Origin: Kaistella soli | GTDB taxonomy: Bacteria > Bacteroidota > Bacteroidia > Flavobacteriales > Weeksellaceae | Assembly (NCBI RefSeq): GCF_019038595.1 | Contig: NZ_JAHOPF010000004.1 | Location: 377,747 to 441,746 of the forward strand | DNA length: 64,000 nucleotides | Reading direction: 5' to 3' | In this document: positions 1-64,000 of the stretch, in pieces | How the letters are laid out: every line of letters begins with the position of its first letter | Numbering within the stretch: position 1 is the stretch's first letter | Made by a program: the position numbers and the translations under genes | Notes under the pieces: generated by a model | What the model was told of the DNA's origin: nothing | Databases searched by the model: none | Seen by the model: the letters and a program-made list of their open reading frames with translations, nothing else

Positions 1-46
1 AGATTCTCTAAATGGCAGCAATGAGTCATACAGTGAATAATTTTCT

Positions 47-54
47 TAATTTTG
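47..54 (+). promoter_or_regulatory. -7 promoter element TAnnTTTG
   Basis: TAATTTTG matches the Bacteroidota -7 consensus TAnnTTTG. It places a transcription start near base 61, just before the ATG at 69, and so favours that start over the in-frame ATG at 12. No convincing -33 TTG is seen at the usual distance. Confidence 0.5.
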
Positions 55-68
55 TTCAAAATATTTCA

Positions 69-1757
69 ATGAAGAAATTGATTTTTCTGTTCATCTTCAG
101 TTTAATTCTGCTTTCCTGCGCAAGAGTTGGTTCGCCTGTGGGAGGTTCTAAAGATACCATTCCTCCAAAAGTAATCAGCTCCAATATTGATACATCACGG
201 GTGAATGTGCCGAGAGATATCAAGGAGCTGCGGATTGATTTTGATGAATATATCACGCTGAAAGAAATCAATAAAAATTTAATTATTTCGCCGCCGCTGA
301 AAAAAATGACCAAGGTTCTTCCTTCCGGAATGGCCAATAAATATCTGCTGATCAAATGGGACGATACCCTGCAGGCAAATACCACTTACAACTTCAATTT
401 CGGGAACTCAATAGTTGACAATAATGAAGGAAATGCGCTCCGTTACTATAATTTTGCATTTTCTACCGGCGATAAAATCGACGACCTTTACATCAGCGGA
501 GATCTGAAAAGCCTTATCGGCGATCAGGATAAAAACACTGAAGAATCCAATCTGGTGGTAGGTCTTTATCAGGATAAAGATTCCATGGATTACCGCCAGA
601 AACCGTATTATATCACTAAAGCCGATCCCGACGGTTATTTTGAACTTAATTATTTATCACCGGGAAATTACAGAATTGTTGCTTTTGAAGACACCAATTC
701 GAATTCGGTTTATGATGCAGGAAAGGAAAAAATCGGTTTTCTTAAAGATAAAGTTGTTCTCGACAAAAGTATTTCGGATTTAAAGATCAATCTCTATCCT
801 TCCAGAAAAGCCAGGAAATATGTCGAAATGAAAGAAAATCCCGGAGGAATTTTAATGACTTTCGAAGGCAATCCGGAAAAGGTGAAAGTGCTTTCCCTTA
901 ATGAGAAACTTCAGGATTATAAAGTGACGCAGCTGCCCAAATCAGATTCCATCAATATCTGGTTTGATGCGAAAAAACAAAATGTAGGAATTGCCAACAG
1001 CGAAAACCTGAAGTTCAGTTACGATGACGGCGTAAAACAGGATACCGTTTCGGTTTTTTACCGCTACAACGCGAAAAACGAAATGACGGTTTCTAATGCA
1101 AAAGGAAACCTATTGGCCCCAAACCAGGATTTCGTCATTACTTCCAATTATTTTATCGATAAAATTCAGCCGGAAAAATGGTCTTTGGTTTCTGACAGTA
1201 TCAAACAGGAATTCACAGCGTCAGTTTCCGAAAAAAATCCTTTTGAGATCCATATTAAATCCAACTTTAAAGAAGGTAAAAAATATTCATTAACCGTTCC
1301 TAAAGAAACTGTTTCTTCATTTTACGACACCCTTATCAAATCATACCGTTTTGATTTTGAAGCCGATAAAACCGAAAACTACGGAACGCTTGTATTAACC
1401 ATTCAGAATGCGCCAGCAGAAAAATTCTGGCTTCAGTTGCTCGCAGAAAACGGTTCGGTTTCTTACTCCAGATACGGAAAGGAAAGCCAGCAGACTTTCA
1501 GTTCGCTGAAACCCGGAAAATACAAACTCAGAATTCTTGTGGATAATAACGAGAACGGAATTTGGGATTCTGCCGATTTCGCCACTTTAGAATTTGCTGA
1601 GGATGTTTTTGTTCTGGACAAAACGGTTGAAATACGTCCGCTTTGGGAAATCCGTGAAACGTGGAATCTTAAGACTGCTGATGCAACTGTTCCGGCGGCG
1701 GAACCTTCAACACCAGCAACTGTTCCCTCAACTCTAAATCCGCCTAAAAAACCTTAA
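69..1757 (+). CDS. Ig-like domain lipoprotein
   Basis: Predicted 562-residue surface or periplasmic lipoprotein of unknown role. From the ATG at 69 the N terminus is a lipoprotein signal with LLSC (acylated Cys17). The upstream in-frame ATG at 12 would bury this signal, and a -7 promoter element lies between the two starts. Residues about 25-130 (DTIPPKVISS... onwards) resemble the bacterial Ig-like Big_5 fold. A later stretch with DPDGYFELNYLSPGNYRI and two DxNxNGxxD-like turns resembles carboxypeptidase-regulatory-like beta sandwiches. The tail is rich in Pro, Ala and Thr. The stop overlaps the next start by one base (TAATG), so the two are probably translationally coupled. The family is common next to haem-binding proteins in Flavobacteriia; its function is not known to me. 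Confidence 0.8.
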   Translation: MKKLIFLFIFSLILLSCARVGSPVGGSKDTIPPKVISSNIDTSRVNVPRDIKELRIDFDEYITLKEINKNLIISPPLKKMTKVLPSGMANKYLLIKWDDTLQANTTYNFNFGNSIVDNNEGNALRYYNFAFSTGDKIDDLYISGDLKSLIGDQDKNTEESNLVVGLYQDKDSMDYRQKPYYITKADPDGYFELNYLSPGNYRIVAFEDTNSNSVYDAGKEKIGFLKDKVVLDKSISDLKINLYPSRKARKYVEMKENPGGILMTFEGNPEKVKVLSLNEKLQDYKVTQLPKSDSINIWFDAKKQNVGIANSENLKFSYDDGVKQDTVSVFYRYNAKNEMTVSNAKGNLLAPNQDFVITSNYFIDKIQPEKWSLVSDSIKQEFTASVSEKNPFEIHIKSNFKEGKKYSLTVPKETVSSFYDTLIKSYRFDFEADKTENYGTLVLTIQNAPAEKFWLQLLAENGSVSYSRYGKESQQTFSSLKPGKYKLRILVDNNENGIWDSADFATLEFAEDVFVLDKTVEIRPLWEIRETWNLKTADATVPAAEPSTPATVPSTLNPPKKP

Positions 1758-2215
1758 TGAAAACCTTTAAAAAAATTATTTACTGGTCTTTAATTGTTAT
1801 CGCTTTAATTCAGTTTATTCCCGTAGATAGAACGAATAAGCCGGTGGATCAGAAGGTGAATTTTGTTACGGTTTTCAATACGCCGAATAACGTTCAGCAA
1901 GTCCTGAAAAAAGCCTGCTACGACTGTCACAGCAACGAAACTGTTTATCCTGATTATGCTTATATAGCACCAATTTCCTGGTCAATTAAACATCACATCA
2001 ACGAAGGACGCGAACATCTTAATTTCTCGGAATGGGGAAAATTCAATAAAGATCTGAAGAAGAATATGGTTAAAAATGCCGGCCAGTCCGTGAAAGATTA
2101 TTCCATGCCTTTTCCCGGATATGTTGCACAACATCCTGAAGCGAACCTCACCAAAGCGGAAAGGGTTTTACTCGTTAATTATTTTGAAAGTCTTCTGAAA
2201 TCAGAGAATTACTGA
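1757..2215 (+). CDS. Membrane-anchored haem-binding protein (haem_bd family)
   Basis: 152 residues. An N-terminal hydrophobic anchor (about residues 8-22) is followed by a periplasmic domain with one CxxCH haem c motif (Cys54, Cys57, His58, in ACYDCHSNE). The following text with YPDYAYIAPISW and a late MPFPGYVAQHPEA segment is typical of the haem_bd (PF14376) family. A distal Met or His probably completes iron ligation. The start overlaps the stop of the Ig-like lipoprotein, suggesting one transcript and a shared envelope location. It probably handles electron transfer or redox sensing; no partner is identified. It converges with the downstream minus-strand gene with a 14-base gap. Confidence 0.82.
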   Translation: MKTFKKIIYWSLIVIALIQFIPVDRTNKPVDQKVNFVTVFNTPNNVQQVLKKACYDCHSNETVYPDYAYIAPISWSIKHHINEGREHLNFSEWGKFNKDLKKNMVKNAGQSVKDYSMPFPGYVAQHPEANLTKAERVLLVNYFESLLKSENY

Positions 2216-2229
2216 TTTTTTAATTCCGA

Positions 2230-2559
2230 TTATTTACGCACCTGTCTCGGTCTGCTGAAAATAGAAAGAATGACGCCGGCAAAAAGACCGATGGTCTTCA
2301 GCCCTGAAAATTTGGAATCGTGCGGTAAAAATGCACCGATTACACAAATCGCAGCCGCCGCGTACATTGGATACAGAAAGTTTTTGTTCGTCAAAGTGGG
2401 TGCCTGGAAAAAGAAACTTGCTCCTATCAGAACATAAAACAGCTTGTTATAAAGCAAATCATTGATTTCGGGAGAAAAGAGATTGAAAAATCCTATTAGC
2501 AGGCAGATCAGTGCTGCGATGGACAAAATCCCCTGTATGGTCTGTGTATTGGTATTCAT
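2230..2559 (-). CDS. Small four-helix integral membrane protein
   Basis: 109 residues with about four hydrophobic segments (near 10-30, 40-53, 62-78 and 86-102) and a basic C-terminal tail (RPRQVRK). No catalytic motif is visible and I do not recognise the family. Its ATG overlaps the panB stop codon by one base, so it is probably translated from the panB transcript. That coupling alone does not imply a role in pantothenate synthesis. Confidence 0.6.
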   Translation of the reverse strand: MNTNTQTIQGILSIAALICLLIGFFNLFSPEINDLLYNKLFYVLIGASFFFQAPTLTNKNFLYPMYAAAAICVIGAFLPHDSKFSGLKTIGLFAGVILSIFSRPRQVRK

Positions 2560-3374
2560 TAATAGCTTTCTGTTTGGTTAGGAAAATCAGCGGTTTTTAC
2601 GTCTTTCACATATTGCGAAACAGCACCGGTAATTTCGGTATATAGATCAAGGTATCTTCTTAAAAATTTCGGTGAAAAGCCCTGGTTCATTCCCACCATG
2701 TCGTGATAAACCAGAACCTGGCCGTCACAATCAGCTCCGGCGCCAATTCCGATGGTCGGGATAGAAATGCTTTCAGAAACTTTCTTTGCCAGTTCGGCAG
2801 GAATTTTTTCAAGCACTAATGCAAAACATCCCAGTTCTTCCAGAAGCTTCGCATCAGAAAGAAGTTTTTCCGCTTCAGCATCTTCTTTGGCTCTTACTTT
2901 ATAGGTTCCGAATTTATAAATGGATTGCGGAGTTAAACCCAAATGTCCCATTACCGGAATTCCCGCATTTACAATTTTTCTGATGGAATCCTCAATTTCA
3001 ACACCGCCTTCAATTTTAACGGCATGCGCGCCGCCTTCTTTCATCATTCTTACTGCAGATTCCAGGGCTTTTTCAGAATTGCTCTGATAAGTTCCGAAGG
3101 GTAAATCTGCAACAATCAATGCTCTTTCTACGCCGCGTACCACACATTGGGTATGATAAATCATCTGATCCAAAGTGATGGGAAGCGTTGTTTCGAAACC
3201 GGCCATTACATTTGCGGCAGAATCGCCGATAAGTATTGAATCTACACCACCTGCGTCCACCATTTTGGCGGTAGTATAATCATATGCGGTAAGCATCGTG
3301 ATTTTCTCTTTGTCGAATTTCATTTTCCGCAAAGTCTCGGTAGTGATCTTTTTTATTTCTGAATGTACAGACAT
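2559..3374 (-). CDS. panB: 3-methyl-2-oxobutanoate hydroxymethyltransferase
   Basis: Ketopantoate hydroxymethyltransferase, first step of pantothenate (CoA precursor) synthesis: methylenetetrahydrofolate plus 2-oxoisovalerate gives ketopantoate. 271 residues, the usual family length. Diagnostic motifs are [14 protein letters not shown] near residue 27, the metal-site region [12 protein letters not shown], the block [13 protein letters not shown], and [22 protein letters not shown] near the C terminus. A TIM-barrel cytosolic enzyme binding Mg2+. The next gene starts on the panB stop codon. No other pan gene is nearby. Confidence 0.95.
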
Positions 3375-3435
3375 AAGCTAGGATTGAGGCTGACGACCGG
3401 TGATCAAGGATAATCATCAGCTGTCAATTATTAAT

Positions 3436-4149
3436 TTAGAGCGAAACGTGACCCAGTTTAATGAGTTTTTCGTGATTTAATATTTTAAGGTTTCTTCCTT
3501 CCACTTCGATGAGGCCATCCTGTTTGAATTCAGAAATCAGACGGATTGCACTTTCTGTTGCAGTTCCGATGATGTTGGCGATCTCCTCTCTGGTTAATGA
3601 AATTTTAATAAATCCTTCAGGATCTGTACCCAATTTCTGCTCGAGCAACAATAAAATTTCGGCCAGTCTTTCACGAACCGTTTTCTGAGCAAGGAAAGTT
3701 ACGGTGTTTGAAGATTCACCCAATTCGAAAGCTATTTTCTGCAGCATGACGAAAGATAGTTTTGGTGCCACTTCCAGAAGATGAAGAAAAATGCCGGAGG
3801 GTAAAAACTGAGCTTCCACATCGGTCATCGCTTCCGCTTTTGCCTGAAAATCTTCACCACAAAGCAAAGAACGGTAACCTATTAAATCTCCTTCTTTGAT
3901 AAAACGCAGAATCTGCTCCTTTCCGTAAACACCTTGTTTTGAGAGTTTTGCTGTTCCTTTGCTTAAAAAGTAAACACCGTTTGGTGTACCACCATCATCG
4001 AAGATGGTTTCTCCTTTATGAAATTTAAGAACCTGTTTTGCAGATAAATATTCTGCATAATCTGCGGGGGACAGCATTTCTCTGAAAGAATCATCACTAA
4101 ATACTTTTTGCAGACTCTCTTCAATTAGCGTTTGTTTTTCTAACGACAT
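3436..4149 (-). CDS. Crp/Fnr-family transcriptional regulator
   Basis: 237 residues from the ATG at 4149; an upstream non-ATG extension to 4200 is unlikely because it would run into the promoter. Residues about 30-130 form a cyclic-nucleotide-binding-type beta roll (KGETIFDDGGTPNGVYFLSKG). The C-terminal winged helix-turn-helix contains LTREEIANIIGTATESAIRL. In the recognition helix ESAIR keeps the Glu and Arg found in FNR (ETISR) and CRP (ETVGR), which read TGA half-sites. Unlike FNR it has only one Cys (LLCGED), so no oxygen-sensing 4Fe-4S cluster of the FNR type can be built. It lies divergently next to the cbb3 oxidase locus, and a TGA-N6-TCA box is in its own leader, so control of the oxidase genes and autoregulation are plausible. 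Confidence 0.88.
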   Translation of the reverse strand: MSLEKQTLIEESLQKVFSDDSFREMLSPADYAEYLSAKQVLKFHKGETIFDDGGTPNGVYFLSKGTAKLSKQGVYGKEQILRFIKEGDLIGYRSLLCGEDFQAKAEAMTDVEAQFLPSGIFLHLLEVAPKLSFVMLQKIAFELGESSNTVTFLAQKTVRERLAEILLLLEQKLGTDPEGFIKISLTREEIANIIGTATESAIRLISEFKQDGLIEVEGRNLKILNHEKLIKLGHVSL

Positions 4150-4156
4150 GTTTTTA

Positions 4157-4168
4157 TGACATTTATCA
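4157..4168. promoter_or_regulatory. Candidate Crp/Fnr box between regulator and ccoI
   Basis: TGACATTTATCA has the TGA-N6-TCA core of Crp/Fnr operators. It lies about 64 bases upstream of the inferred ccoI start site and inside the inferred leader of the divergent regulator gene. It could activate the former and repress the latter. A second TTATGACA / TTGTCATAA pair (4154-4161 and 4207-4215) brackets the region. One site alone is not statistically compelling. Confidence 0.4.
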
Positions 4169-4197
4169 GCAAAAATAGGACTTTTAAACCCTAGGCA

Positions 4198-4205
4198 CAA
4201 ATTTA
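4198..4205 (-). promoter_or_regulatory. -7 promoter element of the Crp/Fnr gene
   Basis: On the minus strand this reads TAAATTTG, matching TAnnTTTG. The inferred start site near 4191 gives a leader of about 42 nt that contains the TGA-N6-TCA box. Confidence 0.45.
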
Positions 4206-4212
4206 TTTGTCA

Positions 4213-4220
4213 TAATTTTG
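4213..4220 (+). promoter_or_regulatory. -7 promoter element of ccoI
   Basis: TAATTTTG matches TAnnTTTG and lies 20 bases before the GTG start of ccoI. There is no TTG at the -33 position, as expected for an activator-dependent promoter. Confidence 0.5.
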
Positions 4221-4240
4221 CACGTTAAATTTATAAAAAA

Positions 4241-6631
4241 GTGTCAGAAAACTGTTTCCATTGCGGCCAAAATATTGAAAAAGAGCGAATCCCGTTTGAC
4301 GATAAGATCTTTTGCTGCAACGGCTGCAAATCCGTATACGAAATCCTGAGCATGAATGACTTGGGCAATTTCTATGAGCTCAACAAACGCTCCGGAATCC
4401 GTCCGAGTGATGACAATACCTCACAGTTTGACTATCTTGATACCCCGGAAATTTTCAGCACCGTAACCGATTTTTCTGAGGGAAATACAAGTCTTGTTAC
4501 TTTTAAAATTCCTGTTATTCACTGTTCGTCATGCATCTGGTTACTGGAGAGTCTGCATACTTTAAACAAAAACATCAATTATTCACAGGTCAATTTCACG
4601 AGGAAGAATGTACAGATTTCATTTAATCATACCGAGCTTAAATTAAGCGAGCTTGCGAAATTCTTAACCAATCTAGGCTACAAACCAGTTGTCACTCTCG
4701 AAACCGCGGACAAAAAAGAGGAGTTTCTGGATAAAACCCTGCTGATCAAACTTGCGATTGCAGGTTTTGCGTTCGGGAACGGAATGTTTTTCAGCTTACC
4801 TGAATATACCAGCCAGTGGTCCGGAACTACAGATTTCTGGATGGAAACCTATAAAGATCTTTTCCGCTTTATTATGTTCCTTCTGGCAACGCCGGTTGTT
4901 TTTTATTCCGCTTCCGATTATTTCAAATCCGCGTGGTATGGCTTAAAAAACAAAATCGTCAACATCGATGTACCAATTGTTTTGGGGATTATCATGCTGT
5001 ACGGAAGAAGTATTTACGAAGTTCTTACTGATTACGGCGCTGGTTATTTTGATACCCTGTGCGGACTTCTGTTCTTCATGTTACTCGGAAAAGTATTTCA
5101 GAAAAGAACTTACAGCGCGCTTGCCTACGACCGAGATTATAAATCCTTTTATCCGATTGCCGTAACGAAAGTTGATTTCAGCGGCAAACAGGAAAACATC
5201 CTTCTTTCGGATTTGAAAGTCGGGGACCGTATCATGGTGAGAAACCAGGAAATTATTCCTGTAGACGGTATTCTGATCAATGGTGAAGGAAATATCGACA
5301 ACAGTTTTATCACCGGCGAAAGTGCTTCAATCCCGAAAAAAGCGGGCGACAAAATATTTGCAGGAGGAAAACAGCTGGGTTCGGCACTGGAACTGGAAGT
5401 AATAAAAACCGTCAACCAAAGTTATCTTACCCAACTTTGGAACAAAGAGGCTTTCAAAAAATACGAAACCGGACTGGACACTTTAACCAATGAAATTTCG
5501 AAGTATTTCACCTTTATCATACTGGGAATAACACTGATCGCGGGAATATATTGGGGACAGATTGATTTTGAAAAAATGTTCCAGGTGGTAGCTGCCATTC
5601 TGATTATTGCCTGCCCGTGTGCGTTAGCGCTTTCCGCTCCGTTTACTTTCGGACATGTGATGCGGATTTTAGGAAGAAATAAATTCTACGTAAAAGACAC
5701 GCTGACGATTGAAAAAATATCAAAAATCAACACTTTGGTTTTTGATAAAACGGGAACCATCACCCACCATAAAAAATCGAATATTCATTTTGAAGGATCT
5801 GAAATTCAGGAGTTTGATTTAAAGAATATTAAAAGTCTGGTTAAAAATTCCAATCATCCCCTGTCAAAATCGATTTATGAATTTTTAGACATTCAGGATG
5901 AATACTTTCCCGTTGAAAACTTCAGAGAAATCCCGGGAAAAGGCTATGAAGCCGAAGTTCGCGGAAATTTATACAAAATCGGCTCTGCCAAGCTGATAGG
6001 TCACGAATCCAAAAACCTGGAAACAGCGGTTTACATCAGTAAAAATGAGGTGTTTTTAGGAAAATATATTTTTAAGAATGAGTACCGCGATAATTTAAGC
6101 ACGCTGTTTACGGATCTTGATCACTATCAGATTCATATTTTAAGCGGTGATAATTCATCAGAAGAAAACCAGTTAAAAAGAATGATTCCGAATGTTTCAG
6201 GAATGGCTTTTAATCAAAGTCCTGAGGACAAGCTTAATTATATCAAAACCCTTCAGGATCAGCACCAGAAAGTAGCCATGCTGGGCGACGGATTAAATGA
6301 CGCAGGCGCACTGAAGCAAAGCAATGTCGGAATTGCGATCGCCGATGACACCAACTCTTTCACGCCTTCTTCCGACGTGATTATGGCAGGTGAAAAACTG
6401 ATAGATTTCAAAAAATATCTGCTGTTCTGCAAAGAAGCAATGACGATCGTAAAACTGACTTTCGGGATCAGTTTTATGTACAATATTATCGGTTTGGGGT
6501 TTGCGGTCACCGGCCATATGTCGCCACTGTTTGCAGCGATATTAATGCCGATCAGTTCTATCAGTGTTGTAGCGTTCACTTCGATCACTACCTGGGCACG
6601 CAGCACTAAATATTTCAAAATCAACAGGTAA
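4241..6631 (+). CDS. ccoI: Cu+-transporting P1B-type ATPase for cbb3 assembly
   Basis: 796 residues, GTG start. It exports Cu(I) across the inner membrane to supply the CuB centre of the cbb3 oxidase. Domains: an N-terminal Cys-rich metal-binding domain (CFHCG at 5-9, CCNGCK at 25-30; ATPase-cat_bd type), an HMA domain with CSSC at 95-98, eight expected membrane helices, a TGES actuator loop, the CPC ion site at 458-460 (IACPCALALS), the phosphorylation site DKTGT from Asp502, and GDGLNDAGALKQSNVGIA in the hinge. The Cys-rich N-terminal domain is characteristic of CcoI/FixI rather than general CopA. It heads the cbb3 locus. The 115-base gap to ccoS carries a separate promoter. Confidence 0.95.
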   Translation: MSENCFHCGQNIEKERIPFDDKIFCCNGCKSVYEILSMNDLGNFYELNKRSGIRPSDDNTSQFDYLDTPEIFSTVTDFSEGNTSLVTFKIPVIHCSSCIWLLESLHTLNKNINYSQVNFTRKNVQISFNHTELKLSELAKFLTNLGYKPVVTLETADKKEEFLDKTLLIKLAIAGFAFGNGMFFSLPEYTSQWSGTTDFWMETYKDLFRFIMFLLATPVVFYSASDYFKSAWYGLKNKIVNIDVPIVLGIIMLYGRSIYEVLTDYGAGYFDTLCGLLFFMLLGKVFQKRTYSALAYDRDYKSFYPIAVTKVDFSGKQENILLSDLKVGDRIMVRNQEIIPVDGILINGEGNIDNSFITGESASIPKKAGDKIFAGGKQLGSALELEVIKTVNQSYLTQLWNKEAFKKYETGLDTLTNEISKYFTFIILGITLIAGIYWGQIDFEKMFQVVAAILIIACPCALALSAPFTFGHVMRILGRNKFYVKDTLTIEKISKINTLVFDKTGTITHHKKSNIHFEGSEIQEFDLKNIKSLVKNSNHPLSKSIYEFLDIQDEYFPVENFREIPGKGYEAEVRGNLYKIGSAKLIGHESKNLETAVYISKNEVFLGKYIFKNEYRDNLSTLFTDLDHYQIHILSGDNSSEENQLKRMIPNVSGMAFNQSPEDKLNYIKTLQDQHQKVAMLGDGLNDAGALKQSNVGIAIADDTNSFTPSSDVIMAGEKLIDFKKYLLFCKEAMTIVKLTFGISFMYNIIGLGFAVTGHMSPLFAAILMPISSISVVAFTSITTWARSTKYFKINR

Positions 6632-6682
6632 TAAAAAAGGGGCTCTATTTAGAAATATTTTAAATTAACAGGATTTAACATT

Positions 6683-6700
6683 TAATGATTAATATCATTA
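6683..6700. promoter_or_regulatory. FNR-like palindrome upstream of ccoS
   Basis: A perfect inverted repeat TAATGAT-TAAT-ATCATTA (7-base arms, 4-base spacer). Its core TGAT-N4-ATCA is the core of the FNR consensus TTGAT-N4-ATCAA. It is centred about 55 bases upstream of the inferred start site of the ccoSNOQP transcript, and a Crp/Fnr-family gene lies in the same locus. It is likely the main activation site for the oxidase operon. Confidence 0.65.
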
Positions 6701-6732
6701 TTTTTCCTTAAATTTGGGGGCGTTTTATACGC

Positions 6733-6740
6733 TAATTTTG
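6733..6740 (+). promoter_or_regulatory. -7 promoter element of ccoSNOQP
   Basis: TAATTTTG, six bases before the ccoS ATG. The start site would fall on or next to the start codon, so the mRNA may be leaderless or nearly so. A TTG at 6714-6716 is 16 bases upstream, shorter than the usual spacing. Confidence 0.55.
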
Positions 6741-6746
6741 CGCGAA

Positions 6747-6947
6747 ATGGACATATTATATTTAATGATTCTCTGCAGCGTAACACTTGCTGTTATTTTT
6801 TTGGTCATTTTTATAGTGAACGCCAGGAAAGGACAGTTTGAGGATGATGAATCCCCTGCAGTAAGGATTCTTCTGGATTCCGAGATCATTAAAGAGGAGC
6901 CGGAAAAGGAAGAGAAAAATAAAAAAACAGAAGATAAAAGTGATTAG
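6747..6947 (+). CDS. ccoS: cbb3-type oxidase assembly protein CcoS
   Basis: 66 residues from the ATG at 6747. One N-terminal transmembrane helix (MDILYLMILCSVTLAVIFLVIF) is followed by the short CcoS signature ARKGQFEDDESPAVRIL and a charged tail rich in Glu and Lys. CcoS is needed to insert haem b and copper into CcoN in proteobacteria. The codons upstream of 6747 overlap the promoter and are not counted. It is first in the operon and ccoN follows after 5 bases. Confidence 0.93.
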   Translation: MDILYLMILCSVTLAVIFLVIFIVNARKGQFEDDESPAVRILLDSEIIKEEPEKEEKNKKTEDKSD

Positions 6948-6952
6948 TTTAT

Positions 6953-9232
6953 ATGGAAACACAAAAATTTAGTTATGACAATAGCATTGTGCGAGCGTTT
7001 CTTTATGCAACCGTAGTTTTCGGACTTGTCGGTTTCTTATTGGGGCTTACCGCAGCGTTAATGCTTTTCTATCCCGAACTTCCTGAGTTTTTCTTTGGAA
7101 CTGATGATGCAACCATCAAAAGTTTACAAAGCGGCAACCTTCAGGGATTGATCAATACGCATGGTGCGTTTGGTTTTGGCCGAATCAGAATGCTTCACAC
7201 CAGTGCAGTAATTTTCGCATTCGTAGCCAACGGATTTTTTGCAGGAGCATATTACTCACTTCAGAGATTGCTGAAAACCAGAATGTGGAGCGATACCCTT
7301 TCATGGATTCATTTCTGGGGATGGCAGCTGATGATCGTTGCTGTAGTAATCACTTTCTTAATGGGAATCAACACTTCTAAAGAGTACGCAGAACACGAGT
7401 GGCCGATTGATATTTTAATTACTGTGGTTTGGGTAATTTTTGGTATCAATATGATCGGAACGATCGCCATCAGAAGAGTGCGTCACCTTTATGTAGCCAT
7501 CTGGTTCTATTTGGGAACGTGGGTAGCTGTAGCGATGCTTCACATCTTCAACAACCTTGAAGTTCCGTTAACTTTCACCGGCTGGAAATCTTATTCTGCT
7601 TATGCAGGGGTAAAAGATGCTTTGGTTCAGTGGTGGTACGGTCACAACGCGGTGGCGTTTGTATTGACAACACCTATTCTTGGTCTGATGTATTACTTCT
7701 TACCAAAAGCGGCTGACAGACCTGTATTCTCTTATAAATTATCAATTATTCACTTCTGGTCACTGATCTTTGTTTATATCTGGGCAGGTCCTCACCATTT
7801 GCAGTATACTGCAGTACCAGGGTGGGCTCAGGCGTTGGCAACAGGTTTCTCTATAATGCTTATTGCACCGTCCTGGGGTGGAATGCTGAACGGGCTTCTT
7901 ACCTTGAGAGGAGCTTGGGATAAAGTAAGAGAAAACCCAGTACTTAAATTCTTTGTGGTCGCTGTAACCTGTTACGGGATGGCAACCTTTGAAGGACCGC
8001 TTTTAGCAACGAAAACATTAAATAAAATCGGGCATTATACCGATTGGGTTATTGGACACGTTCACGTTGGAGCATTAGGATGGAATGGTTTCATGACATT
8101 CGGTATGATTTATTATTTGCTTCCAATCTTGTGGAGAACCAAACTCTGGTCTGTAAAATTAGCAAACTGGCATTTCTGGCTGGGAACTTTAGGAATTATT
8201 TTCTACGCGGTTCCATTGTACATCGCAGGATTTACTCAGGGATTGATGTGGAAACAGTTCAACCCGGACGGAACTTTAGTTTATAAAAACTGGCTGGATA
8301 CCGTTACTGCAATTATTCCTTATTATCAAATGAGATTTGTCGGAGGATTGCTTTACATTTCCGGAGCGATTCTGATGGTGGTTAACATTATCGGAACCGT
8401 AAGAAGCGGATCTTTCCAGAAAGAAGTACCTGCAGAAGCACCAGCACTTGCAGCAGTAACCAAAAAAAGAAAAGAAGGCGAAGGTTTACACCTTTGGCTG
8501 GAGAGAACTCCTCTTCTTTTGACAATCTTGTCTTTTGTTGCAGTGGCTATTGGAGGTTTCATTGAAATTGTACCAACCCTGCTTATTAAAGATAATGTAC
8601 CTACCATTGCGGCAGTGAAGCCATATTCACCACTGGAGCTGGAAGGTAGAGATTTATACATCAGAGAAGGCTGTAATGCATGTCACAGCCAGATGATCCG
8701 TCCGTTCCGTGACGAGGTAGTAAGATTTAACGGTAAAAACGGACAGTATTCCAAAGCCGGAGAATTTGTGTACGACAGACCATTCCTTTGGGGTTCAAAA
8801 AGAACCGGTCCGGATTTACACAGAGAGGGTGGTAAAAACCCAAGTTCATGGCACTACAAGCATATGCTGAACCCAAGAGTAACTTCCGCAGGTTCTATTA
8901 TGCCACGTTACCCATGGTTGATCTCCAATGATTTGGACAGAAGCCAGATGGTGGATAAAATCAAGCTGATGAAGAATACATTTGATGTTCCGTACACGAA
9001 AGCACAGATTGATTCAGCTGATCAGTGGGCAGACAATCAGGCAGCATTCATCGTGAAGCAGATTTATTCTGAAGCAGCCGACGTTAAAGAAGCATATGCA
9101 GCTAAAAAAGCAGCGGACGGCGCTAACTTTACACCGCTTGAGAAAAAAGAAATCATCGCTTTGATCGCTTACCTGCAAAGACTGGGGACTGATATCAAAA
9201 CAACTGAAATAAAAACAGCAAGCACCAATTAA
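6953..9232 (+). CDS. ccoNO: cbb3 oxidase fused catalytic subunit CcoN and monohaem cytochrome CcoO
   Basis: 759 residues. Residues 1 to about 480 are CcoN, the haem-copper oxygen-reducing subunit, with many membrane helices and His ligands in segments such as YGHNAVAFVLTTP, GPHHLQYTAVP and IGHVHVGALGWNG. After a linker containing KKRKEG (about 487-510) a further membrane anchor leads into CcoO, a periplasmic monohaem cytochrome c with CNACH (Cys574, Cys577, His578) followed by SQMIRPFRDEVVR. Canonical proteobacterial CcoN and CcoO are separate; the fusion is widespread in Bacteroidota. It reduces O2 to water under low oxygen while pumping protons. ccoQ begins 19 bases downstream. Confidence 0.96.
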   Translation: METQKFSYDNSIVRAFLYATVVFGLVGFLLGLTAALMLFYPELPEFFFGTDDATIKSLQSGNLQGLINTHGAFGFGRIRMLHTSAVIFAFVANGFFAGAYYSLQRLLKTRMWSDTLSWIHFWGWQLMIVAVVITFLMGINTSKEYAEHEWPIDILITVVWVIFGINMIGTIAIRRVRHLYVAIWFYLGTWVAVAMLHIFNNLEVPLTFTGWKSYSAYAGVKDALVQWWYGHNAVAFVLTTPILGLMYYFLPKAADRPVFSYKLSIIHFWSLIFVYIWAGPHHLQYTAVPGWAQALATGFSIMLIAPSWGGMLNGLLTLRGAWDKVRENPVLKFFVVAVTCYGMATFEGPLLATKTLNKIGHYTDWVIGHVHVGALGWNGFMTFGMIYYLLPILWRTKLWSVKLANWHFWLGTLGIIFYAVPLYIAGFTQGLMWKQFNPDGTLVYKNWLDTVTAIIPYYQMRFVGGLLYISGAILMVVNIIGTVRSGSFQKEVPAEAPALAAVTKKRKEGEGLHLWLERTPLLLTILSFVAVAIGGFIEIVPTLLIKDNVPTIAAVKPYSPLELEGRDLYIREGCNACHSQMIRPFRDEVVRFNGKNGQYSKAGEFVYDRPFLWGSKRTGPDLHREGGKNPSSWHYKHMLNPRVTSAGSIMPRYPWLISNDLDRSQMVDKIKLMKNTFDVPYTKAQIDSADQWADNQAAFIVKQIYSEAADVKEAYAAKKAADGANFTPLEKKEIIALIAYLQRLGTDIKTTEIKTASTN

Positions 9233-9251
9233 TCATTAAAAAAGGCATTAA

Positions 9252-9446
9252 ATGATACCTCAAAATGTAAAAGACATACTGGGAAACAGCGAAAATGTGG
9301 GTTTATTACAGACATTGGCAATGTTCTTCTTTCTATTCTTCTTTTTGGGGATTGTATATTATGTTTTTACAAGGCCGAAAAAACATTATGATGAAGAAGC
9401 CAATGCCCCTTTAGAAGATGATCATACTGAAGACAAGAATATTTAA
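9252..9446 (+). CDS. ccoQ: cbb3 oxidase small subunit CcoQ
   Basis: 64 residues with one transmembrane helix (about 19-40, MFFFLFFFLGIVYYVF) followed by the typical TRPKKHYDEEAN cytosolic tail. CcoQ/FixQ stabilises the cbb3 complex. Its position between ccoNO and ccoP supports the call. Confidence 0.9.
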   Translation: MIPQNVKDILGNSENVGLLQTLAMFFFLFFFLGIVYYVFTRPKKHYDEEANAPLEDDHTEDKNI

Positions 9447-9464
9447 TTTTTAAATTAAACTAAA

Positions 9465-10343
9465 ATGAAACAAAGAACACCGGTATACATTACCATCCTC
9501 ATCATACTTTGTATTTTATATATTGTATCATACATGTTTGTTCAGGATACTTCGTTCCTTACTTCTCCTTATTTTTGGGGAACTGCATTAATTGCTGCAA
9601 TTATCGCGCTCATCCATCATTCAATCGGAGATTTAATTGAAAACACCAAGTTCAAAACTCTTTCTGATGAGGAAAAGAAGGCTTATCTGGAAGCTAAAAA
9701 AGTTCCTTATTTTAAAGGTCTTTACGAAAGTGCCTTTAAGAAACAGTCGGCAAGTGAAGAAAAAGATATCCTTATTGACCATGGTTTCGACGGCATCATG
9801 GAGCTTGACAATCAGTTACCGAAATGGTGGCTGGGTCTTTTCTGGTTCGGCGTTTCCTACTGTCTTGTTTATATGCTTTCGTATGCTTTTACAGATTTTG
9901 CACATCAGACTCCAGAGTATGACGCAGAATACAAAGCACAGACTGCAAGTATTGCAGAGTATGTGAAAAATACCCCTCCACCAACCATTGATAATGCAGC
10001 GTATTCACCTGATAATATTGAAGCGGGTGCAGAAGTTTTCAAAACCAACTGTGTTTCCTGTCACGGTGACGGAGGAAAAGGCGGAATCGGGCCAAACCTT
10101 ACTGACAATACGTGGATCAACCAACCTGAAAAAACATTGTTTAAAAATGTTTTCCATATGGTAGAAAACGGAAGTCCGAACAATCCAACCATGCAGGCTT
10201 GGGGTAAAAACGGAGTACTTACAGGATTTGATATCCAGAATGTGGCAGCATATGTATATCATATCAATCAGGAACAAAAACCTATTACACCTGCAGAAGG
10301 CGGTGCAGCCCCACAGGGAACACCTGCAAACTGGGAAAAATAA
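9465..10343 (+). CDS. ccoP: cbb3 oxidase cytochrome c subunit CcoP (single haem)
   Basis: 292 residues. Two hydrophobic segments lie near 8-25 and 34-48. They are followed by the FixP_N-type region (DHGFDGIMELDNQLPKWW and a third helix, LFWFGVSYCLVYML), then one cytochrome c domain with CVSCH (Cys196, Cys199, His200) and GGIGPNLTD. Proteobacterial CcoP carries two haem c groups; only one CxxCH is present here, as is usual in Bacteroidota. It passes electrons to CcoO and CcoN. The C terminus is a Pro/Ala/Gly-rich linker. An inverted repeat that may end the transcript follows. Confidence 0.93.
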   Translation: MKQRTPVYITILIILCILYIVSYMFVQDTSFLTSPYFWGTALIAAIIALIHHSIGDLIENTKFKTLSDEEKKAYLEAKKVPYFKGLYESAFKKQSASEEKDILIDHGFDGIMELDNQLPKWWLGLFWFGVSYCLVYMLSYAFTDFAHQTPEYDAEYKAQTASIAEYVKNTPPPTIDNAAYSPDNIEAGAEVFKTNCVSCHGDGGKGGIGPNLTDNTWINQPEKTLFKNVFHMVENGSPNNPTMQAWGKNGVLTGFDIQNVAAYVYHINQEQKPITPAEGGAAPQGTPANWEK

Positions 10344-10378
10344 GCACTTAACTTAAAACTATAGCTTTTGAAAACATA

Positions 10379-10410
10379 ATTCGTTATTTTTGTAAAATCA
10401 AATAACGGAT
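10379..10410 (+). terminator. Inverted repeat: possible terminator overlapping the ccoG promoter
   Basis: Arms ATTCGTTATTT (10379-10389) and AAATAACGGAT (10400-10410) pair with one mismatch across a 10-base loop, and an eight-T run begins five bases later. The -7 element TATTTTTG (10385-10392) for ccoG lies inside the hairpin, so termination of ccoSNOQP and initiation of ccoG may share the same bases. The stem is AT-rich and efficiency is uncertain. Confidence 0.45.
10385..10392 (+). promoter_or_regulatory. -7 promoter element of ccoG
   Basis: TATTTTTG matches TAnnTTTG. It sits in the left arm and loop of the hairpin at 10379-10410 and implies a leader of about 40 nt for ccoG. Confidence 0.4.
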
Positions 10411-10439
10411 TATGTTTTTTTTATTAAATAGATCATAAA

Positions 10440-11888
10440 ATGTCGGAAGATCAAAATTACAGAGGCGGACAGGGACAGGTCGTAGATGCAGAAACTTTCA
10501 GAGATTCTGTGGGAACGATGGATCAGTCCGGAAAAAGAAGATGGGTATTCCCAAGAAAACCCAGCGGAAGATATACCAACTACAGAACACTTGTAGCCTG
10601 GTTTCTTCTAGCATTGTTTTTCGCTCTGCCATTCATCAAAATCCACGGAAACCCTGTTTTGCTCATCAATGTAGTCGACAGACAGTTCTTTATTGCAGGA
10701 CAGCCGTTCTATCCGCAGGATTTCTTTATCCTTGCTCTGGGAGCAATAACATCAATTATATTCATCATTCTTTTCACTGTTGTTTTTGGCCGGATTTTCT
10801 GTGGCTGGATCTGCCCGCAGACTATTTTCCTTGAAATGATATTCCGGAAAATCGACTACTTAATCGAAGGCGACCGTAACAAACAGATGAAACTTGACCG
10901 TCAGGAATGGAATTCAGAGAAAATCTGGAAACGTTCACTGAAATGGTCAATCTTTATTATCATTTCATTAATTATTACGCACTGGATGTTCATGTATATC
11001 GTAGGATATCAGGAAGTGTTTGATATGATAAAAGAAGGCCCGTTCAATAATTTCACCAGCTTTTTGGTGATGATTATCTTTACGGCGGCATTTTATTTCA
11101 CCTTTGCCTGGTTCAGGGAACAGGTCTGTACGCTAGTTTGTCCCTACGGAAGATTGCAGGGAGTGTTAATTGATAAACAGACCATCAACGTTTATTACGA
11201 TTTCAAAAGAGGTGAAAACCGCTCTAAATGGAGAAAAGGAGAAGACAGACGCGCTGAAGGAAAAGGCGACTGTATCGACTGTAACCAATGTGTGGTAGTG
11301 TGTCCAACCGGAATCGACATCAGAGACGGACAACAGCTGGAATGCGTAAACTGTACCGCCTGTATAGACGCCTGCGACGAAGTAATGGTGAAAGTAGGAT
11401 TACCGAAAGGACTGATCCGTTATGCAACAGAAGACGAAATAGAAAAAGAAGTTCCGTTTAAGTTTACCGGCAGGATGAAAGCATATTCTGCGGTGCTTCT
11501 GCTGATGATCGGGTTTTTAGGTTTTCTGCTGAGCAACCGGGGAACAATGGAAGCGAAATTTATTAAACCTGCTGGCTCTTCTTTCTTTGTGAGAGACGGA
11601 AAAATTAATAATACTTACAATTACACTTTCCTCAATAAGTCTAACAAAGACCAGCTGGTAACGATCAAAGTTATTGAACCGCAGCATGGTGAAGTTTCTT
11701 TAAGCACTACTGATAAAATTCTTCTGAAAAGAGATCAGATGATTAAAGGAACCGTAAATGTGAGTTTCCCTGAAAAGGAAATGAAACTGTCAAAACAGAA
11801 TGTGAAAATCGGGGTGTATAACCAAAACGGCGAACTGCTCGATTCTTTCGAAACTTATTTTGAAGGACCATTCAAATTACAATTTTAA
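10440..11888 (+). CDS. ccoG: cbb3 oxidase accessory ferredoxin-like membrane protein CcoG
   Basis: 482 residues. Polyferredoxin of the CcoG/RdxA/FixG family, implicated in Cu(II) to Cu(I) reduction during cbb3 assembly. Several membrane helices in the first 240 residues carry FCGWICPQT and CTLVCPYGRLQG. Two 4Fe-4S binding motifs follow: CIDCNQCVVVCP and CVNCTACIDAC. After a late helix (YSAVLLLMIGFLGFLLS) comes an Ig-like C-terminal domain (FixG_C). ccoH starts seven bases after the stop. Confidence 0.95.
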   Translation: MSEDQNYRGGQGQVVDAETFRDSVGTMDQSGKRRWVFPRKPSGRYTNYRTLVAWFLLALFFALPFIKIHGNPVLLINVVDRQFFIAGQPFYPQDFFILALGAITSIIFIILFTVVFGRIFCGWICPQTIFLEMIFRKIDYLIEGDRNKQMKLDRQEWNSEKIWKRSLKWSIFIIISLIITHWMFMYIVGYQEVFDMIKEGPFNNFTSFLVMIIFTAAFYFTFAWFREQVCTLVCPYGRLQGVLIDKQTINVYYDFKRGENRSKWRKGEDRRAEGKGDCIDCNQCVVVCPTGIDIRDGQQLECVNCTACIDACDEVMVKVGLPKGLIRYATEDEIEKEVPFKFTGRMKAYSAVLLLMIGFLGFLLSNRGTMEAKFIKPAGSSFFVRDGKINNTYNYTFLNKSNKDQLVTIKVIEPQHGEVSLSTTDKILLKRDQMIKGTVNVSFPEKEMKLSKQNVKIGVYNQNGELLDSFETYFEGPFKLQF

Positions 11889-11895
11889 AAAAGTT

Positions 11896-12351
11896 ATGTT
11901 AAAAAAATTCAGTTGGGGACACGGAGTCGTTTTGGCGCTCGGTTCCTTTATCATATTTATTCTGTTTATGATCTTTGTATTTTCAAACGGAATGAAAAAT
12001 TCAGAACTAATTTCTGATGACTATTATCAGGACGAACTTACTTATCAGGAAGTGATCAATGCAAAAAACAATGCAGATCATCTTACTGAAAAACCGGTTT
12101 ACAGACAGACCGCAGAAGGTATAAGCATCACGTTTCCCCAAACTCTGGCAATAGACAATTCCAAAGTGAACTTTAATCTGTTCAGGACCGATGACGGTAA
12201 TCTTGATGTGAAAAAAGAGGTAATTTTAGATCAAAACAAACAGTTTCTTATTCCTTCAAAAGTACTTTCTAAAGGTTCGTATACCTTAAAAATAAATTGG
12301 CATCAGGATAAAAAACCATATCAGCTCGATTACGACGTTCAATGGAAATAG
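11896..12351 (+). CDS. ccoH: cbb3 assembly protein CcoH/FixH
   Basis: 151 residues from the ATG at 11896, directly after ccoG; the upstream non-ATG extension would overlap ccoG. One N-terminal helix (about 10-30) follows the signature FSWGHGVV, then a periplasmic Ig-like domain with SELISDDYYQDELTYQ. CcoH stabilises CcoN and works with CcoI. The last ten bases overlap the next gene, which points to translational coupling. Confidence 0.9.
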   Translation: MLKKFSWGHGVVLALGSFIIFILFMIFVFSNGMKNSELISDDYYQDELTYQEVINAKNNADHLTEKPVYRQTAEGISITFPQTLAIDNSKVNFNLFRTDDGNLDVKKEVILDQNKQFLIPSKVLSKGSYTLKINWHQDKKPYQLDYDVQWK

Positions 12352-13085
12352 CACTCATCATTTCGGCCCTGGGTTTAGGTTTCGCATCCGGTTTCCACTG
12401 TATCGGGATGTGCGGACCGATCGCGCTTTCGATGGGATTAACCAAGAAACAGGCAACCAATTATTATCTTCAAAACCTTACCTATCAGTTTGGCAGAATC
12501 TTCACCTACTCTATTCTCGGAGCTGTTTTGGGAATTGTAGGACAGGGTTTCCAATTGGCGGGTTTCCAGCAGTATTTAACCGTTGCTGTAGGAGTTGTAC
12601 TGATTTTAATGGCCTTGTTTTCTTTCGGCGGAAAAGATTTCGCTTCTAAAATTCCTTTTCTGTCTAAATTCCTGTTCAAAGTAAAAATGAATCTGGGTAA
12701 ACTTCTTCAGAAAGCTGATTACAGATCACGCTTCACTACGGGAATTCTGAACGGATTATTACCATGCGGAATGGTTTATATGGCATTAACAGCAAGTTTG
12801 GCGTCAGGCGGAATCTTGCAAAGTGCTGCATTCATGGCACTTTTCGGTTTCGGTACACTGCCTTTTATGTTTTTCGTTGTATTGCTGGGTAACCTGATGA
12901 CGACCGCTTTCAGAATAAAAATCCTGAAATTCGTTCCGGTAATGATGATCGTTTTAGGCGGTCTTTTCATCCTTCGCGGCCTGGAAGTCGGCATTCCATA
13001 TATTTCGCCTAAAAAGGAAGCTTTACAGGTGATTCACAATGATTCTAAAGAACACCAGAACGGAAACCACGCAACCTGTCATTAG
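12342..13085 (+). CDS. DsbD_2/TauE-like membrane protein of the cbb3 locus
   Basis: 247 residues with about six membrane helices. The motif GFHCIGMCGPIALSMG near residue 14 and LNGLLPCGMVYMAL near residue 140 are diagnostic of the DsbD_2 / SafE-like family that regularly accompanies cco genes. The paired Cys-containing loops suggest metal or thiol chemistry in copper delivery or cytochrome maturation; this is inference. Overlap with ccoH and the His-rich tail (HNDSKEHQNGNHATCH, several His plus a Cys) support a metal-linked role. Often annotated only as a sulfite exporter, which the context does not support. Confidence 0.82.
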   Translation: MEIALIISALGLGFASGFHCIGMCGPIALSMGLTKKQATNYYLQNLTYQFGRIFTYSILGAVLGIVGQGFQLAGFQQYLTVAVGVVLILMALFSFGGKDFASKIPFLSKFLFKVKMNLGKLLQKADYRSRFTTGILNGLLPCGMVYMALTASLASGGILQSAAFMALFGFGTLPFMFFVVLLGNLMTTAFRIKILKFVPVMMIVLGGLFILRGLEVGIPYISPKKEALQVIHNDSKEHQNGNHATCH

Positions 13086-13125
13086 CATTTTTCCAGCCAA
13101 AAAAGTATCATTCATTGCCAAACTT

Positions 13126-13133
13126 TAACTTTG
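13126..13133 (+). promoter_or_regulatory. -7 promoter element of the Met-rich lipoprotein
   Basis: TAACTTTG fits TAnnTTTG and lies 39 bases before the start codon, so the gene probably has its own promoter and is not simply the tail of the cco operon. Confidence 0.45.
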
Positions 13134-13172
13134 GTCTCCAATTTGAATCCAATCTAAGAATTCAAATTAAAT

Positions 13173-13958
13173 ATGATGAAATATTTTCTCGTAATTGTTT
13201 TGGCCGTATTCGGATTACAGTCCTGTTCAGTAAATACAGAAACCACTTATTATAAAGATTCCGCTACCAGCATGGAATCTCATATTTTAATGGATCAAAG
13301 TATGCTGGGAATGATGAAAACGATGGGCAGCAAAGCTGAAGTTCTTCAGAATTCAAAAGAATTAAGCAACCTTACTACAGACTGGAAGAGCCTTTACGAC
13401 ATCCAGAAAACCGGAAAAATTACCGTCAACGAAGATTCAGCGAAAGTGCTGAAAAAACTTTTCATGAAAGTGAATAAGCAAAAAGGTGAGGTATACGGAC
13501 TCTCCCTAAAATATGACAAATTATTACCCGGTGAAATAGCAGCCCTTCTCTCGCAAAGCAAACAGCTGAAAAATCTTCCGCTTCAGAATGCCGCAAGCTG
13601 GGACGGAAAAGTGTTGACAATTGACACCGATAAACTGAATGCCACTGAGTTTCTGAACGAAATCGGAAAGAACTCTCCTTCCCCAGAAACTGCAAAACCT
13701 CAGACCAAAAGTGATTCCATAGAAGTTTACGGCAGGCAAATGGCGCAGGGAATGATTGGAATGATGAAGATGTTCAATATGAATTTCACCAGTACCATGA
13801 AATTTCAGAAACCTATCAAATCGATTAACGGCAAACATGATTTTGTGAAGCAGATCGACAATAAAACAATACAGATCAATGTCCGGAGCAATGATTTACT
13901 TGACAAAGGGAAGTCGCTCACCAACAAAGACAAGAAAATAATTATCACTACAGAATAA
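13173..13958 (+). CDS. Methionine-rich lipoprotein of unknown function
   Basis: 261 residues (260 if the second of two adjacent ATGs is used). Lipoprotein signal with LQSC (Cys18). The mature protein has two Met-dense stretches: about residues 40-52 (MDQSMLGMMKTMG) and about 190-210 (QMAQGMIGMMKMFNMN), separated by a Ser/Pro/Thr/Lys linker. I do not recognise the family. Methionine clusters can bind Cu(I), and the gene follows the cbb3 copper-assembly genes, but the spacing and amphipathic pattern could equally be structural. A bidirectional terminator follows. Confidence 0.7.
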   Translation: MMKYFLVIVLAVFGLQSCSVNTETTYYKDSATSMESHILMDQSMLGMMKTMGSKAEVLQNSKELSNLTTDWKSLYDIQKTGKITVNEDSAKVLKKLFMKVNKQKGEVYGLSLKYDKLLPGEIAALLSQSKQLKNLPLQNAASWDGKVLTIDTDKLNATEFLNEIGKNSPSPETAKPQTKSDSIEVYGRQMAQGMIGMMKMFNMNFTSTMKFQKPIKSINGKHDFVKQIDNKTIQINVRSNDLLDKGKSLTNKDKKIIITTE

Positions 13959-13990
13959 AAAAAAGCCATCGGAATTCGATGGATTTTTTT
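13957..13990. terminator. Bidirectional intrinsic terminator
   Basis: Stem CCATCG / CGATGG (13966-13971 and 13977-13982) flanked by A and T runs on both sides. It lies between the convergent lipoprotein gene and serS and can serve both. Confidence 0.8.
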
Positions 13991-14006
13991 ATTTTGATTT
14001 GAGCTA

Positions 14007-15275
14007 TTAGTCAATACTGTCAAATCTTGTATACGCTGCAATTTTAGCAGGAATTCGGATGCCGTTTTCAGTCTGGTTGTTCTCCAGAAGTGCTGCCATA
14101 ATTCTTGGCAACGCCATCGCGGAACCGTTCAGCGTATGAACCAACTGGGTTTTTCCGTCGCCTTTAAATCTGCATTTTAAACGGTTTGCCTGGAAGGTTT
14201 CGAAATTCGAAACTGAAGAAACTTCCAGCCATTTTTCCTGTGCCGCACTCCAAACTTCAAAATCGTAAGTCATCGCCGATGTAAAGCCCATATCGCCTCC
14301 ACAAAGTCTTAAAATCCTGAAAGGAAGTTCCAAATCAACTAAGATTGATTTTACATGCTCCACCATTTCTTCCAGTGCAGCGTAAGAATTTTCTGGTTTT
14401 TCAAGACGTACGATTTCTACTTTTTCAAACTGATGCAGCCTGTTCAAACCACGTACATGTGCTCCGTAACTTCCCGCTTCTCTTCTGTAACACTGAGAAA
14501 ATGCTGTGTTTTTTATCGGCAGATCCTTTTCATCCAATAAAACATCACGGTACAGATTTGTTACCGGTACTTCTGCTGTGGGAATTAGGTATAAATTATC
14601 TTCATTCACATAATACATCTGCCCTTCTTTATCGGGAAGCTGCCCTGTTCCGTAGCCAGAAGCTTCGTTCACCACATGCGGCGGATTCACTTCCAGATAG
14701 CCAGCATCAGTGTTTTTATCAAGGAAATACTGAACCAAAGACCTTTGCAGCCTTGCTCCTTTTCCGAAATAAACCGGAAAACCAGCTCCTGCGATTTTTA
14801 CACCGAGTTCAAAATCAATTAAATTGTATTTTTTAGCGAGCTCCCAATGAGGAACAGCGCCTTCACCCAAACCTTCCACGTCATGCGACTGGTAAATAAT
14901 TTCATTGTCTTCTGCAGAAGTTCCAGCCAGCACTTTTTCGTAAGGAATATTTGGAATCAGGTAAAGAATATCAAGAAGTTTTGCTTCGGAATCCTTTAAT
15001 TTTTGCTGCAGAGTTTGAGAATTTTCTTTGAATTCCGCGGTTTTAGATTTTGCCGCTTCGGCTTCCTCCTTTTTTCCCTCTTTCATTAGAATCCCAATTT
15101 CTTTCGAAATACGGTTCATTTCCGCGAGGTTCTGATCAAGCTCGAACTGGTATTTTTTTCTTTCGTCATCATTGGAAATGGCTTCTTCCACCAATTCTAA
15201 CTGTTTGAAATTTCTTTTCTTTAAACCTTCTAAAACGCGTTCCTTGTTTTCGCGCAAAAAATTAACCTGTAGCAT
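14007..15275 (-). CDS. serS: Seryl-tRNA synthetase
   Basis: 422 residues, class II synthetase charging tRNA-Ser. The N-terminal long antiparallel coiled coil (residues about 1-110, heavily charged) binds the tRNA variable arm. The catalytic domain has motif 2 (FSQCYRREAGSYG ... LHQFEKVEI) and motif 3 (GSAMALPRIMAALLENNQ). The ATG at 15275 is preceded by a leader of about 60 nt with a hairpin at its 5' end. Monocistronic, closed by the bidirectional terminator. Confidence 0.96.
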   Translation of the reverse strand: MLQVNFLRENKERVLEGLKKRNFKQLELVEEAISNDDERKKYQFELDQNLAEMNRISKEIGILMKEGKKEEAEAAKSKTAEFKENSQTLQQKLKDSEAKLLDILYLIPNIPYEKVLAGTSAEDNEIIYQSHDVEGLGEGAVPHWELAKKYNLIDFELGVKIAGAGFPVYFGKGARLQRSLVQYFLDKNTDAGYLEVNPPHVVNEASGYGTGQLPDKEGQMYYVNEDNLYLIPTAEVPVTNLYRDVLLDEKDLPIKNTAFSQCYRREAGSYGAHVRGLNRLHQFEKVEIVRLEKPENSYAALEEMVEHVKSILVDLELPFRILRLCGGDMGFTSAMTYDFEVWSAAQEKWLEVSSVSNFETFQANRLKCRFKGDGKTQLVHTLNGSAMALPRIMAALLENNQTENGIRIPAKIAAYTRFDSID

Positions 15276-15306
15276 ATATGGTTGAAAATTGATAATTAGT
15301 GATAGC

Positions 15307-15333
15307 TTTTGATAATCGCATTAATTATCAAAA
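15307..15333 (-). repeat. Hairpin at the 5' end of the serS leader
   Basis: Perfect 10-base arms TTTTGATAAT and ATTATCAAAA around a 7-base loop. The serS start site inferred from the -7 element is near 15337, so the stem would cap the 5' end of the mRNA. A further TTGATAAT copy lies nearby at about 15285. It may stabilise the mRNA or end the upstream lipoprotein transcript. Confidence 0.5.
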
Positions 15334-15343
15334 AAGTAAGACA

Positions 15344-15351
15344 CAAATTTA
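15344..15351 (-). promoter_or_regulatory. -7 promoter element of serS
   Basis: On the minus strand TAAATTTG fits TAnnTTTG. The start site would be near 15337, about 60 bases before the serS ATG. Confidence 0.5.
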
Positions 15352-15355
15352 ATGA

Positions 15356-15853
15356 TTATTTTGAGACTTTAACGATATTGAGTTCGTCTCCAACTTTGGT
15401 GAATTTCAGCTGATTATTATACCAGATTCTAGAAACCTGAAACAGATCCGGCGTCCAGTGATACTGAATTCTCATGGTATCGCTGATAATTACACTCTTT
15501 GTACTGCTTACCTTCTTAGTCATCAGCAGTGCAATTCTCGATTCATAGGTTTTGGAATTTGCCGAAGAATCAATTCTTATCCGTCTTGCTCCTGCCACAT
15601 ACTCAATATAGCTCACGGTGTCCGCATTTTTTTTTGAACCGAAAGTTACGGGGGCAGTGTCGGTAAGTCCGTTCACATCATTCATCCGGATGTTGGTATA
15701 TCCCCCTTTTATATTGTTATTCAGCATATCCTGTCCCGCAGAATCAATGTAAAGCTGAATAATCTGATCGATTTTCTGCAAACCCAGTTCATCATTTCTG
15801 CACGACAGAAACGCAAAAAAAGCAACAGCTGATAAGAATAACAGGTTTTTCAT
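15356..15853 (-). CDS. Lipoprotein of unknown function
   Basis: 165 residues. Signal with AFLSC (Cys18) followed by RNDEL. The rest is a beta-rich domain without recognisable catalytic residues (SYIEYVAGARRIRIDSSANSK is the central part). It lies 15 bases downstream of the flippase gene on the same strand, so it probably belongs to the surface-glycan transcript. I do not recognise the family. Confidence 0.6.
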   Translation of the reverse strand: MKNLLFLSAVAFFAFLSCRNDELGLQKIDQIIQLYIDSAGQDMLNNNIKGGYTNIRMNDVNGLTDTAPVTFGSKKNADTVSYIEYVAGARRIRIDSSANSKTYESRIALLMTKKVSSTKSVIISDTMRIQYHWTPDLFQVSRIWYNNQLKFTKVGDELNIVKVSK

Positions 15854-15868
15854 TAAGGCAAAGATAAT

Positions 15869-17116
15869 TTATTTTAATTTTTTAAGGTAGATACGGAAAA
15901 AAAACATGAGCATTAATCCGTTTATAAGCATGCTTAAACTTAAACTCAGCGCCATTCCTTCAACGCCGAAACGTTTTACAAAAAAAACAGAGAATATAGG
16001 CAACAGAACCAAAGTCACCAAAGAAACAATCGTATTGGTTTTCATTTTCCCTACTGCCGACAGCAAGTTTCCGTAAAGGTTACGCAACAGCATATTAATA
16101 CAAAAACCTGCTAAGAGAATCGCAAATACTTTAGAATTATCTGCATATTTACTGCTGAAAAATAAATGGAGAATATCTGTTTTCGTGAAATACCCAGTTA
16201 AAAAAATAAAAATGGTAACCGGGATAAATATTTTATAATAATTAAAAATATAATGGAGCAAAAACTTTCTGTTCAAATGGTTTTTAGCCAAAACCGGAAA
16301 ATCACTCTGCATAAAAGTTAAAGCCAGAAAAGTAATGTTTGCAGGAATTAATATTGCGACTTTATAATTGGCCACTGCATTTTCATTCATTAAAAAGCTG
16401 AGCAGTAAAACGTCTGCCGAAAAAAGCGTATCTGACAGCAAAGCTGTTCCCGAAGCATGAAGTCCATAAGTCCAGATTTCTTTTTTACTGAAATTAAAGT
16501 CCTGCGAGACAAAACTGTAAGTTTCTTTTTTAAACCAAAAAAGAGATAAAAACGGTGTAAATGCCAGCGCAAAAAGATACCCAGTCAAACCGAAAAAATA
16601 TGACAGAACGAGCAGCAAAATAACTCCGCAAATATTGACCACATTATTTACAGTTGCAAACTGCCGGTTGTCTCCAAAGATTCGAAGCTCGGACTGAATA
16701 TGATTGAAAAAATAAAATCCAATCAACCTGACAGCAAAAAAAAGAAAAATATAAAATATTTCTTCATATCTGTCGACATAAAAAAAGCTTACCAATAAAA
16801 AGATGACACTCAGTAACACCTGAAATCCCAAACCTTTAAAAAGAAGATATTTAGACAAAGCCTTTTTCTCAGTAATATCATCATCCAAAGAACCAAAGCG
16901 CAACAAACTCTGCTGGCTTCCAAATCCGCTAAAAGGAGCAAAAACGGCAAAAACCGATGCCACAATACTCATCGTGCCGAATTCATTTTCGGGTAAAATT
17001 CTGATGATAAAAAGCGCGCCAAGAAATGCGCAGATTTTTGCAGTCAAAAGCGAAATAAAAACGTGTTGACCTTTGTTTTTAAAAAAATTCTGTAAAAATT
17101 CCTGCAGACTTTTCAC
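15869..17116 (-). CDS. Oligosaccharide flippase (Wzx-like, MOP superfamily)
   Basis: 415 residues with about 12 membrane helices spread over the whole length. The N-terminal part (FLGALFIIRILPENEFGTMSIV and FSGFGSQQSLLRFG) is typical of polysaccharide-synthesis flippases that move lipid-linked oligosaccharide units across the inner membrane. It starts two bases after the AsnB-like gene ends and follows a glycosyltransferase, so it probably exports the glycan these enzymes build. Confidence 0.83.
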   Translation of the reverse strand: MKSLQEFLQNFFKNKGQHVFISLLTAKICAFLGALFIIRILPENEFGTMSIVASVFAVFAPFSGFGSQQSLLRFGSLDDDITEKKALSKYLLFKGLGFQVLLSVIFLLVSFFYVDRYEEIFYIFLFFAVRLIGFYFFNHIQSELRIFGDNRQFATVNNVVNICGVILLLVLSYFFGLTGYLFALAFTPFLSLFWFKKETYSFVSQDFNFSKKEIWTYGLHASGTALLSDTLFSADVLLLSFLMNENAVANYKVAILIPANITFLALTFMQSDFPVLAKNHLNRKFLLHYIFNYYKIFIPVTIFIFLTGYFTKTDILHLFFSSKYADNSKVFAILLAGFCINMLLRNLYGNLLSAVGKMKTNTIVSLVTLVLLPIFSVFFVKRFGVEGMALSLSLSMLINGLMLMFFFRIYLKKLK

Positions 17117-17118
17117 TG

Positions 17119-18765
17119 TTAAAAATAAAGTTTAAATATCGCTAATATATTTACAGCCTGAGATTTTGAATAAAAATCAGCAGCATTAAATAGATCTCTA
17201 ACGTCTTTTGAAAGCTCTTTGTAATGTTCAACCCTGAAGATATTGTCTTCAAAATATTTCTGATAATAATTTTGAATTTCCTCATTGTTGTCAAAATAAA
17301 ACTGATAAGGATACATGCTGGAATGTTGCGGAGTTTTTAAAATCTTTTCATTAAGGATTTTAAAACCGCGCTTTACAACCTTATCTCCAAAACCGGTTTT
17401 CCATTGGGCATCAGGCTTCATCAATGTTCTTTCCCAAAGGTATTTGGTCGCGTCTTTACAATGTTTATTAATCCACTCGATATAAAACCTGTGATTGAAT
17501 TTCCATTCTTCCGGAAGCGAAGCTGCCAGTTTCAGAAAATCCCGGCTCATGAACGGTGAAGTTTGATACCTCTTTTCCTGAAAAACATGCGCCCCCAAAA
17601 CTGTTCGGTTATAAGCTACATTTCTAAGCAGGAAAAGCTCTTCGGTTTCGTATTTTTTAAGAATTTCATCCAAAGAATTCTGAACTTTCGGAAGGAATTT
17701 CGGATTGACAACAATTTTAAAACTTGTAGGCTTTTTTCGGCGTGGTTCGGTATTGAACCCTCCCAAAACGCCATCACCTATCTGTCCGCTGTGAAACAAA
17801 CCAAAATTTTCATACTGCATATGATCTACTGCATGTTTGGCGTGAATTCCGCCGGTGTAGAAGACCATTCCTTCGGAAATCTCTGTGAGTTCGTCAATTT
17901 CAGTCAGGAATTTTCCGCCGTCAAGAGGTATGAATTCATAATGAATTCCGAAATCTTCCGCAATTTTTTCAGAAATCGTATGATCGAAATATCCGGATTG
18001 TGAAAAACACAGCGCATTCTCCGGCTTTTCATTATTCTGAATCGCATACATCATCGCCACACGGCTGTCCAAACCGCCACTCAGCAGTGAGAGATGATTT
18101 TTGCCCCACTCATTATCTTTGTGATATTCCATTAAAACAGAATCAGTAAAGACTTCGTGAATTTTATCAATCGCGGCATCTTTGTTTCGCTGAAACATCG
18201 GGGTTTGCGACAGGTCGAAATATTGTTTTTCGGCAGTAATAAAATTTTTACAATCGATTTCGAGGTAATGTGAATCGAGAACTTTTGAAATACCTGCAAC
18301 AGGTGTTTTATTTTCCGGTAAATTACTGAAACATAGAAACTGATAGATAGATTCCAGATCAGGCTCCGTCTTAATTCCCGAATCTTTCAAGGTTTTATTG
18401 AACCGTATCAAGCTGGTATCAACAAAAATCTGGTTTTTAAACCTGCCATAAAAAACTCTTTGTGTGGAAGTTATATTTGTAAAAACAAAAAGTTTATTTT
18501 CCGTTTTATCGAAAATAAATCCGCGCATCTCACCTTCAAGTTCTCTGATAAGACCAGCTTTTTTCTGAGCAAAAAGCTCCAAAATTAGGGTTTCAAAATC
18601 TTTTAAAGCATAATCATGAAGCAGTTTTTTTTTATTGAGAAGAACTCCTTCCAACAAAAAATGAAATCGCTCATTCTGAAGGATAAAATTATCGTAATCT
18701 TCTGAAATAAAAGATCTTATATCAACATTTTGCTCCGAAACCCTAATAGAAAACCCTTTTTTCAT
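17119..18765 (-). CDS. Asparagine-synthetase-like amidotransferase of a glycan cluster
   Basis: 548 residues. The PP-loop ATPase domain has LLSGGLDSRVAM (SGGLDS at 229-234), the ATP-binding signature of asparagine synthetases. The N-terminal region (about 1-180) resembles the Ntn glutaminase fold (STQRVFYGRFKNQIFV resembles the RDPLGxxPLYY block) but residue 2 is Lys: there is no Cys2 nucleophile, so it cannot hydrolyse glutamine in the usual way. Such proteins in polysaccharide loci (WbpS-like) amidate sugar acids. Lying between a glycosyltransferase and a flippase, that role is more likely here than asparagine synthesis. Confidence 0.8.
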   Translation of the reverse strand: MKKGFSIRVSEQNVDIRSFISEDYDNFILQNERFHFLLEGVLLNKKKLLHDYALKDFETLILELFAQKKAGLIRELEGEMRGFIFDKTENKLFVFTNITSTQRVFYGRFKNQIFVDTSLIRFNKTLKDSGIKTEPDLESIYQFLCFSNLPENKTPVAGISKVLDSHYLEIDCKNFITAEKQYFDLSQTPMFQRNKDAAIDKIHEVFTDSVLMEYHKDNEWGKNHLSLLSGGLDSRVAMMYAIQNNEKPENALCFSQSGYFDHTISEKIAEDFGIHYEFIPLDGGKFLTEIDELTEISEGMVFYTGGIHAKHAVDHMQYENFGLFHSGQIGDGVLGGFNTEPRRKKPTSFKIVVNPKFLPKVQNSLDEILKKYETEELFLLRNVAYNRTVLGAHVFQEKRYQTSPFMSRDFLKLAASLPEEWKFNHRFYIEWINKHCKDATKYLWERTLMKPDAQWKTGFGDKVVKRGFKILNEKILKTPQHSSMYPYQFYFDNNEEIQNYYQKYFEDNIFRVEHYKELSKDVRDLFNAADFYSKSQAVNILAIFKLYF

Positions 18766-18841
18766 TTTTGAATATGCTGAAGAAATATTTGGAAAGGTTA
18801 ATTTACGGAAAATTAAGCTCCCTACTGAATTTTTTAAAAAT

Positions 18842-19963
18842 TTAATTCAGAACCTGCCGGTAAATTTTATCGAATTTTTGGGCAATTTTAATCATGGAAA
18901 AACGGCCTTCGACATATGCGTGAAGTTTCTCAGGATCATCAAAATTCGTTCTCCGTTCTACCACTTTCTTCATCGCTGAATAAAGTTCCTGTTCAGAATT
19001 TGATATTAAAATTCCGTTTTTATCATTAATGATTTCAGGAATTCCTCCAACTTTTGTTGCAATTGCAGGCGTTCCGGACGAGAGAGACTCTAATAAAACA
19101 CAGGGGAAATTTTCGTAATCGCTGAAAAGGATAAAACAGTCGCTGCGCCTCATTTCCCTAGAAACTTCAGGCAAAGTGAGCATTGAAAAAGTCGTGATAA
19201 AGTTTTCTGCCCGGTTATTTTTAATCAGCTCATTTAAAGTTTCAACGTCGCCATCTCCTCCTATTTTCAATTCGAAGTTGGAATATTCTGCTGAAAGCCG
19301 GATTGCAGCATTTATAATTTTCTGCGGATTTTTAAGCTTAATTAAATTTGAAACATGAAGAAAAACCAGTTTTTCATTGATTTGATTCTTAACATGAAAC
19401 AAATTTGTATCAACAACATTTTCAACAACTTCCATTTCGTTTTTGAAACCAATTTCTTTTAAATCATTTAAAAGATAATGGCTGACAGGCAAAATAAAAG
19501 ATGCTTTTTCAGCAATTTTTCTTGCCACAAACATATGGGCTTTTGAAAGCTTATGGCGGTTAATTTTTAGAAATCCTGACCAATGTTCTGTCAACACAAA
19601 AGGAATTTTAAACTTTTTCCTCAGGTAAACCGCAAAAAGCATGGACTTATGAAGAACATTTGCGTGCAACAAATCTGGATGTTTCATTCTCACAAAGCCC
19701 TTTTGATAAGCCTTCATTCTTCGCATAAAATTCAGAACAGGATTTCCTGTTTGTCGGTAATACACGATCAAAGTCCGTACGCTATTAATTATTTGCTCAT
19801 CAAAGAGAAAGTTCTCCTTTTGCGAGGCATCACCGATCGCATGCAGAATCTCAACATCATGGAGAAGTGAAACGGCTTCCGCATGACGCTGCACAAAATT
19901 TCCGTTTGTCGGTTCAATTTTGTTGGGAAACCATGAGGAAATAAATAGAATTTTATAACGCAT
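18842..19963 (-). CDS. Glycosyltransferase family 4
   Basis: 373 residues with a GT-B fold. The N-terminal acceptor half begins FISSWFPNKIEPTNGNFVQRHA; the nucleotide-sugar half contains GGDGDVETL, FILFSDYENFPCVLLESLSSGTPAIATKVGGIPEII (the E-x7-E region) and NGILI. It transfers a sugar from an activated donor to a lipid-linked or surface glycan in the cytoplasm. First gene of the cluster, with its own -7 element directly upstream. Confidence 0.88.
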   Translation of the reverse strand: MRYKILFISSWFPNKIEPTNGNFVQRHAEAVSLLHDVEILHAIGDASQKENFLFDEQIINSVRTLIVYYRQTGNPVLNFMRRMKAYQKGFVRMKHPDLLHANVLHKSMLFAVYLRKKFKIPFVLTEHWSGFLKINRHKLSKAHMFVARKIAEKASFILPVSHYLLNDLKEIGFKNEMEVVENVVDTNLFHVKNQINEKLVFLHVSNLIKLKNPQKIINAAIRLSAEYSNFELKIGGDGDVETLNELIKNNRAENFITTFSMLTLPEVSREMRRSDCFILFSDYENFPCVLLESLSSGTPAIATKVGGIPEIINDKNGILISNSEQELYSAMKKVVERRTNFDDPEKLHAYVEGRFSMIKIAQKFDKIYRQVLN

Positions 19964-19977
19964 CTTGTAGTATCAAA

Positions 19978-19985
19978 CAAAAATA
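19978..19985 (-). promoter_or_regulatory. -7 promoter element of the glycan cluster
   Basis: Minus strand TATTTTTG fits TAnnTTTG, 15 bases before the glycosyltransferase ATG. A TTG at 20002-20000 is 14 bases further upstream. Confidence 0.45.
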
Positions 19986-20000
19986 AGGAAATATTTCACC

Positions 20001-20030
20001 AAAAAAAAGTCCGAAAAGATCCAGACTTTT
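20001..20030 (-). terminator. Intrinsic terminator of the 163-residue protein gene
   Basis: On the minus strand a stem AAAAGTC / GACTTTT with a 12-base loop runs into a T run. It lies 20 bases after the stop codon at 20050. Confidence 0.6.
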
Positions 20031-20049
20031 AATAATATTCTTGTGCAGC

Positions 20050-20541
20050 TTAATCAACGTAAATTCCGGCCCAGCTTCTTTTTAAAGGTAGAAGAAAATC
20101 ACTTAAAAAAGCAACATAGGAATTTTTAGAAAAATCGAAGACCTCAATTTCACCAGAAATACTTCCTTCTTTTAAACCTTTTCTGAAATCCTGCAGCTTC
20201 ATGGTTTTAATTTCGCCGTTTTCCACGAAACTTGCCTTCATACGGTCGAATAAACCAAGCTGAAACTCCTGATCAATTTCTTTCATTATCCCTCCAAGAG
20301 AATCAATCGAACAGCCTGAAGCGGCCTCTTTCTCTTCATCCACACATACTACAATGAACTGATTTTTTTCAATTTTAAAAGACGAAGAAAGCGGTTTTCC
20401 GTGTGCTGCCCAGCTCGAAAGAAAATCATATAATTTTTCAGTAATTACTTTGCTTTCTTTCGGGGTAAGAGGCCGGGAAGCAGGATAAATAATTACTCTG
20501 TAATCATTGGTTTCTACAATATTAGATTCTTCTATTTTCAT
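20050..20541 (-). CDS. Conserved cytosolic protein of unknown function
   Basis: 163 residues from the ATG at 20541, which follows an A-rich tract; an alternative ATG at 20592 would add 17 residues. Soluble, alpha/beta, no signal peptide. Segments such as VIIYPASRPLTPKE, SSWAAHGKPLSSSF and IVVCVDEEKEAASGCSIDSLGG are what I would expect of the flavobacterial proteins often labelled ABC transporter ATPase, but no Walker motif is present. The gene follows the Fe-S protein gene closely and may share its transcript. Confidence 0.7.
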   Translation of the reverse strand: MKIEESNIVETNDYRVIIYPASRPLTPKESKVITEKLYDFLSSWAAHGKPLSSSFKIEKNQFIVVCVDEEKEAASGCSIDSLGGIMKEIDQEFQLGLFDRMKASFVENGEIKTMKLQDFRKGLKEGSISGEIEVFDFSKNSYVAFLSDFLLPLKRSWAGIYVD

Positions 20542-20599
20542 TTTTCTTTTATTAAATGTTGGATGTGATGTGAAAATTCCTACATTCACCATCCAGAAA

Positions 20600-21385
20600 T
20601 TACAAATCCTCAGCCTCCGCCAACAGTTCTACAATATCTTTAACGGCAACTTCGTCATTTTTATTGAAATGTTTTACTCCGTCCGTCATCATGGTATTAC
20701 AGAAAGGACATCCGGTAGCGATAATCTGCGGAGCTTCAGAAAGAGCTTCTTCGGTTCTCTCCACATTGATGTCTTTGTCGCCTTTTTCGGGCTCTTTGAA
20801 CATTTGTGCACCACCAGCTCCACAACAAAGTCCGTTGGATTTGCAGCGTCTCATTTCTACCAGCTCAGCATCCAGTTTTTCAAGAAGCATTCTTGGTGCT
20901 TCATATTCGCCATTTCCTCGTCCGAGATAGCACGGATCGTGAAACGTGATTTTTTTTCCTTTGAAACTACCGCCTTCTATTTTCAGTCTGCCTTCTTCCA
21001 TGAGTTTTCTCAGGAACTGCGTATGGTGAAGTACTTCGTAATTGCCGCCTAAACCTGGATATTCATTTTTAATAATATTGAAACAGTGTGGACAGGATGT
21101 TACGATTTTTTTTACTTCGTAGGCATTCATGATTTCAATGTTAGTCAACGCCATCATCTGGAAAATAAACTCATTCCCGGCACGTTTTGCAGGATCTCCG
21201 TTACAGCTTTCTTCCTGACCAAGAACAGCAAATTCAACGCCTACTTTATGCAAAATTTTACAGAAAGCTTTAGTTATTTTTTTTGCTCTGTCGTCGAAAC
21301 TACCTGCGCAGCCAACGAAAAATAAAACTTCAGGTGCTTTTCCTTCGGCAGCATATTCTGCCATTGTTTTTATTGTGAAATCCAT
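20600..21385 (-). CDS. CCG-domain (Fe-S)-binding protein, HdrD/GlpC-like
   Basis: 261 residues from the ATG at 21385 (the upstream ATG at 21412 lies in repeat-like intergenic DNA). Two cysteine-rich CCG domains: the first spans FFVGCAGS to SCPHCFNIIKNEYP, the second HDPCYLGRGNGEYEAPR, LCCGAGGAQMF and ATGCPFCNTM. Such domains bind noncubane Fe-S clusters in heterodisulfide-reductase-like subunits. The membrane 4Fe-4S protein encoded directly upstream is the obvious partner, giving a two-subunit quinone-linked oxidoreductase. The electron donor or substrate cannot be told from sequence. Confidence 0.85.
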   Translation of the reverse strand: MDFTIKTMAEYAAEGKAPEVLFFVGCAGSFDDRAKKITKAFCKILHKVGVEFAVLGQEESCNGDPAKRAGNEFIFQMMALTNIEIMNAYEVKKIVTSCPHCFNIIKNEYPGLGGNYEVLHHTQFLRKLMEEGRLKIEGGSFKGKKITFHDPCYLGRGNGEYEAPRMLLEKLDAELVEMRRCKSNGLCCGAGGAQMFKEPEKGDKDINVERTEEALSEAPQIIATGCPFCNTMMTDGVKHFNKNDEVAVKDIVELLAEAEDL

Positions 21386-21442
21386 ATTATATGAGTAATG
21401 AGTAATCGGCAATGAGCAATATTCATTTCCGGGGTATTCAAT
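21386..21442. repeat. Low-complexity GAGTAAT/GAGCAAT intergenic repeat
   Basis: Between the two Fe-S genes the minus strand holds near-copies of the 7-base unit, readable on the plus strand as ATGAGTAATGAGTAATC and GGCAATGAGCAATATTC. It is not coding. It looks like the degenerate tandem repeats seen between genes in several Flavobacteriia. Confidence 0.5.
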
Positions 21443-22774
21443 TTAGTTTTCAGTTGCCCATTTCAGACGGTCGGCCTGATTATAAGCCCATGGAGCTGCG
21501 TTATTTTCGACATTTGTCATCATGACGTTCAATTCACTTGGAGCGGAAGACTGTTCCATCACCAGAAATCTTCTCATCTCAAAAATGATTGATAACGGAT
21601 CGATCAATACCGGACAGGCTTCTACACAAGCATTACATGTAGTACATGCCCAAAGTTCCTCTCTCTGAATATGATCGTCAAGCAACTTTTTGCCGTCGTC
21701 TACAAATTTTCCGTTTTTGTTGATATTTTTGGCGACTTCTTCAATTCGGTCGCGGGTGTCCATCATGATTTTCCGTGGTGACAGTTTTTTACCGGTAATG
21801 TTGGCCGGACAAACTGAGGTACACCTTCCACATTCAGTACAGGAATATGCATTGAGTAACTGCACCTGATTGAGATCAAAAATATCGTTTGCTCCGAATT
21901 TATCGGGAACAGCGTTCGGATCTCTTTCAGTAGGGGCCGCATAAGGATCTGCGTTCGGATCCATCATCAGCTTAATTTCTTTCGTAACCGATTCTAAATT
22001 ATTAAATTTCCCTTTCGGCTGTAAATTAGCAAACCAAGTATTCGGAAACGCCAGAATAATGTGAAGATGCTTCGAGTAATAAAGGTAATTCATGAAGAAC
22101 AGAATCCCAATAAAGTGAAACCACCACGCTCCTCTTTCGGTAAAAAGCAGGAAATTATCGCTGAAATTCTGAAAAATCGGAGCTAATAGATTTGAAGAAA
22201 CCGGGAAACTTCCATGCTCAGCGAATACACCTCTCTGCTGAAGTACCCAATCTGCTGCATTCATTTTAAAGAAGGCAATCATCAGGGCAAATTCAATAAT
22301 TAAAATCCAGTTGGCATCGTGTTTTGGCCAGCCAAAAAGCTCTTTCATATTGAGTCTTTTCACGCCGTAAAAATTTCTTCTGATAAAGAAGATCACCACT
22401 GCGAGAACGACTAAAAGTGCCAAGATTTCCAGAGTTGCTGTGAAAGCTGCGTATAAAGAATGACCTAAAATTCCGGAAAGAAAACGGTGGGTTCCGAAAA
22501 TTCCATCCACAATAATTTCTAAAAGTTCAATATTTATGATCACAAAACCTACATAAACAAAAATATGCAATATCCCTGCAATCGGGCGTTTGGTCATTTT
22601 ACTCTGTCCGAGGGCTACTTTTCCCATCGTTTTCCAACGTTCCGAAGGATTGTCGGTTCTGTCGATTTTTTTTCCGAGTCTGATGTTGCGGTAGATCTCC
22701 TTTAAGCTTCTAAAAAAAAGTCCGAAGCCGGCAATGAGTGCAATGAGAAAAATAATATTGTCAATATATTGCAT
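21443..22774 (-). CDS. Membrane 4Fe-4S oxidoreductase subunit (HdrE/NarI-like plus dicluster domain)
   Basis: 443 residues. The N-terminal part has about five to six membrane helices with conserved His (GILHIFVYVGF, LGHSLYAAF, WWFHFIGILFFMNYLYYSKHLHI), like cytochrome b subunits that exchange electrons with quinone. The C-terminal cytosolic part has two 4Fe-4S motifs: CTECGRCTSVCPANITGKK and CTTCNACVEACPVLIDPLS. It precedes the CCG-domain protein gene and likely forms a complex with it. Family members are usually labelled Fe-S oxidoreductase; no specific reaction is assigned. Confidence 0.85.
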   Translation of the reverse strand: MQYIDNIIFLIALIAGFGLFFRSLKEIYRNIRLGKKIDRTDNPSERWKTMGKVALGQSKMTKRPIAGILHIFVYVGFVIINIELLEIIVDGIFGTHRFLSGILGHSLYAAFTATLEILALLVVLAVVIFFIRRNFYGVKRLNMKELFGWPKHDANWILIIEFALMIAFFKMNAADWVLQQRGVFAEHGSFPVSSNLLAPIFQNFSDNFLLFTERGAWWFHFIGILFFMNYLYYSKHLHIILAFPNTWFANLQPKGKFNNLESVTKEIKLMMDPNADPYAAPTERDPNAVPDKFGANDIFDLNQVQLLNAYSCTECGRCTSVCPANITGKKLSPRKIMMDTRDRIEEVAKNINKNGKFVDDGKKLLDDHIQREELWACTTCNACVEACPVLIDPLSIIFEMRRFLVMEQSSAPSELNVMMTNVENNAAPWAYNQADRLKWATEN

Positions 22775-22786
22775 ATTGATAGGTTT

Positions 22787-23737
22787 TTAGTCTTTATTGT
22801 TTTTACCGAACACCGAGAAGTTAATGTATCTTTTCGGGTTGGCTTTCATGTCTTCCAATAATTTATTGAGATTGTCTGAGGCTGTATTCAGATTGTTGTA
22901 AAGTTGCTCATCTTTGGCGAGTTTACCAAGTGATCCTTCACCATTCTGTATGCCTGAAATAACACCGTTTAATTTATCTGCTGTTACGCTCAGTTTATCG
23001 ATGGTATTATTCAGTTTCTGAACATCTACGGCATCTGCCACTTTTCCGTATTTATCGATTGCGGATCTTGCACTTATGGTAGCAAGATTGGCATTGTCAA
23101 GCATTTTCTGAATTCGAGGGTCGTTATTTGCCAAAAGCGCATTTGTTTGTCTGGAGGTTCCTTCAAACGATGCTACCGTTCTGTTTAAATTAATTAACAG
23201 AGCACGAATTTCAGCCCTGTTCTGCTCATTTAAAATCTGGTTTGCGTTATTGGTCAGTGAATCCACTCTTTTCAGCACAATCTGCAGCTGATCTTTAACC
23301 GGTCCCACCTGTGATGAAATATTATTCATCATAGAAAGTTTGAAAGCGCCATCCAAAGTATCGCCATCTTTAGCCATCGGACTTCCGTAAGCGAGATTTA
23401 CTCTCATCTCTTTACCCGACATCAATCCCGGCTCAAAAATTTCTAAGGTGGATTTCTTTGAAAATTCAAAGTTATCATCAACTGTTACTTTCACAACAAA
23501 GTGAATTTTCCCGTCTTTTTCGGTAATTGGGATGATCTTGTCAACCTGTCCTACTTTTAAACCATTGATCGATACAGGGTTGGAAGCAGCAAGGCCTTCA
23601 ACATTATCAAATTTTGCGTAAAAAATATTATCGGTAGTAAAAAGGCTTTTACCTTTCATGAACTGGAAGAGGATTACAAATCCTACGATCGCTAAAAGTG
23701 CGATTAACCCTGCTTTTATTTCCTTTGAGAACTTCAC
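22787..23737 (-). CDS. MlaD/MCE-domain phospholipid transport protein
   Basis: 316 residues. N-terminal membrane anchor (about 8-26), then a single MCE domain (about 36-115: FYAKFDNVEGLAASNPVSINGLKVGQVDKI). A long helical, heptad-like region follows (VDSLTNNANQILNEQNRAEI and on to the C terminus). MlaD hexamers bridge lipids between the MlaEF transporter and the outer membrane. The matching MlaE and MlaF genes are about 13 kb away on the other strand. A strong promoter lies directly upstream. Confidence 0.87.
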   Translation of the reverse strand: MKFSKEIKAGLIALLAIVGFVILFQFMKGKSLFTTDNIFYAKFDNVEGLAASNPVSINGLKVGQVDKIIPITEKDGKIHFVVKVTVDDNFEFSKKSTLEIFEPGLMSGKEMRVNLAYGSPMAKDGDTLDGAFKLSMMNNISSQVGPVKDQLQIVLKRVDSLTNNANQILNEQNRAEIRALLINLNRTVASFEGTSRQTNALLANNDPRIQKMLDNANLATISARSAIDKYGKVADAVDVQKLNNTIDKLSVTADKLNGVISGIQNGEGSLGKLAKDEQLYNNLNTASDNLNKLLEDMKANPKRYINFSVFGKNNKD

Positions 23738-23758
23738 TCTTCTTTAATTTTTAATGAA

Positions 23759-23787
23759 CAAATATAATACATTTTAATGAAACACAA
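23759..23787 (-). promoter_or_regulatory. Promoter of the MCE gene
   Basis: On the minus strand TTG (23787-23785), 18 bases, then TATATTTG (23766-23759): both Bacteroidota elements at near-consensus spacing. Leader of about 15 nt. Confidence 0.65.
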
Positions 23788-23814
23788 TTTTCATGCCCGC
23801 GTTTAAAGACACCA

Positions 23815-23838
23815 AAAGCGACCTTGAAGAGTCGCTTT
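23815..23838 (-). terminator. Hairpin after the foldase gene, probable terminator
   Basis: Perfect 8-base arms AAAGCGAC / GTCGCTTT with an 8-base loop, 25 bases after the foldase stop. The trailing T run on the minus strand is short (CTTTTGG), so termination may be weak. Confidence 0.5.
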
Positions 23839-23862
23839 GGAATGTATCTTTAAATATTTTTT

Positions 23863-26010
23863 TTATTGTTGGGATGCTTTATTATAAACTTCGATTCTGA
23901 AGTCTTTAATTTTAGCATTGTCCTGAAGGCTTTTCAGTAATGCCTGTCCGAATTGCTGAGAATTCTGTCCTGCGATTGACTGGGTAACCTGTTTGATGTC
24001 TCCCGGCTGTTTGTTGATGGTTTCAGATTTCTTTACCAAAACGTAAACTCCGGTCATTCCTTCTACAGGATTGGAAAGCTTTCCTTTTGCAACACCAAAT
24101 GCTGCTCCAGCAACTTTCGGCTCCATTGCGCCTCCAACTTGCGGGCTCAACATATTTACCTGTCCTGATTGTTTCGGTGAACCGAACAGTTTGGAAATCT
24201 GATCAAGACCTGTTGCTTTTGCAGCTGTAATTTTATCAGAGATCTGTTTTGCAATCAGTTTATTTTTCACGATCGGCTCGATCTGATCTCTTACTGCTTC
24301 TGGATCTGCAGATCCGGCGTCCTGTACTCCGTTCAGATATACAATAACTCTGTCACCTGTTCCGTCAACGGTAAAAATATCAGTATCTCCTTTTTTACGT
24401 TTTTTGTTAAACGCCCATGCAATAATTTCTTCGTCTTTATCCGTTCCTAAACCAGGAAGCTGTCCCTGAAAACGGCCAATTTCTTTTGGATTGAAGAACT
24501 GATAATTATTTTTCTTAGCAACATTGGCAAAATCATTGAAAGATTTCCCCTGAACCTGCTGAATAAATTTGGTTGCCTTAGTGTATACTTCGTTTTCTGT
24601 TTTGTCAGAAGCTTTGATCGCTTTTACCAGGTTAGCGATTTTATAAGTCATCGCGCCTGATTTTTTATCCTCAACGTTGATGATATGGTAACCGAATGGT
24701 GTCTCTGCAATTCCGGTAGTTCCTTTTGGATTAGTAGCCAGGAATTTTAAGTATCCAGGCGCAAAAGGTGTTTCAGGAGTCGTCCAGCCTACGCTTCCGT
24801 TTCTTTCCACTGCATTAGGCTCATCAGAAAGTTTCAGACCCTCGCTGAATTTTGCTGGGTTTGCTTTAATTTCGGCCAACAGATCTTCGGCGATTTTTTT
24901 AGCTTCAGCCTGAGTTCTTGTAGCCGTAGAACGTTCAGCACCTTTATAAGCAATCAAAATGTGTTTGGAAAGCGTAGAATCTGATGTTTTCTTATCCAAT
25001 AATTTAGAAACAACATAGAAGTTCTGCTCTTTATAAGGACCGAAAGTAGTACCTGGACTTGCAGCCGCTACTTTGTCTTTAATTCCTAGAGGAAGTTGGT
25101 TTGCTGAAAAATACTGAGAAGAGAAAGGCATATCAGAATTCAAAGCCACAAACATCGAGTCATTTGTCGTGTTTTGGAAATTTTCTTTTCCGCCGCTCAT
25201 ATCACTTCCCTGTGAAAACAACTTATTGATTTCTGCCTGAGTAGCAGCTTCATCAGAAGCACTTGCCGCCGCAGGAAAATATACTACTCCGATGTTTCTG
25301 CTCGCATCTCTTTTGAACATAATCGGGTGAGCTTTGATATAATTTGCCAAATCCTGAGTGCTAACTTTTACAGGATTTTTCTGAGCGTAAGCACTGTAAT
25401 CTACTTTTACAAAATCGATATCCGCAACCTGGTCTCTCTGCTTCATCATTTCCTCAGCTTCTTTTTTACTTACGGTAATCCCGGTAGTAACATTAGCAAA
25501 AAGCTGTCTTGCCATCATTCTGTATTCAATCGTTTTTTTGGTTTTTAACCAATTATTATACATTTCAACGTTGCCGCTGTTTTTAAGCTCTTCGATCTGT
25601 TTTTTAATTTCCTGACCTTTGAAATTACCTTTCGCGTCAAAATTTTCCGGGTTTTTTGCAAACATCGGATCAAACTGCAGCTGATTCCAGAACATCTCAT
25701 CAGTTAAAGTAAGTCCCATTTTCTCAAACTGCTGCTTGATTAATTTGGACTGAACTAACAATTGCCAAGCCTGCTCTTCCAACCCTTTTGTAGGTTGACC
25801 TTGCTGCTCTGCCTGCTGCTGAAGCATGAAAAGTTGATTGTCGTAATCTTCTTTTGAAATTTCTTCCCCATTTACTTTTCCGAAAACACCAGGGTTTGCG
25901 CCGAATAATTTTTCCAAACTATCAGGATTTACCACGAAAGCCAACATCGCGATCGCGATTATTCCCATCAAAAGCCAAGGTCTGTTTCTAATCTGTCCTA
26001 AAACTGCCAT
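23863..26010 (-). CDS. Peptidyl-prolyl isomerase, PpiD/SurA-like foldase
   Basis: 715 residues. Single N-terminal membrane helix (about 12-27, LLMGIIAIAMLAFVV) places the rest in the periplasm. SurA_N-like region from about 40 (GKVNGEEISKEDYDNQLFMLQQQAEQQGQ), then a parvulin rotamase domain (SKHILIAYKGAERSTATR to AETPFGYHIINVEDKKSG, about 340-460), then a second chaperone-like region. It assists folding of secreted and outer-membrane proteins. The length matches flavobacterial SurA/PpiD proteins. Monocistronic by spacing. Confidence 0.9.
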   Translation of the reverse strand: MAVLGQIRNRPWLLMGIIAIAMLAFVVNPDSLEKLFGANPGVFGKVNGEEISKEDYDNQLFMLQQQAEQQGQPTKGLEEQAWQLLVQSKLIKQQFEKMGLTLTDEMFWNQLQFDPMFAKNPENFDAKGNFKGQEIKKQIEELKNSGNVEMYNNWLKTKKTIEYRMMARQLFANVTTGITVSKKEAEEMMKQRDQVADIDFVKVDYSAYAQKNPVKVSTQDLANYIKAHPIMFKRDASRNIGVVYFPAAASASDEAATQAEINKLFSQGSDMSGGKENFQNTTNDSMFVALNSDMPFSSQYFSANQLPLGIKDKVAAASPGTTFGPYKEQNFYVVSKLLDKKTSDSTLSKHILIAYKGAERSTATRTQAEAKKIAEDLLAEIKANPAKFSEGLKLSDEPNAVERNGSVGWTTPETPFAPGYLKFLATNPKGTTGIAETPFGYHIINVEDKKSGAMTYKIANLVKAIKASDKTENEVYTKATKFIQQVQGKSFNDFANVAKKNNYQFFNPKEIGRFQGQLPGLGTDKDEEIIAWAFNKKRKKGDTDIFTVDGTGDRVIVYLNGVQDAGSADPEAVRDQIEPIVKNKLIAKQISDKITAAKATGLDQISKLFGSPKQSGQVNMLSPQVGGAMEPKVAGAAFGVAKGKLSNPVEGMTGVYVLVKKSETINKQPGDIKQVTQSIAGQNSQQFGQALLKSLQDNAKIKDFRIEVYNKASQQ

Positions 26011-26220
26011 TTTTTTTGTATAATTTTTATCAGTTTGCGAAAATACACATTTTTAACAGATTAAGAAAAAATTTACGCCCTTTAAAGCTATTTTTTATTG
26101 AAAATGGAAATTTTGTCTAAATTTTACCTTGGCACAGTGCTTGTGAAATTAAACCGACCTTTTTATTTAAGGCAGTATTAAAGCAAAACTTTCACTTTGC
26201 TTATTAATTAATTCAATTAA

Positions 26221-26237
26221 AATGACAATTTGTCATT
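26221..26237. promoter_or_regulatory. 17-base palindrome before lon
   Basis: AATGACAA-T-TTGTCATT: perfect 8-base arms around one base, ending 11 bases before the lon ATG. An operator for a stress regulator or a translational hairpin is possible. The half-site TTGTCAT also occurs near ccoI at 4207-4213. Confidence 0.5.
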
Positions 26238-26247
26238 ACCGAATATT

Positions 26248-28653
26248 ATGACAGAATTTGATGACCTCAATTTTGATGAAATTATGGATGATGGTTTCAG
26301 TATTGTAGCAGAAGAAATTAATATTTCTGATATTATGGATATTCCCCAAGACATCGAACAGAAAATCTTCCCGATTTTACCGGTGAGAAATATGGTGATG
26401 TTCCCGAAAGTGGTGATTCCAATTACTGCTGGCCGGGAAATGTCGATTAAACTTTTGGAGGAAGCCCAGAAAAATAATGAGTTTATAGGAATCTTAAGCC
26501 AAAACAATTCAAGCATCGAAAACCCTACGGAAAACGACCTTTATAAAACAGGAACTTTAGCGAAAATCATTAAAATCATTAAACTTCCTGAGGGCAATGT
26601 TACCGCGATCACACGAGGTTTCCAGAGATTTACCGTTAAGAAATTCACCGAAACCAAACCTTATTTCAGAGCTGAAGTAACGAAGCTGAAAGAGGTTGCA
26701 TCAAAAAAAACAGAAGAATACAGCGCGCTTTTGGAAAACATTAAGGATTTAGCTTTAAAAATAGTTGATTTAGATCCTAACATTCCCTCTGCTGCCAATT
26801 TCGCCATCAAAAACATGAGCGATAATGAAGATTTGCTGAATTTCATCTGCTCCAACGCGAACTTTTCTCTTTCCCATAAACAGAAACTTCTGGAAGAAAA
26901 AAGCCTGATGAACCGTGCTCAGAAGTGCTACGAACTCATGCATGATGATTTCCGCAAACTAGAGTTACGCAACCAGATTCATCAGAAAACCAACCGGGAA
27001 CTGGATAAGAGCCAAAGAGAATATTTCCTGAATCAGCAGATCAGAGCCATTCAGGAGGAACTTGGCGGAGGACCGGAGTCTGATGTGGAAGAACTTTTGC
27101 TGAAAGCAAAAAATGTAAAATGGAATGAAGAGGTTGAAAATCATTTCCAAAAAGAAATCAATCGGCTTCAGCGCCAAAACCCAAATTCGCCTGATTATAA
27201 TGTGCAGCGGAATTATCTCGACTTCTTTACTGAATTGCCTTGGGAAACCTATTCCAAAGATATTTTTGACATTAACAAAGCCCAAAAAGTTCTGGACAAA
27301 GCGCATTTTGGTTTAGAAGATATCAAAAAAAGAATTCTGGAACATATGGCTGTTCTGAAACTCAAGAACAATATGAAATCTCCGATTTTATGTTTGGTAG
27401 GTCCTCCGGGAGTCGGAAAAACATCGCTCGGAAAATCGGTAGCAGACGCACTCGGAAGAAAATATGTGAGAGTTTCTTTAGGCGGACTTCACGACGAATC
27501 TGAAATCCGCGGACACCGAAAAACTTATATCGGTGCGATGGCTGGAAGAATTCTGCAATCTATAAAGAAAGCCGGAACTTCTAATCCTGTCATTGTGCTG
27601 GATGAAATCGATAAAATCGGACAGGGAATTCACGGCGATCCAAGCTCTGCATTGCTGGAAGTTCTCGATCCGGAACAGAACAGTTCGTTCTATGACAATT
27701 TCCTTGAAATGGGTTACGATCTGTCCAAAGTAATGTTTATTGCAACAGCAAACTCTCTCTCCACCGTTCAGCGCCCATTGCTCGACAGGATGGAAATCAT
27801 AGAAATCGCAGGTTACACTTTAGAAGAAAAAGTGGAGATTGCAAAACGTCATTTAATTAAAAAACAGCAGGAAGAAAACGGCTTGGATTCCAAATCTTTC
27901 AAACTTGGAAATGCTGAACTCAAACATATTATTGATGCTCATACCTCTGAAAGCGGGGTTCGCGGTCTTGAAAAGCAGATAGCTTCCGTGGCAAGATGGG
28001 CTGCGCTGCAGACCGCAATGGAAAAAGAATATGACCCGAAAATTACCATCGACAGAATTGATGAAATTCTCGGCGTACCAAGACCTAAAAGTTTATCGGA
28101 AATAACAGGCGTTCCCGGCGTTGTCACCGGCTTAGCGTGGACTCAGGTCGGTGGTGATATTCTTTTCATCGAAAGTATTTTGAGCGAAGGAAAAGGAAAC
28201 CTTACCATGACCGGAAATCTGGGAACAGTAATGAAAGAATCCGCAACCATCGCACTGGAATATATTAAAGCCAAACATGATGAACTCGGAATTTCTTCCG
28301 AAGATATCCAGAAAAAAAATATCCACGTTCACGTTCCTGAAGGTGCAACGCCGAAAGACGGTCCTTCTGCAGGAATTGCAATGTTGACTTCTATTGTTTC
28401 AAGTTTTAAAAATAAGAAAGTAAAATCGCATTTAGCAATGACAGGCGAAATTACGCTTCGCGGAAAAGTACTTCCGGTAGGCGGAATTAAGGAGAAACTT
28501 CTTGCCGCAACCAGAGCGGGAATTACCCAAATCATCCTTTGCGACGCTAACAGAAAAGATGTAGAGGAGATTAAAAAAGATTATCTTAAAAACTTAAAAG
28601 TGCATTACGTGAGCCGGATGAGCGAAGTGATCGAACTGGCAATCGAAAAATAG
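26248..28653 (+). CDS. lon: ATP-dependent protease La
   Basis: 801 residues from the ATG at 26248; an in-frame TTG at 26230 lies inside a palindrome and is unlikely. The N-terminal LON substrate-binding domain ([21 protein letters not shown]) is followed by a coiled coil. The AAA+ module has Walker [10 protein letters not shown] near residue 386 and Walker [12 protein letters not shown]. The Ser-Lys protease domain carries GPSAGIAM (catalytic Ser near 704) and [10 protein letters not shown] (Lys near 747). It degrades damaged and regulatory proteins in the cytosol. It ends in a strong terminator. Confidence 0.97.
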
Positions 28654-28676
28654 TTTTTCTCTCAAATATAATAATG

Positions 28677-28712
28677 GCAGAGACGTGAGTGAATCACGTC
28701 TCTGCTTTTTTT
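28677..28712 (+). terminator. Strong intrinsic terminator of lon
   Basis: Perfect 12-base stem GCAGAGACGTGA / TCACGTCTCTGC with a 5-base loop, then seven T residues. Confidence 0.93.
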
Positions 28713-28780
28713 AACGGCCAGCTCACAAATTTTCTGAGTCAAAGTAATTATCAAAAAGCATTTTTTTGTTACTTTGTTTA

Positions 28781-29884
28781 ATGATGGAAATAAAACTGCC
28801 TTTCGTGGCAAAACTGGCTCTGATCCTTATCAGTATTCTAGCTTTAGGATATCTTGCGGCAATCGGAAAGACGATACTTTCTCCGCTGGTTTTCGCTTTT
28901 TTGATCGCACTGCTCTTTCTGCCATTAGCCAATTTTTTAGAAAAAAAACTTAAATTTTCCCGGACGCTCTCCACCTTTTCTTCGGTATTGATTATGTTGG
29001 TTGGGTTACTGTCAATTCTTTATTTTTTCGCCGTACAACTGAGCGATTTCACCAATGATTTTCCGGAGATCCAAAAGCAGGTGAGCAAATCACTTCTTAC
29101 GCTGCAGGTTTGGGTTTCGAAAACATTCCATCTCAATATCATCAACCAATACAAATACATCAATCAGGGACTTGAAAAACTGCTTTCTTCCACAGGAGTT
29201 ATTTTAGGATTCACGGTTTCGATGTTTTCCTCTTCGCTGGCATTTATTTCTTTCAGCGTGTTATTTTTTATTTTTATCCTGAATTACCGCCGGGTTCTTT
29301 ACCAGTTCATTATTTCAGTGTTCAGCGAGAAACATTTTGCCAAAGTTCATGAGATTCTTGCGGAAGTGCAGCGGATCATTAAACAGTATATTTTCGGCTT
29401 ATTTATTCAAATTATCATCGTAAGTACTTTAACCAGCATTTTACTTTCGGTAATCGGCGTCAAATATGCTGTTCTGCTGGGCGTTCTGACAGGTCTGATG
29501 AATATTATTCCGTATATCGGGATTTTCATTTCCGTTCTTATTGCATGCCTGCTCTCCTTTGCTACAGGAGGTTCTCCGCTTTTCGTTCTGTTGGGGTATT
29601 TGGGAATCCATTTAATAGATGCCAATATTACCCTTCCTCTTGTCGTCGGTTCAAAAGTAAAAATCAATGCGCTGTTTACTTTTATCGGACTGCTTGTCGG
29701 TGAAGCGATGTGGGGGATTTCCGGAATGTTTTTAAGTATTCCTTTGTTGGCCATTATGAAAATTATTTTCGAGAGAGTTGAAGGACTTGAAGCCTGGGGA
29801 AAAGTGCTGGGCGAGGAAAGCAAGACTAAAATCCGCAGGAAATATAAGATTACTAAGAAAATTACTTTAGAAGAAAAGGAATAA
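28781..29884 (+). CDS. AI-2E family transporter
   Basis: 367 residues from the first of two adjacent ATGs (28781 or 28784). About eight membrane helices in the AI-2E_transport arrangement: two N-terminal pairs, a cytosolic coiled region (FSEKHFAKVHEILAEVQRIIKQYI), then GVLTGLMNIIPYIGIFIS and FLSIPLLAIMKIIFERVEGL. The name comes from TqsA of E. coli; most members are uncharacterised exporters or Na+/H+ antiporters, so a quorum-sensing role should not be assumed. The C terminus is strongly basic. DoxX follows 30 bases later. Confidence 0.85.
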   Translation: MMEIKLPFVAKLALILISILALGYLAAIGKTILSPLVFAFLIALLFLPLANFLEKKLKFSRTLSTFSSVLIMLVGLLSILYFFAVQLSDFTNDFPEIQKQVSKSLLTLQVWVSKTFHLNIINQYKYINQGLEKLLSSTGVILGFTVSMFSSSLAFISFSVLFFIFILNYRRVLYQFIISVFSEKHFAKVHEILAEVQRIIKQYIFGLFIQIIIVSTLTSILLSVIGVKYAVLLGVLTGLMNIIPYIGIFISVLIACLLSFATGGSPLFVLLGYLGIHLIDANITLPLVVGSKVKINALFTFIGLLVGEAMWGISGMFLSIPLLAIMKIIFERVEGLEAWGKVLGEESKTKIRRKYKITKKITLEEKE

Positions 29885-29914
29885 TAATTTTAAATTCTTA
29901 AAAAACCTTAACCA

Positions 29915-30295
29915 ATGAAAATCGTTAAACTTATCTTATTCACACTTTTTGCCCTGATGTTTATTAACGCCGGGTTAGACAAATTTTTGCATTATATGCC
30001 AATCCCTCAAGATCTCCCCGAAGAACTGCAGAAAGTTGGCGTCGCATTCATGCAGATTCCGTGGCTGATGCCGCTGGTTGGCGCTGCTGAACTAACCGGC
30101 GGATTACTCGTCCTTTATCCGAAAACACGAACATTGGGAGCCATCGTGCTTTTACCGGTTCTGGCTGGGATTCTACTGCAAAACTTTGTGGTAGTACCAT
30201 CAGTAACTGGAATTGGAATAGCCGCAGTTATGTTTCTGATCGATCTCTGGATTTTGTTTGACAATAAACATAAACTGAAACCTATTTTCAGTTAA
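29915..30295 (+). CDS. DoxX-family membrane protein
   Basis: 126 residues with four membrane helices. Signature blocks are FALMFINAGLDKFLHY and WLMPLVGAAELTGGLLVLYPKTRTLGAI. DoxX-like proteins are linked to thiol or oxidative stress in some bacteria, but most have no known reaction. A clear terminator follows. Confidence 0.82.
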   Translation: MKIVKLILFTLFALMFINAGLDKFLHYMPIPQDLPEELQKVGVAFMQIPWLMPLVGAAELTGGLLVLYPKTRTLGAIVLLPVLAGILLQNFVVVPSVTGIGIAAVMFLIDLWILFDNKHKLKPIFS

Positions 30296-30325
30296 ACTGA
30301 ACTTTTTAGAATCTACCGATTAAAT

Positions 30326-30355
30326 ATTCCTGCAGTCTGCGGGAATGTTTTTTTT
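30326..30355 (+). terminator. Intrinsic terminator after the DoxX gene
   Basis: Stem ATTCCTGCA / TGCGGGAAT (one G-T pair), 3-base loop, then eight T residues. Confidence 0.88.
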
Positions 30356-30481
30356 ACAAACACTTCATTACCAACGGATTGAAACCGAAAAATAACTTTA
30401 CAAGAAACAAAAAACCTATTTACAAACTTTACACGCAAATCTTACGGAAATTCGAATTAATAAAATCAAAAAATTTCCGCT

Positions 30482-31399
30482 ATGAAAACTATTTATTCAA
30501 AAACAATCATCAGCTCACTCATTCTCTTCGCCTTCAGCTCGTGTAAAAAAGGTGAGCATGTTGGAAGCAGTTCCATGAACATCGCTTCTGAAACAGCCGA
30601 CAGTGCCGCAATTGTTTCTGACAGCATTTCTTCTGTCGCAACTTTACAAATGGAGGACAAAAAATTCATTAAAACTGCGGATGTGCATATGGAAGTGGAA
30701 GATGTTTATGACGCAACCATTTCCATTGAAAAAACGTTGAAAGATATTGGGGGATTTGTTACGTCAAGCCGTCTGAATACACAGGTTGTAAATGAAGAAA
30801 CCTACAATACTTCTGACGAAAACGCAATACTGGTAAGGAAATTTCAGACGGAAAACACGATGCAGGTCCGCGTTCCTTCCGATCAACTGGGGGATTTTCT
30901 ACAAATAATTAATGATAAAAAATTATTTCTGAATTCAAGAACAATACAGGCAGAAGATGTAACCTCAAATATTAAACTTGCAGAGCTCGAAGCTAAAAGG
31001 AATGCTAAAACTGCAGAAAATATTACGAAAATAAAAACGGATAAATCCAAAGTAAAATTGAGCGACGATAATATGAGCGAAAGTAATTATCAAAAAATAG
31101 CAACCCTGAATATTACGGATCAGCTAAAATACAGCACCGTTAATATTTTACTTAAAGAACCTAAACTTCGGATCGCCGAAATTGCTGTAACCAATACCAG
31201 AAACATTGATAACAAATACAAATCCAGTTTTCAATACGATGTGAAAAATGCTTTTATAGAAGGATTTTATCTCGTGCTGAAGATCATAATCGGGTTAGTT
31301 ACACTTTGGCCGGTACTTCTGATAGCAGGTTTCATTTTTTACTTCTTAAAAAAGAAAAAAAGCATTCGCCGATTACAAAAACAGGAAACTCCTGAATAA
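30482..31399 (+). CDS. DUF4349 lipoprotein with C-terminal membrane helix
   Basis: 305 residues. Lipoprotein signal ending FSSC (Cys21). DUF4349 core from about 58 to 255: FIKTADVHMEVEDVYDATI, then QVRVPSDQLGDFL, then a helical hairpin with many Lys and Glu (SNIKLAELEAKRNAKTAENI). A C-terminal membrane helix (about 262-292) and a basic tail follow. Having both a lipid anchor and a membrane helix is typical of DUF4349 proteins. Envelope function unknown. A terminator follows. Confidence 0.82.
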   Translation: MKTIYSKTIISSLILFAFSSCKKGEHVGSSSMNIASETADSAAIVSDSISSVATLQMEDKKFIKTADVHMEVEDVYDATISIEKTLKDIGGFVTSSRLNTQVVNEETYNTSDENAILVRKFQTENTMQVRVPSDQLGDFLQIINDKKLFLNSRTIQAEDVTSNIKLAELEAKRNAKTAENITKIKTDKSKVKLSDDNMSESNYQKIATLNITDQLKYSTVNILLKEPKLRIAEIAVTNTRNIDNKYKSSFQYDVKNAFIEGFYLVLKIIIGLVTLWPVLLIAGFIFYFLKKKKSIRRLQKQETPE

Positions 31400-31426
31400 A
31401 TAGAGAAGCATATAGCTTTTCAGATT

Positions 31427-31462
31427 TTAACCTCCGCAATTTTTCCGGAGGTTTTATTTTTT
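31427..31462 (+). terminator. Intrinsic terminator before pgi
   Basis: Stem AACCTCCG / CGGAGGTT with a 9-base loop, then TTATTTTTT. The pgi -7 element begins four bases after it. Confidence 0.88.
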
Positions 31463-31465
31463 CCG

Positions 31466-31473
31466 TAAATTTG
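31466..31473 (+). promoter_or_regulatory. -7 promoter element of pgi
   Basis: TAAATTTG fits TAnnTTTG; start site near 31480, leader about 27 nt. Confidence 0.5.
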
Positions 31474-31506
31474 CACCGTTCTATATTCTTTATCAAATAA
31501 CAATCT

Positions 31507-33147
31507 ATGTTACCAAAAATAAATCCTACTCAAACCAATTCCTGGAAAGCTTTAAATGAACATTTCGCACAGAGTGATTTCGATCTTCGCACGCTTTTCC
31601 AAGATGATTCCGAAAGATTCAACAGGTTTTCAATTAAAAGACCGGATTATCTCTTCGATTTTTCTAAAAATTTGATTGACGACAGAACTTTCGAATTACT
31701 GCTGAGTTTAGCTGAGGAATGCGGATTGAAACCTTCCATCGAAAAAATGTTTTCTGGCGATAAGATCAATGAAACAGAAGGAAGAGCTGTCCTGCACACG
31801 GCTTTAAGAGATTTTTCTGACAAAGAAATTTTGGTGGATGGCGAAAATATAAAACCCGGAATTAAAAAAGTTCTGGATCAGATGAAAACCTTTTCCGGAA
31901 AAGTGATCTCCGGGGAACACAAAGGGTTTTCAGGCAAGGAAATTACCGACGTGGTAAATATCGGAATCGGCGGCTCAGATTTGGGACCGGTTATGGTGTG
32001 TTCGGCGCTGAAACATTTTAAAACCAGACTCAACGTACATTTTGTATCCAATGTAGACGGAAACCATATTGCTGAAGTGGTGAAAAACTTAGATCCGGAG
32101 ACAACACTTTTTATCATTGCATCTAAAACATTTACGACTCAGGAAACGATGACCAACGCAGAATCTGCTAAATCATGGTTTTTAAACAAAGGAAAGCAAG
32201 AAGATGTGGCGAAACATTTCGTGGCACTTTCAACCAATATCAGTTCCGTTAAAGCTTTCGGAATTGCGGAAGAGAACATTTTCGAGTTCTGGGACTGGGT
32301 TGGCGGAAGATATTCGCTTTGGAGCGCGATCGGTTTAAGCATTTCTCTCGCCGTTGGTTACGAAAACTTCGAACAGTTATTAAAAGGCGCTAATGAAACC
32401 GATGTACATTTTCAAACTGCCGATTTTAAAGAAAACATCCCTGTTTTAATGGCACTTCTGGGAATTTGGTACCGCAATTTCTTTGATGCAGGAACGTATG
32501 CAATTTTACCTTATTCGCAGTATTTAGACCGGTTTGCAGCCTATCTTCAGCAAGGTGATATGGAAAGTAACGGAAAATGTGTGGACAGAAACGGAGAATT
32601 TGTAGATTATGAAACCGGTCCGATTATTTGGGGAGAACCCGGAACAAACGGTCAGCATGCGTTTTATCAGTTGATTCATCAGGGAACAGAACTTATTCCT
32701 GCAGATTTTATCGCTTATGTAAAATCGTGTAATCAGGTTTCTGATCATCAGGAAAAATTATTAGCCAACTTTTTTGCACAGACTGAAGCGCTGGCATTCG
32801 GGAAAACTGAAGAAGAAGTGAGAACTGAGTTTTTAGCTCAGGGCAAAAAAGAGGAAGAATTTGGACAGTTAATCAATTACAAGGTTTTCCACGGAAACAC
32901 TCCAACAAACTCTCTGTTAATTAATGAATTAACTCCGTTTTCATTAGGCCAGCTGATCGCTTTGTATGAGCATAAAATTTTTGTTCAGGGCGTTATCTGG
33001 AATGTCTTCAGTTTCGACCAGTTTGGTGTTGAATTAGGAAAAGTTTTGGCAGGAAAAGTACTTTCAGAACTTGAAAATGAAGATAAAGTTTCTTCTCACG
33101 ATTCTTCTACCAACGGTTTGATGAATTATTTCAAAGAGAAAAAGTAG
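31507..33147 (+). CDS. pgi: Glucose-6-phosphate isomerase
   Basis: 546 residues, full length for the long PGI type. Interconverts glucose-6-phosphate and fructose-6-phosphate in glycolysis and gluconeogenesis. Motifs: [15 protein letters not shown], the phosphate site [52 protein letters not shown] and a C-terminal Lys region. folD follows 30 bases later on the same strand, so the two may be co-transcribed with queE. Confidence 0.97.
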
Positions 33148-33177
33148 ATCCGAAATCAATCTAAAGTAAAAATAAAA

Positions 33178-34062
33178 ATGGCACAAATTCTCGACGGACT
33201 TAAAATTTCGAAAGAAATAAAGCAGGAAATCCGCTCAGACGTAGAAAAAATTGTTGAGGGTAAAAGACGACCGCCGCATCTGGTAGCGATTTTGGTAGGC
33301 AGCAACGGCGCAAGTATCGCGTATGTAAACAACAAAATCAAAGACTGCAAGGAAGTGGGTTTCAAATCTTCATTAGTGAAATTCCCGAGCACGGTTTCAG
33401 AATCTGAACTGTTGGAAAAAATTGATGAACTCAACAAATCCAAAGAGGTAGACGGGTTTATCGTGCAGTTGCCTTTACCGAAACAGATCGATCAGGAAAA
33501 AATAATTATGGCGATAGATCCGAGAAAGGATGTTGACGGTTTTCACCCGGAAAACTTCGGAAAAATGGCTTTGGAAATGGACACCTTTTTACCTGCAACA
33601 CCATACGGAATTCTTACGCTTTTAGAACGTTACGGAATTGAAACCAAAGGAAAACACTGTGTAATTATCGGAAGAAGCCGCATTGTGGGAAAACCGATGA
33701 GTATTCTTATGGGAAGAAAAGATTTCCCGGGGAATTCTACTGTTACTTTAACCCATTCTTACACACCGCATATTGAAAAATTCACAAAAAATGCTGATAT
33801 TGTAATCACTGCTTTAGGAGATCCAAATTTTTTAAAAGCGGAAATGATCAAAGAAGGAACTGTAATTGTGGATGTTGGAATTACAAGATTAGAAGACGAC
33901 TCAGAAAAAGGATATAAATTAGTAGGTGACGTAGATTTCGAAAGCTGCAAAACAAAGGCAGCGTGGATCACTCCTGTTCCCGGCGGCGTTGGCCCGATGA
34001 CCAGGGCAATGCTGATGAAAAATACAATTTTAGCTTACAAAACTTCAGTATATAATGACTAA
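33178..34062 (+). CDS. folD: Methylenetetrahydrofolate dehydrogenase / methenyl-THF cyclohydrolase
   Basis: 294 residues. Bifunctional cytosolic enzyme of one-carbon metabolism. Motifs: AILVGSNGASIAYVNNKIKDC (catalytic Lys and Tyr), GFIVQLPLPKQID, DVDGFHPENFGKM, the NADP-binding segment CVIIGRSRIVGKPMSILMG, and TPVPGGVGPMTRAMLMKN. It overlaps the queE start by 8 bases, suggesting coupling. A single-carbon donor for panB and purine synthesis comes from this step. Confidence 0.97.
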   Translation: MAQILDGLKISKEIKQEIRSDVEKIVEGKRRPPHLVAILVGSNGASIAYVNNKIKDCKEVGFKSSLVKFPSTVSESELLEKIDELNKSKEVDGFIVQLPLPKQIDQEKIIMAIDPRKDVDGFHPENFGKMALEMDTFLPATPYGILTLLERYGIETKGKHCVIIGRSRIVGKPMSILMGRKDFPGNSTVTLTHSYTPHIEKFTKNADIVITALGDPNFLKAEMIKEGTVIVDVGITRLEDDSEKGYKLVGDVDFESCKTKAAWITPVPGGVGPMTRAMLMKNTILAYKTSVYND

Positions 34063-34687
34063 AGAAGAAGAAAATATTTTATTAAATGAAGGAAAAATGC
34101 TCCCGGTAATGGAGCATTTTTATACTTTACAGGGAGAAGGTTCCCATTCAGGAAAAGCAGCATATTTCATCCGGCTTGGCGGCTGTGATGTGGGCTGTCA
34201 CTGGTGCGACGTGAAGGAAAGCTGGGACCCGAATCTTCACCCGCTGATGAATACGGAAGAAATTGCGCAGACCGCAGCAAAATACTGCAAAACCATCGTA
34301 TTAACCGGAGGCGAGCCATTGATGTGGAATCTGGAACCGTTAACCACCCGTTTGAAAGAACTGGGCTGCGACATTCATATTGAAACTTCCGGAGCTTACG
34401 AAATGAGCGGAATCCTTGACTGGATCACGCTTTCTCCAAAAAAAACAGGCTTACCTAAGGAGAGTATTTACGAAAAAGCCAGCGAATTAAAGGTGATTGT
34501 TTTCAATAACAACGATTTCAAATTTGCCGAGGAGCAGGCTGCAAAAGTATCGGAAAACTGCAAACTTTACCTCCAGAGCGAATGGAGTAAAAGAAACGAA
34601 ATGTATCCGAAAATCACAGATTTTATCCTTGCCAATCCAAAATGGCAGGTTTCAGTTCAAACCCATAAATATTTGAATATTCCGTAA
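34055..34687 (+). CDS. queE: 7-carboxy-7-deazaguanine synthase
   Basis: 210 residues. Radical SAM enzyme converting 6-carboxytetrahydropterin to CDG in queuosine synthesis. The cluster motif is Cys44-x3-Cys48-x2-Cys51 (GGCDVGCHWCD), the standard CxxxCxxC. Other blocks: GEGSHSGKAAYFIRLGG, IVLTGGEPLMW, IHIETSGAY. Shorter than the E. coli enzyme in the cap region but within the family range. Start overlaps folD. No other que gene is in the window. Confidence 0.93.
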   Translation: MTKEEENILLNEGKMLPVMEHFYTLQGEGSHSGKAAYFIRLGGCDVGCHWCDVKESWDPNLHPLMNTEEIAQTAAKYCKTIVLTGGEPLMWNLEPLTTRLKELGCDIHIETSGAYEMSGILDWITLSPKKTGLPKESIYEKASELKVIVFNNNDFKFAEEQAAKVSENCKLYLQSEWSKRNEMYPKITDFILANPKWQVSVQTHKYLNIP

Positions 34688-34722
34688 ATTATGTTAAATT
34701 TACTTTTTATTTAGTTAAGTTT

Positions 34723-36090
34723 ATGCAAAAAATTCGGTATTCTCGGTATTTTAAGACTGTTTTCATTTTGCTTGACGTGTTGGTTATCGCGGGAGTATTT
34801 ATGTTCTTTTTTCTTAAAAACAATGATTACCACTCCGGGCAGGACATCTGGGAACAGAATATTCTCTCCATCATTCTGCTCACTCTTTTCTGGATTTTAC
34901 TCAGCGGAAGAACCAAACTGTATTCTGTGGCGAGGAATTTAACATACACCATTTATCTGGAAAGACTTGTAACTCACATCTTTATATTTATTTTTGGGGT
35001 GATATTGCTCGCAAAAGTGAGCAACAACGATTTCTTAAAAATGGACCGTTTTTATATTTCGTTAAATCTGTTTTTTCTTCTTTTCATTATTAAATCAATT
35101 GTATTTTTCACTTTAAAATATTTGAGGATTTTAGGAATAAATTATAGAAATATCATGTTCCTGAACGATGATTCTTCAACCGAAATCCTCAGAAACATCT
35201 TAAATGAAAGAAAAGATTACGGCTTTAAAATTTTCGAATATCCCAAAGAAGAACGCTTTAATTTTGAAAAATTAATTGATTTCTGGAAAGAAAAAGGAAT
35301 CCACACGCTGTACCTTTCATCTACAGGCTTTGAGCAAAATGAGGAACAGGAAATTTTCCGCCTTGCGGAACGCCACAAAGTTCGGGTGTCGCTTATTCCA
35401 AGCATTGTGAAGAATAATTTTTTCCAGTATGATTTGGGATACATCGAGATGCAGCCCATTTTAGTACGATCTAAATTCCCACTAGATTATCTTACCAATA
35501 TCATTCTGAAAAGGACTTTCGACATCCTTTTTTCGGCATGTGTTTTGGTTCTCGTCTGCACGTGGCTTTTCCCTATGATCGCGATTTTAATTAAGCTCGA
35601 CAGTAAAGGATCTGTTTTGTTCCTGCAGAAAAGATATGGTTTTCATGACGAAGTTTTTCACTGCATTAAGTTCCGGACAATGCATGTCAATGACGATTCT
35701 TCAAAGGCAACCACAAAAGAAAACGACAAAAGGATTACCCGGATTGGGCGGTTTTTAAGAAAAACCAGTCTGGATGAAATGCCTCAGTTTATTAATGTTC
35801 TGAAAGGCGAAATGTCGGTCGTTGGTCCAAGGCCTCACATGCTTTTGGTCGACGATTTTTATAAATTAAAGATCGGAAGATATTCAGTAAGAAGTTTGGT
35901 AAAACCAGGGGTAACAGGACTGGCACAGGTAAACGGACTTCGCGGTGACACCGGAAACATGGAAATTAAAATGAAAAAGAGAATTCTTGCGGATGCTTTC
36001 TATGTTAAAAACTGGAGTCTGAGCCTTGATTTTGTCATTATTCTCAAAACGGTTTTTTTAGTGATTGGCGGTGATAAAAATGCCAATTAA
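34723..36090 (+). CDS. Exopolysaccharide polyprenyl-glycosylphosphotransferase
   Basis: 455 residues. Four N-terminal membrane helices, a central Rossmann-like CoA_binding_3 region (NIMFLNDDSSTEIL onward), a fifth hydrophobic segment (DILFSACVLVLVCTWLFP), and the Bac_transf catalytic domain at about 255-450: KLDSKGSVLFLQKRYG, CIKFRTMHVND, ITRIGRFLRKTSLDEMPQFINVLKGEMSVVGPRP. It transfers a sugar-1-phosphate to undecaprenyl phosphate, starting a surface glycan. The glycosyltransferase/flippase cluster is about 15 kb away and may use its product. Confidence 0.9.
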   Translation: MQKIRYSRYFKTVFILLDVLVIAGVFMFFFLKNNDYHSGQDIWEQNILSIILLTLFWILLSGRTKLYSVARNLTYTIYLERLVTHIFIFIFGVILLAKVSNNDFLKMDRFYISLNLFFLLFIIKSIVFFTLKYLRILGINYRNIMFLNDDSSTEILRNILNERKDYGFKIFEYPKEERFNFEKLIDFWKEKGIHTLYLSSTGFEQNEEQEIFRLAERHKVRVSLIPSIVKNNFFQYDLGYIEMQPILVRSKFPLDYLTNIILKRTFDILFSACVLVLVCTWLFPMIAILIKLDSKGSVLFLQKRYGFHDEVFHCIKFRTMHVNDDSSKATTKENDKRITRIGRFLRKTSLDEMPQFINVLKGEMSVVGPRPHMLLVDDFYKLKIGRYSVRSLVKPGVTGLAQVNGLRGDTGNMEIKMKKRILADAFYVKNWSLSLDFVIILKTVFLVIGGDKNAN

Positions 36091-36126
36091 AAAACTCAGA
36101 AAAAAATAAAACACTAATTTAGCGGA

Positions 36127-36879
36127 ATGTTAAAAAAACTTTTGAGCCAGATCGGAGCTTATTTTCTCCTGCTGTCAAAAACGATTAAAAGACCACAGAA
36201 ATCTTCGGTTTTCTGGAAGCTTTTCATGCGTGAAATTCATGATTTGGGAGTCAATTCGTTTGGATTGGTGCTTTTTACCTCCATATTTGTAGGAGCGGTT
36301 GTTGCAATACAAATGTTCAATAACTTTAAAGCATCTACTTTTCCTATTCCAAACTCGTTTATCGGATACGCAACCAAAGTTGTTTTAATTCTGGAATTTG
36401 CGCCTACTATTATTTCCGTTATTCTTGCCGGAAAAGTAGGATCTTATATCGCTTCGAGTATTGGAACAATGAGGGTTACCGAGCAAATTGACGCGTTAGA
36501 CATTATGGGAGTTAATTCACCTAACTTTTTGATATTACCTAAAATTTTAGCCAGCGTGATTTTTAATCCTCTGCTTATCTGTATTAGTATTGTTTTTGGT
36601 ATTTGGGGCGGATATCTTGCGGGGCTGGCAACCGGGAGCTGGAGCAGGGCAGACTATATCACTGGTATTCAGATGTATATGCCACAACATTTTATTTGGT
36701 ATGCCCTATTTAAAACGGCAGTTTTCGCATTTTTAATTGCGACCATTCCTGCATATTTCGGATATAATGTAAAAGGGGGATCCCTTGAAGTAGGACGTGC
36801 AAGTACACAGGCAGTGGTTTGGACCATCGTTTCCGTCATTATCACGAATTTAATATTAACTCAAATGTTCCTCAGCTGA
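36127..36879 (+). CDS. mlaE: MlaE-type lipid ABC transporter permease
   Basis: 250 residues with five to six membrane helices. Diagnostic MlaE blocks: LVLFTSIFVGAVVAIQMFNNFK, IISVILAGKVGSYIASSIGTMRVTEQIDALDIMGVN and the late helix pair. Inner-membrane permease moving phospholipids with MlaF and an MCE protein. The stop overlaps the mlaF ATG (TGATG). Confidence 0.93.
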   Translation: MLKKLLSQIGAYFLLLSKTIKRPQKSSVFWKLFMREIHDLGVNSFGLVLFTSIFVGAVVAIQMFNNFKASTFPIPNSFIGYATKVVLILEFAPTIISVILAGKVGSYIASSIGTMRVTEQIDALDIMGVNSPNFLILPKILASVIFNPLLICISIVFGIWGGYLAGLATGSWSRADYITGIQMYMPQHFIWYALFKTAVFAFLIATIPAYFGYNVKGGSLEVGRASTQAVVWTIVSVIITNLILTQMFLS

Positions 36880-37688
36880 TGATTGAAGTAAAAGATTTAA
36901 AGAAAAAGTTTGAGGAAGTGGAAGTTTTGAAAGGCATTACGACCACCTTTGATACCGGCAAAGTAAACCTCATCATCGGCCAGAGCGGCTCTGGTAAAAC
37001 AGTATTCCTGAAAAGTCTGCTGAATGTTTATCAGCCCACTTCGGGAGAAATTCTTTTTGACGGAAGGGACATCAATAAAATGTCCAGAGATGAGAAACAG
37101 GTTCTCCGTTCTGAAATTGGGACTGTATTTCAGGGAAGCGCGCTGTTCGATTCTATGACTGTGGAAGAAAACATTACTTTTCCACTGGATATGTTTACGA
37201 ATCTGTCTTTCCGGGAAAAGAAAAGAAGGGTTTTTGATGTCATCGGAAGGGTTCATCTTGAAAAAGCTAACCGTAAATATCCTTCAGAAATTTCCGGAGG
37301 AATGCAGAAACGGGTTGCGATCGCAAGAGCCATTGTAAACAATCCCAAATATCTTTTCTGTGATGAGCCCAATTCTGGTCTTGATCCTTATACCTCGAAT
37401 ATTATTGATGATCTGCTTTTGGAAATCACCAAAGAGTATAACACCACAACCATTATCAATTCCCATGATATGAATTCGGTAATGACGATTGGCGAGAAAA
37501 TTGTATATCTACGGCTAGGAATTAAAGAATGGGAAGGAAATAAGGACATCCTGATCAATGCAGGCAATAAAAACCTTATCGACTTCGTTTATTCTTCTGA
37601 ACTGTTCAAGGAATTACGCGAATACTTCCTGGAAACCAATAAAACTTCAATCGATAATATTATTACAAAATCTCAAGACAATGAATAA
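36879..37688 (+). CDS. mlaF: MlaF-type ABC transporter ATPase
   Basis: 269 residues from the ATG overlapping the mlaE stop. Walker A GQSGSGKTVFLKS, Q-loop TVFQGSALFDSMTVEENI, signature ISGGMQKRVAIARAI, Walker B YLFCDEPNSGLDP, and the H-loop INSHDM. Energises MlaE. Its last 8 bases overlap the start of the beta-barrel gene. Confidence 0.94.
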   Translation: MIEVKDLKKKFEEVEVLKGITTTFDTGKVNLIIGQSGSGKTVFLKSLLNVYQPTSGEILFDGRDINKMSRDEKQVLRSEIGTVFQGSALFDSMTVEENITFPLDMFTNLSFREKKRRVFDVIGRVHLEKANRKYPSEISGGMQKRVAIARAIVNNPKYLFCDEPNSGLDPYTSNIIDDLLLEITKEYNTTTIINSHDMNSVMTIGEKIVYLRLGIKEWEGNKDILINAGNKNLIDFVYSSELFKELREYFLETNKTSIDNIITKSQDNE

Positions 37689-38304
37689 AATTCTTAGTAT
37701 AGCCTTAATCAGTACAAGTATTTTTGCTTCTGCACAGGTTACCTTAGCGGGAAAGGCAAACTTACTTTTCAAAACAGATAAACCTACCTGGGAAAATATC
37801 AAGGGAACAGCAGTGACTGCGTATAACAATTCCGGAAAAAACAATGTAGGTTTCAATGTGGGTCTTTCTGCCAAAATAAATCTACCGGTTTCATTATTTT
37901 TAATGCCGGAAATTTATTACACCACTTTTAAATCTGAATTTGAAGTTCCTAATTCTAACACGACAATTGATGTAAAAAGCAACCGTGTAGATGTTCCTGT
38001 GCTGTTAGGTTACCGTCTTTTGGGTGATAATTTGGGGGTTTTCTTAGGTCCTGTTGCTTCTTATAATCTTTCAACAGATAATCAGTACAACGATTTCAAG
38101 GAGAACGCACTCAATAACTTCACGGTAGGTTACCAGTTTGGAGCGCAGGCCCAGATACAGAAATTAATTTTCAATGCCAGATACGAAGGTGCCTTCACAA
38201 AAGACCAGCGTGATTTCATTAACAACAACGCCGGTACTAATGAAACTATTCGTTATGACAGCCGCCCAAGCTTATTTATGGTAGGTTTAGGATATCAGTT
38301 TTAA
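37681..38304 (+). CDS. Outer-membrane beta-barrel protein
   Basis: 207 residues from the ATG at 37681. Signal peptide cleaved after FASAQ (about residue 20). The mature part is a run of alternating beta strands with PorT/OMP_b-brl features (NNVGFNVGLSAKINLP, FLMPEIYYTTF, FLGPVASYNL) and ends with an aromatic residue (GLGYQF) as barrels do. The 8-base overlap with mlaF suggests co-translation, so it is a candidate outer-membrane partner of the Mla transporter; this is inference. Confidence 0.8.
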   Translation: MNKILSIALISTSIFASAQVTLAGKANLLFKTDKPTWENIKGTAVTAYNNSGKNNVGFNVGLSAKINLPVSLFLMPEIYYTTFKSEFEVPNSNTTIDVKSNRVDVPVLLGYRLLGDNLGVFLGPVASYNLSTDNQYNDFKENALNNFTVGYQFGAQAQIQKLIFNARYEGAFTKDQRDFINNNAGTNETIRYDSRPSLFMVGLGYQF

Positions 38305-38323
38305 ATAAAAACTTAACAATAAA

Positions 38324-38356
38324 AAAATCCTCAGAATTAAAAGTTCTGAGGATTTT
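38324..38356. terminator. Bidirectional terminator between convergent genes
   Basis: Perfect 13-base stem AAAATCCTCAGAA / TTCTGAGGATTTT with a 7-base loop. It includes the stop codon of the minus-strand gene. Confidence 0.9.
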
Positions 38357-38654
38357 CGTTTGATGTATTTTGTATGGTCTGCTGTCTTGCAAGTTCGGCA
38401 GCCTGTCTTTCCAAATCTTCTTTTTCTTTTCTGAGCTGTATCAGTTCTTTTCTTTTCTGTTCTTCCCTTAAAGCTGTGCCTTTGCTTACATAACCCACGA
38501 TTCCGCCGATTATTAATCCGATTCCGATTCCTGCAAGAATTCCCATCAAATTAATAGGTTCAAACAGTTTAACAAAAGAAAACTGTGGCAACATGTAATA
38601 AAGCAAAAATGCCAACGCCAACAGCAGAACACCAATAAAAGTTAAATTTTTCAT
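38337..38654 (-). CDS. Small membrane protein with coiled-coil tail
   Basis: 105 residues. Two membrane helices (about 5-20 and 35-57, the second Gly-rich: GILAGIGIGLIIGGIVGYV) are followed by a charged coiled coil (LREEQKRKELIQLRKEKEDLERQAAELAR). No recognised domain. Its promoter lies within the loop of the upstream gene's terminator. Confidence 0.65.
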   Translation of the reverse strand: MKNLTFIGVLLLALAFLLYYMLPQFSFVKLFEPINLMGILAGIGIGLIIGGIVGYVSKGTALREEQKRKELIQLRKEKEDLERQAAELARQQTIQNTSNENPQNF

Positions 38655-38666
38655 AGTTACAGAATT

Positions 38667-38705
38667 AAAAAAACCTTTCCAAATTTAAGAATAATTCGGA
38701 AAGGT
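38667..38705 (-). terminator. Terminator of the M48 protease gene, with promoter in its loop
   Basis: Minus-strand stem ACCTTTCC / GGAAAGGT (arms 38698-38705 and 38673-38680) followed by seven T residues. The 17-base loop contains TAAATTTG, the -7 element of the next gene. Confidence 0.78.
38680..38687 (-). promoter_or_regulatory. -7 promoter element of the small membrane protein gene
   Basis: Minus-strand TAAATTTG inside the terminator hairpin; inferred leader about 19 nt. Confidence 0.5.
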
Positions 38706-38727
38706 CGGTTATAAATTATTTTTTGTA

Positions 38728-39534
38728 TTAAATTTTTCCGCCTGCAGCCTTGTAATATTGAAGGGCTTTAGCCATATGTTTATCTAAATCTGCTCTTCGG
38801 TTCTCAGGACTCGGGTGGGTGGAAAGAAATTCCGGTGGTCTGTTACCGCTTGATGTGCTTTCCATTCTTTCCCAGAAAGGCTGCGCCTGTCTCGGATCAT
38901 ATCCTGCCATTGACATCAGATAAAGTCCCATTTCATCAGCTTCAAGTTCCTGGCTTCTGCCGTATTTTAATAAAGCCACCTGAGCACCAATCGGATAAAC
39001 CTGCTGGAAAATTGATGCCATCTGGCCACTGGTCGTGCTGCCGATAATGGCTCCACCATATTCTGCAATCATTGCCTGCGAAATTCTTTCGTTACCATGG
39101 CCTGCTAGCGCGTGGGAAATCTCGTGTCCCAAAACAACAGCTAAACCGGTATCGTTTTTAGTTATAGGTAAAATCCCGGTATAAACAGCAACTTTTCCAC
39201 CAGGCATACACCATGCGTTGACCTGCTTATCGTCAATTAGGTTAAATTCCCACTGGTAATTTGCAATATCTGCATCTCTTCCGATGCCACGGTAATAATT
39301 ATTTGCCGCGTTTTTAATCCTCGCGCCAACATTCTGAACACTTTTTGCCGCTGTGGTACCGGTGATTACTTTCGATTTAGATAATGTCTCTCTGTACTGC
39401 TGTAATGCCATTGCAGAAATTTCCTGATCATTGGCCAGCTGAAGTGTTTTCCTTCCGGTAATCGGATTGGTTGTACACGCAATCATCATTACTGATATTG
39501 CGCCAAGTCCTAATAATTTATTTACATTTTTCAT
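38728..39534 (-). CDS. M48-family zinc metallopeptidase lipoprotein
   Basis: 268 residues. Lipoprotein signal ending MIAC (Cys20). The HEISH zinc motif (His137, Glu138, His141 in VVLGHEISHALAGHG) and the downstream ligand in SQELEADEMGLYLMSMAGYDP define the M48 family, closest in size and layout to LoiP/BepA-type proteases. C-terminal STHPSPENRRADL is also typical. Periplasmic quality control of envelope proteins is the likely role. Confidence 0.9.
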   Translation of the reverse strand: MKNVNKLLGLGAISVMMIACTTNPITGRKTLQLANDQEISAMALQQYRETLSKSKVITGTTAAKSVQNVGARIKNAANNYYRGIGRDADIANYQWEFNLIDDKQVNAWCMPGGKVAVYTGILPITKNDTGLAVVLGHEISHALAGHGNERISQAMIAEYGGAIIGSTTSGQMASIFQQVYPIGAQVALLKYGRSQELEADEMGLYLMSMAGYDPRQAQPFWERMESTSSGNRPPEFLSTHPSPENRRADLDKHMAKALQYYKAAGGKI

Positions 39535-39606
39535 AGTATAATATTTCTATTTTTTACTGAATAAACAATTTTTATTCCATTTAATTTTTTTCTTTAAATC
39601 TTGCAC

Positions 39607-39614
39607 TATTTTTG
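39607..39614 (+). promoter_or_regulatory. -7 promoter element of the DUF4251 gene
   Basis: TATTTTTG fits TAnnTTTG; leader about 14 nt to the ATG at 39635. Confidence 0.5.
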
Positions 39615-39634
39615 TATTGAATAAAGAAAATGAT

Positions 39635-40168
39635 ATGAAAAATTTAATTCAGATAATCAGCGCAGCATTAATATTGATTTTCATGAATGCCTGCACCTCA
39701 GCAAGTAATATACCTTCACAGAAAGTTGCGGACTTATTACTGTCAGACGAATTTACTTTCATGGCAGAACGCGCCAACCCAACAGGAGGAGATGTAATTA
39801 ATGTCCTTAATTCTTTGCCGAACTCCAGTTCTTCCAGAATGTTAAATCTCGATTATGGGTATACCTTACAGATTAAGAAAAATGAATTAAAGGCTGAACT
39901 TCCCTATTTCGGAAGAATGTTTAATCCCAGTTATGATACCTCAAAAAATTCATACCGCTTTACCTCGAAAGATTTCAGTGTCTTGAAAACTGAAGGTAAG
40001 AAAGGAAGTGCAGTTTACAGCTGGGCTCCCAAAGATCTGCAGAACGTCCGCAAAATTAATCTGGAGGTCTTCAAAAACGGAAAAGCTTATTTATCGATTG
40101 ATTCCAATGACAGACAGCCTATCTCTTACGACGGATATATTATGGAAAACCTTCCACCAAAAAAATAA
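39635..40168 (+). CDS. DUF4251 lipoprotein
   Basis: 177 residues from the ATG at 39635; the in-frame TTG at 39617 is too close to the promoter. Lipoprotein signal ending MNAC (Cys20). The DUF4251 core runs from FTFMAERANPTGGDVINVLN to the C terminus, with the conserved YGYTLQIKKNELKAELPYFGRMFN block. Function unknown. Its stop codon abuts the stop codon of the convergent meaB with no spacer. Confidence 0.85.
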   Translation: MKNLIQIISAALILIFMNACTSASNIPSQKVADLLLSDEFTFMAERANPTGGDVINVLNSLPNSSSSRMLNLDYGYTLQIKKNELKAELPYFGRMFNPSYDTSKNSYRFTSKDFSVLKTEGKKGSAVYSWAPKDLQNVRKINLEVFKNGKAYLSIDSNDRQPISYDGYIMENLPPKK

Positions 40169-41152
40169 TTATTTCCCTAATAGCTTCTCAACAAAAATTT
40201 TCGCTTCCGAACTGGGATTAGCTTTCAGGTCGGAAGCATTTTTTTTATGCATATTATAAAAATTTTCTGAAGAATTCTCTTCTTTCGTTTTCTGAAGAAT
40301 GTATTCCTGAACCCAATAATCAAACCGTTTCTCCGCCTGATTTTTTCTTACTTTGTCAAAACTTCCATTGTTTATTTTCAAGTTGATAAACTCATCAATC
40401 TTAACATAAACCTCTTCCAGCCCTTTGTTTTGCAAAGCTGAGCCAAGCAGTACCGGCACTTTCCAGTTTTTTTCCTTTGGATGTAAAAAATGAAGTGCTC
40501 TCATGAGTTCCGTTTTAGTGTTTTTCGCTTTCCGAAGGTTTTCGTCTTCCACTTTATTAATGAAGATTAAATCTACCATTTCCATTATTCCACGCTTGAT
40601 GCCCTGCAGCTCATCTCCGCCTCCGATAATTTTCAGGAAAAGAAAAACATCAGTGATATCTGCGACCAACACTTCGCTTTGCCCTACTCCAACAGTTTCA
40701 ATCAAAATATAATCATAACCTGCAGCTTCACAAATCAGCATCGTTTCAAAAGTCGTATTGGCAACTCCGCCTAAAAACCCCGAACTTGGCGAAGGACGGA
40801 TAAAAGCATTGGGTTCTTTTGCCAAGTCTTCCATGCGTGTTTTGTCACCTAAAATAGAACCTTTATTCAGTGAAGAGCTCGGGTCAATAGCTAAAACAGC
40901 GACCTTTTTTTCTTTCTGAATAGCGGTTTTACCAAAATTTTCGATGAATGTAGATTTCCCTGCGCCTGGAACTCCGGTAATTCCGATTCTTACGGATTTT
41001 CCTGTAAAAGGTAAAATCTCTTTCAGCAGTTCTTCGGCCTGATTTCGGTGCTCAGGTTTTTTGCTTTCCACCAGAGTGATGGCTTTCCCGAGGATGCGTT
41101 TGTCACCGGATCTGATTCCTTTTATGAGTTCTTCTGTGGAGAGGTTTTTCAT
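40169..41152 (-). CDS. meaB: Methylmalonyl-CoA mutase-associated GTPase MeaB
   Basis: 327 residues. G3E-family P-loop GTPase with Walker A GVPGAGKST (residues 60-68), IDPSSSLNKGSILGDKTRM, IETVGVGQSEVLVADITD and NKVED for guanine. It protects or reactivates B12-dependent methylmalonyl-CoA mutase. The mutase genes are not in this window. The dipeptide epimerase gene lies 21 bases upstream on the same strand. Confidence 0.93.
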   Translation of the reverse strand: MKNLSTEELIKGIRSGDKRILGKAITLVESKKPEHRNQAEELLKEILPFTGKSVRIGITGVPGAGKSTFIENFGKTAIQKEKKVAVLAIDPSSSLNKGSILGDKTRMEDLAKEPNAFIRPSPSSGFLGGVANTTFETMLICEAAGYDYILIETVGVGQSEVLVADITDVFLFLKIIGGGDELQGIKRGIMEMVDLIFINKVEDENLRKAKNTKTELMRALHFLHPKEKNWKVPVLLGSALQNKGLEEVYVKIDEFINLKINNGSFDKVRKNQAEKRFDYWVQEYILQKTKEENSSENFYNMHKKNASDLKANPSSEAKIFVEKLLGK

Positions 41153-41173
41153 GTACTCAAAAATACAATTCTT

Positions 41174-42169
41174 TTATGAAATCATTTCAATGCCCAGGCC
41201 CGGATCATCAGATAAAATAAGTTTTCCTGTTTCAACAGAACTCCCTTTTGCAAAATCATTTGAAATTAAATTTCCCCCGTCCAAATCGGCATAATCACAT
41301 ATCGGCGCAAGAGCAATGCCTGCAGAAATACCGACCGTAGATTCCGTCATGCAGCCAATCATTATTTTATAACCCAATTTTCTGGCTTCAGTAATCAGTT
41401 CTAAAGCAGGCGTGATGCCTCCGCATTTCATCAGCTTTATATTAACGGCTGAATAATGCGGCTGAAGCTTTTCAAGATAAGAAATATCCTGACAGTCTTC
41501 ATCAGCCATCCAGTTGGCGTGCAGATTTTTGCTCAGAACTTGAAACTTCCCGACAGGCCGCGGCTGTTCTATATATGAAAAGTTAGTGGTCAGTTCATTA
41601 TTTTGCAGAAAATTACAGTCCTCATCAGAAAAACTCGTGTTTGAATCCAGGGCAATTTTTTTCCCCGTATTCAGTAAATCAAAAATATTCTCACGGTCCA
41701 AACCGTTGCATTTCACTTTAAATTTGTGCCAGTCCGATTCTTTTATTTTCCTGATCTGTTCTTCAACAGGAGCGATACTTATCGTGTAGGAAGACTCTGG
41801 TAAAGAATTTATAATAATTTCATTCAGCTGGTGAAAACTTTGGCTTTCCAGCTTTCCGAATAAATCCCAAAAAGCACAGTCTAAAGCCGAACGTAAGAAA
41901 GAATGAAGATCGAGGGTGAGAAGAAAACGGTAAAATTCTTTTGGATGTACAATCTTGTGCTGCTCAATCTGTGTCTGAATCTGTTTAAGTGTGGCAATAA
42001 ATTCCTCAAGATGAATTCCGTAATAATTAATGGCAACGCATTCTCCGTAACCCTTCTTACTTTGGCAGGAAAGTACCAGCAACAGCGAATCCCGGAAATC
42101 GTAATTCCCATAAGAAATCGAAAAAGTTTCCTTTAAACTGAGCTTTTTTGTCTGCCAGGAAAGATTCAT
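41174..42169 (-). CDS. Dipeptide epimerase (enolase superfamily)
   Basis: 331 residues, muconate-lactonising-enzyme subgroup. Catalytic Lys pair KVK (151-153), metal ligands Asp175 (IALDSN), Glu in YIEQPRP and Asp in WMADEDCQ, and a second catalytic Lys in VNIKLMKCGG. GCMTESTVG precedes the last barrel strand. These fit L-Ala-D/L-Glu-type epimerases used in murein peptide recycling, but substrate specificity cannot be read with certainty. Divergent from the cytochrome lipoprotein gene. Confidence 0.85.
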   Translation of the reverse strand: MNLSWQTKKLSLKETFSISYGNYDFRDSLLLVLSCQSKKGYGECVAINYYGIHLEEFIATLKQIQTQIEQHKIVHPKEFYRFLLTLDLHSFLRSALDCAFWDLFGKLESQSFHQLNEIIINSLPESSYTISIAPVEEQIRKIKESDWHKFKVKCNGLDRENIFDLLNTGKKIALDSNTSFSDEDCNFLQNNELTTNFSYIEQPRPVGKFQVLSKNLHANWMADEDCQDISYLEKLQPHYSAVNIKLMKCGGITPALELITEARKLGYKIMIGCMTESTVGISAGIALAPICDYADLDGGNLISNDFAKGSSVETGKLILSDDPGLGIEMIS

Positions 42170-42206
42170 TGGAGTGTATTTTTTACGAAATTACCAGCTT
42201 CAGAAA

Positions 42207-42214
42207 CAAATGTA
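42207..42214 (-). promoter_or_regulatory. -7 promoter element of the dipeptide epimerase gene
   Basis: Minus-strand TACATTTG fits TAnnTTTG; leader about 31 nt. Confidence 0.4.
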
Positions 42215-42227
42215 TGAGAAATTTGTT

Positions 42228-42235
42228 TATTTTTG
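42228..42235 (+). promoter_or_regulatory. -7 promoter element of the cytochrome lipoprotein gene
   Basis: TATTTTTG fits TAnnTTTG, 22 bases before the ATG. Confidence 0.45.
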
Positions 42236-42257
42236 ATCAAACCAATTACGAAAAACC

Positions 42258-42575
42258 ATGAAAACTCAACACCAAATCACAAAGAGAACAAACACAGTAA
42301 AAATCGTATTACTGGCAATAGCCGGAACCGGATTGCTTGCTTCGTGTACACCAAAACCTGCAGTGGTAGAAGGAACGAAAACAAATACAGCAGAAAGGCT
42401 GGCTATGGGAAAAACAGTTTTCGGAAATTCCTGTGGCAGATGTCATGACTTACCAAATCCTACTTCCCATTCTGCTCAGGACTGGGTGGGAATTATGAAC
42501 AGAATGGCTCCAAAAGCCAAACTTAATGATGAGCAGCACGCCATGGTTTACGACTATATCGTCTCTGTAAAATAA
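42258..42575 (+). CDS. Monohaem cytochrome c lipoprotein
   Basis: 105 residues. Lipoprotein signal ending LLASC (Cys30). One haem c motif CGRCH (Cys59, Cys62, His63) in a short cytochrome domain with MGKTVFGNSCGRCHDLPNPTSHSAQDW, and NRMAPKA supplying a likely Met ligand. A small periplasmic electron carrier, possibly towards the cbb3 oxidase; the target is inference. A CsaA-like gene starts 13 bases later. Confidence 0.88.
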   Translation: MKTQHQITKRTNTVKIVLLAIAGTGLLASCTPKPAVVEGTKTNTAERLAMGKTVFGNSCGRCHDLPNPTSHSAQDWVGIMNRMAPKAKLNDEQHAMVYDYIVSVK

Positions 42576-42588
42576 TCTTCACATCGTT

Positions 42589-42933
42589 ATGCCGATAAAA
42601 CCGGAAATCTCCTGGAACGATTTTGAAAAACTGGATATCAGAAGCGGAACAATTGTTTCCGTTTCAGATTTTCCGCAGGCCAGAAATCCTTCTTATAAAC
42701 TGGAAATTGATTTCGGGGAACTGGGAATCAGAAATACCTCAGCTCAGATTACCGATTTGTATCAAAAAGAAGAATTAATGGGAAAACAGATTCTTGCAGT
42801 TGTCAATTTTCCGAAAAAACAGATTGCTAATTTCTTCAGTGAATGTTTGGTTTTAGGAATTTATGGTGAAAATAAAGAAGTGACACTTCTTACCACTTCG
42901 CTTCCCGTCAAAAACGGTTTGCAGGTTGGGTAA
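42589..42933 (+). CDS. CsaA-like tRNA-binding domain protein
   Basis: 114 residues forming a single OB-fold tRNA-binding domain as in CsaA and the C terminus of MetRS: FEKLDIRSGTIVSVSDFPQA, NPSYKLEIDFG, QILAVVNFPKKQIANF and the closing NGLQVG. CsaA has been described as a secretion-related chaperone in Bacillus; the role in Bacteroidota is not established. Co-directional with its neighbours. Confidence 0.88.
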   Translation: MPIKPEISWNDFEKLDIRSGTIVSVSDFPQARNPSYKLEIDFGELGIRNTSAQITDLYQKEELMGKQILAVVNFPKKQIANFFSECLVLGIYGENKEVTLLTTSLPVKNGLQVG

Positions 42934-42981
42934 TTTCTGTTCTTAGAATTTTCAGTAAATTCACTTTCTAAAATACCAGCC

Positions 42982-43680
42982 ATGATTCATCATATCCCTT
43001 TAGAAAAAGTTCTGTTCCTCGATATTGAAACCGTTCCCCAATACGGGAATTGGGAAGATCTGGAAGAATCCGGACAGAAACTTTGGGAAAAGAAAACCAA
43101 AATGCAGCGGAAAGACGATTTTACTGCTGAAGAATTCTATACCGAAAGAGGCGGAATTATGGCGGAATTTGGGAAGATAATCTGTATTTCCGTCGGGATC
43201 CTGGAAAAAAACGAAAAACTGATGGTTAAAAGTTTTTTCGGAGATGACGAAAAGAAACTGCTGGAAGAATTCGGGCAGATTTTTAACAGACCAAAACTTC
43301 ACGATGTAATCTTATGTGCGCACAACGGTAAAGAATTCGACTTTCCGTGGATTGCAAGGCGTTTTCTGATCAACGGGATGCAGCCACCGAGACCTTTTCA
43401 GATGTTCGGAAAAAAGCCGTGGGAAATTCCGCATGTCGACACGATGGAATTATGGAAATTCGGTGATTATAAATCTTTTGTTTCCCTCGAGCTGCTCGCT
43501 CATGTATTCGGAATTCCAACACCGAAGGACGATATCGACGGTTCAATGGTAGCATCAATTTATCATATAGAAAAAGACTTATTTAGAATTGTTCAATATT
43601 GTGAAAAAGATGTCTTAACTTTGGCAAATGTTTTCCGGCGTATGCGTCAGGAAAATTTACTGGAAAAATTAGAAAATTAA
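42982..43680 (+). CDS. DEDDy 3'-5' exonuclease (PolB-like)
   Basis: 232 residues. Predicted PolB-type 3'-5' exonuclease of the ribonuclease H-like fold: DIETVP near residue 14 supplies the first acidic pair, AHNGKEFDFPWIARRF the third, and YCEKDVLTL the YxxxD motif of the DEDDy class. KDDIDGSMVASIYH precedes the last motif. A stand-alone DNA or RNA proofreading or repair nuclease; substrate unknown. Confidence 0.85.
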   Translation: MIHHIPLEKVLFLDIETVPQYGNWEDLEESGQKLWEKKTKMQRKDDFTAEEFYTERGGIMAEFGKIICISVGILEKNEKLMVKSFFGDDEKKLLEEFGQIFNRPKLHDVILCAHNGKEFDFPWIARRFLINGMQPPRPFQMFGKKPWEIPHVDTMELWKFGDYKSFVSLELLAHVFGIPTPKDDIDGSMVASIYHIEKDLFRIVQYCEKDVLTLANVFRRMRQENLLEKLEN

Positions 43681-43719
43681 TTAGCTGAAAAGCCCCAAAA
43701 GCTTACAGCCGCAAGCCAA

Positions 43720-44046
43720 ATGAAATATACCGACGACCAGATTGCCGAAATCGGCGAAAATATCATTACCAACTTAAAGACTGTTTACGATCCTGAAATC
43801 CCTGTTGACATCTACGAACTCGGACTTATCTATGATGTGCAGATTTCTGATGAAGGGGAAGTAAAAGTAATTATGACTTTAACCACCCCAAACTGTCCTG
43901 TAGCAGAAAGTTTGCCTGCAGAAGTGCGCGAGAAAGTTTCGGAAGTTGAAGGAGTTAAAAATGTCGATTTGGAACTTACTTTCGAACCCTCATGGAACAA
44001 GGACATGATGAGCGAAGAAGCACGCTTTGAATTGGGAATGTTTTAA
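43720..44046 (+). CDS. SufT-like Fe-S assembly protein (DUF59/MIP18)
   Basis: 108 residues. DUF59 core with YDPEIPVDIYELGLIYDV and the conserved Cys in TTPNCPVAESLPAEV, C-terminal EPSWNKDMMSEEARFELG. MIP18/SufT-like proteins help maturation of Fe-S proteins. It is often encoded with suf genes; here it stands with an exonuclease and OsmC genes. The short spacer upstream (43681-43719) resembles a degenerate AAGCTTACAGCC-type repeat. Confidence 0.88.
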   Translation: MKYTDDQIAEIGENIITNLKTVYDPEIPVDIYELGLIYDVQISDEGEVKVIMTLTTPNCPVAESLPAEVREKVSEVEGVKNVDLELTFEPSWNKDMMSEEARFELGMF

Positions 44047-44051
44047 AATAA

Positions 44052-44073
44052 AATGCCGGAAGTTCCCGGCATT
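44052..44073. terminator. Bidirectional terminator
   Basis: Stem AATGCCGG / CCGGCATT with a 6-base loop between convergent genes. The T-rich tail is better on the minus strand. Confidence 0.75.
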
Positions 44074-44088
44074 CATTATTATTTTAGG

Positions 44089-44493
44089 TTAGTGTCCGTA
44101 CTCGAAAAGTACCGTTCTCTGCACATTTGGATGAATGGATAGGGAAACCGGACAGTTCAGTGCAGTATCCTCAATAAATCTCTTCTGATCGTTCGTAAAT
44201 TCCCCAGGAATTCTCACGATACAAAATATAGTTCCAATTCTCTTCGGCTCCGGATGGGTTGATTTTTTCAGTTCACAGGTCGCACCGGTAATATCGATCC
44301 CTTTTTCCCTTCCCAGAACCGCTACCGTCATTAACATGGACTGCCCGTAGGAAATTCCAAAAATATCTGATGGGGAAAAATACTCCGAAGTTCCTCCGTC
44401 CCGCAAAGGTGCACATGTAGTAATTTCTGCGCCGGATTTTTCGTGTTGTGAAATAATTTTAAAATCTCCTGAATAAGTAATTGTTGAAGTCAT
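44089..44493 (-). CDS. OsmC-family protein lacking the first catalytic Cys
   Basis: 134 residues, same length and fold as the paralogue encoded just upstream. OsmC/Ohr proteins reduce organic hydroperoxides using two Cys. Here the second is kept (Cys114, ALNCPVSL) but the peroxidatic position is Ser52 (YGQSMLMTVAVLG) where the neighbour has Cys52. Other Cys (27, 73, 91) remain. It may have lost peroxidase activity or gained another role. A TGA-N6-TCA sequence lies about 60-70 bases upstream (44553-44564). Confidence 0.85.
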   Translation of the reverse strand: MTSTITYSGDFKIISQHEKSGAEITTCAPLRDGGTSEYFSPSDIFGISYGQSMLMTVAVLGREKGIDITGATCELKKSTHPEPKRIGTIFCIVRIPGEFTNDQKRFIEDTALNCPVSLSIHPNVQRTVLFEYGH

Positions 44494-44629
44494 AATTTGT
44501 GGTTTTTATTCTTATAAAGATACACAAAGTATTTTAGTATTTACCTCAACACTGACATAAATCATTGAAAACTAAAACAATGCGCCGAAAGAACTATGAT
44601 ATCAACGCTGAAAATTTCAGAAAAGAAAT

Positions 44630-45034
44630 TTAATTATCGTAATTGAAAGTGACTGTTTTTTTTACCTCAGAACTCAGCGTTAGTGCAACCGGACAGTTGA
44701 GAGCAGTTTCTTTGATAAACTCTTTGTCTGCATCTGAAAAGTTTCCTTTAAAATATAAATTACACACAATCTCTGCAATTTTCCTTGGTTTCGGATTCAT
44801 TATTTTCTGAAGGTCACAATAGGAATCATCGATATTGATCCCTCTGTCTTTTCCTAAAATTGCGATGGTGGTCAGCATACATTGTGCTAAAGAAGTTGCG
44901 CACAGATCGGTAGGGGAAAATACTTCACCCTTTCCGTGATTGTCGGTAGGTGCATCGGTGTAAACAAGGGTTCCGGACTGCAGATGTTCAGATTCGCAGC
45001 GGAGATCGCCGAGGTATTTTATTTTTGAAGTCAT
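44630..45034 (-). CDS. OsmC-family peroxiredoxin-like protein
   Basis: 134 residues. Both catalytic Cys are present: Cys52 in LAQCMLTTIAILG and Cys114 in ALNCPVALTL. FSPTDLCATSLAQ is the family signature. It likely reduces organic hydroperoxides in the cytosol. It lies 11 bases downstream of the HMG-CoA lyase gene and 136 bases upstream of its paralogue; the pair arose by tandem duplication. Confidence 0.9.
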   Translation of the reverse strand: MTSKIKYLGDLRCESEHLQSGTLVYTDAPTDNHGKGEVFSPTDLCATSLAQCMLTTIAILGKDRGINIDDSYCDLQKIMNPKPRKIAEIVCNLYFKGNFSDADKEFIKETALNCPVALTLSSEVKKTVTFNYDN

Positions 45035-45045
45035 GATGAATAGAT

Positions 45046-45894
45046 TTAAAAATGAAAAATGTCTTTTGCGCGGTTGTACGCACTTTCGAAATTAAGCAAA
45101 TTAAGGGAATGTTCAATTTTCTCCAGCGCCATAAAATTTATAACCTGTTCTGTCGGCATATTGCCCACCAAATCATCTTTTGCCATCGGGCAGCCGCCAA
45201 TTCCTTTAATCGCAGAATCAAATCTCCTGCAGCCTTTGTCATAAGCTGCTTTAAGTTTTTTGTAAGAATCTTCGTAACGGTTATGAAAATGTGCCCCGAA
45301 ATCTATATCAGGATATTTGGACGGAATTTTTTCAAAGAGAAGTTCGATCTGCTCTAAATTTCCAGTTCCGGTGGTGTCGGAAAGCAACACATTCTTGATG
45401 CCGATTTCATTAAAACGGTTTGCCCAGAAATCCACATCTTCCCATTTCCACATTTCACCGTAAGGATTTCCGAAAGCCATTGAAAAATAGACATTCAGGG
45501 TTCTTCCGTCCGTCTTTAAAAGCTCATGGATTTTCAGAATATCATTAAATGCTTCTTCTTGGTTTTTATTGGTATTCCGGTACTGAAAAGTTTCAGAAAT
45601 TGAAAAAGGAAAACCCAGGATATCTACCTGCTGATGTTCCAAAGCCTTTTCTGCGCCGCGGTAATTTGCAACAATAACAGAAAGTTTGGTATTGGATATT
45701 GATTTGTCGATTTCATCCAGAACCGTCCCCGAATCTGCCATTTGAGGAATGGATTTCGGAGAAACGAAACTTCCGCAATCCAACACATCAAAACCTACGT
45801 CCATCAACGCATTGATGTAATCAATTTTCTTTGCTGTAGGGATAAATTCACCCCAACCCTGCATTGCATCGCGCGGACATTCGGTTAAAAACAT
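45046..45894 (-). CDS. Hydroxymethylglutaryl-CoA lyase
   Basis: 282 residues, HMGL-like TIM barrel. N-terminal ECPRDAMQGWGEFIPTAKKIDYI supplies metal and substrate residues; DCGSFVSPKSIPQMADS, LLSDTTGTG, FGAHFHNRYEDSYKKL and RRFDSAIKGIGGCPMAKDDLVGNMPTE contain the metal His pair and the catalytic Cys (GIGGCP). Cleaves HMG-CoA to acetoacetate and acetyl-CoA in leucine breakdown. The OsmC gene follows within 11 bases. Confidence 0.92.
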   Translation of the reverse strand: MFLTECPRDAMQGWGEFIPTAKKIDYINALMDVGFDVLDCGSFVSPKSIPQMADSGTVLDEIDKSISNTKLSVIVANYRGAEKALEHQQVDILGFPFSISETFQYRNTNKNQEEAFNDILKIHELLKTDGRTLNVYFSMAFGNPYGEMWKWEDVDFWANRFNEIGIKNVLLSDTTGTGNLEQIELLFEKIPSKYPDIDFGAHFHNRYEDSYKKLKAAYDKGCRRFDSAIKGIGGCPMAKDDLVGNMPTEQVINFMALEKIEHSLNLLNFESAYNRAKDIFHF

Positions 45895-45913
45895 TGTTTC
45901 TTTTAGGTTTTTT

Positions 45914-45921
45914 CAAAGATA
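45914..45921 (-). promoter_or_regulatory. -7 promoter element of the HMG-CoA lyase gene
   Basis: Minus-strand TATCTTTG fits TAnnTTTG; leader about 13 nt. Confidence 0.5.
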
Positions 45922-46034
45922 ATAATTTTTTCGATTGCTGAATCTGCGCGATAAAATAAAGAATCAGGGAATTCCGGATATCCAAAATTTTAAAAAACAC
46001 CTTTCCGTCAACATTCTGCCTGCGACAAAATCAT

Positions 46035-46042
46035 TATCTTTG
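46035..46042 (+). promoter_or_regulatory. -7 promoter element of pepT
   Basis: TATCTTTG fits TAnnTTTG, 21 bases before the ATG at 46064. It argues against the longer reading frame from 45935. Confidence 0.5.
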
Positions 46043-46063
46043 TTTAAATCAAATTCATCAGAA

Positions 46064-47323
46064 ATGACTACCATAGAATTCAACCTGGAGTGGAAACTGA
46101 AACTTCAGAACCGCTTTATCAATTACGCAAAAATCTATTCAACCAGCGACCCTGAAAGCGAAACTACGCCTTCTACAGAAAGGCAGTGGGATATCGCAAA
46201 ATATATCTTCGAAGAACTTAAAACACTTGGACTAAGTGATGTTTCACTGGACGAGAACGGGTATATCTATGCGTACGTTCCATCCAATCTTGAAAATGAT
46301 GATGAGCCTGTAATTGGATTTATCTCGCATTACGATACTTCTCCAGATTTTAACGGAGAAAATGTGAAACCTCAGATCTGGGACGATTATGACGGGAAAG
46401 ATTTGCTTCTGAATAAAGAAACAGGTTTTATTCTTTCTCCTTCCAAATTCGAAAGCCTGAATGACTATGTAGGAAAAACATTAATTACAACTGACGGAAC
46501 AACGCTGCTTGGCGCAGACGACAAAGCCGGACTTGCGGAAATAGTGACTGCTGCCGAATATCTGCTGGCACACCCGGAAATAAAACATGGTAAAATCGCG
46601 ATCGGATTTACTCCGGACGAAGAGATCGGAAGAGGCGCGCATAAATTTGATGTGCAAAAATTCGGGGCGGAATGGGCTTACACAATGGACGGCGGCGAAG
46701 TAGGCGAACTGGAATACGAAAATTTCAACGCAGCAGGTGCAGTGGTTAAAATTCACGGCTTAAGTGTTCACCCCGGTTATGCTTTCGGCAAGATGATTAA
46801 TGCCTCGCTTTTGGCGACAGAATTCATCAAAATGCTTCCGGAAAACGAAACTCCTTCCACAACAAAAGGATTTGACGGCTTCTATCATTTAACGGATCTG
46901 AAATCTGATGTATCAGAAGCAAAAATTCAATATATCATTCGCGATCATGATGATACGAAATTCGAAGAGAGAAAAAAATTAATTACCGGTAAAGTGGAAG
47001 AATTCAATCAAATATTTGGTGAAGGAACTGCAGAAATTGAAATTAAAGAGCAGTACCGCAACATGAAGCAGCAATTTGAAGGAAAAATGCATATTATAGA
47101 CATTGCAGAACAGGCAATGAAAGACGCTAACATTGAGCCTAAAATCAAGGCTATTCGGGGCGGTACAGACGGCGCACAGCTTTCTTATATGGGATTGCCC
47201 TGTCCGAACATTTTCGCGGGCGGGATCAACTTCCACGGTCCTTATGAATATGTCGCATTAGAGTCGATGGAAAAAGCAGTAAAAGTAATTATCAACATTG
47301 CGAAAGCAGTAAAGAAGAATTAA
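46064..47323 (+). CDS. pepT: Peptidase T (tripeptide aminopeptidase)
   Basis: 419 residues from the ATG at 46064; the frame stays open upstream to 45935 but that part crosses the promoter and looks non-coding. M20-family dizinc enzyme: GFISHYDTSPDF, TTLLGADDKAGLAEIV, FTPDEEIGRGAHKF, MDGGEVGELEYENFNAA, and the C-terminal ligand in NFHGPYEYVALESMEKAV. Removes the N-terminal residue of tripeptides in the cytosol. It ends in a strong terminator. Confidence 0.95.
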   Translation: MTTIEFNLEWKLKLQNRFINYAKIYSTSDPESETTPSTERQWDIAKYIFEELKTLGLSDVSLDENGYIYAYVPSNLENDDEPVIGFISHYDTSPDFNGENVKPQIWDDYDGKDLLLNKETGFILSPSKFESLNDYVGKTLITTDGTTLLGADDKAGLAEIVTAAEYLLAHPEIKHGKIAIGFTPDEEIGRGAHKFDVQKFGAEWAYTMDGGEVGELEYENFNAAGAVVKIHGLSVHPGYAFGKMINASLLATEFIKMLPENETPSTTKGFDGFYHLTDLKSDVSEAKIQYIIRDHDDTKFEERKKLITGKVEEFNQIFGEGTAEIEIKEQYRNMKQQFEGKMHIIDIAEQAMKDANIEPKIKAIRGGTDGAQLSYMGLPCPNIFAGGINFHGPYEYVALESMEKAVKVIINIAKAVKKN

Positions 47324-47340
47324 ATAAGCAACACGTTAAC

Positions 47341-47371
47341 AAAACCCCATCAACGAATTGATGGGGTTTTT
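47341..47371 (+). terminator. Intrinsic terminator of pepT
   Basis: Perfect 13-base stem AAAACCCCATCAA / TTGATGGGGTTTT, 4-base loop, T tail. Confidence 0.92.
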
Positions 47372-47478
47372 ATATGCAATAAATTCAATTAAAAGATTTA
47401 AAAGGAACACTGATGAAGGAATCAGGAAAAAATCTCTTGAAATCCCCGAAAACATCCTCCGCCGGTAGAATATGGAAC

Positions 47479-47510
47479 AAAAAAAAAGACTTACATTTCT
47501 GTAAGTCTTT
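47479..47510 (-). terminator. Intrinsic terminator of tRNA-Asn
   Basis: Minus strand: 10-base stem AAAGACTTAC / GTAAGTCTTT with a 6-base loop, then a run of nine T residues. It begins two bases after the tRNA 3' end. Confidence 0.9.
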
Positions 47511-47511
47511 G

Positions 47512-47585
47512 CTCCTCTTGCTGGGCTCGAACCAGCGACCCTCTGATTAACAGTCAGATGCTCTAACCAACTGAGCTAAAGAGGA
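47512..47585 (-). tRNA. tRNA-Asn (GTT)
   Basis: 74-base cloverleaf. Acceptor TCCTCTT pairs with AAGAGGA, discriminator G; D arm GCTCAGTTGGTTAGAGC; anticodon stem TCTGA / TCAGA with loop CTGTTAA, so the anticodon is GTT; T arm GCTGGTTCGAGCCCAGC. CCA is not encoded. The 349-base gap between pepT and rseP holds only this gene, its promoter and terminator, and the pepT terminator; I see nothing else in it. Confidence 0.97.
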
Positions 47586-47611
47586 GTGTTTCTCTTTGCG
47601 TTAAGCGTGTG

Positions 47612-47641
47612 CAAATATAAAAACTTTTTTAATTCCTCCAA
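47612..47641 (-). promoter_or_regulatory. Promoter of tRNA-Asn
   Basis: Minus strand TTG (47641-47639), 19 bases, TATATTTG (47619-47612): an exact match to the Bacteroidota vegetative promoter at consensus spacing. Start site near 47605. Confidence 0.8.
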
Positions 47642-47673
47642 AATATTTTAGCGAAATTTTTCATGATTTTTTC

Positions 47674-49011
47674 TTAAAATCTGCCCGTAATCCACTTAAC
47701 TATGTCGTTTCCAAAGATTAACACCATTAATCCAAGTAAGAAAATCACACCAATCATTTGTGCATTTTCTAAAACTTTTTGCGGAACAGGCTTTCCGGTG
47801 ATCATTTCCCATAATGTAAAGACAACATGACCGCCATCAAGTCCCGGAATTGGGATCAGATTCAGGAAAGCAAGCCATACTGAAAACATCGCAGTAAAGC
47901 TCCAGAAAAACTCCCAGTTGATGGTTTCCGGCATTTGCTTAATAATACCGATAGGCCCTGAAACTTTTTTATAACCCTGAGTGGTACTGTTGAAAACAAT
48001 TTTGAACTGTTTGATCTGCATCGTCAATACATCAACGGTTCTTTCCAGCCCTCGTGGAATTGCTCCTAAGAAAGTGTATTCTTTTGTTACTTTAGATTTA
48101 TCAAATTCCGTCTGAGCTACTTTTAAATCTGTAGCGAAGCCGAGTTTCCCCTGCGCATCCACTTTTGTGGTGATTTCCTGAGGAGCGTTGTTTCTTTCAA
48201 CAGCAACCACGACATTCTGATTTTTATATTTAGCAAGTTCTGCTCCCAACTCATCAAAAAAGGCGATCGGCTTGCCGTTGATCCCAACAATTTTATCCCC
48301 TTTCAGTAATCCGGCAGTTTTTGCTGTTCCGTTCGCAAAAAGGCTGTCGATCACTACAGGATATCGTGGCGTGAAGTAGGCTTTGGCTTCGTTTTCAGAC
48401 AAAACAGCTGCAACACCATGTTCGTTGATCGGGAAAGTAACTTCTTTACCGTCTCTTAAAACAGTCGCATTATGCGCAAAAAGCATATTGATGGTGGATG
48501 TTTCCATTCTTTCGGCAGGTTTTCCGTCGATTTTCAGAATCTTATCACCGGTTTGTAAACCCATTTTCTTCCCTGCTTCGGAAACGGAGATTCCATTTTC
48601 AAATTTGGCATTATCATGAAAAGTTTCGCCTTTGAAATAACTTAGTGATGAATAGATAAACCATGCTAAAAAGAAATTCACGGTAACACCGCCTAACATA
48701 ATAATTAAACGCTGCCAAGCCGGTTTGCTTCTGAATTCCCAAGGTTCAGCTGGTTTTTTCAGCTGTTCCGTATCCATACTTTCATCTACCATTCCGGCAA
48801 TTTTTACATAACCTCCGAATGGCAGCCACCCGATTCCGTACTCTGTTCCGCCAATTTTTTTCTTCGCTATAGAAAACCACGGATCGAAGAACAAATAGAA
48901 TTTTTCAACTTTTGTTTTAAAATATTTTGCCGGGATGAAATGCCCTAATTCATGAAGAATTACCAGAATTGAAATACTGAGTATGAATTGAAATAATTGT
49001 ATTAGTGTCAT
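47674..49011 (-). CDS. rseP: RIP metalloprotease RseP
   Basis: 445 residues. Site-2 protease with HELGH (His20, Glu21, His24) in the first helix and the second active-site motif LNLIPIPGLDGGHVVF near the C terminus. Two PDZ domains lie between (about 140-200 and 220-290; the second includes LLKGDKIVGINGKPI). Four membrane helices. It cleaves anti-sigma factors and leftover signal peptides within the inner membrane. Length matches RseP. Confidence 0.95.
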   Translation of the reverse strand: MTLIQLFQFILSISILVILHELGHFIPAKYFKTKVEKFYLFFDPWFSIAKKKIGGTEYGIGWLPFGGYVKIAGMVDESMDTEQLKKPAEPWEFRSKPAWQRLIIMLGGVTVNFFLAWFIYSSLSYFKGETFHDNAKFENGISVSEAGKKMGLQTGDKILKIDGKPAERMETSTINMLFAHNATVLRDGKEVTFPINEHGVAAVLSENEAKAYFTPRYPVVIDSLFANGTAKTAGLLKGDKIVGINGKPIAFFDELGAELAKYKNQNVVVAVERNNAPQEITTKVDAQGKLGFATDLKVAQTEFDKSKVTKEYTFLGAIPRGLERTVDVLTMQIKQFKIVFNSTTQGYKKVSGPIGIIKQMPETINWEFFWSFTAMFSVWLAFLNLIPIPGLDGGHVVFTLWEMITGKPVPQKVLENAQMIGVIFLLGLMVLIFGNDIVKWITGRF

Positions 49012-49055
49012 TTATATTTATTAAAATTTTAAAGAATTGCGAAGATACGAATTAT

Positions 49056-49063
49056 CAAAAGTA
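49056..49063 (-). promoter_or_regulatory. -7 promoter element of rseP
   Basis: Minus-strand TACTTTTG fits TAnnTTTG; leader about 38 nt. Confidence 0.4.
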
Positions 49064-49071
49064 TGCCAAAT

Positions 49072-49099
49072 AAAAAAGGTTCTCAAAAACTGAGAACCT
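49072..49099 (-). terminator. Intrinsic terminator of the outer-membrane protein gene
   Basis: Minus strand: stem AGGTTCTCA / TGAGAACCT, 5-base loop, then a T run (complement of 49072-49077). Confidence 0.88.
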
Positions 49100-49122
49100 C
49101 ATATCTGTTGAAAATGAATTTT

Positions 49123-49566
49123 TTAGAAATTGAACGATACCCCTAAGCTACCATTATTACCAAACTCACCGTAGATACCTACATTATTGTTGAAGAAATA
49201 TCTAACTCCTAAGTGAGCGCCGAAATAAGTACCGCTTTTACCAAGAAGACCTAAATCTACACCTGGATAAATATCCCATTTTTCAGGAAGACTTAACGGC
49301 TCCTGTAAATGGAAATTCACACGTCCGAATACACCAAAATCGTCATCAGCATATTTATTATTGTTGTGATCGAAGAAGAAATTAGCTCCTGCTCCTAATG
49401 ATACAATACTGCCTAAACCATAATCGTAGGTCGCCGTAATACCGGTTCCATAGCCCCATCCGTTAAAACCTATCTGAAGCTTCTGATCTCCTTTCCCGTT
49501 CCAAGCCTGTGCAAATGTCATTTGTCCTAAAAACAACGCTGAGCATACTAATAATAACTTTTTCAT
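49123..49566 (-). CDS. Small outer-membrane beta-barrel protein
   Basis: 147 residues. Signal peptide cleaved after MTFAQ (about residue 20). The mature part alternates strand-like segments (KLQIGFNGWGYGTGITATYDYGLGSIVSLGAGANFFF) and ends GVSFNF, an aromatic C terminus typical of barrels. Small porin-like flavobacterial family (possibly DUF6646). Between promoter and terminator it forms a single-gene unit. Confidence 0.75.
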   Translation of the reverse strand: MKKLLLVCSALFLGQMTFAQAWNGKGDQKLQIGFNGWGYGTGITATYDYGLGSIVSLGAGANFFFDHNNNKYADDDFGVFGRVNFHLQEPLSLPEKWDIYPGVDLGLLGKSGTYFGAHLGVRYFFNNNVGIYGEFGNNGSLGVSFNF

Positions 49567-49607
49567 AATGTTTTAATTTATAGTTTTAATGTATAGGAGG
49601 GAGTTAT

Positions 49608-49615
49608 CAAATATA
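49608..49615 (-). promoter_or_regulatory. -7 promoter element of the outer-membrane protein gene
   Basis: Minus-strand TATATTTG fits TAnnTTTG; leader about 35 nt. Confidence 0.5.
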
Positions 49616-49689
49616 AGACCAAAAAACTCTGATCTTAAATCAGGAGTTGATTTTTTTGTATATTTAGTCACATTTTACAATAATTTATA

Positions 49690-50448
49690 ATGGAGAATTT
49701 AAAAATTTCAGGTTTAAATTTTGATATTATCTGGAAAGATAAAGAGCGTAATTTCAATGAGATCAGCGGCTTATTAGCGAAGGTTTCTACTGATTTATTT
49801 GTACTTCCGGAAATGTTTTCCACAGGGTTTTACATGAAAGCAGCAGAAGTGGCTGACCGCAATGAGGAAACCCTCCACTGGATGACAAATTTTGCAGCAA
49901 AAACAAATACCGCGATCTGCGGAAGCGCTTCTGTGTTTGAAAATGACAGGTTTTACAACAGGTTTTACTTTGTACAGCCAAACGGAAAACATTTTCAGTA
50001 TGACAAAAGACATTTATTCTCATTTTCGGGCGAGGACAAAACCTATTCGCCAGGAAAGGACAGAGTAATTGTGGAATACAAAGGATGGAGAATTTTACTT
50101 CAGGTTTGCTATGATCTTCGGTTTCCGGTATTTGCGAGAAATAACAATGATTATGACGCTATTATATATGTAGCCAACTGGCCGGAAGTGAGAATTGACG
50201 CGTGGAAAACGCTACTTACAGCCAGAGCTTTAGAAAATCAGTGTTATGTTTTTGGCTTAAACCGTATCGGAACCGATGGAAACAATCTGCATTATCCGGA
50301 AAGCTCGTACTGTTATTTTGCAGACGGAAGTATCGTGTCTACAACCGAAAACAATATCGTTTCGGCCGAATTTAACAGAGAAAAATTAAAAAATTTCAGA
50401 GAAAAATTTCAGTTTCTAAACGACAGGGATTCTTTTGAAATTCTTTAG
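49690..50448 (+). CDS. Nitrilase-family amidase (omega-amidase-like)
   Basis: 252 residues. Catalytic triad Glu41 (LPEMFSTGF), Lys106 (YDKRHLFSF) and Cys140 (QVCYDLRFPVF). Length and motifs match the YafV/Nit2 group that hydrolyses alpha-ketoglutaramate and related amides from methionine salvage. Cytosolic. Convergent with the thioredoxin gene with a 2-base gap. Confidence 0.9.
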   Translation: MENLKISGLNFDIIWKDKERNFNEISGLLAKVSTDLFVLPEMFSTGFYMKAAEVADRNEETLHWMTNFAAKTNTAICGSASVFENDRFYNRFYFVQPNGKHFQYDKRHLFSFSGEDKTYSPGKDRVIVEYKGWRILLQVCYDLRFPVFARNNNDYDAIIYVANWPEVRIDAWKTLLTARALENQCYVFGLNRIGTDGNNLHYPESSYCYFADGSIVSTTENNIVSAEFNREKLKNFREKFQFLNDRDSFEIL

Positions 50449-50450
50449 GA

Positions 50451-50756
50451 TTATTTATTTGCAAAATCATTCAGAAGAGAAGTAAGTGTATTCACATCAT
50501 GAACTCCGCTTTCTTTCCAAAGAAGATTTCCATCTTTGAACACCGCCAACGTGGGAACACCACGAACGCCATATTCTGCTGCGATCGCGGGAAACTGATC
50601 GACATCTATTTTTACAATTCTTGCAAGGTCGCCAATATTTTCTTTCACCGTCGTCAAAACTGATGACTGCACTTTGCACGGTCCGCACCACGTTGCAAAG
50701 AAATCCACCAACACCGGGCGTTCTGAATTGATAAGCTCCTGAAATTTCTGTGACAT
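50451..50756 (-). CDS. Thioredoxin-family protein
   Basis: 101 residues with the canonical active site WCGPC (Cys24, Cys27) in LVDFFATWCGPCKVQSSVL and cis-Pro in RGVPTLAVFKDG. No signal peptide, so cytosolic. Last gene of a minus-strand run with a rhodanese and a persulfide dioxygenase-rhodanese, so it may reduce their persulfidated cysteines. General disulfide reduction cannot be excluded. Confidence 0.92.
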   Translation of the reverse strand: MSQKFQELINSERPVLVDFFATWCGPCKVQSSVLTTVKENIGDLARIVKIDVDQFPAIAAEYGVRGVPTLAVFKDGNLLWKESGVHDVNTLTSLLNDFANK

Positions 50757-50814
50757 ATCTTTTTAATATTAATTTAGGGGAAACATATCCCTGAAACTTT
50801 AATTAAGAACCGCT

Positions 50815-51126
50815 TTACTGGTTCAGTTTTTTCTGAAGACTCAGCCAGCCTCCTCCGTTATAAGCTTCGAAACCGTTCTGTTCAAGCAGAACTTTGGCCG
50901 AGGAACTTCTCATACCGCTTGCACAACAGGTGATAACCGGTTTTTTCAAATCCATTTTTTTCATTTCTGCAACCAGTTCCTGCAAAGGAATATTTTTAGA
51001 ATTCCTGATGCTTCCGCTGCTGAATTCTGCAGGTGTTCTTACATCAACAATCTGCGCGCCGTTTTTTACAAGTTCTTTAAAATTAACGGTCTTTCCACTG
51101 AACAGTTTTTTAATACGGTCAAACAT
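50815..51126 (-). CDS. Single-domain rhodanese
   Basis: 103 residues from the ATG at 51126 (an in-frame upstream ATG at 51177 overlaps the spacer). A single rhodanese domain: QIVDVRTPAEFSSGSIRNSKNIPLQ, active-site loop CCASGMRS with the catalytic Cys, and the closing GGWLSLQKKL. Transfers sulfane sulfur. It follows the MBL-rhodanese gene on the same strand, as in sulfide-detoxification operons. Confidence 0.9.
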   Translation of the reverse strand: MFDRIKKLFSGKTVNFKELVKNGAQIVDVRTPAEFSSGSIRNSKNIPLQELVAEMKKMDLKKPVITCCASGMRSSSAKVLLEQNGFEAYNGGGWLSLQKKLNQ

Positions 51127-51192
51127 CAATCTTTTTTTTAAGTTTTGTACAAAATGAACGTCCGCGTTCAAAAACAAACAGACAGTTCTAAT

Positions 51193-52599
51193 TTACAGTG
51201 TTTTACTTTGACAGACAAAATTGCTTTTCGGTACTTCAGTCTCTTTAATTTTATTGAAACCTCCTTCAATTTCGGTGAAATTTCTAATCCCGCGGGAATT
51301 CAGAATACTTGCAGCAATCATGCTTCGGTAACCTCCGGCACAGTGAATAAAGAAATGTTCTTCGTTATCAAGCGAAACTGCCCATTCATTAATATCTGCG
51401 AGCGGTCTGCGGAAAGCATCATTTACATGTTCGGCGTCATATTCAGTTTCCTTTCTGACATCGATAACTTTTGAAGATTCATTAAATTTTTTGGCGAATT
51501 CTTCCGCAGAAATCCTGTGAATGACATCAATTTCCTTCGCCGAGTTTTGCCATGAATCAAACCCGCCTTCGAGATAACCCAGAACATTATCAAAACCCAC
51601 TCTCGAAAGTCTTGTGATCACTTCTTCTTCTGTTCCTAAATCTGAAACCAGTAAAATCGGCTGATGTACGTCTACAATCATTGCGCCTACCCAAGGAGCA
51701 AAATCACCTTTTAATCCAATATTTATTGATCTGGGAACAAATCCTTTATGAAAATCTGCTGCATTTCTTGTATCTAAAATCAATGCACCTGTATCTTCAG
51801 CGACTTCTTCAAAATCTTCCAGCGCGATGGGCCTTTTCCCTTTTTCAAGCACATTTTCGAACGTTTCGTAACCGCCTTTGTTTAACGCTACATTCATTCC
51901 GAAATATTTCGGCGGCGCGGAAAGACCGTCCAAAACCTCTCTCACAAAGGATTCTTTGTCAGGCTGATTGAGCGCATAATTGGTCTTTTTCTGATTTCCT
52001 AAAGTGTCCACCGTTTCCTTCTGCATATTTTTTCCACACGCTGAGCCTGCACCGTGAGCAGGATAAACAACAATGTCATCAGCAAGAGGCATTATTTTGT
52101 TTTGAAGGCTTTCATAAAGTAATCCTGCAAGTTCTTCCTGAGTCATATGAGCAGATTTCTGTGCCAGATCGGGTCGGCCAACATCTCCTAAAAACAAAGT
52201 ATCACCCGAAAAAACAGCGGTTTCTTTTCCTGTTTCATCAATCAGCAGAAAAGTTGAACTTTCCATGGTATGACCTGGAGTGTGCAACACTTTAATAGCG
52301 ATCTTTCCAACTTTGAAAATCTGGTTATCTTCGGCAATAATTGCATCGAATTCAGGTTCTGCCGTCGGTCCGTAGACAATTGGAGCACCTGTTTTTTTCG
52401 AAAGATCCAAATGTCCCGAGACAAAATCTGCATGAAAATGCGTTTCAAAAATATACTTGAGTTTGACCTCATCTTTTTCAAGCCTGTCGATGTAAGGTTT
52501 TGTTTCCCGCAAAGGATCGATAATTACGGCTTCATTTTCAGAAACAATGTAATAAGCGCCCTGTGCTAAACATCCCGTATATATTTGCTCTATTTTCAT
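51193..52599 (-). CDS. Persulfide dioxygenase-rhodanese fusion (CstB-like)
   Basis: 468 residues. The N-terminal metallo-beta-lactamase fold has THFHADFVSGH (His54, His56, Asp58, His63), the iron-binding pattern of ETHE1-type persulfide dioxygenases, and FSGDTLFLGDVGRPDL. Two rhodanese domains follow. The first (about 265-350) has no Cys in its loop (LLVSDLGTEEE); the second has an active loop IHCAGGYRS near residue 430. This matches CstB of staphylococci, which turns persulfide into thiosulfate. A 23-base palindrome overlaps its promoter. Confidence 0.9.
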   Translation of the reverse strand: MKIEQIYTGCLAQGAYYIVSENEAVIIDPLRETKPYIDRLEKDEVKLKYIFETHFHADFVSGHLDLSKKTGAPIVYGPTAEPEFDAIIAEDNQIFKVGKIAIKVLHTPGHTMESSTFLLIDETGKETAVFSGDTLFLGDVGRPDLAQKSAHMTQEELAGLLYESLQNKIMPLADDIVVYPAHGAGSACGKNMQKETVDTLGNQKKTNYALNQPDKESFVREVLDGLSAPPKYFGMNVALNKGGYETFENVLEKGKRPIALEDFEEVAEDTGALILDTRNAADFHKGFVPRSINIGLKGDFAPWVGAMIVDVHQPILLVSDLGTEEEVITRLSRVGFDNVLGYLEGGFDSWQNSAKEIDVIHRISAEEFAKKFNESSKVIDVRKETEYDAEHVNDAFRRPLADINEWAVSLDNEEHFFIHCAGGYRSMIAASILNSRGIRNFTEIEGGFNKIKETEVPKSNFVCQSKTL

Positions 52600-52662
52600 T
52601 TTTTAATTTTTGAATTTGCTCCTGCAAATTTCGTGATAATTATATCAAAATACGATCAAAAA

Positions 52663-52670
52663 CAAAGTTA
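52663..52670 (-). promoter_or_regulatory. -7 promoter element of the persulfide dioxygenase-rhodanese gene
   Basis: Minus-strand TAACTTTG fits TAnnTTTG. It abuts and partly overlaps the palindrome at 52668-52690. Confidence 0.45.
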
Positions 52671-52690
52671 TTGATTGAATCAATCAATAA
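52668..52690. promoter_or_regulatory. 23-base perfect palindrome, candidate operator
   Basis: Arms TTATTGATTGA and TCAATCAATAA around a single A. It covers the region from -7 toward -33 of the downstream promoter, where a repressor would block RNA polymerase. It also lies 13 bases after the upstream stop codon, so a weak AT-rich terminator is an alternative. Confidence 0.6.
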
Positions 52691-52702
52691 ACATCGCGCA
52701 CT

Positions 52703-53071
52703 TTATTGATACTCTGATGCGTTTCCGTCTTTGTCAGATAGCTTTCCTGCTTTTCCTTCATGCGTCATTTCCCACATATAATTCTCATTGCTGAAAATAG
52801 GATTACCGCTTAAATTGGTTGTTTTGGCTGAAAGCTTCTGCTCGCCTTCACCGGTTTTCTGAATTTTCACTCCTACCACATCTCCTTCTGCCAGATAGGT
52901 TACGCTTAATTCCTCGCCTTTGCTGTTTTTAAGTTTTAAAGGTTCCTGAACCTGACTGATTTCTGTCGAAGCCGGCTTCGTAATCTCGGCTTGATTCTGC
53001 GTATTGATTTCTTCCTTGTTACATGAATTCATGATTAACAAAGCAAAAACTGCTGCATATAAATTTCTCAT
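52703..53071 (-). CDS. Small lipoprotein of unknown function
   Basis: 122 residues from the ATG at 53071; the longer frame to 53245 runs into the TauE gene. Lipoprotein signal ending MNSC (Cys17) followed by NKEEINTQN. The mature part has a low-complexity Gln/Glu/Lys stretch and a beta-rich domain that resembles MliC/DUF333-type small lipoproteins in size (AEGDVVGVKIQKTGEGEQKL). I do not recognise the family firmly. It lies two bases after the TauE gene, so it is co-transcribed. Confidence 0.65.
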   Translation of the reverse strand: MRNLYAAVFALLIMNSCNKEEINTQNQAEITKPASTEISQVQEPLKLKNSKGEELSVTYLAEGDVVGVKIQKTGEGEQKLSAKTTNLSGNPIFSNENYMWEMTHEGKAGKLSDKDGNASEYQ

Positions 53072-53073
53072 AT

Positions 53074-53874
53074 TTAAAATTGTTGTTTTAAAAATATTTC
53101 TTTGATGATGATGAATATGCCCATTCCGAGAACAATCCATCCGAAAAGAGGTTTCAGTTTTCTGCCGTCCATTTTCTTGGAAATCCCGATTCCGACAAAA
53201 ATTCCTACCACTGATAAGGCACTGAAACTTAGAAGGAAAAACCAATCATGTTTTACCATGGCCATCGTACTTACAAACCCCAGAATCGAATTCATCGAGA
53301 TGATAAAAAGCGAAGTTGCTACCGCCTTTTTCATCGGAATACCTAAAAGCATCACCAAGGCCGGAACAATTAAAAATCCACCGCCCGCTCCTATCAGCCC
53401 GGTAATGATTCCTACCAGAAGACCTTGCGAAATAAGGATGGTATAATTGGTTTCCTCATATTTACTCAGTCTCGGCCTTTCGATTTTTCTGATCATTTTG
53501 AATGAAGCGATGAGCATCAGAATAGCAAAAAGAAGCAGCAAAAACATATCTTTTGTCAGGGTAATTCCCCACTTATGAATGATATAATGCGGCAGATGCG
53601 GCAACACTAATCGTCGGGAAAAGAGCACTCCCAAAATTGAGGGAACTCCGAATATAAACGCAGTTTTAAAATCAATCTGCTGATGCCTGATAAATCCTGC
53701 AGAGCCTACCAGACTCGTAACACCCACTACGAAAAGCGAAAGCGCCGTTGCGGTAACAGCATCAAAACCAAAAACATACACAAAAATAGGCACGCTTAAA
53801 ATACTTCCGCCACCACCAATAAGCCCCATCACTAATCCGATGATGATTGCAGAAAGATATCCGATAATTTCCAA
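53074..53874 (-). CDS. TauE/SafE-family anion exporter
   Basis: 266 residues with about eight membrane helices. TauE signatures: IIGLVMGLIGGGGSILSVPIFVYVFG and the repeat GIITGLIGAGGGFLIVPALVMLLG. These carry sulfite, sulfonates or thiosulfate out of the cell. Placement upstream of the persulfide dioxygenase-rhodanese gene, as in cst-type operons, makes sulfite or thiosulfate export likely. Confidence 0.9.
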   Translation of the reverse strand: MEIIGYLSAIIIGLVMGLIGGGGSILSVPIFVYVFGFDAVTATALSLFVVGVTSLVGSAGFIRHQQIDFKTAFIFGVPSILGVLFSRRLVLPHLPHYIIHKWGITLTKDMFLLLLFAILMLIASFKMIRKIERPRLSKYEETNYTILISQGLLVGIITGLIGAGGGFLIVPALVMLLGIPMKKAVATSLFIISMNSILGFVSTMAMVKHDWFFLLSFSALSVVGIFVGIGISKKMDGRKLKPLFGWIVLGMGIFIIIKEIFLKQQF

Positions 53875-53903
53875 TGTAGTTGTTGAGTTTTAAATTATTA
53901 AAA

Positions 53904-54347
53904 TTAGCTGAATGACTGAATGACAAATGACACATCTCTGATTTTTACCTGCTCTCCTACCTTTTTACCTCTGATATTTTCAAAAACGGGAGCTTCTTCA
54001 GAAAAAGAAATGACCTCTTTATCTTCAATTTTAAAAATCGGAACCGAGATTCCCACAAACAAAAAGTTTTTATCAGTTTCGATAAGACAGCCGTTCTCAA
54101 TCTTCTCATGCGATTTTTCCTTTTCATTTTCCAGAAACCTGAGATTTTGCTCAGCCGTTTTAATGGTCTTTTCGAACCGCAGCTGCATATCTTTGGCTTC
54201 CGTCTGGTGAGAAAAATCTTCAGGATCGTGGGTGCTTTCCTCATCCATATCAGATTCATTTCTATATTGATTAACAGATTGTTGCAGGCTTTCTATGACC
54301 TTTTTCTGCTCCTCAATAATCTTTAAAAGGATTTCAGCTCTTTTCAT
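53904..54347 (-). CDS. GreA/GreB-like coiled-coil protein
   Basis: 147 residues from the ATG at 54347. The N-terminal half (about 1-95) is a long charged coiled coil (KIIEEQKKVIESLQQSVNQY...). The C-terminal half (FLFVGISVPIFKIEDKEVISFSEEAPVF to VKIRDVSFVIQ) resembles the FKBP-like C-terminal domain of Gre factors. Similar flavobacterial proteins are sometimes labelled 3-oxoacyl-ACP synthase, for which there is no motif here. RNA polymerase binding is inference. It may begin the sulfur transcript, 29 bases before the TauE gene. Confidence 0.6.
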   Translation of the reverse strand: MKRAEILLKIIEEQKKVIESLQQSVNQYRNESDMDEESTHDPEDFSHQTEAKDMQLRFEKTIKTAEQNLRFLENEKEKSHEKIENGCLIETDKNFLFVGISVPIFKIEDKEVISFSEEAPVFENIRGKKVGEQVKIRDVSFVIQSFS

Positions 54348-54438
54348 CACTTTCAATTTGAGATTTAACAAATTTAATAAAAAAATAGCAGTTTTGATGC
54401 TGCTGAAATCACCAAAGAAAGCAGTAGTTTACTCTTTA

Positions 54439-56463
54439 TTAAAAACGGTAGGTAAACGCGCAGTTAAAACTTCTTCCACGCTCTAAAATCCTCTGATGAC
54501 TCATGCCTGAAAGCGTGCGGCTCAAATGTTCGGCATAAGCTCTGTTAAAAATATTTGACACTTCAAAACTTAAGAAAGCATTATTAAACACATTATACTT
54601 CGCATTAAAATCAAGCAGCGAAAAGTCTTTCGTTACAAATTCCCCAAACTCAGGATTGATTCTTTTCTGAGTCGCAGCAAAACGGTACTGAAATCCAAAA
54701 ACGACCGGAGAAAAATCAGCTTCCATTCTCCACCTGAAATCCAGCGGAGCGATTTCCGGAAGCGGGTTTTTGGTATTCAGATCTTCACCGTAAGTGTAAG
54801 CTACGGCCATTTCTGTTCGGTATTTTGGTAAAAATTTCCAGTTAAAATTTGCTTCAACGCCTGCTCTGAAAGCTTTTTCAATATTCTGAAACTGTCTTGT
54901 CCCGGGAACCATCATCGAGTTGGGCTTAATATCCGAACGCACAACGCCGGAAATATAATCCTGCATCAGGGAGTAAAACCCATCAATCTGGAAATAAATT
55001 TTTTCTTTCTTATGCGTAAAAATAAGGTCAGCCTGATTATTGGTTTCCGGCTTCAATAAAGGATTTCCGACATACTGATAATCATCGGCACCAACGGGAA
55101 AACGGTTGATATATCTTTCCGTTAAACTTGCGCTGCGCTGCGCTCTTCCCATCCAGATGGCAAGCTGAGTGTTTTTGGTAATTCCATAACTGTAGCCTAA
55201 ACTCAAGCTGTGATTGAAATCTTCAGCTTTCATGTTTCCGTAAAGACTGGTAAACAGTTTGGAAGGATCTTCCGCATTGGCTTCGTTATAATCCAGCCTC
55301 AGCGAAGCCGTAAGTTTTGAGTTGCTGAAGAAATGCTGATATTCACCGAACCATCCCAACTGATCGATATGTGAATTCTGCCATGAGGTTCCGTCCGTCA
55401 TCATCGGCATTGCCATCGTCATTTTTGAACTTATGTTAACCGCCTCTTCATGTTTGTAATCGAAACCGGAGTAGAAAACATTTTTATTTTTAGCAAATTT
55501 TGCTTCTGCCCTTGAACCGTAAGTTCTGGTCCTGACGTCTGAAACCATCGACTGATCGGCTGTTCCCATTGAATGTTCAACGATCGAAAAATAGGAATTG
55601 AAATTAATATTCTTCAAAAGAGAATTCTGAAATTCCGCCAAATGGCCTAATTGAACCATCCACGTTTTATCAAAAAGCAGATCCATTTTCAGGGCAGCAA
55701 ATTCCACGTCCCGGCCTTGGTTTGAATTGATCTGAACATTCGTGGTGTTATTTTCGTTCCATTTAAAATTAGCTTTTGTCCCCACATTATACCTCAAGAA
55801 TGCAGAACGCACTTCATTACCGTTTCCGTCTTTGTAGCGGTCGCCTTTCTGATAAGAACCGAAAACATCCCAGACTATTTTTTTCGATGAAAGCTGCGCA
55901 AAACCCTCATTTCTCAAAATATTTCCATTGCTTTCGTAACCCAGAGAAATCCTTCCGTTTACATTGGTTTTATCAGAAAAAACAGGAGGAATTGTTATAA
56001 AATTAATCGTACCGCCCAAGGCATTGCCGTGACGGAAGTGATAAGGACCTTTGAAAATCTCAACTTCCTTTACCATATTCATATTGACCTGGCTTACTGC
56101 AGGATCCATTCTGCTCGGGCAGGCATTTACCGCATTGGAGGCACCATCGATAACGATGTTCAGCTGTTCATATTTAAATCCGCGCAAAACCGGATCTGTT
56201 GCATAATTTCCGGCCTTTTTAATCCCTGAAATTTCAGGAACCTGCTGAAGGAATTTCCCCGCATCGTGGCTGAGTAAATCGGAATTCTGAGTTTCAATTT
56301 TTTCTTTGTTTTTTGGTAAAAGTTTCGTGATTTTCACCACTTCTATATTCTGATAGAGAGAATCTGTGCTTTCCTGAGAGAAAAGGAGATTTGAAATCAG
56401 CAGACAAAGTGCCGCAAAAGCATACTTACCCTGCTGAAAAATAATTGTATTTAAATTTTTCAT
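54439..56463 (-). CDS. OprC/NosA-like copper TonB-dependent receptor
   Basis: 674 residues. Signal peptide cleaved after LLFSQ (about residue 30). Plug domain about 40-160 with SHDAGKFLQQVPEI, then a 22-strand barrel ending FNCAFTYRF. ACPSRMDPAVS at 114-124 matches the copper-receptor family block, and the CxxxM (Cys115, Met119) plus HxM (His297, Met299) pattern is the Cu-binding site known in Pseudomonas OprC, with nearly the same separation. It imports copper across the outer membrane. The Cys-rich partner is encoded directly upstream on the same strand. Confidence 0.88.
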   Translation of the reverse strand: MKNLNTIIFQQGKYAFAALCLLISNLLFSQESTDSLYQNIEVVKITKLLPKNKEKIETQNSDLLSHDAGKFLQQVPEISGIKKAGNYATDPVLRGFKYEQLNIVIDGASNAVNACPSRMDPAVSQVNMNMVKEVEIFKGPYHFRHGNALGGTINFITIPPVFSDKTNVNGRISLGYESNGNILRNEGFAQLSSKKIVWDVFGSYQKGDRYKDGNGNEVRSAFLRYNVGTKANFKWNENNTTNVQINSNQGRDVEFAALKMDLLFDKTWMVQLGHLAEFQNSLLKNINFNSYFSIVEHSMGTADQSMVSDVRTRTYGSRAEAKFAKNKNVFYSGFDYKHEEAVNISSKMTMAMPMMTDGTSWQNSHIDQLGWFGEYQHFFSNSKLTASLRLDYNEANAEDPSKLFTSLYGNMKAEDFNHSLSLGYSYGITKNTQLAIWMGRAQRSASLTERYINRFPVGADDYQYVGNPLLKPETNNQADLIFTHKKEKIYFQIDGFYSLMQDYISGVVRSDIKPNSMMVPGTRQFQNIEKAFRAGVEANFNWKFLPKYRTEMAVAYTYGEDLNTKNPLPEIAPLDFRWRMEADFSPVVFGFQYRFAATQKRINPEFGEFVTKDFSLLDFNAKYNVFNNAFLSFEVSNIFNRAYAEHLSRTLSGMSHQRILERGRSFNCAFTYRF

Positions 56464-56544
56464 GCGTTTAAAATTTGATTTTTTGAAAAAGAATTACTGC
56501 TGTATCACTAAAAAGGGCACAGTAATTTTGTTGAAAAGGTAAAA

Positions 56545-56907
56545 TCAAATTTGTGGCGGATGAGGATCGATGGTATGGAAACCTAAGCGCACAATTTCTG
56601 TAGAATAAATAAAACCGGCTTTCTTAAAATCATCATTTTCGACTCTACTGAGATTAAATTCTGCAGATTTTGAAGGAATGAGATTAAATTCAAATGAATA
56701 TTTAACCAGATTGACAAAACTTGAAGTTTTATCCGATTCCTTTTTCATCTGACATTTCCCGTGACAGTTCATCTCAGGTTTAGATTTATTAACACAGTGG
56801 ATTTCGTAAAAATCCCTGTTGATCTGATAATCAATCATCAGCAGGGAGTTCTGAAAACTCGCAGTGAAAATAATGATGGACAATATGTACGTGAAAAAGC
56901 GTTTCAT
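56545..56907 (-). CDS. Cys/His/Met-rich exported protein paired with the copper receptor
   Basis: 120 residues. One N-terminal hydrophobic segment (about 5-23) acts as signal or anchor. A dense cluster of possible copper ligands follows: His37, Cys38, Met46, Cys48, His49, Cys52, Met54 (HCVNKSKPEMNCHGKCQM). The C terminus is GFHTIDPHPPQI, with two more His. Small proteins of this type occur beside TonB receptors in Bacteroidota. It heads the operon, 81 bases before the receptor gene. A periplasmic copper carrier is likely but not shown. Confidence 0.78.
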   Translation of the reverse strand: MKRFFTYILSIIIFTASFQNSLLMIDYQINRDFYEIHCVNKSKPEMNCHGKCQMKKESDKTSSFVNLVKYSFEFNLIPSKSAEFNLSRVENDDFKKAGFIYSTEIVRLGFHTIDPHPPQI

Positions 56908-56944
56908 TTTACGGGGTTAAAATTAAGACATTTTTATCTGAATT

Positions 56945-56964
56945 AAAATGACTTTCATCATTTT
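56945..56964. promoter_or_regulatory. Candidate Crp/Fnr box of the copper receptor operon
   Basis: Perfect 7-base inverted repeat AAAATGA-N6-TCATTTT, with the same AATGA-N6-TCATT core as the box upstream of ccoS. It is centred about 43 bases from the start site inferred from the near -7 element TAATTTTA (56925-56918, minus strand), a classic class II activator position. Confidence 0.5.
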
Positions 56965-57045
56965 ATGGAATATTTATTTTTTAAATAAAAAAATATATAA
57001 TTCTCAATATTTTCTATCTTTATAGTTTAAAACACATTAAAACAA

Positions 57046-58572
57046 ATGGCAGATAAAGCGAAATTTATCGAGGAACTTTCCGCAAGATATTCAGCAAAAG
57101 GAGATTATATCACTTTAGGAAAAGGAATGCTCGACGGAGAAGTGGTGACCGAAGTAGATGTAAAAATCCCACTGAAAACCATTAACAGACACGGTTTAAT
57201 TGCCGGCGCGACAGGAACCGGGAAAACCAAAACGCTGCAGGTTTTTGCTGAGCAGCTTTCACATCTCGGAATTCCTTCTTTAGTCTTGGATATCAAAGGG
57301 GATTTCTCAGGAATTGCCGAACCGGGTACTGAAAATTCCATCATTTCCGAACGATATGCCAAAACCCAGTTACCTTATCAGCCTCAGGCTTTTCCCGTTG
57401 AACTGATGACCATTTCAGGGGAAAAAGGGGTGAAATTAAGAGCAACCGTTACCGAATTCGGGCCAGTTTTACTTTCAAAAATACTGGAACTTAATGATAC
57501 TCAGCAGAGTATTATTTCAATTGTTTTCAAATATTGCGATGACAAAGGTTTGCCCCTGATCGATTTGGATGATTTGAAAAAAGTACTGCAATATGTTACA
57601 GATAACCCTCAGGGAAAAGCTGATTTAGCCAATAATTACGGATCAATCGCGCCCGCATCACTTGGCGCTATCCTCCGTTCCATCGTAGCTTTAGAGCAGC
57701 AGGGAGCCGCGCAGTTTTTTGGGGAACCAAGTTTTGATGTGGAAGATTTATTGCAGCAGAGGGACGGAAAAGGAGTGGTAAACATTTTGAGAGTTGGCAA
57801 TATTCAAAGCCGTCCGCAGCTGTTTTCAACTTTTATGCTTTCGCTGTTTGCAGAGATTTACATGACATTTCCTGAAGAAGGTGATTCCGGGAAACCAAAA
57901 CTCGTACTGTTTATTGATGAAGCGCATTTAATTTTTAATGAAGCCTCCAAAGCACTGCTGAATCAGCTTGAAACAATGGTAAAACTCATCCGCTCTAAAG
58001 GCGTTGGGATTTATTTCATTACCCAAATTCCCGGTGATGTTCCCGAAAACGTTTTATCACAGCTTGGATTGAAAATTCAGCACGCACTGCGCGGATTTAC
58101 TGCAAAGGACAGAAAAGAAATTTCAAAAGCTGTTGAAAACTATCCTATCACAGAATATTATAAAGCAGACGAACTTATTCAGAATTTAGGGATTGGGGAA
58201 GCATTCATCACTGCGCTGGATGAAAAAGGGATTCCGACCCCGCTGGTCCACACCTATCTGATTTCTCCGGAATCAAGAATGGATATCCTGAACGATGCTG
58301 AAGTTTCAGATTTAACATCCCGCTCGGCTTTAGTTGCTAAATATGAACAAACTGTGAATAAAGATTCCGCTTACGAAATGCTGACCAGCCGCATGGAACA
58401 GGCCGTACAGAATGCAGCTCCAACTCAGCCAACACGGCCCGTAAAAGAAGAACCGGGAGTTTTTGAATCCGTAATGAAATCCAGAGCAGGAAGAACCTTC
58501 ACCACGACTCTGGCGAGAGAAGGCGCAAAATTTGTATTGGGAATGTTTGGTTTGGGCGGAAGAAGAAGGTAA
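57046..58572 (+). CDS. HerA-like ATPase (DUF853, YjgR-like)
   Basis: 508 residues. FtsK/HerA-superfamily ATPase with Walker A GATGTGKT (54-61), Walker B LVLFIDEAHLIF near 284, sensor and arginine-finger regions around GVGIYFITQIPGDVP, and ESRMDILNDAEV near the C terminus. DUF853 proteins such as E. coli YjgR have no settled function; archaeal HerA resects DNA ends with a nuclease. The exonuclease gene encoded 53 bases downstream could be a partner. C-terminal basic tail GGRRR. Confidence 0.88.
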   Translation: MADKAKFIEELSARYSAKGDYITLGKGMLDGEVVTEVDVKIPLKTINRHGLIAGATGTGKTKTLQVFAEQLSHLGIPSLVLDIKGDFSGIAEPGTENSIISERYAKTQLPYQPQAFPVELMTISGEKGVKLRATVTEFGPVLLSKILELNDTQQSIISIVFKYCDDKGLPLIDLDDLKKVLQYVTDNPQGKADLANNYGSIAPASLGAILRSIVALEQQGAAQFFGEPSFDVEDLLQQRDGKGVVNILRVGNIQSRPQLFSTFMLSLFAEIYMTFPEEGDSGKPKLVLFIDEAHLIFNEASKALLNQLETMVKLIRSKGVGIYFITQIPGDVPENVLSQLGLKIQHALRGFTAKDRKEISKAVENYPITEYYKADELIQNLGIGEAFITALDEKGIPTPLVHTYLISPESRMDILNDAEVSDLTSRSALVAKYEQTVNKDSAYEMLTSRMEQAVQNAAPTQPTRPVKEEPGVFESVMKSRAGRTFTTTLAREGAKFVLGMFGLGGRRR

Positions 58573-58625
58573 ATTGCGCCGGCTTTCGGCAATGGCCGAT
58601 GGTAAAAGAAGTAGTATAAAAAACA

Positions 58626-59852
58626 ATGTATTCAGTAATTGATATAGAAAGTAACGGAGCAGGTTTCAGGAAAGAAAGCATCATTGAAATTGCCGTTTAT
58701 AAATACGATGGTCACGAAATTGTGGACCAATTTATTTCATTGGTAAACCCCGAAAGCGACATCACCCCATTTGTCCAGAAACTGACCAAAATTTCGCCTA
58801 AAATGGTGAAAACAGCTCCTAAATTCCATGAAATTGCAAAAAGAGTGGTCGAAATAACCGAAAACACCACTTTAGTCGGTCACAATATCGATTTCGATTA
58901 CAGAATGCTTAGACAGGAATTCAAACGCCTTGGTTACGAATTCAAAATCAATACTTTAGACACCATTCCACTAGCAAAGAAACTAATTCCTGAGGCCGAA
59001 AGTTATTCTTTAGGAAAACTGGTAAAATCGCTGGGGATACCTTTACTCGATCAGCACCGCGCTTCCGGAGATGCACGGGCAACTTTAGACCTTTTTAAAC
59101 TTTTGATGATTAAGGACAAAGATTCCGAAATCATTCAGCAGCATCATGAAGAATTCAATGCTAAAACCTACCTCAACAAAGTAAGAAACCTCACTCAGGA
59201 CTTGCCCTTCGAAAGAGGAATTATCTATCTGCAGAACGCTGAAGGAAAAATTATTTTCTGTGATTTCGTGGATGATTTAAGCAAGTTTTCGAAAGTTATT
59301 TTCAATTCAAAATCAAAACGCTGGAAACAGATTCAGGAAGATGTTGAACAGATTCATTATGATTTAACAGGAAATGATATTCTTGCTAAACTCATGATGA
59401 AAAGCAAAGGTTTGAGAAAACGCGAAACACTTCAGTTCGGGCTTTATCATAAAAACGGGAAATATTTTGTAGAGAAAATTTCCAGTCAGAAAGAAGGTAA
59501 ACCTCTGTTGAAATTCAAATCATTCACCCAAGGCCTTAAAGCGGTAAGTTTCATCAAAAGCCAAACAAGATTTGTTGACCCGGACGAATTGACAAAAGCA
59601 ATAAGTCTGAAAAACAGAACGGAAATGTGGCTGTCCGCAGGCCGGACCTTAGGTGAAAAATCTTTTCTCATTTTTGAAAAAGGACATCTGAAAAGTTATG
59701 GATTTTACGAACTTCATACCCAAATCAACACTCTGAAAAAAATTACAGCTTTAAGAATCAATATAGAAACATCAGCAGCTGATTTGGAGAACGACCTGAA
59801 ACTGGCGCTTTTGCGTGGTGATTTTGAAATTTCGGCAATACCATCAAAATAA
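58626..59852 (+). CDS. DnaQ-like exonuclease with degenerate GIY-YIG domain
   Basis: 408 residues. Residues 1-165 form a complete DEDDh exonuclease: DIE (Asp6, Glu8), GHNIDFD (Asp89), His144 and Asp149 (QHRASGDA). Residues about 192-265 align by pattern with the GIY-YIG domain found in relatives, but the motifs are decayed: GIIY at 198 for GIY and FCD at 211 for YIG. The later LTGN block (247-250) persists. So the 3'-5' exonuclease is likely active and the second nuclease dead. The role is probably DNA repair; the HerA-like gene precedes it. Confidence 0.82.
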   Translation: MYSVIDIESNGAGFRKESIIEIAVYKYDGHEIVDQFISLVNPESDITPFVQKLTKISPKMVKTAPKFHEIAKRVVEITENTTLVGHNIDFDYRMLRQEFKRLGYEFKINTLDTIPLAKKLIPEAESYSLGKLVKSLGIPLLDQHRASGDARATLDLFKLLMIKDKDSEIIQQHHEEFNAKTYLNKVRNLTQDLPFERGIIYLQNAEGKIIFCDFVDDLSKFSKVIFNSKSKRWKQIQEDVEQIHYDLTGNDILAKLMMKSKGLRKRETLQFGLYHKNGKYFVEKISSQKEGKPLLKFKSFTQGLKAVSFIKSQTRFVDPDELTKAISLKNRTEMWLSAGRTLGEKSFLIFEKGHLKSYGFYELHTQINTLKKITALRINIETSAADLENDLKLALLRGDFEISAIPSK

Positions 59853-59912
59853 ATAGTGCAGAATTAAATAAAAAAAATTATTTTTGAAAAAAATTTCAGA
59901 AATCACATAAAT

Positions 59913-59990
59913 ATGAATGCTTTTACATCAATAAAGAAAGTTACTTCTAAGGGGAAAAAGATGTCCTCTAAGGGAAATATGGTGTGTTAA
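59913..59990 (+). CDS. Lys-rich leader peptide upstream of lysA
   Basis: 25 codons, ATG at 59913 and TAA at 59988-59990. Lys at positions 8, 9, 13, 15, 16 and 20 (six of 25); residues 7-16 read IKKVTSKGKK and the C terminus is MVC. The nucleotide unit TCTAAGGG occurs twice (SKG repeated). It lies between its own promoter and an intrinsic terminator, so it is likely translated for regulation of lysA. A stand-alone basic peptide is the alternative. Confidence 0.6.
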   Translation: MNAFTSIKKVTSKGKKMSSKGNMVC

Positions 59991-60017
59991 GAGCTGAATA
60001 TTGATAACCAAATAATC

Positions 60018-60048
60018 AAGCAGGCTCTTTCGGGGCTTGCTTTTTTTT
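60018..60048 (+). terminator. Intrinsic terminator (attenuator) before lysA
   Basis: Stem AAGCAGGCTC with GGGCTTGCTT-type 3' arm (two or three G-U pairs), short loop around 60028-60032, then eight T residues. It leaves no room for a separate lysA promoter. Confidence 0.88.
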
Positions 60049-60068
60049 ATTTTAAATTAAATGATAAA

Positions 60069-61268
60069 ATGACCAACAAAGATCTGTTAAAAATTGCTGA
60101 ACAATATGGCACGCCTACCTACGTGTACGACGCCGAATCCATTAAAATTCAATACGAAAAACTTACTTCGTCTTTTCATAAGAGCACGAGGTTTTTCTAT
60201 GCCTGCAAAGCGCTCTCAAATATTAATATTCTAAAATACGTTAAAAGTCTGGGTGGTAATCTGGACTGCGTTTCGATAAATGAAGTAAAACTTGGACTGA
60301 AAGCCGGTTTCGAACCAGCAAAAATACTCTTCACCCCAAACTGTGTTGATTTGGCTGAAATCGAAGAAGCCATGTCTTGCAAAGTCCATATCAATATTGA
60401 TAACATGTCGATTTTGGAACAGTTCGGAAACAAATACGGTGATTCCTATCCCATTTTTGTGAGAATTAATCCACACATTTTTGCCGGAGGAAACTATAAA
60501 ATTTCGACCGGACACATCGATTCAAAATTCGGGATTTCCATTCATCAGCTCCGTCATATTGAGCGCGTGATGAAAACCACCAACATCAATGTAGAAGGAC
60601 TTCACATGCATACCGGAAGCGAAATCAAGGATCCAAATGTTTTTCTTGAAGGCCTGGAAATCATGTTCAGTCTTGCCGAACATTTTCCTAACCTGAAATA
60701 TCTGGATATGGGAAGCGGCTTTAAAGTTCCTTATCAGGAAGGTGACATGGAAACGGACGTTAAAGCGCTCGGCAAAAAAGTAGAAAAAGCACTTAGTGAT
60801 TTTTCGCAGGAATCAGGTAAAAAATTTGAACTTTGGTTCGAACCCGGAAAATATCTGGTAAGCAAAAGCGGTCATCTTATTGTAAAAACAAATGTCATCA
60901 AACAGACGACAGCAACGGTTTTTGCAGGAATCAACTCAGGGTTCAACCATCTGATCCGCCCAATGTTTTACGATTCGTATCATATCATCGAAAATCTTTC
61001 CAATCCTAAAGGCGCTGAAAGAATTTACACCGTTGTCGGAAACATCTGTGAAACTGACACTTTCGCCTGGGACAGAAAGTTAAACGAAGTTCGCGAGGGC
61101 GACATTCTCGTTTTTAGAAACGCCGGGGCTTATGGTTTCGAAATGAGTTCAAACTTTAACTCCCGACTGAAACCTGCGGAGGTACTGTTCCTTGACGGAA
61201 AAGCACATTTGATCAGAAAACGCGACGAATTTGAAGACTTGCTGAAAAACCAGATTGAGGTGTTGTAA
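60069..61268 (+). CDS. lysA: Diaminopimelate decarboxylase
   Basis: 399 residues, PLP-dependent fold III decarboxylase making L-lysine from meso-diaminopimelate, the last step of the pathway. PLP Lys47 in RFFYACKALSNI; EGLHMHTGSEI; LDMGSGFKVPY; the substrate blocks EPGKYLV, GNICETDTFAWD and NAGAYGFEMSSNFN. Length is standard. It begins 20 bases after an intrinsic terminator, so expression probably depends on read-through controlled by the leader. Confidence 0.95.
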   Translation: MTNKDLLKIAEQYGTPTYVYDAESIKIQYEKLTSSFHKSTRFFYACKALSNINILKYVKSLGGNLDCVSINEVKLGLKAGFEPAKILFTPNCVDLAEIEEAMSCKVHINIDNMSILEQFGNKYGDSYPIFVRINPHIFAGGNYKISTGHIDSKFGISIHQLRHIERVMKTTNINVEGLHMHTGSEIKDPNVFLEGLEIMFSLAEHFPNLKYLDMGSGFKVPYQEGDMETDVKALGKKVEKALSDFSQESGKKFELWFEPGKYLVSKSGHLIVKTNVIKQTTATVFAGINSGFNHLIRPMFYDSYHIIENLSNPKGAERIYTVVGNICETDTFAWDRKLNEVREGDILVFRNAGAYGFEMSSNFNSRLKPAEVLFLDGKAHLIRKRDEFEDLLKNQIEVL

Positions 61269-61406
61269 ATTACTTTACCCACTAAAATCCAATTACATCA
61301 TTAATAGAAGTTTGGAGAACGATTATTTCGGACATAGAAACTAAAAAACACTCGCTAAATTTTAAGTTACCTCAAAAAAACAGTAACTTTAATCAAAATT
61401 CACACA

Positions 61407-61889
61407 ATGAAAAAGTTATTGATATTATTAGTATTTTCTTTCACATATGGCCATGCCCAATATCTCGTAGAAGACAATGATATTAGTGAAAATACGAAGG
61501 AACTTGGCAAAATATCTGTTTTTTATGAACTCAACAACCCATTGGAATTTTATCGCTTGAAATGCGATAACGCAGTCTATGCACAATTTCCCGGCGGCGA
61601 AAACGCCTTTAAGCGCACACTTTACCAGAACATGCAAAGTGTGGTGAATTCCGGGGTTTACTCTGTAAACGGCACTTTTGAACTTCAGATTTCCATTAAT
61701 AAATCAGGTAAACTGGAAAGTTTCCAACTAAAACCAGAGGTACCGAACAGCAACTTGCTTTACCGTGATCTGGAAATGGCTTTAAAAAAAATAACCACAA
61801 AATGGACACCGGGCAGTTGCAGCGGAGTGCCTGTAGATTCAAAACTACGGCTAAAAGTGAATTTCAGAACAGACAGTTTTGATATCTAA
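61407..61889 (+). CDS. Exported TonB_C-like domain protein
   Basis: 160 residues. Signal peptide cleaved near YGHAQ (about residue 18). The C-terminal 80 residues (VNGTFELQISINKSGKLESFQ to KWTPGSCSGVPVDSKLRLKVNF) have the TonB C-terminal pattern with the W-x-P...G-x-P-V block. There is no retained membrane anchor or Pro-rich linker, so it is unlikely to act as an energy transducer. Function unknown. A terminator-like hairpin follows. Confidence 0.65.
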   Translation: MKKLLILLVFSFTYGHAQYLVEDNDISENTKELGKISVFYELNNPLEFYRLKCDNAVYAQFPGGENAFKRTLYQNMQSVVNSGVYSVNGTFELQISINKSGKLESFQLKPEVPNSNLLYRDLEMALKKITTKWTPGSCSGVPVDSKLRLKVNFRTDSFDI

Positions 61890-61894
61890 AGTAA

Positions 61895-61927
61895 AAAGCT
61901 TTGCGGACAACTGCAAAGTTTTCTTTT
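61895..61927 (+). terminator. Probable terminator
   Basis: Stem CTTTGC / GCAAAG (61899-61904, 61913-61918) with an 8-base loop, followed by TTTTCTTTT. Confidence 0.55.
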
Positions 61928-62041
61928 AACTTTAAAAAATTTAAACTACATCTCTTTTTTGATCTTTTTACGAGTTTTCATGTTGCACAGCAAAAAAACA
62001 GCAAACCGAGGAAAAAGACATTTATTTTTAAATGAAATCAC

Positions 62042-62773
62042 ATGATAAAAAATTACTTTCTTTTACTTCTTTTTAGCCCAGTATTGTTCTTTACTCAGAT
62101 TTTAGGTAGTTTCCCGGAAAACCAGACGCCTTACAGCGGAGGCTATGGCGCATATTACAAAGACTTTCACGATATTATTGTTGAGGAAAACTTGCTGCCC
62201 TGCGAGAATAAATCCGAATTTTACCAATTTTCGGTTCTTATAAATACCGATGGTTCCATTAATTTTATCAAAGATCTGCATCAGAATCATCTCGTAGCGA
62301 ACAGATGCGCATCTGAACTTGCAAGAGAAGTTGCAAAAAAGATGATCAAATGGAATCCGTCAACAGTAGACGGAATAAAACAGCCGGCCATAGCCAACTT
62401 TATGATTTTCCCTGATGACCTTTTTAAAAGTGACAAAACAGATTATTCACCTTCAATTACCTATCCACGCTATAACAGCCATGAAGAAAATCATCTTGAT
62501 TATTTTAAAAAACAACTTCTTGCAAATCTTGACTTGAGAAGATTCGATTGGAATGATCGGTTTACTGTAGAAGCTGAATTTTTAATATCCAAAGAAGGCA
62601 CAATAAAAGATATTGTGCTGACTAAAAAAACAGGTCTGGAAGAATTTGACCGAATGGTTTTTTACGCATTTAAAGAAATGAAAAAGAAATGGAAGCCCGC
62701 AACCATCAACGGCCAACCCGTAGATTTCAGATTCAAATATCAGTTAACCGCCATTACAGATCCAAAAGATTAG
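62042..62773 (+). CDS. Exported TonB_C-like protein, tandem paralogue 1
   Basis: 243 residues. Signal peptide cleaved near FFTQI (about residue 18-20). Two repeats of a TonB_C-like beta fold: residues about 35-125 (with Cys in LLPCENKSE and NRCASELAREVAKK) and about 145-240 (FTVEAEFLISKEGTIKDIVLTKKTGLEEFDRMV ... KKWKPATINGQPVDFRF). The conserved Cys pair may form a disulfide. Clearly related to the next protein over its whole length. No ExbB/ExbD genes nearby. Confidence 0.68.
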   Translation: MIKNYFLLLLFSPVLFFTQILGSFPENQTPYSGGYGAYYKDFHDIIVEENLLPCENKSEFYQFSVLINTDGSINFIKDLHQNHLVANRCASELAREVAKKMIKWNPSTVDGIKQPAIANFMIFPDDLFKSDKTDYSPSITYPRYNSHEENHLDYFKKQLLANLDLRRFDWNDRFTVEAEFLISKEGTIKDIVLTKKTGLEEFDRMVFYAFKEMKKKWKPATINGQPVDFRFKYQLTAITDPKD

Positions 62774-62776
62774 TGC

Positions 62777-63496
62777 ATGAAATATCAATTATTTTTACTT
62801 TTTACCTTTTTTGCCTTTAACTCATATTTTTCTCAGGACATTTATGCTTACCCGGAAGACCAGACCGACTATACCGGAGGAAACATCCAGTTCTATAAGG
62901 ATTTCCGAAAGGTAATTGTCGAAAAAAAACTCCAACCTTGCAGCAATAAAAACGAAAGTTTCAATTTCAGAGTTTTGATATATCCTGACAAGACCATCAA
63001 GTATGTGAAAAATGAAGATCCTGTAAGTTCAGAACAGAATAAATGCGCTTTGGAGCTTTCCAAAGAAGTTGCAAAATATCTAACCGGCTGGAACCCCGCT
63101 GTTGTTGATGGAAAAAAAGTGCCGGCTGTAACAGGTTTCTGGATTATACCTCATGAGCTTTTTCAGGATTTAAAAGAAGGTTACGATCCGGTAAACGATA
63201 TGATATTGCCGGAGTATGAGGGCGGAATTAATAAATTCCGGCAAAAAGTATTGCAAAGTATTGATTTGACCCGTTTCAAATTTGACGGAAAATTTAAGCT
63301 TTTGGTTACTTTTATCATTGAAGCCGACGGAAAGATGAGCAATATAGAGCTTGTAGAAACAACAGGCTTTAAACCATTCGATGATATGGTAATCACCAGC
63401 ATTTCAAAAATAAAAAATAAATGGACTCCAGGGAGCATCCACGGTATTCCAGTGAGATCACGTTTTAAATTGCCTCTGGCTTTCGCAATGGAATAA
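62777..63496 (+). CDS. Exported TonB_C-like protein, tandem paralogue 2
   Basis: 239 residues. Signal peptide cleaved after YFSQ (about residue 19). Same two-fold layout as its neighbour: YPEDQTDYTGGNIQFYKDFRKVIVE at the start, Cys in LQPCSNKNE and NKCALELSKEVAKY, and the closing KWTPGSIHGIPVRSRFKLPLAF. It starts three bases after the neighbour's stop, so the two are co-transcribed and arose by duplication. Function unknown. Confidence 0.68.
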   Translation: MKYQLFLLFTFFAFNSYFSQDIYAYPEDQTDYTGGNIQFYKDFRKVIVEKKLQPCSNKNESFNFRVLIYPDKTIKYVKNEDPVSSEQNKCALELSKEVAKYLTGWNPAVVDGKKVPAVTGFWIIPHELFQDLKEGYDPVNDMILPEYEGGINKFRQKVLQSIDLTRFKFDGKFKLLVTFIIEADGKMSNIELVETTGFKPFDDMVITSISKIKNKWTPGSIHGIPVRSRFKLPLAFAME

Positions 63497-63525
63497 AAAC
63501 TCCTGCCATTCTGTCACAAAATTCC

Positions 63526-63533
63526 TATCTTTG
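63526..63533 (+). promoter_or_regulatory. -7 promoter element of miaB
   Basis: TATCTTTG fits TAnnTTTG; start site near 63540, leader about 50 nt. Confidence 0.5.
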
Positions 63534-63542
63534 CATTTTAAT

Positions 63543-63576
63543 ACCTCACGGATAGTTTTACACCTATACGGGAGGT
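63543..63576 (+). promoter_or_regulatory. Leader hairpin of miaB
   Basis: ACCTC (63543-63547) pairs with GAGGT (63572-63576), ATAG (63552-63555) with CTAT (63564-63567), around an 8-base loop. The intervening ACGG on both sides can form two C-G pairs flanked by A-G mismatches. GGAGG lies in the 3' arm. The hairpin starts within a few bases of the inferred 5' end. Confidence 0.5.
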
Positions 63577-63591
63577 CCAAAATCTTACAAA

Positions 63592-64000
63592 GTGCAGGAA
63601 AAATATATAGACGAAACCAAACAGGGTGAAGCTTTCGCCATCGCAGAAAAACCTACTAATTCTAAAAAACTGTTTCTTGAAAGTTACGGTTGCCAGATGA
63701 ATTTTTCAGATTCTGAAATCGTTGCTTCTATTTTGAACGAACAGGGTTATAACACAACTTTAAAAGCAGAAGAGGCCGATTTAATTTTACTCAATACCTG
63801 TTCCATCCGTGAAAAAGCTGAACAGACCGTGAGAATGCGTCTGTCTCAGTTTAAAAACTTAAAAAAAGAGAAACCAAATCTTACCGTAGGCGTGCTTGGT
63901 TGTATGGCTGAACGTCTGAAAACCAAATTTCTGGATGAGGAACAGTTGGTTGATCTCGTGGTTGGCCCTGATGCTTACAGGGATTTACCAAATTTATTGA
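63592..64000 (+). CDS. miaB: tRNA-2-methylthio-N6-dimethylallyladenosine synthase, N-terminal part
   Basis: Partial: 136 codons to the window end. GTG start at 63592 gives a protein beginning [15 protein letters not shown]. The UPF0004 domain is visible with its three cluster Cys in [28 protein letters not shown] and [10 protein letters not shown]. The radical SAM and TRAM domains would lie beyond the window. MiaB methylthiolates A37 of tRNAs reading UNN codons. RNLRK-type MtaB features are absent and the [10 protein letters not shown] block fits MiaB. Confidence 0.93.

Follow-up and report, generated by a model that had tools for sequence, protein, structure and literature searches.

A candidate lysine-codon leader-peptide attenuator upstream of lysA in Kaistella soli and related Weeksellaceae

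The window analysed here, a stretch of 64,000 nucleotides from Kaistella soli, carries on its plus strand the gene lysA (60069-61268), encoding a diaminopimelate decarboxylase of 399 amino acids, the enzyme of the final step in lysine synthesis; this is the gene proposed to be under control. The assignment is based on matches to TIGR01048 (375.1 bits; cut-off 297.9), PF02784 and PF00278, and the protein is 95% identical to that of Kaistella haifensis and of several records named ‘Chryseobacterium’. Upstream of lysA, and on the same strand, the sequence reads a promoter element TATTTTTG (59879-59886) of the form TAnnTTTG, which we take to be the Bacteroidetes -7 consensus, followed by a leader peptide ORF from the ORF list (59913-59990) of 25 codons and a TAA stop, MNAFTSIKKVTSKGKKMSSKGNMVC, in which six of the 25 residues are Lys (K8, K9, K13, K15, K16 and K20). 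A terminator scan places an intrinsic terminator of 11 pairs with a loop of 3 at 60018-60042 and its eight-T tract at 60041-60048, leaving a gap of 20 bases to lysA; the terminator is therefore situated between leader ORF and gene, as it should be in an attenuator. An initial annotation of this DNA had reported the -7 element, the six-Lys ORF and the eight-T terminator, together with a last Lys codon at 59970, a terminator end near 60048 and the 20-base gap, and both the features and the arithmetic were confirmed.

The transcript of this region is predicted to adopt alternative pairings. The minimum-energy fold contains a hairpin within the ORF (59945-59974, plus strand), with an outer UUCU/AGGG and an inner AGGGGA/UCCUCU helix, and RNAalifold also predicts a hairpin at this position in both of the large leader groups described below. 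The last Lys codon, K20 (59970-59972), is the proposed deciding stall site and lies 19 nt before strand 2, the putative 5′ strand of an antiterminator (59989-59996; DNA AAGAGCTG, RNA AAGAGCUG), which overlaps the TAA stop. An inner antiterminator helix, UUGAU/AUCAA, was found in the fold of the Kaistella soli locus itself (60001-60019), while strand 3, CAGGCUCUU (60021-60029), is shared, as its partner may be either strand 2, in the antiterminator, or the 3′ arm of the terminator; all of these elements are on the plus strand. When folded alone, the leader RNA barely improves on its shuffled versions (z -1.30; 24 of 200 shuffles equal or better), and the claim made below is consequently carried by comparative evidence and not by that fold.

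For this comparison, a lysA-like match was obtained in 52 of 60 near genomes, of which 47 loci were read and five matches of 32-33% identity were left out, while a further 80 lysA loci were taken from a collection of titled records. Merging of identical regions and removal of one region shorter than 150 nt (L083) left 109 distinct upstream regions, and in 70 of these a leader of 23-31 codons, 25% of them Lys, is located ahead of a terminator. Three types of leader were distinguished, i.e., Kaistella-type leaders (23 of the 70; 25 codons, typically M....SIKKVASKGKKFFSKANSVD), Chryseobacterium/Epilithonimonas-type leaders (45 of the 70; 23 codons, typically MQNFKQNKTGKKGAVKFSKVWNI) and Cloacibacterium-type leaders (two of the 70; 31 codons). 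In the Cloacibacterium type (L077, L081 and L192), the stop codon is positioned 3 nt beyond the end of strand 2 rather than on it.

When terminator and Lys-rich ORF were scored separately in the 109 regions, both were present in 64, the terminator only in none, the ORF only in nine and neither in 36. Seven of the nine ORF-only regions are members whose terminator was missed by the script, though its hairpin was found by folding, while the other two (L041 and L064) are attributed to chance; among the 64, L044 is from a distant genus, looks like the end of an upstream gene and is probably unrelated. The terminator hairpin was recovered in all 70 members by folding and in 63 by the stricter script. 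A test of joint gain and loss on the lysA tree yielded four supported independent pairs among these related sequences, which are too few to reach significance. The initial annotation had held that absence of the ORF from relatives would speak against an attenuator, and such an absence applies to 13 of the 36 genomes of the window’s genus when the 230 bases before lysA are searched, with the leader kept in the other 23. The leaderless loci of this genus are L002, L009, L011-L015, L017, L020-L022, L026 and L029, one of which encodes a LysA protein 95% identical to that of the window, and the distribution of the leader within the genus is patchy, by loss or gain.

It is proposed, with a probability that we place at about 0.86, that this element is a ribosome-mediated transcription attenuator which senses charged tRNA-Lys ahead of lysA. 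Transcription would start some 20 nt ahead of the leader ORF and this ORF would be translated; the in-ORF hairpin, a candidate pause hairpin, may hold back RNA polymerase until the ribosome has caught up. When Lys-tRNA is plentiful, the ribosome would reach the stop codon and cover strand 2 (59989-59996), the terminator at 60018-60042 would form and RNA polymerase would stop near 60048. When Lys-tRNA is short, the ribosome would stall at a Lys codon no later than 59970, with its front edge short of strand 2; strand 2 would then pair with strand 3 (60021-60029), the terminator would be blocked and lysA would be read, so that termination in the cell would respond to lysine. The attenuator reading, already put forward in the initial annotation, is supported by sequence comparison among relatives, which bears out the leader ORF with its Lys codons, the terminator, the alternative pairing and the spacing, and ties the element to lysA.

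Lys accounts for 415 of the 1672 in-frame leader residues (24.8%), compared to 12.7% and 16.4% in the other two frames, and its two codons are used about equally (AAA 213, AAG 202). This 13-16% of Lys in other frames, like the weak fold of the single sequence (z -1.30), would suit another explanation, according to which the terminator is an ordinary one in a 5′ untranslated region without any switch and the abundance of Lys in the ORF reflects A-rich DNA. Against this explanation speaks the selection on Lys codons in Kaistella, where 21 distinct ORFs give a pN/pS of 0.12 at the seven Lys-majority codons versus 0.75 elsewhere, every Lys-majority column being included (an earlier choice of columns, biased towards conserved ones, was not used for this contrast). 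Reading these bases in the other two frames gives 1.02 and 1.05. By these ratios it is the Lys residues that selection holds in Kaistella, with Lys codons changing mostly silently. In the 35 distinct ORFs of the Chryseobacterium/Epilithonimonas group, Lys codons are not better conserved than the remainder (0.48 versus 0.31), and at two Lys positions Lys is replaced by Gln in eight and by Arg in 20 of the 45 leaders. An ORF rich in codons for the product of the pathway and under selection is present, as expected for an attenuator, and it is in Kaistella only that Lys codons stand out clearly from the rest. The last Lys codon specifies Lys in 22 of 23 Kaistella-type leaders, L018 having Glu at this position, and in all 45 Chryseobacterium/Epilithonimonas-type leaders, and third codon positions are the most variable of the ORF. 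The retention of Lys codons and stop position in relatives, which the initial annotation had suggested as a check, was thus borne out.

Conservation of the Chryseobacterium/Epilithonimonas ORF extends beyond Lys, with the stretch G-K-K-G-x-x-[KR]-F-[ST]-K-V-W-N being nearly fixed. This is what one would expect if the leader peptide itself stalled the ribosome on lysine or a related amine, in the manner of TnaC and SpeFL, which are leader peptides acting by nascent-peptide arrest, with the same RNA switch operating downstream. Yet the C-terminal residues vary by group (mostly VD; WN[IVT]; ELQ) and the non-Lys codons of Kaistella drift (pN/pS 0.75). Moreover, RNAalifold predicts two helices within the Chryseobacterium/Epilithonimonas ORF, AAAYY/GGUUU and GGGAGCU/[AG]GUU[CU]UC, and part of the conservation of this ORF, including the fixed stretch, may be because of them. 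Arrest by the nascent peptide is accordingly judged to be very unlikely in comparison with stalling on Lys codons.

The alternative pairing was assessed in a joint alignment of 33 of the 70 sequences, comprising 16 of the Kaistella and 17 of the Chryseobacterium/Epilithonimonas type, the Cloacibacterium type being left out. Over these 33 sequences, 93.2% of the antiterminator cells are paired, compared to 31-65% when the pairing is slid by 1-3 columns, and the covariation score of the joint alignment was reached by none of 500 shuffles. The informative antiterminator pair is CG in 14 sequences, UA in 13, UG in three and unpaired in three (n=33), although the terminator may be responsible for part of its covariation, because it uses this strand too. 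More telling for the antiterminator than this CG/UA pair is the C of column 99, which faces an A, unpaired, in the terminator of 17 of the 33 sequences and is paired with G in the antiterminator of 32. Two antiterminator pairs are changed on both sides, a number that 78 of 500 shuffled versions of the joint alignment also reach, while within groups compensatory change of the antiterminator is nearly absent (one cell in one group alignment, none in the other). In the terminator, 89.4% of cells are paired over the 33 sequences, and five pairs have changed on both sides. The check on terminator and antiterminator pairs which had been called for at the outset therefore finds them across genera, with some compensatory change. 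An exchange of strands between groups costs only 0.5-0.8 kcal/mol and lends little support either way. Four sequences (L110, L117, L124 and L127) seemed to break the antiterminator, each through an unpaired cell; the folds of L110 and L127 contain a version of it with 12-13 outer pairs and a displaced bulge.

Folding is likewise consistent with an antiterminator that shares a strand with the terminator. When the part before the arm was shuffled by single bases, no more than ten of 200 shuffles folded as well as the native antiterminator region in 17 of 23 Kaistella-type and in 43 of 45 Chryseobacterium/Epilithonimonas-type leaders. Mean predicted energies of terminator and antiterminator are -14.5 and -8.6 kcal/mol, respectively, in the Kaistella type and -11.6 and -12.1 kcal/mol in the Chryseobacterium/Epilithonimonas type. 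As the Kaistella terminator is the stronger of the two structures, the proposed switch would have to act during transcription and not at equilibrium. The value of -0.4 obtained for the Cloacibacterium-type antiterminator is not meaningful, since the strand sits inside the ORF before the stop codon.

Counted between the first bases of the last conserved Lys codon and of strand 2, the spacing falls within 16-20 nt in 65 of 68 leaders, even though the peptides differ. Kaistella-type leaders have 19-20 nt (21 of 23) and Chryseobacterium/Epilithonimonas-type leaders 16-18 nt (44 of 45); the script did not locate strand 2 in the remaining three, and the two Cloacibacterium-type leaders are excluded from this count. 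The front edge of a ribosome is approximately 12-15 nt from its A-site codon. Judged by spacing, strand 2 would be accessible with the ribosome at the last Lys codon and covered with the ribosome at the stop codon. Furthermore, all 70 members have a TAnnTTTG whose end lies 16-29 nt ahead of the leader start codon, against a background of 0.055 occurrences per 70 nt, and a search for this motif between leader and lysA found it in none of the 70, so that the separate lysA start site that the initial annotation had named as a counter-argument does not find support here. This near-constant spacing and the promoter motif, together with the pairing kept across genera, also argue against the ordinary terminator without a switch, which we regard as extremely unlikely.

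To describe the distribution of the element, a covariance model (R1) was made from the 3′ part of the leader and used to search 320 genomes of the family, some of which had supplied sequences to the model. Matches at E<=0.01 were present in 208 of the 320, of which 16 were weak (2.3e-4 or worse), and a count from the match list gives 192 of 320 at E<=1e-6; R1 could thus serve as an annotation rule for some 190 genomes. Among 42 strong R1 loci that were read, i.e., the top 30 and a further 12 from selected genomes, lysA is the next gene in 41, while the remaining locus stops at the contig end. Matches in genera outside the model (L164-L169) correspond to Lys-rich peptides directly before lysA, for example MSAVVTFKKVSAKGKKQFSKGISVA and MPTLSSKQIKISKKGIKPFSKDFVLS. 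The own genome has a single R1 match, that of lysA, and by R1 there are no elements before other genes in this genome. In an order-wide sample, 42 of 395 genomes match R1 at E<=1e-4, all 42 within the window’s own family. Fifteen weak loci (E 2.3e-4 to 0.0068), some of them the sole match of their genome, had no lysA by tblastn and are taken as chance matches or ordinary terminators, and L175 is a weak partial match at a contig end with lysA present. lysA is present in 27 of 34 family genomes that lack a strong R1 match, and only one of these 27 has a leader (L192, missed by R1).

Riboswitches, T-boxes and repressors are the usual explanations for lysine control in bacteria. The L-box lysine riboswitch resembles the lysA element in that lysine-dependent control is also exerted through a terminator in the leader RNA, and differs from it in having an aptamer, in place of which the lysA element has a conserved ORF. 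The Rfam covariance models of L-box and T-box have no match in the lysA leader. The predicted helices, one of which is inside the ORF, would nonetheless be compatible with a ligand-binding RNA, such as an unrecognised lysine riboswitch, that controls the terminator while the ORF is incidental. Against this, no Rfam family reaches its gathering threshold, and of the three weak matches at E<=1 the best is L20_leader (E 0.029; 21.9 bits against a cut-off of 58.7). In addition, a pure aptamer does not predict the variable third codon positions or the silent change of Lys codons in Kaistella, and a ligand-binding RNA is considered highly improbable.

The classical trp and his attenuators are ribosome-mediated systems of enterobacteria. 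The lysA element shares with them a short ORF that is rich in codons for the end product and precedes the first structural gene, and a strand near the ORF stop capable of pairing with the 5′ arm of an intrinsic terminator; unlike them, it would sense lysine and sits before lysA. The initial annotation had invoked the classical trp/his model for this locus, and the part of that model which concerns spacing fits. The 1:2 hairpin of the trp layout, which competes for strand 2, has no counterpart: the predicted in-ORF hairpin ends before strand 2 and shares no strand with the antiterminator, so that the layout is not strictly that of trp 1:2/2:3/3:4. A 1:2 hairpin is not present in every attenuator, and on the predicted fold its absence is to be regarded as a departure from the trp layout and not as an exclusion from the attenuators. 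In a three-strand layout, a ribosome at the stop codon would itself mask the antiterminator, and an untranslated leader might then read through.

Clues to leader-peptide attenuation at amino-acid operons have been described for Flavobacterium psychrophilum, where conserved 5′ elements include those of pheA and hisG; section 19 of that report contains no lysA case, and the word ‘lysine’ is absent from its main text (PMC9723704). In Sinorhizobium, the possible leader SEP5 contains six Thr and three Lys codons, and it is similar to the lysA leader in having Lys codons in a leader of the aspartate/lysine pathway, while being dominated by Thr, preceding an aspartate dehydrogenase gene and belonging to another phylum (PMC10117765). 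Leader-like sORFs are mentioned in Bacteroides in an excerpt of PMC7366714, the corresponding excerpt of PMC4132733 is unrelated to Lys leaders, and the terms lysA, lysine, Bacteroidetes and Flavobacteri do not occur in the main text of PMC2965389. Searches of the open-access PMC literature, supplements aside, found no earlier report of a Lys leader for lysA. The mechanism is an old one; what appears to be new is its use for lysine, at lysA and in this clade. In much of one Weeksellaceae clade, control appears to depend on ribosomes stalling at Lys codons, which would add lysine to the amino acids for which leader-peptide attenuation is known, and the element is a candidate for a simple lysine-responsive switch in Bacteroidota. 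A more far-reaching claim, which we consider doubtful and advance only tentatively, is that this is the first lysine-specific leader-peptide attenuator, spread over much of that clade, with a three-strand layout in which an untranslated leader reads through, opposite to trp.

Two further leaders were noted in the same genome. A His-rich leader, MFNQLHHHHFHTCTLAS, precedes hisG (L213:2237-2290, minus strand) and is followed, as seen by eye, by a ten-pair stem, AATCCCGCCT/AGGCGGGATT, enclosing a loop of 10, and by a T run; the terminator scan, whose loop limit is 8, lists no terminator after it. This element is likely to be a his attenuator. A Trp-rich leader, MKTINNTNWWWPQNFQSLEHCSFV, precedes a trpE-like PF00425 gene (L215:730-857, plus strand), with a terminator assigned by the scan at L215:825-857, the 5′ arm of which also matches the ORF end by eye (CAAAGUCUU/AAGACUUUG), and is likely to be part of a trp attenuator. 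With His and Trp leaders in one genome, ribosome-mediated attenuation looks normal here, and lysA would be its third case. The homoserine dehydrogenase frame of this genome has another reading frame directly upstream. Elsewhere in the window, a TonB-dependent receptor is encoded on the minus strand (54439-56463), its best match being the copper-receptor model TIGR01778 at 242.3 bits, below the cut-off of 472.45.
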